Below, piece by piece: positions 1 to 32,061 of a DNA stretch of 32,061 bases. Under the pieces are notes generated by a model, which worked only from the letters and a program-made list of their open reading frames with translations, searched no databases and was not told the origin of the DNA. The first letter of the stretch is position 1; each line of letters opens with the position of its first letter. The translations under genes were made by a program, and so were the position numbers. The stretch spans positions 1 to 32,061 of the forward strand of contig DZDB01000001.1 in the NCBI GenBank assembly GCA_022736605.1. The letters are read 5' to 3'. The DNA is from Sideroxydans lithotrophicus (GTDB taxonomy: Bacteria; Pseudomonadota; Gammaproteobacteria; Burkholderiales; Sulfuriferulaceae).

Positions 1-993
1 GGCATAATGTGGGCGCAGATTTTCAGCATCGACGCATTCCAGTCCCTGCCGCGCAAGCGATTCAATGACGCGTGAGGCATGCACCAACTCGCCGCCGGGA
101 AATACGTAGTCATCAATGAATTCGGCGATACCGCTGCCCAGACCCGCCGTATCCACGCCCGCAGAAGTAATACCGTGATTGAGCACCAGGCCACCCGGCT
201 TTAGCAAGCTGAATATCTTGGCAAAATACGCATCCAGATTGCCGCGTCCGACATGCTCGAACATACCGACGCTGGCGATCTTGTCGAATAGTGCATCTTC
301 GGGCACATCACGATAGTCCATCAATTGGACTTCGAGCTGGTCTTCCAGCCCCCGCGCGCGGATTTGCTCGCGCACGAAATCATGCTGGTTTTGCGACAAC
401 GTGATGCCGACCGCCCGCACGCCGTAATGCTCGACCGCATGCAATACCAACCCGCCCCAGCCGCAGCCAATATCGAGCAGGCGATCACCCGGCTGTAGAC
501 GCAGTTTTTTACAGATGTGATCGAGCTTGGCGATTTGCGCCTGTTCCAGCGTATCGTCCGGATGCTGGAAATAGGCGCAGGAATAAACGCGCCGCTGATC
601 CAGCCAGAGCGCATAAAAATCGTTGGACACGTCATAGTGATAGCCGATGTTCTTGCGGTCACGGGTGCGTGTGTGACGCCACCATTTCCACGCCGCGCTG
701 CCGCGCTTGTCTTCGGTGATGCAGTCACCATCAGCGCAGAGCTGTTCGCCCAGGCGGATGATTTCACGCATGTCGCCGTCAAGGTCAATCTCCCCTTCGA
801 CATAGCAGCGCGCAAATTTTCCCAGCGTGGGCGCAGACAGCGCGGTCGCTGCCTTGAGCGAATGGAGCGACAGACGCACTTTCTCGGGTTTGCCAAGATT
901 CAACGTCTCGCCATTCCAGAAATGAATGGCTAGCGGCAGAGTCAGGCCAGTTATCTTCGATTTGTATCGGTTGATGATAACGTTGTCCAGCAT
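1..993 (-). CDS. cfa: Cyclopropane-fatty-acyl-phospholipid synthase (SAM-dependent), partial, C-terminus beyond left edge
   Basis: Reverse-strand reading from ATG at 993 gives MLDNVIINRYKSKITGLTLPLAIHFWNGE... with YVEGEIDLDGD, NIGYHYDVSNDFYALWLD, RVYSCAYF and LLDIGCGWGGL, typical of CFA synthases; absent from the ORF track because it runs off the window. Confidence 0.9.
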   Translation of the reverse strand, partial: MLDNVIINRYKSKITGLTLPLAIHFWNGETLNLGKPEKVRLSLHSLKAATALSAPTLGKFARCYVEGEIDLDGDMREIIRLGEQLCADGDCITEDKRGSAAWKWWRHTRTRDRKNIGYHYDVSNDFYALWLDQRRVYSCAYFQHPDDTLEQAQIAKLDHICKKLRLQPGDRLLDIGCGWGGLVLHAVEHYGVRAVGITLSQNQHDFVREQIRARGLEDQLEVQLMDYRDVPEDALFDKIASVGMFEHVGRGNLDAYFAKIFSLLKPGGLVLNHGITSAGVDTAGLGSGIAEFIDDYVFPGGELVHASRVIESLARQGLECVDAENLRPHYA

Positions 994-1017
994 ACCGCCT
1001 CCGCTTATCTACCCAGA

Positions 1018-1605
1018 TTAGAACACCAGATCCGCCATAAGTGCCGTGCGCGTAGCCTCGGACACCGCCGTCTGTTGTGCCATGTAGCTGGGGTGCTGCA
1101 CACCCATTGCCACGCTGGCACCGGCGCGCAGCGCATCCATCATGCTGCGCGTCAGATCAAAGCGCAGAAAATGTACAGACGAGGTTTTTTCGGCGTTCTC
1201 GCGCTCCATGTCCTCGTCAGCAATCGCGAATACCTTGTCGCACTCACCAACCTGCACGTAGACCTGATCTTCCACACCCTTTAGCAAGGCCAGCATCCGG
1301 CGTCGCTCGGCTTCTTCGGCATATTCGATCAGCATCGTTGCTTTCCAGTTATGCCCATCCGGCAGTAGCGGCGTATAAGCGTTGAGTTCGTCTTCAATAC
1401 CCTGCTCTTCGAAGGTTTTTTCAACGCGCAGCATCTCCTGGATCTGATAGCGCAGGGTTTTTTCATCTTCGAACATCAACGCGATGTTTTCGCCCAAATG
1501 CACCAGACGGTTCTTTTTGTGCGCCATGGTTTCGGCGCGGATTGCAGGCCGTGCCTTGGTGTAGGCTTCCAGAGTCATCAGGCTGTCGCGGGTAATCGCT
1601 GGCAT
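1018..1605 (-). CDS. DUF3501 family protein
   Basis: 195 aa ORF (MPAITRDSLMTLEAYTKARPAIRAETMAHKKNRLVHLGENI...) resembling DUF3501; lies downstream of rubrerythrin and the Fe-S protein on the same strand. Confidence 0.8.
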   Translation of the reverse strand: MPAITRDSLMTLEAYTKARPAIRAETMAHKKNRLVHLGENIALMFEDEKTLRYQIQEMLRVEKTFEEQGIEDELNAYTPLLPDGHNWKATMLIEYAEEAERRRMLALLKGVEDQVYVQVGECDKVFAIADEDMERENAEKTSSVHFLRFDLTRSMMDALRAGASVAMGVQHPSYMAQQTAVSEATRTALMADLVF

Positions 1606-1676
1606 AAATCAGTCCTCGTGTACATGCTGAGCCGTTATCGGGCCCGGTTTGAACAAACAATTAGGCATTGTCAGGG

Positions 1677-3062
1677 TTATAGCCCATACGCAATACGCAT
1701 CAAAGTAATCGGATGCGCCTTCTGCGCCTGACTCTCACCCATACCATGCAAAATGTGGCGCGCGGCAATATCACAATCGGAACTGACGTAATTCGGCTCT
1801 GGCGCAGCCATCTGCTTGAATACCGGGCGACCGATTTTCATCGCGTTATCGTAATATTCCGACTTCACGCCCCAGGTGCCATCGTGGCCGGAACAGCGCT
1901 CGACCATGGTCACTTCCGCACCCGCCAGCTTCAGGCTGTCACGTGTTTTATTGCCAATGTTCTGTACCCGCTGATGACACGGCACGTGGTATGACACCTT
2001 GCCCAATGGCTTGGTGAACTCACTTTTCAGCAACCCATCTGCATGGCGAGCCATCAGGTATTCAAACGGATCCCACATCGCTGCCTTGACCGCCTGCACG
2101 TCCGCGTCATCCGGAAACATCAAGGGCAGTTCCTGCTTGAACATCAACGTGCAGGACGGGACACCGGTCAGAATTGCATAGCCATCACGCGCCAGTTTTG
2201 CCAAGTGTGGAATATTGACGTTTTTCAGTTTTTCAACGGTTTCAAGATCACCCAGTTCCAGCTTGGGCATGCCGCAGCACGCTTCCTTTTCCACCAGTTG
2301 CGCGGGGATTTCATTGTGCGCCAGCACTTTAAGCAAATCGTGGCCAATGCCTGGTTCGTTATAGTTCACATAACAGGTCGCGTAAATGGCGACTTTGCCC
2401 GGCGTCTGCGCCCCGGCTTTCACCGCAAAGCTGTCATCCGGGCGCGCCGTACTGCGGAATTTGGCACTGTCGTACTGCGGCAGCTGCTGGTCTTTGTGCA
2501 CACCCAGCTTGCCATCCATCAGCTTGCGTGCCGTAGCGTTGTTGAGCGTTGCATTGACGACTTGCACCACCACTGGTATCGACGCCAGTTTGCCCATGGC
2601 ATCGGTGCTGGACAACAGTTTGTCACGGAATTTTGTCTCGCCTTTTTTATACTTGATCGCCTTGGCCCGCAGCATGGTATGCGGAAAATCCAGATTCCAC
2701 GGATGCGGCGGCACATACGGGCATTTGGTCATGTAACACAGGTCACACAGGTAACACTGATCCACGACCTTCCAGTAATCCTGCTTGTTGATACCATCGA
2801 CTTCCAGCGTCGGCGATTCGTCCACCAGGTCGAATAGCGTCGGGAAGGCGGTACATAAAGACACGCAGCGGCGGCACCCGTGGCACAAGTCATACACTCG
2901 CTCCAGTTCATGGAACAACGCGGCTTCATCGTAAAATTCGGGATTTTTCCAGTCCAGCGCATGCCGGGTAGGCGCTTGCAGATTGCCTTCGCGCACAGTC
3001 ATTTTGTTCTTTCGGAATAGGGTATTTAAATCCGCAGTGAGCGCTGCCAAGGCAATACTCAC
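1677..3062 (-). CDS. GlpC/HdrD-like (Fe-S)-binding oxidoreductase with CCG-type domains
   Basis: 461 aa; two ferredoxin-type motifs (CHGCRRCVSLC, CYLCDLCYMTKCP) and Cys-rich motifs (EACCGMPKLELGD, CHQRVQNIGNKT, RCSGHDGTWG). Confidence 0.88.
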   Translation of the reverse strand: MSIALAALTADLNTLFRKNKMTVREGNLQAPTRHALDWKNPEFYDEAALFHELERVYDLCHGCRRCVSLCTAFPTLFDLVDESPTLEVDGINKQDYWKVVDQCYLCDLCYMTKCPYVPPHPWNLDFPHTMLRAKAIKYKKGETKFRDKLLSSTDAMGKLASIPVVVQVVNATLNNATARKLMDGKLGVHKDQQLPQYDSAKFRSTARPDDSFAVKAGAQTPGKVAIYATCYVNYNEPGIGHDLLKVLAHNEIPAQLVEKEACCGMPKLELGDLETVEKLKNVNIPHLAKLARDGYAILTGVPSCTLMFKQELPLMFPDDADVQAVKAAMWDPFEYLMARHADGLLKSEFTKPLGKVSYHVPCHQRVQNIGNKTRDSLKLAGAEVTMVERCSGHDGTWGVKSEYYDNAMKIGRPVFKQMAAPEPNYVSSDCDIAARHILHGMGESQAQKAHPITLMRIAYGL

Positions 3063-3088
3063 TGCGGTGTGATGCGTATCAAGCCAGC

Positions 3089-3508
3089 TTAGTCGACCAG
3101 TGCGTCAAGGGCTTTCTGGAACCGCCCAGCGTGTGAGCGTTCTGCCTTGGCCAAAGTTTCAAACCAGTCGGCAATCTCATCAAACCCTTCATCACGCGCA
3201 GTTTTAGCCATACCTGGATACATATCAGTGTACTCATGGGTCTCGCCTGCAACCGATGCTTTCAGGTTGTCGCGGCTGGCACCGATGGGCAGACCCGTTG
3301 CGGGATCACCACAGGCTTCAAGGTATTCAAGGTGGCCGTGCGCATGACCGGTTTCACCCTCAGCAGTCGAGCGGAACACTGCAGCCACGTCGTTTTGACC
3401 TTCCACGTCAGCCTTCGCTGCGAAATACAGATAGCGGCGATTTGCTTGGGATTCACCGGCAAACGCCTCTTTTAAACTAGTTTCGGTTTTAGAACCTTTC
3501 AGTTGCAT
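3089..3508 (-). CDS. Rubrerythrin family protein (diiron domain only)
   Basis: Start at 3508 preceded by AGAGGGG; 139 aa [34 protein letters not shown]...[15 protein letters not shown]...[17 protein letters not shown]. No C-terminal rubredoxin CxxC module. Confidence 0.92.
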
Positions 3509-3575
3509 GATATTGCCCCTCTTGGTTAAATTAAACAGCTTGCTGATTACTATAGTTATCAACGCCTCCAACAAA

Positions 3576-3590
3576 TTAGACTTAATCTAA
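3576..3590. promoter_or_regulatory. Candidate operator, TTAGACTTAATCTAA inverted repeat
   Basis: TTAGA-N5-TCTAA dyad in the rubrerythrin/msrB divergent intergenic region, about 70 nt upstream of the rubrerythrin ATG; related sequence upstream of the CZB gene at 15993..16006. Confidence 0.45.
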
Positions 3591-3719
3591 ATTGCGAATT
3601 AAATGTAATTCAAAGTCCCCCGCCATGTCAATGCTAAAAGCGAAGCATAAAGCATGCTCAGGCACTTTATAAGCCAGCAGGTGTCCCACATTTTGCAGAA
3701 ACAACAGAGGCGTTTAATC

Positions 3720-4118
3720 ATGACAGACAAAATCATCCCTTCAGAACAAGCGTTACGCGCAAAGCTCAGCCCGGAGCAATACCATATTTTGCGCGAACAC
3801 GGCACCGAACGCGCCTTTACCGGCAAATACTGGGATCTCAAGGACGACGGTAAATACCACTGTGCCGTCTGCGACGAAGTATTATTTGATGCTGCCACCA
3901 AATACGATTCCGGCAGTGGCTGGCCGAGCTTTTGGCAGCCCGATTCGGCGGCGGCTGTTGAAACCGAGACCGACCATAGCCTGTTGATGGCACGCACCGA
4001 AGTGCATTGCCACCGTTGCGGCAGCCACCTCGGCCACGTGTTTGAAGACGGTCCGGCACCGACCGGTTTGCGCTATTGCATCAATTCCGCCTCGCTGGAT
4101 TTCAAATCCAAAACCTGA
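3720..4118 (+). CDS. msrB: Peptide-methionine (R)-S-oxide reductase
   Basis: [50 protein letters not shown] are MsrB hallmarks, including Zn CxxC pairs and catalytic Cys. ATG at 3720 chosen over upstream start. Confidence 0.95.
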
Positions 4119-4201
4119 GCCACGTCGCGTCTGATGTTTGCAATTGCACGCATAACCCGGCAACCTGTCGCTTCTTATACTGACAGCAACCGGGATTTCG
4201 C

Positions 4202-4900
4202 TTGTTTACTGCCACCCTCACTCAAATTCAGCAGGCCACGCCCAGCGTCAAGCTGTTCAAGCTCAAGGTTGAAGACCCGGCTTTTCACTTTTTGGCCGGG
4301 CAGTGGATCGATCTGAAAATCGAACTGGACGGAGCGCCACATCTGGGCGGTTATTCAATGACCTCATCGCCGGTGGTTCATGGTGCGATTGAACTGGCAA
4401 TCAAATCCAGCACACGTCACCCGGTTACGCGATGGTTGCACGAACAGGCTCGCATTGGCGATACGGTGCAGATTTCCGGCGGTCAGGGCGTGTTTGTTTA
4501 TCAACCCGAAATGAGTCAGCGCATCGTACTGGTCGGCGCGGGCGTGGGCGTTACGCCGCTGATCAGCATCTTTCGCTATGTTGCCGACGCCGTACCCGGC
4601 ACAGACGCCACTTTGGTGTACAGCATACCCAGCCCGGACGAATTTCTGTTTCGCGACGAAATCGAGCGCCTCAGCCTGCAATTCAACAACTTGCACAGTC
4701 TGGTCAGCGTGACCCAGCCCGACGCGCACTGGCACGGACTGAGCGGCCGCACCGACGCCGCCTTGCTGCAACGCGCAGGCATGAGCAGCGACACCCTGTA
4801 TTACCTGTGCGGGCCACAAGGCATGGTGGAAGACGTCAGCGCCATGCTGGCGAGCCTTGGTGTACCGGCCAGCCGGATTATTTATGAGAAATGGTGGTAG
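4202..4900 (+). CDS. FAD/NAD(P)-binding oxidoreductase, OXNAD1-like
   Basis: FLAGQWIDLKIELDGAPHLGGYSMTSSP (FAD), VGAGVGVTPLISIFRY (NAD), YLCGPQGMVEDV; no 2Fe-2S domain; TTG start in ORF. Confidence 0.82.
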   Translation: MFTATLTQIQQATPSVKLFKLKVEDPAFHFLAGQWIDLKIELDGAPHLGGYSMTSSPVVHGAIELAIKSSTRHPVTRWLHEQARIGDTVQISGGQGVFVYQPEMSQRIVLVGAGVGVTPLISIFRYVADAVPGTDATLVYSIPSPDEFLFRDEIERLSLQFNNLHSLVSVTQPDAHWHGLSGRTDAALLQRAGMSSDTLYYLCGPQGMVEDVSAMLASLGVPASRIIYEKWW

Positions 4901-4936
4901 CGCCGTACCATATTCAGTTAACCACAGTCACGGCAT

Positions 4937-4960
4937 GATACGAGGTTCAAAACCCGTATC
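4937..4960 (+). promoter_or_regulatory. Predicted hairpin or dyad in MBL leader
   Basis: GATACG-A-GGTT-CAA-AACC-CGTATC: 6+4 bp stem with one bulged A, ending directly before the GGAG ribosome-binding site of the 4973 gene. Confidence 0.4.
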
Positions 4961-4972
4961 TGGAGCTTCATC

Positions 4973-5923
4973 ATGCACCTCATCGCTATTCTGCGCCGCC
5001 TGCTCGCCCCCGCTCTGCTGCTACCGCTAACGGCACTCGCTGCTGACAACACCGTACGTGACTATTCAGCCGAAAAAATCGCCGCCCACACCTATGTCAT
5101 TCACGGCCCGCTCGGTCAGCCTTCCGTTGCCAACCAGGGGTTCATGAATAACCCTGGCTTTGTTGTGACGCAAACCGGCGTGGTTGTTATTGATCCCGGC
5201 GCCAGCCTGGAGAGCGGCCGCATGGTGCTACGCCAAATCAAGAAAGTCACACCAAAACCTGTCACCCACGTTCTCGCCACCCACGTACACGGTGACCACT
5301 GGCTTGGCAATCAAGCCATTATCGACGCGTATCCGAAGGCGCAATTAATGGCACACCCACAGATGATCGAGAAAGCGCGGGCGGGAGAAGCTGAAACTTG
5401 GGTCAGCCTGATGGATCGGCTGACCCAAGGTTATACCAAGGGCACGCGCGCGGTGATTCCCACCGTGGCGGTAAACGAAAATCAGCGTTTCTCAACTGGC
5501 GGCGTAACGTTTCACATCCTGGCACCGCAAAATGCCCATAGCAAAACCGACATCATGATCGAGGTGGTGCAGGATTCCGTCTTGTTTACCGGCGACAACG
5601 TATTGGCTGATTACATTGCACGTCTCGATGACGGCACTTTCAAAGGCAACATCGCCGCATGCGACCGTGCCATCGCGCTGAAAGCCAAGCATTATGTGCC
5701 GGGCCATGGCAAAACCGGCGACGCACAAATGGTGCAACGCTACCGCGACTACATGGCGATCCTGTTTGCGGAAGTACAGCACCAGTACGACGCAGGCAAA
5801 AGTGATTTCGAGATGAAGCCTGCGGTGGCAAGCAAATTGCAGAATTTTCGCACACTACCCGGCTTTGACGACCAGCTCGGCAAGCACATCAGCCTCGCTG
5901 TGCTGGAAATCGAAGCAATGTAA
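4973..5923 (+). CDS. Secreted MBL-fold metallohydrolase (SoxH-like / quinoprotein-relay type)
   Basis: N-terminal signal peptide (LLAPALLLPLTALAAD), THVHGDHW metal motif, GDNV and PGHG. Confidence 0.85.
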   Translation: MHLIAILRRLLAPALLLPLTALAADNTVRDYSAEKIAAHTYVIHGPLGQPSVANQGFMNNPGFVVTQTGVVVIDPGASLESGRMVLRQIKKVTPKPVTHVLATHVHGDHWLGNQAIIDAYPKAQLMAHPQMIEKARAGEAETWVSLMDRLTQGYTKGTRAVIPTVAVNENQRFSTGGVTFHILAPQNAHSKTDIMIEVVQDSVLFTGDNVLADYIARLDDGTFKGNIAACDRAIALKAKHYVPGHGKTGDAQMVQRYRDYMAILFAEVQHQYDAGKSDFEMKPAVASKLQNFRTLPGFDDQLGKHISLAVLEIEAM

Positions 5924-5936
5924 CCAGTACACCAAG

Positions 5937-6245
5937 TTACACCGACCAGACGTTGCCCAGCCTGACGGTCTCAATCCGGCTCCCCAGCAGCGTCACCATG
6001 CCTTCGCGCCGGTTATCGCCGGTGTCGCTGTATTCAAACCGGTAGCCCCGGCGTAACACCAGCTGACCGTGGTCATTGCGTGCCAAACGCAATGACGCCA
6101 AGGCCACCGTATCGTCCAGCAACTGCACCTGATCGGCGTCACAACCGCGCCTGGCTGCCGCCACCGCTGTTTCGCGGCTGGTCATGCTGTTCAGCCAGAA
6201 CCAGCCCAGCGCCGCCAGCAGTGCCACAAAAATCAGTTCCGTCAT
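5937..6245 (-). CDS. DUF3301 domain-containing protein
   Basis: 102 aa with N-terminal TM and CDADQVQLLDDTVALASLRLARN...GYRFEYSDTGDNRREG, typical of DUF3301. Confidence 0.8.
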   Translation of the reverse strand: MTELIFVALLAALGWFWLNSMTSRETAVAAARRGCDADQVQLLDDTVALASLRLARNDHGQLVLRRGYRFEYSDTGDNRREGMVTLLGSRIETVRLGNVWSV

Positions 6246-6296
6246 CGGTCTGGTTAAAACGTCGTCAGAACCACGGCCCGGTTGCGCCTGCCCGGC

Positions 6297-7694
6297 TTAA
6301 TTGCCCGCATTGCCCGGCGGCCGAAACAGCGCTGCGACCTGCTTGCGAACGGGTGTCGCCGCTGCTTGCGCGCGCAATGCAGGCGGCGTATCCGGCACCT
6401 CGATGTCGACACGCTCACGACGCGTGGGCGGGCTGGCCATCAGCGCTTCACGTGCGGCGGCGCCAGACACAGGTGTCGAGGCGCCAGCGGCCTGTTTTGA
6501 TGGGTCAAACCGTGGCTGACGCGCACGCGCGGGCTCCGGCATCGCACCCAGTTCGGGTTCAAAACCCGGAATGATTTCGGTCGGGATTTTGGCACCCAAT
6601 AAACGCTCGATATCGGCCAGATAGCGCAGCTCGTCGACTGACACCAGCGACCAGGCTTCGCCACTGGCACCCGCTCGTCCGGTACGGCCAATACGATGCA
6701 CGTAATCTTCGGCAGCGTGCGGCATATCGTAATTGACCACGCACGGCAACTGATCGATATCGATGCCACGCGCGGCGACGTCGGTTGCGACCAAAACCTG
6801 GATCACGCCTTGCTTGAACTGATCCAGCGCCTCGACCCGCGCCTGCTGGGTTTTGTCACCATGAATCGCATTGGCCGGAATGCCGTCACGGCTCAAATGC
6901 TGTGCCAGCCGGTTGGCACCCAGCTTGGTGCCGCAAAATACCAGCACTTGACGCAACTGGCGGGTTTTGATCAGGTGCGTGAGCAGCGCATGCTTACGCT
7001 CCTTGTGCACCGGCAATACCACTTGCCTGACCGTTTCGGCAGCGGTATTGCGGCGCGCCACCTCAATCAACTGTGGCGCATTCATCATACTGTCGGCGAG
7101 CTTTTTGATCTCGCCGGAAAACGTGGCCGAAAACATCATGTTCTGCCGTTGCGCGGGTAACAGCGCAATAATGCGGCGTAAATCCGGCATGAAACCCATG
7201 TCCAGCATACGGTCTGCTTCGTCCAGAATCAGCATCTGCACCATCGACAAATTAACTGTTTTATTTTGCACGTGGTCGAGCAGACGACCCGGCGTAGCGA
7301 CCAGAATATCCACACCATTGCGCAAAATCGCGATTTGCGCGTTCATGTTGACGCCACCGTAGACCACCGTGGTGCGCAACGGCAGGTACTTGCCATAGGT
7401 GTGGACGCTTTCTTCCACCTGCATTGCGAGTTCGCGGGTGGGTGTCAGGATCAACGCACGGACCGGATGGCGTGCAGGCGAAGGGCTGGTGGTGGCGAAC
7501 GGCGCCAGCCGACTCAGCATCGGCAGGGTAAAACCGGCCGTTTTGCCAGTGCCGGTTTGCGCGCCTGCCATTACATCGCAACCTGTCAGCGCGACCGGTA
7601 TGACTTGCGCCTGAACCGGCGTGGGTTCAGTGTAACCGCACTCTACGACCGCGCGAAGTATCTCAGGCACCAGGCCGAGATCGGAAAAAGCCAT
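6297..7694 (-). CDS. rhlE: DEAD-box ATP-dependent RNA helicase, RhlE-like
   Basis: [32 protein letters not shown] motifs; basic C-terminal tail. Confidence 0.92.
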
Positions 7695-7790
7695 GCGTAT
7701 TGCTCCTGATAAATCAAGCGCTTATTGTACAGCAATTGCGCTATACCAGTCAGCGCCCAACCGTCGCAAATGCGCTCGGTTCGGCTGCGC

Positions 7791-8564
7791 TCAGCGCGTA
7801 TTCAATTCGCGCCAGTCAAAACCATCTTCCTGTGTGGCGTGGGTCAATCCTGCCGGTGGATTGCTGAGCACGCTGGTCAGCGCCTGTAACGCGAGTTCTG
7901 GTGTGTTGTTTTGTCTGGAAAGGTGTGCCGCGATCAAATGTTGCAAGCGGCTGTTGTCCAGCCGACTGAGCAGATGCGCCGCTGCATGATTGTCGAGATG
8001 GCCGTATTGTCCAGCGATACGACGCTTCAAACCGGGTGGATAGCCACTCTGTTGCAGCAGACTGGCATCGTGGTTGCACTCCAGCACCAGCGCGTCGCAG
8101 CGTGTCAGCATGGCTTCGATATGCGGCGTGGTAGCGCCCACGTCGGTCAACAAACCGAGCCGGTGCGTGCCGTCGCCAAACACGAACTGCACCGGTTCGC
8201 GCGCATCATGCGGCACCGGAAACGGCTGGATTTCAATGTCACCGATGGCAAACGCGGCATGGCTGTCGATATTACGCACCTCAGGCAATTTGTCATACTG
8301 GTTGCGAAATACCGTCAGCGTACCGCGCGTGAGCCAGACCGGCATGCCGTATTTGCGCGCAAATGCCGCTGCACCGCCGATATGGTCGCCATGTTCGTGG
8401 GTGATGACGATCGCATCGATCGCATCCGGCGTCAGCCCCTTGCGGGCAAGACGGCGCACCGTTTCGCGCAGGCCAAAACCGCAATCGACCATGACCCGGG
8501 TTGCGCCCACCTCAACCACCAGTGCGTTGCCCTCGCTACCACTGCCGAGCGAGGCAAAGCGCAT
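7791..8564 (-). CDS. MBL-fold metallohydrolase, YycJ/WalJ-like
   Basis: MRFASLGSGSEGNALVVEVGATRVMVDCGFGLRE and THEHGDHIGG; start overlaps bamC stop (TAATG). Confidence 0.88.
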   Translation of the reverse strand: MRFASLGSGSEGNALVVEVGATRVMVDCGFGLRETVRRLARKGLTPDAIDAIVITHEHGDHIGGAAAFARKYGMPVWLTRGTLTVFRNQYDKLPEVRNIDSHAAFAIGDIEIQPFPVPHDAREPVQFVFGDGTHRLGLLTDVGATTPHIEAMLTRCDALVLECNHDASLLQQSGYPPGLKRRIAGQYGHLDNHAAAHLLSRLDNSRLQHLIAAHLSRQNNTPELALQALTSVLSNPPAGLTHATQEDGFDWRELNTR

Positions 8565-9727
8565 TACTTGAGTTGTTCGAACAACAGTTTGGTGATTTTA
8601 TCAGCGATTTCTGCCGGAGCCAGCACGCCGGTGCTGGTCAACACACGCACGTCGCTGGCATTGGCGGCGGCGTTTTCAGACACTTCAATCTGATATTTAT
8701 CGCCGTTGACAGCGGTTTTTTTGCTACTGCGCCAAAACGCCAGCTTGCTCAACATGCCGGTGTCTTTTTTGGTTTCAACGTCGACTTGTGGATCGACGTA
8801 ACGCACGTAATAAATCCCTTTGGAACGGTCACGATCTTCGACCGTGAAACCCACCCGATCCAACGCCAAACCAACCCGGCGCCAGGCGCGGTCAAACGGA
8901 TCACTGATCGTCAGCAGCGGCGCACCGCTGCTGGTTTTGCCAAATTTGGCACGCTCGACGTTGCTTTGTTCAGCCAGCAGCGCCTTGGCACGCGCTTTTT
9001 CAACCCCGAAACGCTCCATCAGGCGGCTCAACATCTCGGCTTCCAGACCGGGATCGACCGGGCGCGGCTGCCATACAGTACGCTTGTTGCTCTCGTTGCC
9101 TTCGTAGACTTCGGCCATGCCACGATGGCTGATATAAATTTCAGTTTCACCCGGCGGATTGGTGGTGCGCTCCAGCCGGGTGCGGAATTTGTCGCGCTCG
9201 GCGGTCGAATACATGCCATCCAGCACTTTGCCCAGGGTTTTGCGGATGATGTCCTGTGGAATCTTGGCGCGGTTTTCCGCCCAGTCGGTTTCCATCACGC
9301 CAGCCTGCGGATCTTCCTTGTTAATCAGGAAACCATTGTCTTGCCAGAACTCTTTCACAATCGGCCAGACTTTTTCCGGTGGCAGGTTCACTACCAACCA
9401 GCGTTCGCTACCTGCACGCACCACGCGCACATTGTCTTCGGTTGGCAGAATATCGCTCTTGCCAGTGCTGGCCTTGTCGCCGCGCTCGGCGTTGTAGGCC
9501 GAATACGTTGCTGTGCCACGCGGGTTGATATCCGAAACCTGATAACGTCCATCGCTGGTTGGTGTGGTCAAATCGGGCGGCACTTCCAGAGTCGGTACCT
9601 GCGACTTGCTGGCTGATTTGTAATCGATTTTCTTGGTTTCCAGAATACCCAGGCTACCGCAACCTGCTATTGACAGGCTCAGCCCTGCGCCGATCACTGC
9701 CAGCCCCAGTTTGCTACGATTCATCAT
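8564..9727 (-). CDS. bamC: Outer membrane protein assembly factor BamC
   Basis: Lipoprotein signal LSLSIAGCGS, LEVPPDLT, WPIVKEFW; directly downstream of dapA as in other Proteobacteria. Confidence 0.88.
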   Translation of the reverse strand: MMNRSKLGLAVIGAGLSLSIAGCGSLGILETKKIDYKSASKSQVPTLEVPPDLTTPTSDGRYQVSDINPRGTATYSAYNAERGDKASTGKSDILPTEDNVRVVRAGSERWLVVNLPPEKVWPIVKEFWQDNGFLINKEDPQAGVMETDWAENRAKIPQDIIRKTLGKVLDGMYSTAERDKFRTRLERTTNPPGETEIYISHRGMAEVYEGNESNKRTVWQPRPVDPGLEAEMLSRLMERFGVEKARAKALLAEQSNVERAKFGKTSSGAPLLTISDPFDRAWRRVGLALDRVGFTVEDRDRSKGIYYVRYVDPQVDVETKKDTGMLSKLAFWRSSKKTAVNGDKYQIEVSENAAANASDVRVLTSTGVLAPAEIADKITKLLFEQLK

Positions 9728-9797
9728 TGCAATATCCTCAAAAGACTACAGAGCGTTAGCCCGCAAAATTAACTCGGCACGTGAGCCAGCACAATAT

Positions 9798-10673
9798 TTA
9801 AAGCACCTGCGCCTGGCGCATCGCCAGACGCAGGGTTTCATGGTGTTCCGCCGACAGTGGTGTCAATGGCAAGCGAATGCCTGCATCGATCAGCCCCATT
9901 TCGGCCAGCGCCCATTTCACCGGAATCGGGTTGGCCTCGACGAACAACTTGCGGTGCAGACCAAACAGCTGCTGATTGAGCTTGCGACCGCGCATCAGTT
10001 CCCCGGCAAATGCAGCTTCGCACATTTCGTGCATGGCGCGCGGTGCGACATTGGCTGTCACGGAAATGACGCCGTGCCCGCCCATCAGCATAAACGCCAG
10101 CGCCGTGGCATCATCACCGGTATACAAGGCAAAATCAGCTGGTGCGCGGTGAATCAAATCAGTCGCGCGCTCGATGCTGCCGGTAGCGTCCTTGATGCCG
10201 ACGATACCGGGCACCGCAGCCAGCCGCAGTACGGTATCGTTGCTGATGTCACTGACCGTGCGGCCGGGTACGTTGTATAGAATCAGCGGCAGGTCTTCGG
10301 CCTCGGCAATCGCCTTGAAATGCTGATACAGGCCTTCCTGCGTCGGCTTGTTGTAATAGGGCGCAACCGATAACGCATACGCGGCACCGGCAGATTTGGC
10401 ACAGCGCGTCAGGGCAATCGCTTCAGAAGTGGAATTGGCGCCGGTACCGGCGATCACCGGGATCCGCCCGGCGGCCTGTTCAACCACTGCTCGAATCAGC
10501 GCACAGTGCTCATCATAATTGACGGTAGGCGATTCACCCGTGGTGCCCACTACGACCAGACCATCGCTGCCTTCGGCAATGTGCCAGTCCACCAGCGCGC
10601 GCAGGCGTGGAAGATCGAGGCTGCCATCGTCATGCATCGGCGTCACAATGGCCACCAAACTGCCTTTTAACAT
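9798..10673 (-). CDS. dapA: 4-hydroxy-tetrahydrodipicolinate synthase
   Basis: [47 protein letters not shown] motifs. Confidence 0.96.
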
Positions 10674-10808
10674 GCGTGTACCCGCTGCAATTTAAATCGA
10701 AACAGTTTACCCGATAACACTGACAGCGGAAACCTGCACCCACACAACATCCGCCTCACGCTTCAAACTCACGTGCTTCTTGTACAATGCCGCCAACGAG
10801 GATGAAGC

Positions 10809-11189
10809 ATGACCGACAGCACATTGAAATTTCTGGTAGTGGACGATTTTTCCAGCATGCGACGCATGTTGCGCAACCTGCTGAAAGAACTCGGCTATCG
10901 CGACAGTGACGAGGCTGAAGACGGCGTTGCCGCACTGGAAAAATTGCATAGCGCACACTATGACGTGGTGTTGACCGACTGGAGCATGCCCAATCTGAGT
11001 GGCATTGAGCTGCTGCGTGAAATCCGCCGCGATCCACTGCTAGCGCATCTACCGGTGCTGATGGTGACTGCCGAGGCGCTGCCGGAAAACCTCGCCGAGG
11101 CGACCGCCGCTGGCGCCAGCGGCTACGTACTCAAACCCTTCACGCTGGACACGCTGGGTACAGCGCTGGCTGCAATACTGCCTGCCTAA
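10809..11189 (+). CDS. Single-domain response regulator, CheY-like
   Basis: [58 protein letters not shown]; very close to canonical CheY and no output domain. Confidence 0.92.
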
Positions 11190-11662
11190 CTCAGCTCCGG
11201 CGTCATCACCGCACGCACAATAATCTGCTGGCTGGCTTGCCGCACGCGGTTGGTCAGCCACCACAGCCCGCCTTTCTTGATACACAAATCCGCCTCCGCC
11301 CCGCACATCAGCAGCGACGCCGTTTGTCCCAGACTGGGCTGATGCCCGACCACCACCACGGTACCGCCTGCGTCCGGCCAGCCGCTGGCCAGCACCACGC
11401 TCATCGCATCGGTGCCGGGTGCCAGTTTCTGGATGATCTCCATCGGCCGCCCCAGCGCTGCGGCGGTTTGCAGCGCGCGCTTGGCCGGGCTGACCAGGAT
11501 GCGCGCATCCTTCGGCAGACGCGCGTTGAGCCAGTCCGCCATTTGTGCCGCCTGCTTCAAGCCTTTGGCGGTCAGTTCACGCGTCATGTCGGGCACGCCA
11601 TCCACCGCATCGGCATGACGCCACACGATCAAATCCATATCGACATCCAAAAAGTGCGCCAT
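11186..11662 (-). CDS. sixA: Phosphohistidine phosphatase SixA family
   Basis: [11 protein letters not shown] catalytic motif, [23 protein letters not shown]; about 158 aa. Confidence 0.9.
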
Positions 11663-11683
11663 GCTAGTCCTCCAATATGACAG

Positions 11684-13177
11684 TTATGTGCGCTCACGCC
11701 AAAACGGTTTGGCTGCGTTTACGTCATCCCAGGCAATGCCGAATTGCGCCAGCAACTGCGGCACCTGCGCGGCACACCAGCCCTGTACCATACCGCAAGC
11801 CCAGGTGTGGCGTGGGCGCAAGGTTTGCAGGCAACGCTGTGCGACCGCCAGATCATTTAGCTCACCGAGCTGTTGTTGCAAGCCTGACAGCGCTGCCAGA
11901 TACGCCCGGCTTGCGCGCTGCGGATAAATTTCTGCCATAAACGCCAACAGGTAACGTTGTTTTTTGGCCGCGACACGCAGGCGGTGGCGTGCAGCGACTG
12001 ACAGCGTGGTCGCGTCCCCGCCCCGCCGCAGCAACGTACGATGCTGCTTTGCCAGCAGCTCGCGTGCCCTGCGCTTTAAGCTCCCCGCATTGTCTGCATC
12101 CAGACTATCCTGCTCGCAGGATAGCAACGCCCGTCCGACCCGCAGCAAAAACTGGCCAAACCGTGCCGACCCGAGTGCTGCACTCAAGTCTGCATGCGCA
12201 GCGTGGCGCAACGGCTGGATGGCACGCAGCAGGCGTTCAAATGCCAGATCCGCTACTTGCGTCTGAACTGCGGGCAAGGTGTGCGCCATCACCACATCCC
12301 GGTCACGCGCCAGGCTGGTATTGTCCAGCACCCAGCGTAACTCAGCGCGCAACGCGGCCAGTGCCGGGCAGTGCTGATTGATGCGTAGCGCCGCGTCCAT
12401 GCGCCGCAGTGCAATCCGGAATTGGTGCAGATATTCAGGGTCACGCCCATCCAGTAGCCCGACCAGATTGCCGGTCAGCTGCGCCAATGCGCTTTGCGCG
12501 GCACAGATTGCCGCCGCCGTGACCGGCATCTCCGCGCGCAAGCCTGCCGGGGCAGCTTTAACCGGCGCAGCTAGCTGGCCGAGAAACAGCGCATAACCGC
12601 GTTGCGCCTTGCTCACCGGATCAGGACGCAACGGAATGGTTTCAGCCAGCGCCAGCGCGAGGTCGAACAAAGCCAGCGCAGTGCCCGATTTGAGCTCCAA
12701 CTCCAGTTCCAGAATCGGCTGGCTATGTGTGCCACTACGCACCTCGCCCTGATCCAGCGCCACTTCGATCTGTGCACCCTCCCACTGTACCTGCCAGGTA
12801 GTGCGCCAGAAGCGCGTCTCGAATACCGGCAGCAGTTTTGCCTGCCGCGCCGAGGTAAGCAATGCGCGCACTGCAGGCGCTTCAAACAGCGCCGGATTGA
12901 GCGTTGCATCGGGCAGCGTGACTTCCCATTCGGGGCGCTGATGCAGGCCGCCACTTGCACCCCCTCCAATCTTCACCGTCTGGATCCAGCTTTGTCCGAC
13001 CCGACGCACACGCAACGCCGCATTTTTTCGCATTAGACTTAACTTGGGCGTGTCATGGTAAACACTCCGCAGATTGCGTCGTAACGGCGTGCCCGCCGCC
13101 TGCAATAGCGGATGGCGCTTGAGCGCTGCAACGCTCGTGGATGCCAGCGCCAGCTTGAGTTCAACTTCGGTTGTCAT
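11684..13177 (-). CDS. CYTH and CHAD domain-containing protein (inorganic triphosphatase-like)
   Basis: N-terminal CYTH signature MTTEVELKLAL, C-terminal CHAD helices (EYLHQFRIALRRMDAALR, HRLRVAAKKQRYLLAFM). ATG at 13177 preferred. Confidence 0.9.
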   Translation of the reverse strand: MTTEVELKLALASTSVAALKRHPLLQAAGTPLRRNLRSVYHDTPKLSLMRKNAALRVRRVGQSWIQTVKIGGGASGGLHQRPEWEVTLPDATLNPALFEAPAVRALLTSARQAKLLPVFETRFWRTTWQVQWEGAQIEVALDQGEVRSGTHSQPILELELELKSGTALALFDLALALAETIPLRPDPVSKAQRGYALFLGQLAAPVKAAPAGLRAEMPVTAAAICAAQSALAQLTGNLVGLLDGRDPEYLHQFRIALRRMDAALRINQHCPALAALRAELRWVLDNTSLARDRDVVMAHTLPAVQTQVADLAFERLLRAIQPLRHAAHADLSAALGSARFGQFLLRVGRALLSCEQDSLDADNAGSLKRRARELLAKQHRTLLRRGGDATTLSVAARHRLRVAAKKQRYLLAFMAEIYPQRASRAYLAALSGLQQQLGELNDLAVAQRCLQTLRPRHTWACGMVQGWCAAQVPQLLAQFGIAWDDVNAAKPFWRERT

Positions 13178-13269
13178 AATATTGTCATGTGATTGCCATA
13201 TAAAGATAGAGTGTGCGACGTATCCGCGCACCTCACAATCATCTTAGCGTTATTTGCTACCATACCCCC

Positions 13270-15339
13270 ATGACAATCGCCACTACCGAGCATTTCCTCA
13301 ACCGCGAACTGAGTTTGCTGGCCTTTAACGAACGCGTGCTGGCGCAAGCCGAAGATCCCGCCATGCCGTTGCTCGAACGGCTCAAATTCATCTGCATCGT
13401 CAGCAGCAACCTGGATGAATTTTTTGAAGTACGCGTCGCCGGACTGAAGGAGCGCATCGCGCTCAGCTCGATCAGCGTTGGTCCTGACGGTCTGAGCGCC
13501 ACGCAGACGTTCCGCGCTGCGGTGCCACGTGTGCATGCACTGGTTGAAAAGCAGTACGCCACATTGAATCAAAGTATCTTGCCGCAACTGGCCGAACAGG
13601 GCATCCGGTTTCTGCGTCGCAATCACTGGAATACCGAACAGACTGAGTGGATCCGCGCGTATTTTTTCCGCGAACTGATGCCGGTGCTGACACCGATCGG
13701 CCTCGACCCTGCGCATCCATTCCCGCGCGTGCTCAACAAGAGCCTGAACTTTGCCGTCGAACTGTCCGGACGCGATGCGTTTGGACGCAATTCCGGCGCA
13801 GCGGTGGTGCAGGCGCCGCGCTCGTTGCCACGCGTGATCCGCATGCCGGAAGCGATTGCCGGGTGCGAATACGGCTTCGTGTTTTTGTCGTCGATCCTGC
13901 ACGCGCACGTCGATGAGCTGTTCTCGGGCATGACGGTGCAGGGTTGTTATCAATTCCGCGTCACACGCAATTCCGACCTGTTCGTTGACGAGGAAGAGAC
14001 CAAAAACCTGCGCGAAGCCTTGCAGGGCGAACTGCCGCATCGCCACTTCGGCAACGCGGTCCGGCTTGAAGTCGCAGATAACTGCTCACCCAAAATGGCC
14101 GAATTTTTGCTGTCACAGTTCAGCCTGGACGCCGATGACCTGTACCAGGTCAACGGCCTGGTCAACCTGGTTCGTCTGATGCAGATTCCTGATCAGGTAG
14201 ATCGCCCCGACCTCAAGTTCGCACCGTTCATGCCCGGTCTGCCAAACGGTCTGGCCAAGGAAGGCGCGATGTTTGCTGCAATCCGCAAAAGCGATATTTT
14301 GCTGCACCACCCGTTCCAGTCATTCCAGCCAGTCATCGACTTCATCCGTGAAGCCGCAGACGATCCGAAAGTGCTGGCAATACGCCAGACCGTGTACCGC
14401 ACCGGCACCGATTCCATGCTGATGGAAGCGCTGATCGCTGCCGCACAGAGCGGCAAGGAAGTCACCGTCGTGGTCGAGTTGATGGCGCGTTTCGACGAAG
14501 AGGCCAATATCAACTGGGCCGCCAAACTGGAAGATGCCGGCGCCCACGTGGTGTACGGCGTGGTTGCGCACAAGACCCACGCAAAAATGGCGCTGGTGGT
14601 ACGCCGCGAAGATGGCAAACTGCGTCGTTATGCCCATCTCGGCACCGGCAATTACCACGCCAGGACGGCACGCCTGTACACCGATTTTGGCCTGTTGACA
14701 TGCAACGATGATGTATGCGCAGACGTCAACGACATCTTTACCCAGTTGACCGGGCTGGGCAAAGCTTCACGCCTCAAACACCTGTGGCAATCACCGTTTA
14801 CCCTGCACAGCCAGGTGCTGGCCGCCATCAAGCGCGAAACCACGCTGGCGCAGTCAGGTCAACCTGCTGCGATTATTGCCAAAATGAATTCCCTGGTCGA
14901 ACCTGATGTGGTCAATGCCCTGTACGAAGCCTCGCAGGCGGGCGTAAAAATCAGCCTGATTATCCGGGGTGTGTGCGTGCTCAAACCCGGCATTGCCGGG
15001 CTGTCGGAAAATATCCGCGTGCGCTCGGTGATTGGCCGCTTCCTGGAACACACGCGCATTTTCTACTTCCGCGATGGCGGCGCCGAACGCGTCTATTTAT
15101 CGAGTGCAGACTGGATGGATCGCAACTTTTTCCGCCGCATTGAAGCGTGTTTCCCGGTGCTGGAGCCACGCCTGAAAAAACGCGTGATTACCGAAGGACT
15201 GAAACCTTACCTGAAGGACAATACCCAGGCCTGGGACATGGACATGCACGGCGACTATCGGCGCAAACAGCCGCGTCGCGCCAAGCCTTACAACGCCCAG
15301 GCCATGCTCTTGGAAACACTGGCAAAAAGCGCCGGGTAA
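13270..15339 (+). CDS. ppk1: Polyphosphate kinase 1
   Basis: NRELSLLAFNERVLAQAED, HHPFQSFQPVIDFIREAADDPKVLAIRQTVYRTG, ARFDEEANINWAAKLEDAGAHVVYG, HLGTGNYH; ATG at 13270 preferred. Confidence 0.97.
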   Translation: MTIATTEHFLNRELSLLAFNERVLAQAEDPAMPLLERLKFICIVSSNLDEFFEVRVAGLKERIALSSISVGPDGLSATQTFRAAVPRVHALVEKQYATLNQSILPQLAEQGIRFLRRNHWNTEQTEWIRAYFFRELMPVLTPIGLDPAHPFPRVLNKSLNFAVELSGRDAFGRNSGAAVVQAPRSLPRVIRMPEAIAGCEYGFVFLSSILHAHVDELFSGMTVQGCYQFRVTRNSDLFVDEEETKNLREALQGELPHRHFGNAVRLEVADNCSPKMAEFLLSQFSLDADDLYQVNGLVNLVRLMQIPDQVDRPDLKFAPFMPGLPNGLAKEGAMFAAIRKSDILLHHPFQSFQPVIDFIREAADDPKVLAIRQTVYRTGTDSMLMEALIAAAQSGKEVTVVVELMARFDEEANINWAAKLEDAGAHVVYGVVAHKTHAKMALVVRREDGKLRRYAHLGTGNYHARTARLYTDFGLLTCNDDVCADVNDIFTQLTGLGKASRLKHLWQSPFTLHSQVLAAIKRETTLAQSGQPAAIIAKMNSLVEPDVVNALYEASQAGVKISLIIRGVCVLKPGIAGLSENIRVRSVIGRFLEHTRIFYFRDGGAERVYLSSADWMDRNFFRRIEACFPVLEPRLKKRVITEGLKPYLKDNTQAWDMDMHGDYRRKQPRRAKPYNAQAMLLETLAKSAG

Positions 15340-15359
15340 ACCCGATGCTTTGTGCCCGG

Positions 15360-15896
15360 TCAGACGGTTTTTGGGTACTGGCGAAACGATACGATGGACT
15401 GATGCACCGGCATCGCCACACCTTGCGCGCTCAACATGGCGTCAAGTTTGGCGTCGTCCATCTCGATCAGTTGCTGTTGCAGGTCGTCCAGATGGCCCGC
15501 GATATCGCGCGAAATCTGCTTCAGTTCGGCAAACAGTTGGTGTGCCTGCGCTTGCGCTGCCGCTTTTTCTTCAGCCAGCTTTTTAGCAGAACCCAGCATG
15601 CGCCCGAACAGGCCGGACGTGTCTTCCTTATCGGCCACGCGCAACAACTTGTGGATTTCCATGTAAACGTCGTGCAGCTTGAGGTGCGGGTCTTCCACCT
15701 TGCGGAACGCCGCCAGTTGCGACAGGATTTGACCCTCACCGTAATACCAGCAGCCAAAGCCGCACTCGGTGCCGTGCACCGGCACTTTGTCTTTGGCAAC
15801 CTCCATGCCTTCTACCAGCGCATGAGCGTGCGTGACCCAGCTCATGTGAGCTTTTTTGCTATCGCGTAAACGGTAAATCACTTCGGCTTTGTTCAT
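15360..15896 (-). CDS. Stand-alone CZB (chemoreceptor zinc-binding) domain protein, copy 1
   Basis: MNKAEVIYRLRDSKKAHMSWVTHAHALVEG...HGTECGFGCWYYGEGQ...PHLKLHDVYMEIHKLL: CZB His/Cys pattern; AGGAGAG ribosome-binding site before ATG at 15896. Confidence 0.82.
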   Translation of the reverse strand: MNKAEVIYRLRDSKKAHMSWVTHAHALVEGMEVAKDKVPVHGTECGFGCWYYGEGQILSQLAAFRKVEDPHLKLHDVYMEIHKLLRVADKEDTSGLFGRMLGSAKKLAEEKAAAQAQAHQLFAELKQISRDIAGHLDDLQQQLIEMDDAKLDAMLSAQGVAMPVHQSIVSFRQYPKTV

Positions 15897-15970
15897 GTTT
15901 TCTCTCCTGAGTATTGTATTTCTGTCGGTTAGACGTAATACGTGGAGAGGCAAAAACAGACTGTGAACAA

Positions 15971-16006
15971 AGATTAAATCTGATTCATTAGCAGACTTAA
16001 ATTAAA
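15971..16006. promoter_or_regulatory. Candidate operator pair upstream of CZB copy 1
   Basis: AGATTAAATCT palindrome (15971..15981) plus AGACTTAAATTAAA (15993..16006), which matches AGACTTAATCTAAA at 3578..3591 in 12 of 14 positions. Confidence 0.45.
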
Positions 16007-16057
16007 CGCAGGTTGCGGGGTGGGTGTGAAATTGACTGCTGTGAGTAGCGAAAATGA

Positions 16058-16585
16058 TCAAGCGACTATTTGTTTCACCAGACTCAGTTTAGGCGGCGCA
16101 TTGCCGAATCCCTGTGCCGCCATCAGCGCATCGAACTCAGCGTCGCTCATGGCCAGCAGCACGGCCTGTAAATCGTCAACATGCGCGACAATTTCACGTG
16201 ACGCAGCTTTCATGTCCTGCAACAGGGCATGTGCCTTGGCATCAGCCGCCTGTTTTTCGGCTTTGAGTTTGCGTCCCGCACCCAGCAGGCAGCCGAGCCG
16301 CGAGTTGTCCTGTTCCTTCTGTCCGACTTTGAGCAACACATGAATATGCAGGTAGATAGCGTGCAGGCGCTGGTGTGGCTCGTCTATCCGTTGAAATGCA
16401 GAAATCTGCGACAGCACGCTGCCATTGCCGTAATACCAGCAGCCAAACGCGCATTCGGTGCAATGCAGCGGCACTTCGTCCTGCTCAACCGGGCGCCCTT
16501 CAATAATTGCACTGGCGTGCGACACCCACCAGAGATGGGATTTTTTGGCATCGTGCAGGAAAGTAATGGCGTGGGCTTTTTTCAT
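16058..16585 (-). CDS. Stand-alone CZB domain protein, copy 2
   Basis: MKKAHAITFLHDAKKSHLWWVSHASAIIEG...HCTECAFGCWYYGNGSVLSQISAF...PHQRLHAIYLHIHVLLKV; paralogous to copy 1. Confidence 0.82.
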   Translation of the reverse strand: MKKAHAITFLHDAKKSHLWWVSHASAIIEGRPVEQDEVPLHCTECAFGCWYYGNGSVLSQISAFQRIDEPHQRLHAIYLHIHVLLKVGQKEQDNSRLGCLLGAGRKLKAEKQAADAKAHALLQDMKAASREIVAHVDDLQAVLLAMSDAEFDALMAAQGFGNAPPKLSLVKQIVA

Positions 16586-16681
16586 GTCAACTCGCAGGAA
16601 ACATTTCACGCTGACAACCTACCAGATGCAAGCAGTACAAAACATCCATCAATCGAATGAATTTTCAATCCGGATTCAGGC

Positions 16682-16698
16682 CACAAACCAGGTTTGTG
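16682..16698. promoter_or_regulatory. 17-bp perfect palindrome CACAAACC-A-GGTTTGTG between ppx and CZB copy 2
   Basis: Read directly; 8-bp arms around one central base, about 100 nt upstream of CZB copy 2 start and just after the ppx stop. Confidence 0.4.
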
Positions 16699-16705
16699 CC
16701 CAGTT

Positions 16706-18199
16706 TCAGGGGGGGTTATTGACCATCAGCTTGACGCCTGCCTCTTTCCAGACCTGCACTTCCGCTTTCAACGCGGTGCACGTCAAAGGATTGTCGTCCA
16801 GCCAAGCGGCTGACAATGCCAGCTGATAGCCTGCACCGGCGGGGCTCAACGCAATACCCGGCAACGCCGCAGTGATGCGGCTGCGATGAAACAGCACCGC
16901 CAGGCGCAGCGCCAGCACCATCAACTGCACCTCGGGCTGGGCAATGGGCGCTTGAAATTCAGCCAGCTTGGACAAGCCACCGCGTTGCGCCCGCACCAGC
17001 AGCGCCAGCCGTATCTGATCCTTGCGCGAAAAACCCGGCATGTCGGCGTTTTCCAGAATGTACGCACCATGCTTGTGGTACCCCGAATGGGCAATCGAAA
17101 TACCGACCTCATGCAACAGCGCCGCCCAACGCAAAAATAACGACTGGTTCTCCACCGTTTCGTCGCTGTCATCCGTAATCTGTGCGTACAACTGGGTCGC
17201 CAGTCCGGCAACACGTTTCGCCTGATGCGTGTCGACATGATAGCGGCGCGTGAATTGCGCCACGGTAGCGGCGCGCATATCGCGATGGTGGAAGCGCCCG
17301 AGCAAATCGTACAGCACGCCCTCGCGTAACGCGCCATCGGCCACGGTCATCTGCTCGATGCCGAACTCGGCAAACAGCCCACTCATGATCGCCAGTCCGC
17401 CAGCTATGACCGGCTTGCGGTCGGGCTTAAGGCCAGCCAATTCGAGCCTGTCAACGCTGCCAGCGCGAATCAGCGCAATTCGAAATGCGGCCAGCCCATC
17501 TGCGCTGATGCCCGACTGTGACCAGCCATTCTGTACCAGCACATCCGACAAGGCGCGCGCCGTGCCGCTTGAACCAACGGCCTCGTGCCATTGCCCGATA
17601 TAGTCAACACGCAGGCTTTGTGCTTCGGCGCGCGCAGCCAGTTCGGCTTGTTTCATGGCGGCTTTCTCGATTCGCCCATCGCGGAAATACTGCCGGGTGT
17701 AATTGACACAGCCCAGATGCAGGCTCTCCATCAAGCGCGGCTCAACCCCGTTGCCGATGATGCATTCGGTCGAACCGCCACCGATATCGATCACCAGGCG
17801 GGATTGTTCAGTGGCTGGCAGACTATGTGCGACGCCGATATACACCAGCCGCGCTTCTTCACGCCCGGCGATGACTTCAATCGGATAACCTAACGCAGCT
17901 TCAGCCTGCGCCAAAAATTCGGCTGCATTGTTCGCCACGCGCAGCGCGCTGGTGCCGACGCAGCGCACCGCGCCTTGCGGTATTCCGCGCAGGCGCTCGC
18001 CAAACCGGCTCAGGCAATCGAGTGCACGCTGTTGCGAAGCGGCATCGAGATTTTTATCGACGCCGACACCTGCCGCCAGGCGTACTGGCTCCTTGAGCAC
18101 GTCAAGCGGATAGATCTGGTCGTCCACCACCCGCGCCACTTGTAACTTGAAGCTGTTGGAGCCGAGATCGACCGCTGCCAGTATGGAATACTCGTTCAT
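16706..18199 (-). CDS. ppx: Exopolyphosphatase (Ppx/GppA family)
   Basis: AAVDLGSNSFKLQVARV, VGTSALRVANNAAEFL, VIDIGGGSTECIIG, HD-like C-terminal region. Confidence 0.95.
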   Translation of the reverse strand: MNEYSILAAVDLGSNSFKLQVARVVDDQIYPLDVLKEPVRLAAGVGVDKNLDAASQQRALDCLSRFGERLRGIPQGAVRCVGTSALRVANNAAEFLAQAEAALGYPIEVIAGREEARLVYIGVAHSLPATEQSRLVIDIGGGSTECIIGNGVEPRLMESLHLGCVNYTRQYFRDGRIEKAAMKQAELAARAEAQSLRVDYIGQWHEAVGSSGTARALSDVLVQNGWSQSGISADGLAAFRIALIRAGSVDRLELAGLKPDRKPVIAGGLAIMSGLFAEFGIEQMTVADGALREGVLYDLLGRFHHRDMRAATVAQFTRRYHVDTHQAKRVAGLATQLYAQITDDSDETVENQSLFLRWAALLHEVGISIAHSGYHKHGAYILENADMPGFSRKDQIRLALLVRAQRGGLSKLAEFQAPIAQPEVQLMVLALRLAVLFHRSRITAALPGIALSPAGAGYQLALSAAWLDDNPLTCTALKAEVQVWKEAGVKLMVNNPP

Positions 18200-18202
18200 T
18201 GC

Positions 18203-19432
18203 TTAACCAAAAAAGAAATACGTCACGCCAATCGCGGCAATCAGCCCACCCAGATCGGCCAGCAGGCCACACGCCACCGCATGGCGTACACGCTTGATAC
18301 CAACCGCGCCAAAATACACCGCGAGCACGTAAAAAGTGGTTTCGGTGCTGCCCTGGATCACCGACGCCAGCCGCCCGGCAAACGAGTCTGCGCCAAAAGT
18401 ATGCATGGTATCGATCATCATCGCGCGCGCACCGCTACCGGACAACGGCTTCATCAGCGCGGTCGGCAGCGCATCCACCCAGCGCGTGTCCCAGCCCATG
18501 CCCAGCACCGCGCTGCGCACCGCGTTCATCAGCAAATCCAGCGCGCCACTGGCACGGAACACGGCGATGGCCACCAGCATCGCAACAAGATACGGGATGA
18601 TCGTGACAGCGGTATGAAAACCGTCCTTGGCGCCTTCGATAAAGGCTTCATACGCATTGACGCGCTTGATCGCAGCACCGCCGATAAATAGCGTGACCAG
18701 ACCAAATAGCAGCGCGTTGCTCAATATCGACGACTGACGCAGCATCTCCGCCGCAGGCAGCTGCGCAAAATACGCGACCAGGCCGAACACGACCGCGCTG
18801 ATCGCGGCCAGGTACGCCAGCACGACTTTATCGAGCAGGTTGATCTTCTGGAAAAACGCCGTCGCCAGCAGCCCCGCCATGGTCGAGCAGTACGTTGCGA
18901 TCAGGATCGGGATAAACACGTCGGTGGGGTCTACCGCACCGGCCTGGGCGCGGTAGGTAAAAATCGTCACTGGCAGCAGCGTCACCGACGACGCATTAAT
19001 CACCAGAAACAGGATTTGCGCGTCGGATGCGGTGTCTTTTTTCGGATTGATGGTTTGCAATTCCTGCATCGCCTTGATGCCGATCGGTGTCGCGGCGTTG
19101 TCCAGGCCAAGCATGTTGGCGGCCATGTTCATGGTAATCGCGCCAAGCGCCGGGTGGTTGGACGGCACATCGGGAAACAGACGCTTGAACAGCGGGTTCA
19201 ACAGCCAGGTCAAACCCTGTAAAAACCCGGCACGCTCGCCGATGCGCATGATGCCGAGCCACAGCGCCATCACGCCGGTTAATCCAATGGCGATTTCAAA
19301 CGCGCTTTTTGATGCTTCAAACGTGGCCTTCATGATCAGCGCGAAGCTGTCGGTGTGGCCAAGGAATACTGCGTTGACGACGGCAAAACCGAACGCCACC
19401 AGAAAGAACCCGACCCAGATGGCGTTTAACAT
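18203..19432 (-). CDS. SpmA/SpmB-type fused nucleoside recognition (Gate) domain membrane protein
   Basis: MLNAIWVGFFLVAFGFAVVNA..., NMAANMLGLDNAATPIGIKAMQELQ, LMKPLSGSGARAMMIDTMHTFGADSFAGRLASVIQGSTETTFYVLAVYFG; start overlaps upstream stop (ATGA). Confidence 0.88.
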   Translation of the reverse strand: MLNAIWVGFFLVAFGFAVVNAVFLGHTDSFALIMKATFEASKSAFEIAIGLTGVMALWLGIMRIGERAGFLQGLTWLLNPLFKRLFPDVPSNHPALGAITMNMAANMLGLDNAATPIGIKAMQELQTINPKKDTASDAQILFLVINASSVTLLPVTIFTYRAQAGAVDPTDVFIPILIATYCSTMAGLLATAFFQKINLLDKVVLAYLAAISAVVFGLVAYFAQLPAAEMLRQSSILSNALLFGLVTLFIGGAAIKRVNAYEAFIEGAKDGFHTAVTIIPYLVAMLVAIAVFRASGALDLLMNAVRSAVLGMGWDTRWVDALPTALMKPLSGSGARAMMIDTMHTFGADSFAGRLASVIQGSTETTFYVLAVYFGAVGIKRVRHAVACGLLADLGGLIAAIGVTYFFFG

Positions 19433-20355
19433 CAGCCCGCCAGCGATGCAATCGTCATCAACAACAGCAGCAACAGCCAGATGCCCAGCACGCGCCACAC
19501 CAGGCTGATACTGCTATCCAGATATTGCGGCTCGGCGTGGTCACCCAAGCCCAACTCGGGGCGCTGCAACAGACCGCCTGCGTCATGAATCGGCAAACCC
19601 AGCCGTACGCCCAATGCGCCTGCGCCACTGGCAAGCAGGATACCGTTTTCACGGTCGGGCCAGTCTGCCGCCTGCGTACGCCAGCAATACATGGCGTCTT
19701 CAAAATTGCCCGCCACGGCAAAACTCAGGGCCGACAGACGCAGCGGAATCCAGTTGATGACATGAAACGCGCGCGCGGCGAATTCGCCAAACTGCCCCAC
19801 CGCTTCAATGCTGCCCCATTTGCGCCCGAGGATCGACGCCAGACGGAACAGCACCGCGCCGATCGGCCCCAGTGGTGATAACAGCACGAAACACACAATC
19901 ACACCCAGCATCTGACGGTGCGCACTTTCGAAACAGCGTTCGGCAGTCAGGCGGGCAATGTCGTCGGCGTCGAGCTGGCTGGCATCCAGCCCGCGCCAGT
20001 CCGCCAGCAGTGCGCGCGCAGCCTCAATGTCGCCCGCTTCCAGCGCGCGCGCGATGCGCTCGGTGATCTGGCTGAAATATTTGAAGCCCAGGGTCAAATA
20101 CAGCACCAGCACGCTCCAGCCCCAGGCCAGCAAGGGGCTGAGTTGATGCAGCATGAAATACACGGCGGCCACGCCGATTAAAATCGGCAGTATCGCTGCC
20201 AGCCAGGCCAGCACGCCGTGCTGGTATTGCCCCGCATTCAACTGGCGCTCGATGTATTGGGTGTAGCGGCCAAATGCCACGTAGTGCGGCAGCGGATGCC
20301 CCAACGGGTAGAAATGCTCCAGCAACAGCGCGGCAATCAGGGCAAAGAAAATCAT
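19432..20355 (-). CDS. CobD/CbiB family membrane protein
   Basis: MIFFALIAALLLEHFYPLG..., LYLTLGFKYFSQITERIARALEAGDIEAARALLADWRG, ERCFESAHRQMLGVIVCFVLLSPLGPIGAVLFRLA, SFAVAGNFEDAMYCWRTQA. Confidence 0.82.
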   Translation of the reverse strand: MIFFALIAALLLEHFYPLGHPLPHYVAFGRYTQYIERQLNAGQYQHGVLAWLAAILPILIGVAAVYFMLHQLSPLLAWGWSVLVLYLTLGFKYFSQITERIARALEAGDIEAARALLADWRGLDASQLDADDIARLTAERCFESAHRQMLGVIVCFVLLSPLGPIGAVLFRLASILGRKWGSIEAVGQFGEFAARAFHVINWIPLRLSALSFAVAGNFEDAMYCWRTQAADWPDRENGILLASGAGALGVRLGLPIHDAGGLLQRPELGLGDHAEPQYLDSSISLVWRVLGIWLLLLLLMTIASLAG

Positions 20356-20367
20356 CTGGACACTACG

Positions 20368-20898
20368 TCAGCGAGGAATTTCCACCGTCAGCGTGCCCAT
20401 TTTGTTGATCGCGTCGCCTGCTACATAAACCTCTACCGACGGCATGCGGATATCCTGGCCACTGGGTTTCAGATAGTCATGTAGCGCCTGATAGGCCATG
20501 CTGGGTGCCAACAGCATGCTGGCTTGCACATGCGCACTGAACACGGGTCGTGGTGGCATGTCATCAACCTGCAACGGCGGTTTGACACTCACGCCAGCCG
20601 GTAACAGATAGCCCACCCGCGCGCGCTGCTCGCGCTTTTTGGTAATACGCGGGTCGTCGTAGAGGATGGTGATCGCATTGCCGGGCATAATGCCCTGGGC
20701 ACGCAGTGCATCGGATACTTTTTGCTGCACATCCGGAATTTTGCCGAAATTGCCGATGTGTTCAATGTAAACATAGTGATAATTACCGCTGACGCCAGGT
20801 GTCACGGTAGCCGAGTTGAAGCCGCCCCACCACCAGAACACCACCAGGATGGGCAGCACGAAGGCCAGGCTGAAAGCAAGCCAGTTTTTCTTGATCAA
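20368..20898 (-). CDS. Membrane-anchored GyrI-like / small-molecule-binding domain protein
   Basis: N-terminal TM (LAFSLAFVLPILVVFWWWGG), then YHYVYIEHIGNFGKI...LRAQGIMPGNAITILYDDPRI...VGYLLP pattern of GyrI-like folds. Confidence 0.6.
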   Translation of the reverse strand: MIKKNWLAFSLAFVLPILVVFWWWGGFNSATVTPGVSGNYHYVYIEHIGNFGKIPDVQQKVSDALRAQGIMPGNAITILYDDPRITKKREQRARVGYLLPAGVSVKPPLQVDDMPPRPVFSAHVQASMLLAPSMAYQALHDYLKPSGQDIRMPSVEVYVAGDAINKMGTLTVEIPR

Positions 20899-20950
20899 AA
20901 TACGTCCTTAAACAGCAGAAACACGGTGGGAAGATACCATAACGCCATGC

Positions 20951-20971
20951 CCATTGTCGCGCGTACAATGG
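20951..20971. promoter_or_regulatory. Inverted repeat CCATTGT-N7-ACAATGG overlapping a possible -10 (TACAAT)
   Basis: Perfect 7-bp arms in the divergent intergenic region between 20898(-) and 21006(+). Confidence 0.4.
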
Positions 20972-21005
20972 CCGCAAAACCTCGAACAACAAGGAGATTC
21001 AGAAG

Positions 21006-21959
21006 ATGAAAGCCCTGCTCGCACTGTGTTTTGCCCTGCTGTTTATTTCGCCTTCACAGGCGGCCGACTACGCTGCGGTCAGCGTCAAGGTCACGCCGGT
21101 TAAAGTCGGCACTCATAGCTATTATGTGCAGGGGCTTTCAGGCGCAGCCTCGTCAGAAAATCAGGGCTATATGTCGAATGCCGGGTTTGTTGTCACCCCG
21201 GCTGGCGTGGTGGTGTTCGACACGCTGGGCACGCCGTCACTGGCGGCTGAACTGGTCCGGCAGATTCGCAAAATCACCCATCAGCCGATCAAGCGCGTCA
21301 TCATCAGCCATTATCACGCCGACCATTATTACGGCACCCAGGTATTCAAGGCATTGGGTGCAGAAATCTGGGCGCACAAGAATGGCCGTGGCGCGATCAA
21401 TACCGACGCTGCCGCCGCACGCCTGGCGCAGCGTAAGGAAACCCTGTTCCCGTGGGTCGATGAACACACCAAATTAATGCCCGCCGATATCTGGCTCGAT
21501 GGCGATACCGATTTCGAAATGGGCGGCGTGCATTTTGCGCTGCGCTTCGTCGGCCCGGCGCACTCCGATGAAGACATGGCGATGCTGGTGAAAGAAGACG
21601 GCGTGCTGTACGCGGGCGATCTGGTGTTTAAAGGTCGCGTGCCGTTTGTCGGCGATGCCGACAGCAAAGCCTGGCTGGCCGCGCTCGATAAACTGATTGC
21701 GCTGCAGCCACGCGTGATGGTGCCGGGGCATGGCGGCGTCTCCAACAAGCCGCTGGCCGACTTGACCCTGACGCGCGATTACCTCAATTACTTGCGCGCC
21801 AGCATGGGCAAGGCGGTCAACGACCTGGTACCGTTTGAAGAAGCCTATGCGAGCACAGACTGGTCAAAATACGCCAAATTGCCGGCATTCAAACAGGCTA
21901 ACCGCCCCAACGCCTACAATACTTACCTGCTGATGGAAAAAGAATCGCTCGACAAGTAA
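21006..21959 (+). CDS. Secreted MBL-fold metallohydrolase (paralogue of 4973 gene type)
   Basis: Signal peptide LLALCFALLFISPSQAAD, ISHYHADHYYGTQ, GPAHSDED, YAGDLVF, PGHGG; AAGGAG ribosome-binding site. Confidence 0.86.
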   Translation: MKALLALCFALLFISPSQAADYAAVSVKVTPVKVGTHSYYVQGLSGAASSENQGYMSNAGFVVTPAGVVVFDTLGTPSLAAELVRQIRKITHQPIKRVIISHYHADHYYGTQVFKALGAEIWAHKNGRGAINTDAAAARLAQRKETLFPWVDEHTKLMPADIWLDGDTDFEMGGVHFALRFVGPAHSDEDMAMLVKEDGVLYAGDLVFKGRVPFVGDADSKAWLAALDKLIALQPRVMVPGHGGVSNKPLADLTLTRDYLNYLRASMGKAVNDLVPFEEAYASTDWSKYAKLPAFKQANRPNAYNTYLLMEKESLDK

Positions 21960-21966
21960 GTAACTG

Positions 21967-23259
21967 TCAGCCTTGCAGCTTGCGATAGAGCGTGCGTTCG
22001 CTGACGCCAAGTTTATCCGCCAGCGCGCGGCGGTCGCCACCGTGCTGCGCCAGCGCCCACTGCAAGTAGCGCTGCTCGGCCTGATCCAGCGGCACAATAT
22101 CCATCGGCATGGCACGTTCGCGCAGCTGAAAACCGGTGCATTCCGGGTCCAGATGTTCCGGCAGCAGCGTATCGCCGTCGGCCATGAGACTGGCGCGCTC
22201 CAGCATGTTGCGCAGTTCGCGGATGTTGCCGGGAAACTCGCAGGCGTCGAGTTGCGCCAGCGTGTCTGGATGCAGTTTCAGTTTGCGGCCGGGATTGATG
22301 CGCGTAAGCAGCGTAGCTGCCAGCAGCGGGATATCTTCGCGCCGCTCGGATAGCGCGGGCAGGTGGATCGGAAAGGTGCTGATGCGGTAATACAGGTCTT
22401 TGCGGAAGCTTTCCTGTTCGACCATTTTTTTCAGATCACGGTGAGTGGCTGACACCAGCCGGAAATCGGCGCGCAATACCTCAATGCCGCCGACGCGCCT
22501 GTAAGTGCCGGTCTCCAGCAAACGCAGCAGTTTCACCTGCAAACCCAGCGGAATATCACCCACCTCATCCAGAAACAGCGTGCCGCCGCTGGCGCTCTCA
22601 ACCAGACCCGGCTTGCGCTGGGTTGCGCCGGTAAACGCGCCCTTTTCGTAGCCAAACAACTCGCTTTCAAACAGCGTCTCCGTCACGCCAGAGCAATCCA
22701 CCGCCACGTAAGGCCCGTCGGCACGTCGACTGGCATCGTGCACGGCTTGCGCGACCAGCTCCTTGCCGGTACCCGATTCGCCCAGCAGCAGCACCGCTGC
22801 CTCGGATGGTGCAACGCGCTCAACCAGCCCGAGCATGTGATTAAACGCTGTCGAACGCCCGACCAGCCCGCGTGACGAGGGATGCGCGCTGGCATCGCGC
22901 ACGGTATGCATCATTTCGACGAAATAAATGACCTGACCATCGGCATCACGAATCGGCGTCAACTCAACATCGACGTGTTCTTCACCGCGTGGCGTCTGAT
23001 GCAAATGCAGCACCCGTTGCGGCCGTCCGCTGGCCGCAGCGTGTTTCAGCGGGCACGCCTCGCCAACCTGATCGCACGGCCGGGTGTAGTGATGTGATAC
23101 CTCATAACAATGCCGGCCAACCAGCGACTGCTCATCTCCGTATTCAGCGCGATATGCCTGATTTGCCGCGATGATGGTGTAGTTCTTGTCCATTACGATA
23201 CGCGGCTCGGGCTGGCTATCGAGATAGGACAATAATTCAGGGATATGCGGGATCGACAT
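21967..23259 (-). CDS. Sigma-54-dependent transcriptional regulator with N-terminal PAS domain and Fis-type HTH
   Basis: [15 protein letters not shown] (Walker A), [20 protein letters not shown] (Walker B), C-terminal [27 protein letters not shown] with [21 protein letters not shown]. Confidence 0.93.
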
Positions 23260-23277
23260 TTCACGGCAATCAGTGTC

Positions 23278-23324
23278 AAAAATGGCAGTTTACCTGTTTA
23301 TTTAAAAAAATTACTGTCATTTTT
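23278..23324. promoter_or_regulatory. Candidate upstream activating sequence: AAAAATGGCAGT ... ACTGTCATTTTT inverted repeat
   Basis: 12-bp arms (23278..23289 and 23313..23324), one mismatch, between the regulator start and the cyd promoter, 115-160 bp upstream of the -24/-12 element. Confidence 0.45.
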
Positions 23325-23437
23325 TGTTTTTTCTCGATGTCGCTGTTGTACTTTGTAACGCATGGAAAGCAAGTTATCAATATAAATTTAATTTAAATTC
23401 ATATAGATAATATATTTTTTAAAATGTATTACCTACT

Positions 23438-23453
23438 TGGCACTGAGGTTGCT
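23438..23453 (+). promoter_or_regulatory. Sigma-54 (-24/-12) promoter of the cyd operon
   Basis: TGGCACTGAGGTTGCT: matches TGGCACG-N4-TTGCW except one base, with invariant GG and GC separated by 10 bp; preceded by AT-rich DNA and divergent from an RpoN activator. Confidence 0.75.
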
Positions 23454-23582
23454 TTGCAGCATCACAATGCAGCTTTGCGACGCTATGTCACAGCTACAAA
23501 CCATGATACGGAATATCCATAATCATCCTGTGCGTATATAGTAAGCATCGACATGCTGGTAATTTTGAACAGGAGCCTTTGT

Positions 23583-23768
23583 ATGCGCGACATATGGCAT
23601 CACCCCCTGAGCCGGGAGATTCTACTCATCCTGATCGTAAAAATTTCGCTGGTTTTTGCGATCTGGTGGCTATTTTTTCGCGCACCCGAAACGGCACCGC
23701 TTTCACCCGAGCAAGTGAGCCAGGCCATGTTGCAATCCAGACCCGCAGTCGATCAACACAAGGAGTAA
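23583..23768 (+). CDS. cydP: Cytochrome bd oxidase putative small subunit CydP
   Basis: MRDIWHHPLSREILLILIVKISLVFAIWWLFFRAPE: single-TM protein directly upstream of cydA; ATG at 23583 after AGGAG. Confidence 0.75.
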   Translation: MRDIWHHPLSREILLILIVKISLVFAIWWLFFRAPETAPLSPEQVSQAMLQSRPAVDQHKE

Positions 23769-23774
23769 TACCCC

Positions 23775-25370
23775 ATGATCAGTACCGAACTGGTAGACAT
23801 ATCGCGGCTGCAGTTTGCCGTCACCGCGCTGTACCACTTTTTGTTTGTGCCCCTAACTATCGGGCTGGCAGTGATGCTGGTCGCGATGGAGCTGACCTAC
23901 GTCACCACCGGACGCCCGATATACAAGGACATGGTCAAGTTCTGGGGCAAGCTGTTCGGCATCAACTTCGCGCTCGGCGTCACCACTGGCATCACCATGG
24001 AGTTCCAGTTCGGCACCAACTGGGCGTATTACTCGCACTACGTCGGCGATATCTTTGGCGCGCCGCTGGCCATTGAAGGCTTGATGGCGTTCTTCCTCGA
24101 ATCCACTTTCATCGGCCTGTTTTTCTTTGGCTGGGACAAGCTCAGCAAATGGAAGCACTTCATGGTCACGGTATTCATGGCGCTGGGTTCCAACCTGTCG
24201 GCACTGTGGATATTGATCGCCAACGGCTGGATGCAGAATCCGGTCGGTACCGAATTTTCCTTCATCACCATGCGCATGGAAATGACCGATTTCTGGTCCA
24301 TCGTATTCAATCCGGTGGCGCAGGCCAAGTTCGTCCACACCGTGTCGGCCGGGTATGTCACTGCGGCGCTGTTCGTACTGGGCATTTCCAGCTATTACCT
24401 GCTCAAGGGTCGCGATCTCGATTTTGCCCGGCGTTCGTTCCGTATCGCAGCCGGTTTCGGCTTTGCCTCGGCATTGTCCGTCATTGTGCTGGGGGATGAA
24501 TCCGGTTATAGCGTTGGCGAGGCGCAACACACCAAGCTCGCGGCGATGGAAGCCATGTGGCATACCGAACCGGCACCAGCGCCATTCACGCTGTTTGCGC
24601 TGCCCAACGAAAAAACCCAGACCAACGAATATGAAATCCAGATTCCTTACGCCATGGGTCTGATCGGTACGCGCTCCATCAGCAAGACCATCCCTGGCAT
24701 TGCCGAGATCAAGGAAAAAAATCGCGCCCGCATCATCAACGGCATGATTGCGGTCACCGCGCTGGAACAGCTGCGCAAAGACAAAACCAATGCCACCGCG
24801 CTGGCGACATTCAACGCCCACAAGGTCGATCTGGGCTTCGGTCTGCTGCTGAAGAAATATACCGAAGACGTATCGGCCGCAACGCCAGCGATGATTCAGC
24901 AGGCGGTAGACAGCACCATCCCGAAAATCGCACCGATGTTCTGGAGCTTCCGCATCATGGTAGCGCTGGGCTTCCTGTTCCTCATATTGTTCAGTTTCGC
25001 GCTGCTCTATTCGATCAAAGGCAACTTTATCGAAAAGCGCTGGCTACTGCGCTGGGCGCTGTGGTTCATCCCGATGCCTTGGGTCGCGATCGAGCTGGGT
25101 TGGATCGTTGCCGAGTATGGCCGTCAGCCGTGGAGTATTTACGGTGTACTGCCAACTCACCTGTCGGTATCCAGCCTGACCCCCGGCAATGTATACGCGT
25201 CACTCGCAGGTTTTGTCGCTTTCTACACCGTGCTGCTGATCGTCGAAGTGTATTTGATGGCGAAATACGCGCGCCTGGGACCAGCCAGCCTCGGCACCGG
25301 CCGGTATCACGGTGAAACAAAACATGGCGGCGGCACTATTCCTGTCGGCGCACCCGCTGACAAGGCATAA
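23775..25370 (+). CDS. cydA: Cytochrome bd ubiquinol oxidase subunit I
   Basis: DISRLQFAVTALYHFLFVPLTIGL, TGITMEFQFGTNWAYYSHYVGDIFGAPLAIEGLMAFFLESTFIGLFFFGW, GWIVAEYGRQPWSIYGVLPTHLSVS. Confidence 0.98.
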   Translation: MISTELVDISRLQFAVTALYHFLFVPLTIGLAVMLVAMELTYVTTGRPIYKDMVKFWGKLFGINFALGVTTGITMEFQFGTNWAYYSHYVGDIFGAPLAIEGLMAFFLESTFIGLFFFGWDKLSKWKHFMVTVFMALGSNLSALWILIANGWMQNPVGTEFSFITMRMEMTDFWSIVFNPVAQAKFVHTVSAGYVTAALFVLGISSYYLLKGRDLDFARRSFRIAAGFGFASALSVIVLGDESGYSVGEAQHTKLAAMEAMWHTEPAPAPFTLFALPNEKTQTNEYEIQIPYAMGLIGTRSISKTIPGIAEIKEKNRARIINGMIAVTALEQLRKDKTNATALATFNAHKVDLGFGLLLKKYTEDVSAATPAMIQQAVDSTIPKIAPMFWSFRIMVALGFLFLILFSFALLYSIKGNFIEKRWLLRWALWFIPMPWVAIELGWIVAEYGRQPWSIYGVLPTHLSVSSLTPGNVYASLAGFVAFYTVLLIVEVYLMAKYARLGPASLGTGRYHGETKHGGGTIPVGAPADKA

Positions 25371-25381
25371 GGGAGAAAAAC

Positions 25382-26518
25382 ATGGACTACGAAAGCCTGA
25401 AACTCATCTGGTGGTTGCTGGTCGGGGTATTGCTGATTGGTTTTGCCATCATGGACGGTCACGATATGGGCGTCGGCACACTGCTGCCCTTTGTCGGCCG
25501 CAACGACCTGGAACGCCGCGCTGTCATCAATACCGTCGCACCGCACTGGGAAGGTAACCAGGTCTGGTTTGTCACGGCAGGCGGTGCTATTTTCGCCGCC
25601 TGGCCGCTGATCTACGCCACCGCCTTTTCGGGATTCTACTGGGCCATGATGGCGGCGTTATGGGCGCTGTTTTTCCGTCCGGTCGGCTTTACCTACCGCT
25701 CAAAAATCCATAACGCGACCTGGCGCAGCACCTGGGACTGGGGGCTGTTCATCGGCGGCGCGGTGCCACCGATCATCTTCGGCGTGGCGTTCGGCAATCT
25801 GTTGCTGGGCGTGCCGTTCCAGTTCGACGACACGTTGCGTTCCAGCTACACCGGCACGTTCTGGCAACTGCTCAACCCGTTCGGCCTGCTGGCGGGCGTG
25901 GTCAGCCTGTCGATGCTGACCTTCCAGGGTGCCAATTACCTGATGCTGCGTACCGAGGGCGACATCTATCGTCGCGTGCGCACCGCCAGCCTGATTTTTG
26001 GCGTGGCCACGCTGGTGACATTTGCACTGGCTGGGTTGTGGATCATGAAAGGTATTGATGGCTACGTCATTACCAGCCACATTGACCCCAACGCCCTGCC
26101 CGACCCCATGGATAAAACCGTGGTCAAGACAGCGGGTGCCTGGATGAGTAATTACACCACCTACGCCTGGGCTAAATGGATTCCCATCGGCACCTTCATC
26201 GCCATCGCACTGGGCATCGTGTTTTCCCGCCTGCACAAGGCGGGGCTGGCTTTCGTCGCTTCGTCAATCACCTGCGCCGGCATCATCGGCACCGCCGGTG
26301 TGTCGATGTTCCCGTTTCTCATGCCATCCTCGTCCGATCCGCGTTCCAGCCTGACAGTATGGGATAGCGTGTCGTCGGAACTGACGCTGGGCGTGATGCT
26401 TGGTGCGACCGTGGTGTTCATGCCGTTGATCATTTTTTACACTTCATGGGCGTACAAGGTGATGTGGGGCAAGGTCACCACCGATTTCATCAAAGCCAAT
26501 GACCACTCTGTTTATTAA
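25382..26518 (+). CDS. cydB: Cytochrome bd ubiquinol oxidase subunit II
   Basis: MDYESLKLIWWLLVGVLLIGFAIMDGHDMGVGTLLPFVGRNDLERRAVINTVAPHWEGNQVW. Confidence 0.98.
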   Translation: MDYESLKLIWWLLVGVLLIGFAIMDGHDMGVGTLLPFVGRNDLERRAVINTVAPHWEGNQVWFVTAGGAIFAAWPLIYATAFSGFYWAMMAALWALFFRPVGFTYRSKIHNATWRSTWDWGLFIGGAVPPIIFGVAFGNLLLGVPFQFDDTLRSSYTGTFWQLLNPFGLLAGVVSLSMLTFQGANYLMLRTEGDIYRRVRTASLIFGVATLVTFALAGLWIMKGIDGYVITSHIDPNALPDPMDKTVVKTAGAWMSNYTTYAWAKWIPIGTFIAIALGIVFSRLHKAGLAFVASSITCAGIIGTAGVSMFPFLMPSSSDPRSSLTVWDSVSSELTLGVMLGATVVFMPLIIFYTSWAYKVMWGKVTTDFIKANDHSVY

Positions 26519-26541
26519 TCGAGATTGCCAGAAAGCCTCCG

Positions 26542-26952
26542 ATGAATTCTGCTTATTACGCATTGCCGCTGATGCTCGCGCTGACCGGCGCCGAAGCCGC
26601 CACCCTTAACGTGGCGCTGGAGGGCGTCAAGGCTGGCGGCGGCAAACTCACCGTGCTGCTCTATGAGCGTGCCGAAGGCTTTCCCAAGGAAGCGCGTGCC
26701 AGCCAGCGTTTTGTGCTGCCACAAGGCAAAAACACGCTCGCCATAGACGGCCTGAAACCGGGGCAGTACGCGGTCATGGCCTATCATGACGAGGACGGCA
26801 ACGGCGAACTGAACCGCCTGTTTGGCATGATTCCGCAAGAAGGCTGGGGCTTGTCGAACAACTCCAAAGTCAGCGGCAAACCCGCGTTCAAGGATGCTGC
26901 CGTCACGCTGGCTGAACCCGACAGCGCCATTACCATTCACCTTAACTATTGA
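26542..26952 (+). CDS. DUF2141 domain-containing periplasmic protein
   Basis: Signal peptide then LNVALEGVKAGGGKLTVLLYERAEGFPK...LKPGQYAVMAYHDEDGNGELNRLFGMIPQEGWGLSNN, the DUF2141 pattern. Confidence 0.85.
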   Translation: MNSAYYALPLMLALTGAEAATLNVALEGVKAGGGKLTVLLYERAEGFPKEARASQRFVLPQGKNTLAIDGLKPGQYAVMAYHDEDGNGELNRLFGMIPQEGWGLSNNSKVSGKPAFKDAAVTLAEPDSAITIHLNY

Positions 26953-26964
26953 AGGAGAACCATC

Positions 26965-27084
26965 ATGTGGTATTTCGCCTGGATCCTCGGCGTCAGCATG
27001 GCCGTATTGCTCGCCTCAATGGCCGCCACCATGTGTGACGCCAAAGACTGCGCACTGGACGCCGCGGATCGCAGCAAACACTGA
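26965..27084 (+). CDS. cydX: Cytochrome bd oxidase small subunit CydX
   Basis: 39 aa MWYFAWILGVSMAVLLASMAATMCDAKDCALDAADRSKH; MWYFAWILG is the CydX hallmark; GAAGGAG ribosome-binding site; below the ORF track size cutoff. Confidence 0.9.
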   Translation: MWYFAWILGVSMAVLLASMAATMCDAKDCALDAADRSKH

Positions 27085-27090
27085 TCAAGC

Positions 27091-27378
27091 ATGACTTCGA
27101 TCTTATTCAAACATCGCTGGGGGCGGTGGGTTTCCCTCGCGGCTGCAGCCAGCCTGGCGCTGGCGATTACCGCCTATCCACGCGGTCTGATGCATGGTGG
27201 CGTGGCACTGGATCACGGCCTGCTCAGCCTGCTGATGTGGGGCATGTCAGCCGGATTCGTGCACGGTGTCGGCTTCGATCCGGACAACCGCTGGTTGCGC
27301 CTGTTACTCGGCCCGCTGGCTGCCTGGCCGTTGCTGCTGCTGGGGTGGGTTCTCTTTATACGTAACTATCTGGCTTGA
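27091..27378 (+). CDS. ybgE: Cyd operon protein YbgE
   Basis: 95 aa, AITAYPRGLMHGG...LSLLMWGMSAGFVHGVGFDPDNRWLRLLLGPLAAWPLLLLGWVLF; follows cydX. Confidence 0.85.
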   Translation: MTSILFKHRWGRWVSLAAAASLALAITAYPRGLMHGGVALDHGLLSLLMWGMSAGFVHGVGFDPDNRWLRLLLGPLAAWPLLLLGWVLFIRNYLA

Positions 27379-27432
27379 TATTGAGCCAGTTGACCGCATT
27401 CTTTGCGTATACGACTGAAAAAGGTGAAGCAC

Positions 27433-28134
27433 ATGATTCATTTTCGCCAGCTATTTGACGAAACCAGTTCGACTTACACCTATCTGCTGGGTGATCCGAT
27501 ACACCATGAAGCGGTGCTGATCGACCCGGTGCGTGAGCACGTCGCGCTTTATCTGGCGCTGCTGGAAGAACAGCAACTGAAACTGTCCGCAGTACTGGAA
27601 ACCCATGTCCACGCTGACCACATCACTGGCGCTGCACAGCTACGTGAGCAAACCGGCGCACAGACCGTGATCAGCATTCACGGCGGCGCGCCCTGTGCCG
27701 ATGTCCATCTGCAAGGTGACGAACGCCTGCATTTTGGCACGGAAACCATCGCCGTACTCGCTACGCCGGGTCATACATCTGGCTGCACCAGCTACCTGTG
27801 GCGTGACCGCCTGTTCAGTGGCGATGCCCTGTTAATCGGTGACTGTGGCCGAACCGATTTTCAAGGAGGTGATGCAGGTGTGTTATATGACAGCATCACG
27901 CGCAAAATCTGGCCATTACAGGGTGAAACGCTGGTGTATCCGGGGCACGACTATCACCATCGACATGTCTCCAGCGTAGAACAGGAACGCGAGTCCAACC
28001 CGCGACTTGCCGGTAAAAGCCGGGACGAATTCATTGCCATTATGGCCAACCTCAACTTACCCAGGCCGCGCCTGATTGACCAGGCCGTACCCGCCAACCA
28101 GTTATGCGGCCATGAGGCCTCACATGCAGCCTGA
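27433..28134 (+). CDS. ETHE1-like MBL-fold persulfide dioxygenase
   Basis: FRQLFDETSSTYTYLLGD, ETHVHADHITGA, LLIGDCGRTDFQGGDAGVLYDSI, VYPGHDYHHRHVSSVEQERESNPRL. Confidence 0.88.
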   Translation: MIHFRQLFDETSSTYTYLLGDPIHHEAVLIDPVREHVALYLALLEEQQLKLSAVLETHVHADHITGAAQLREQTGAQTVISIHGGAPCADVHLQGDERLHFGTETIAVLATPGHTSGCTSYLWRDRLFSGDALLIGDCGRTDFQGGDAGVLYDSITRKIWPLQGETLVYPGHDYHHRHVSSVEQERESNPRLAGKSRDEFIAIMANLNLPRPRLIDQAVPANQLCGHEASHAA

Positions 28135-28531
28135 AACCCCGATGACCGGAACCATACAAAACCACTTTGAACGCATCGGCGGCGCAGATAAAATTCGCGC
28201 CTTGGTGAAACGTTTTTATCAGATCATGGACGAACTCCCGGAGTCGTATGGCATTCGCAAGTTGCACGCCGAAGACCTGCAAGGTTCGGAAGACAAGCTA
28301 TTCAAGTTTTTGAATGGCTGGATGGGCGGCCCACAACTGTATGTGCAGGAGTACGGCCACCCGATGTTGCGGCGCCGCCACCTGCCGTTTCCGATCAGTG
28401 AATCGGAACGCGACCAGTGGCTGCTGTGCATGGATCTGGCACTCAAGGAAGTCGTCGAAGATGATTCATTGCGCGCCGAGTTGTCCGCTGCATTTGCCAA
28501 AGTCGGCGACCATATGCGCAACAAACATTAA
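28124..28531 (+). CDS. Group II truncated hemoglobin
   Basis: HFERIGGADKIRALVKRFYQIMD...LQGSEDKLFKFLNGWMGGPQLYVQEYGHPMLRRRHLPFPISESERDQWLLCM; overlaps ETHE1 stop (start 28124 or 28142). Confidence 0.9.
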   Translation: MQPETPMTGTIQNHFERIGGADKIRALVKRFYQIMDELPESYGIRKLHAEDLQGSEDKLFKFLNGWMGGPQLYVQEYGHPMLRRRHLPFPISESERDQWLLCMDLALKEVVEDDSLRAELSAAFAKVGDHMRNKH

Positions 28532-28551
28532 TTTTTTAACTGGAGAATCCC

Positions 28552-28932
28552 ATGAGCCTGACCCCACAACAACTTGTCGCCGAAGCCAAAGCCCAGATCA
28601 AAGAGATCGATACCACCACTGCGGCACAACATATCGACGCTGGCAGCGTGGTCATTGACGTGCGTGAACCTGCCGAATTTGAATCCGCACACCTGCCCAC
28701 CGCCATCAGCATTCCACGTGGTTTGCTCGAATTCAAAACCGACCATCCGGCACTGGCAGACAAGGCCGCTGAAATCCTGCTGTACTGCAAAACCGGTGGA
28801 CGTTCCGCGCTGGCCGCGCTCAACCTGCAGCGCCTTGGTTACAGCAACGTGCGCTCCATGAGTGGTGGCTTCGATGCCTGGATCAACCAGGGTCAGACTG
28901 TTACCAAGGACACCACCCAGTACGGCGGCTGA
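28552..28932 (+). CDS. Rhodanese-like domain protein
   Basis: VVIDVREPAEFESAHLPTAISIPRG, active-site loop CKTGGRS, GGFDAWI. Confidence 0.93.
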   Translation: MSLTPQQLVAEAKAQIKEIDTTTAAQHIDAGSVVIDVREPAEFESAHLPTAISIPRGLLEFKTDHPALADKAAEILLYCKTGGRSALAALNLQRLGYSNVRSMSGGFDAWINQGQTVTKDTTQYGG

Positions 28933-28973
28933 TCCTTCGCGCCAGGCGCTCCTGGCAAAAAAACAGTACCGAT

Positions 28974-31187
28974 TTACAGGCCGGTTTTGAGTAAACTTGC
29001 ATACTCGGCCGGTGGCAAGGCCGCGCTGTACAAAAAGCCCTGAATCTCGTCACAACCGTGCTGTAGCAGGAAATCGCGCTGCTCAGCCGTTTCCACGCCT
29101 TCGGCAATCACGCGCATTTGCATGCCGTGCGCCAGCTGAATAATGGCACGCACAATTGCAGCATCATCCCCATCCCGCCCTAACTCGTGAATAAACGAAC
29201 GGTCTATCTTGACGGCGTCAATCGGGAAACGCTTGAGGTACGCCAGACTGGAATATCCCGTTCCAAAATCGTCGATTGTCAGGCGCACGCCACGCTGCTT
29301 GAGTGCGTTCAAGGTGTCGAGCGTTTGACGGGTATTGGTCATCGCCGTGCTTTCGGTGATTTCTATCTCAAGCTGTCCGGCGTCAAGGCCGGTTTCCTGC
29401 AACACCTGATCGACCATCAGCAACAGATTCGGCAAGGCAAACTGTCGCGCTGAAAAATTCACCGCAACACGCTGACCCGGCAGGCTGTCGCGCTGCCAGG
29501 TCACGATTTGCTGACATGCCTGCCGCAATACCCATAAGCCGATCGGCTCCATCAAACTACTGGCCTCGATTGTGGGGATGAAGTGGCTGGGCTGGATGAT
29601 GCCACTGCGAGGATGACGCCAGCGCAACAAGGCTTCGGCACCGGTGATGCGCTGATGCACGGCGTCGACTTTGGGTTGGTAATACAACTCGAATTCGCCT
29701 TGCTCCAGCGCCCGGCGCAAGCCACCTTCCAGGCTTAACTGAAGCTTGCTGGCAATATTCATGCTGGAATTGAAATAGAGGAAACCACAATTCTGCTGCT
29801 TGGCGCGATACATCGCAGTATCGGCGTGGCGCAATAGCTCCTGCGCATCGTCGAGCATTGCTGGCGTGCCGCCAATCGTACTGCTGGTAGAACGCAACAC
29901 ACCAATTCCAATACTGGCAGACATAACGTAATCACGATCCAGCAAAGTGAGTGGCTCAGCCATCGCCTGGAGTATTTTTTGCGCAACTGCTGCCGCAGCG
30001 CGGGCAGCATGCTCACCCACCACCAGTACCGTAAACTCATCGCCGCCGATACGCGCGACAAAATCTTCACTGCGCACGCTCGCCTGAATCCGTGTCGCCA
30101 TGATTTGCAGTAGCTGGTCGCCGGCCTGATGTCCGAGCGTATCGTTGATTTGTTTAAAGCGATCAAGATCAAGATACAACAAAGCGACATTGCCGCCATG
30201 GCGCTGTACATGCGCCGTGGTGCGTTCCATCTGCTCCTGGAACGCGGCACGATTGGCTAAACCTGTGAGGCTGTCAAACCGCGCCAATCGATCAAGCCGC
30301 CATTCCGAATGTTTGCGCTCAGCCAGCGCGGCGGCCACCAGCAAGCCTGACAGGGCAATGATGGACAGCAGAATCTGCATATCAAACAGCGTGGCATAGG
30401 TGAATGTCCCGGCCATCGGCCGAAACGCCGTTGCCATGCCTACCGTCGCAGCCGCCAGCGTCACCAGGGTCACGCCCGGCACGCCAAAACGCAGGGCGGC
30501 CCAGATCAGGAAGGCAAACAACACATAATGGTTCTGATCCACCCCGGTCAGCACCGATGCGCCCACCGAAGCCAGCATCAGCACCAGAATGGCGCTCGCT
30601 TCAAATGCGGTCCAGGGATGAATGGCCTGACGCCGGTGTACCCACCAGACCATCAGGGCGGGCGCAACCAGCAGGCAGCCCATCATGTCGCCCATCCACC
30701 ACATGAACCATCCCCGAGCCAGCTCATTGGACGGCAGCAGATGCGTCCCACCCAGCGCGGCAATCCCAACACTCGCGCTCACAGCACACGCCAGTGGCGC
30801 TGCAAAAAATGCTAATTTAACAACATCTTGTACCCGGTCGAGCGCTGCGTGAAACCCGCCTGAACGATTCAGTAACCACAGTGCCGCGAGTGCCTCCAGA
30901 CTGCAACCAACACCGATAGCCAGCGCCACATACCAGGGGAAAATGATCAGGCTGGCAAAAAAGGCACCCGCAAGAATCGCTGGCCAATAACGCCAACCCA
31001 GCAACACCAGCCCGGCAATGGCAAGACCACTGGCTGGCCAGACGGCGCTCACCGAACTGTTCATGGCGGCGGCCAGCCACAGACCAAATCGCGCCGCAAG
31101 AAAATAGCCCAACGCCAGTGCGAGCAGTGTCACCCCAAAACGAATACGGGGTGCGTAAAACCCCTCAGCGATGGCCGACCGTAGCAT
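28974..31187 (-). CDS. MASE1-GGDEF-EAL diguanylate cyclase/phosphodiesterase
   Basis: N-terminal MASE1-like TM region, RIGGDEFTVLV, GAEALLRWRHP, DDFGTGYSSLAYLKRFPIDAVKID; both catalytic motifs look intact. Confidence 0.92.
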   Translation of the reverse strand: MLRSAIAEGFYAPRIRFGVTLLALALGYFLAARFGLWLAAAMNSSVSAVWPASGLAIAGLVLLGWRYWPAILAGAFFASLIIFPWYVALAIGVGCSLEALAALWLLNRSGGFHAALDRVQDVVKLAFFAAPLACAVSASVGIAALGGTHLLPSNELARGWFMWWMGDMMGCLLVAPALMVWWVHRRQAIHPWTAFEASAILVLMLASVGASVLTGVDQNHYVLFAFLIWAALRFGVPGVTLVTLAAATVGMATAFRPMAGTFTYATLFDMQILLSIIALSGLLVAAALAERKHSEWRLDRLARFDSLTGLANRAAFQEQMERTTAHVQRHGGNVALLYLDLDRFKQINDTLGHQAGDQLLQIMATRIQASVRSEDFVARIGGDEFTVLVVGEHAARAAAAVAQKILQAMAEPLTLLDRDYVMSASIGIGVLRSTSSTIGGTPAMLDDAQELLRHADTAMYRAKQQNCGFLYFNSSMNIASKLQLSLEGGLRRALEQGEFELYYQPKVDAVHQRITGAEALLRWRHPRSGIIQPSHFIPTIEASSLMEPIGLWVLRQACQQIVTWQRDSLPGQRVAVNFSARQFALPNLLLMVDQVLQETGLDAGQLEIEITESTAMTNTRQTLDTLNALKQRGVRLTIDDFGTGYSSLAYLKRFPIDAVKIDRSFIHELGRDGDDAAIVRAIIQLAHGMQMRVIAEGVETAEQRDFLLQHGCDEIQGFLYSAALPPAEYASLLKTGL

Positions 31188-31205
31188 TTAAGCTGTATCG
31201 ATAAT

Positions 31206-31463
31206 TTATTGAACGACCGCGTCAATATGCGCGCGCACCGCTTCGAGCGCTTCGCTGAGTGTATCTTCTGACAGGCCATTGAGGCTTTCTGCCAGAATTT
31301 CTGCCGCCTGCAGCGTTTCTGCGGCGAGGCTGGCGCTGTCCAGCTCGGCGACAAAAACGGCTGCCGCACCAGACACCCGCAGCAAGGCATCACGCTCACG
31401 CATCAGCATTTCAACTTCATTGCGCAGCATGGACACTTCCTGATCGCTTTGGGTATGAGACAT
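31206..31463 (-). CDS. Small predicted helical/coiled-coil protein, unknown function
   Basis: 85 aa MSHTQSDQEVSMLRNEVEMLMRERDALLRVSGAAAVFVAELD...; between the FIST gene and the GGDEF-EAL gene on the same strand. Confidence 0.65.
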   Translation of the reverse strand: MSHTQSDQEVSMLRNEVEMLMRERDALLRVSGAAAVFVAELDSASLAAETLQAAEILAESLNGLSEDTLSEALEAVRAHIDAVVQ

Positions 31464-31485
31464 ACACTTTCCTTCCTGATAATTA

Positions 31486-32061
31486 TTAGATGAACAGCGT
31501 GAGTACGCCGGTATAACCGTAGAGTCGGTCATGCGAAATTTCGCCGTTGGCAAAAAAACCCACCAGCGGAAACTCGCCCAGCACGTCGCTGATGAGTTTT
31601 AATTCGGCGGATTTGGCGCCAAACAAACTTTCGCCGCGTCCCAGGCAGGAATAGTACACCGCGCCACGCGGCGGCGCTTGCAAGCCCTGCTTCAGCTCTT
31701 GCAGCATGCGCAGCATGTCGTCATGTGCGGCTGCCGCATCACGGCGGCAGAACATCAGTTCGGCACCCGGCACGACCAGTTCACTGATGCCGACGACTTT
31801 TTGCGTGGTGTCGGCGCCGATCAGATTGCGCACCAGATAATCGCGTGTATCCGAACCCGGAATACTGAGCGCGGCAAAAATATAGCCCGCCGCACGTGCC
31901 AGGTCACGCGACAGAATCTCTCCGATATCGTCGTACAACACATCCAGCGCCGGACGGTTATCGAGCGTAATCAGGATGTTTTCCTGGCTGTCTGTGACCT
32001 GATGACGTGGCCCGATCGGCGTCACGCCCTGCGTCAGCCGGGTCATCACCGGCACGGCGGC
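31486..32061 (-). CDS. FIST domain (C-terminal part) sensory protein, partial at right edge
   Basis: Reads through the window edge (AAVPVMTRLTQGVTPIGPRHQVT...); SCLGRGESLFG and EFPLVGFFANGEISHDRLYGYTGVLTLF are FIST-C-like. Confidence 0.82.
   Translation of the reverse strand, partial: AAVPVMTRLTQGVTPIGPRHQVTDSQENILITLDNRPALDVLYDDIGEILSRDLARAAGYIFAALSIPGSDTRDYLVRNLIGADTTQKVVGISELVVPGAELMFCRRDAAAAHDDMLRMLQELKQGLQAPPRGAVYYSCLGRGESLFGAKSAELKLISDVLGEFPLVGFFANGEISHDRLYGYTGVLTLFI

Follow-up and report, generated by a model that had tools for sequence, protein, structure and literature searches.

Two adjacent genes on the minus strand of the 32,061-nucleotide stretch of DNA analysed here (the window) each encode a short protein in which CZB is the only Pfam domain that passes. 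Copy 1 (P0001, 178 aa) occupies positions 15360..15896 and matches PF13682 with an E value of 6.7e-12 (46.0 bits); copy 2 (P0002, 175 aa) occupies positions 16058..16585 and matches the same model with an E value of 4.3e-12 (46.7 bits), the cut-off being 29.4 bits. No NCBIfam model passed for either protein. The copy 1 reading frame begins with ATG, with AGGAG upstream, and the two proteins share 50% identity in a gap-free alignment of 159 residues. Their motif regions, as read, are HGTECGFGCWYYG and HCTECAFGCWYYG. Copy 1 carries H41-G-T-E-C45-G-F-G-C49-W-Y-Y-G, pattern matching placing the coding stretch from C45 onwards at 15739..15764 (minus strand), and copy 2 carries H41-C42-T-E-C45-A-F-G-C49-W-Y-Y-G, the equivalent stretch lying at 16428..16453 (minus strand). 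The first-pass annotation had described tandem stand-alone CZB proteins sharing TEC-x-FGCWYYG, with two Cys in the motif of copy 1 and three in that of copy 2 (HCTECAFGC). This description was borne out: the two open reading frames and their motifs lie where it placed them, neither protein has a second recognisable domain, and the Cys are C45/C49 in copy 1 and C42/C45/C49 in copy 2. Over their whole length the proteins contain two Cys (C45, C49) and four Cys (C42, C45, C49, C99), respectively. The 3His/1Cys set H17, C45, H71 and H75 is present in this order in both copies, and we regard these four residues as the putative zinc ligands. The host genome (1.7 Mb, 75% complete) also encodes a short CZB protein with a CALGKW motif, cut by a contig end, and a protein with a weaker CZB match whose second half is GGDEF-like.

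The pair lies directly downstream of ppx, on the same strand. The left border is ppk1, encoding polyphosphate kinase (13213..15339, plus strand; Pfam PP_kinase domains), which abuts ppx in congeners, and the right border is ppx itself, encoding exopolyphosphatase (16706..18199, minus strand; Pfam Ppx-GppA and an NCBIfam exopolyphosphatase model). The CZB genes thereby interrupt a polyphosphate-related cluster (11186-18199) made of a SixA-like histidine phosphatase, a CYTH-CHAD protein, ppk1 and ppx. At the corresponding junctions of congeners G003, G001 and G008, ppk and ppx are convergent and abutting with no CZB gene between them (the G003 ppk is 93% identical over the part seen), and in congeners G017 and G013 the orthologue adjoins an operon for a branched-chain amino-acid-type ABC transporter. 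These empty junctions, together with orthologues located elsewhere, indicate that the pair was inserted downstream of ppx and duplicated in this lineage. The location of the inserted pair speaks only weakly for a role in polyphosphate metabolism. Linkage to the polyphosphate operon is not conserved, being missing at the three congener junctions, and relatives have different neighbours; a search for conserved neighbours across families returned no shared partner gene. A Gate-domain gene found near both the window pair and one relative (L095) was considered as a partner and set aside as probably a coincidence, because congeners free of CZB genes also have it next to ppx.

The inserted pair is flanked by a direct repeat on the plus strand, TTTGTGCCCGGT at 15349..15360 and TTTGTGCCCAGT at 16693..16704, which match at 11 of 12 positions and give the consensus TTTGTGCCC[GA]GT. 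Of 5000 random segment pairs, 25 gave a repeat as good, and this one was noticed post hoc; it is possibly a target-site duplication and possibly a product of chance. Searches of the locus for Rfam families and for promoter-like sites returned no match.

We next asked how common a Cys is at position 5 of the motif, where Lys is usual. A census of the pattern C-x-[FL]-G-x-W-Y-Y-G in 349 Pseudomonadota genomes, with the matches of the host genome left out, gave 76 independent motifs, whose fifth position was K (49), Q (15), R (8), L (2), N (1) or H (1), and never C. Of 300 genomes of the order, only two carried CxFGCWYYG, the window genome and congener G017. Across 84,980 species genomes, in a scan that counts only relatives near enough to the query for tblastn, FGCWYYG relatives were confirmed only in Sulfuriferula, in Thalassolituus marinus, in a Verrucomicrobium MAG and in a CZB-GGDEF protein of Alteromonas. 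The second Cys is thus real and rare. Its description as atypical in the first-pass annotation is upheld by these counts, and the converse case, a second Cys common to all CZB domains, is contradicted by its absence from all 76 motifs. A motif match in IMG/VR (L040) proved to be an out-of-frame coincidence, and a plasmid search gave a single weak MCP match and nothing else.

Profiles of these proteins, searched against sets of 274 and 369 genomes from the class, recovered CZB-only relatives with intact ligands in seven other families. The CZB-only family is small and scattered across Gammaproteobacteria (sensu GTDB). An alignment of its 11 zinc-competent members showed H17, W20, P39, T43, C45, F47, G48, W50, H71, H75 and Y78 to be invariant, position 49 being C, K, H, Q or R in the same alignment. 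In phylogenetic analysis the family formed a branch separate from chemoreceptor and other CZBs (support 97/99). The Alteromonas Cys protein fell on the CZB-only side of the tree, its very long branch making this placement unsure. These results outline a coherent family of CZB-only proteins whose zinc ligands do not vary.

The first-pass annotation had also proposed a family tree that might reveal a distinct CxFGC subclass. In a within-family tree built without site 49, the genus formed a clade (98/98) that grouped with bearers of H, Q and H (98/98), apart from Thalassolituus. A tree forcing the Cys bearers of this genus and Thalassolituus together was rejected (AU p = 0.020), and at least three state changes at position 5 are required across the tree. 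A separate subclass is not supported by this result, nor by the occurrence of K, H, Q or R elsewhere in a family whose four ligands are invariant. Because its bearers are scattered on the tree and the one-clade tree is rejected, the position-5 Cys has most likely had more than one origin, at a site that tolerates change. The pair are further members of a known CZB-only kind that carry a rare substitution.

Several relatives have lost the zinc ligands. In G013 the orthologue (L045:7744-8253) has an open, full-length frame from which substitutions and an in-frame deletion of 12 nt have removed C45, C49, H71 and H75, and the ligands are missing as well from relatives in G640, G891 and G785. In G640 and G891 the ligand-less relative lies in a znuA-znuC-znuB-CZB-pyrE array, the pyrE neighbour being kept in G893 (L119). 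These relatives were detected by profile search (L103:7789-8280, minus strand, and L104:2672-3163, plus strand, between znuB and pyrE; E values 1.7e-11 and 1.6e-9), their array neighbours spanning L103:7078-10828 and L104:141-4192; searched against Pfam on their own, they gave no match. The ligand losses in G013, G640 and G891 suggest that in some branches the scaffold can function in the absence of zinc. Such natural ligand-less relatives are usable controls, and a CZB-like protein linked to zinc uptake through the znu array merits its own study.

The AlphaFold model of P0001 is all-helical, with a mean pLDDT of 86.4 and helices at residues 3-28, 46-51, 54-58, 62-65, 68-88, 96-100, 103-145 and 148-157. 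A Foldseek search of the PDB with this monomer model returned no match with E < 0.1 and no CZB among the best 50 listed, helical bundles being poorly matched in such searches; a PDB sequence search gave no informative match. Membership of the CZB fold thus rests on sequence. An amphipathic-looking stretch, L-[FLW]-x-[RK]-[LMF]-[LFIV]-G, recurs in P0001 (residues 92-107) and in L044, L045, L007 and L066-L070, in the segment that separates helix 4 from the long last helix, and is absent from the shorter members L071 and L091. It might serve as an insert that binds a membrane or a partner.

Since the motif Cys of CZB domains is a zinc ligand and lid, with positions 2 and 5 exposed to solvent (PMC8262984), C45 would be the zinc thiolate and C49 its neighbour on the solvent side, probably outside the zinc site and not a ligand. 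C49 is common to both diverged paralogues and to congener G017. As 41% of the columns of the CZB region are identical in all three proteins, this retention is weak evidence of function; it is compatible with selection, and chance retention is about equally likely. At a predicted short helix, C49 follows C45 by four residues, and the two could therefore be close to each other. Oxidation might produce a disulfide between them.

The explanation that we favour, with some confidence, is that these proteins are helical CZB-only zinc switches or buffers, each holding one Zn2+ through H17, C45, H71 and H75, with C49 probably outside the site. The fold of each copy is most likely a helical CZB domain whose C-terminal helix is longer. 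When zinc is gained or lost in response to labile zinc, to oxidation of C45 or to both, the alpha2-alpha3 segment would loosen; the loosened segment would alter binding to a separate partner, or the protein would just buffer zinc. Family membership, the invariant ligands, the rarity and scatter of the extra Cys and the empty congener junctions are observed; that the proteins bind zinc, dimerise, switch and act on a partner is what we infer. C49 would be a lineage-specific substitution at a variable, solvent-facing position. A contrasting, unlikely but credible proposal likens the motif to CXXC zinc switches: HOCl or another oxidant would convert the zinc-bound C45 to sulfenic acid, and C49 would then form a reversible disulfide that frees zinc and limits over-oxidation. 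The four-residue spacing kept in both paralogues and in G017 is consistent with such a resolving role, as are the published conversion of the CZB Cys to SOH with zinc release in DgcZ (PMC8262984) and a rubrerythrin gene within the window, although the latter lies about 12 kb away. However, position 5 varies and faces the solvent according to the published survey (PMC8262984), most of the CZB-only family lacks a Cys there, and the bearers are not one clade. An extended version, in which C49 resolves C45, homo- and heterodimers form from subunits with 2 and 4 Cys, and co-transcription with ppx couples the pair to polyphosphate, we consider quite improbable.

Two further readings depart from the favoured single-zinc site. 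In one, the pair would be structural or adaptor proteins that can do without zinc, with function residing in the helical scaffold and the C-terminal helix. The full-length G013 orthologue without C45, C49, H71 and H75 and the ligand-less relatives in G640, G891 and G785 speak for it; but neither copy, nor any other full-length zinc-type member seen, has lost any of the four ligands, and we judge this improbable. In the other, H41 and C49, which are common to copies 1, 2 and G017, might join C45 and, in copy 2, C42 in an extended or second metal site, for instance one for zinc, copper or iron that is richer in thiolates. H41 is unconserved in the family, C42 occurs in copy 2 only and the canonical four ligands are intact; a metal site with H41/C42 was rejected on conservation, leaving this reading highly improbable.

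The favoured zinc switch or buffer can be set against known CZB systems. CZB-only architecture accounted for 27.1% of 10,140 CZB sequences in a 2021 survey (PMC8262984); our literature search found no functional study of CZB-only proteins. The surveyed proteins likewise have 3His/1Cys, C-x-F-G-x-W and no output domain, but the window pair is in tandem and has Cys, not the usual K, Q, R or H, at position 5, and its C-terminal half is longer, containing the sequence L-[FL]-G-[RK]-[LM]-[LF]-G and a long last helix. In the CZB domain of E. coli DgcZ (PDB 3T9O), zinc is inhibitory and HOCl acting on C52 releases it (PMC8262984). The motif and ligand order are the same as in the window proteins, and we take H17, C45, H71 and H75 as the probable counterparts of DgcZ H22, C52 and the two downstream His; DgcZ carries a GGDEF domain, whereas the window proteins have none. 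As a rare natural CX3C variant, the pair allows one to ask whether a neighbouring thiol changes HOCl-driven zinc release. The TlpD/McpA-type chemoreceptor CZBs have a zinc-thiolate centre proposed to read redox state or zinc availability (PMC13370339, PMC6715182), a 2026 preprint proposing that CZBs mainly read zinc availability (PMC13370339); unlike them, the window proteins lack an MCP signalling domain and belong to the separate branch. The CZB-GGDEF protein of Alteromonas sp. KUL42 (L009), with CEFGCWYYG, has the position-5 Cys in common with the pair but is very divergent and has a diguanylate cyclase architecture, and its Cys was most likely acquired independently.
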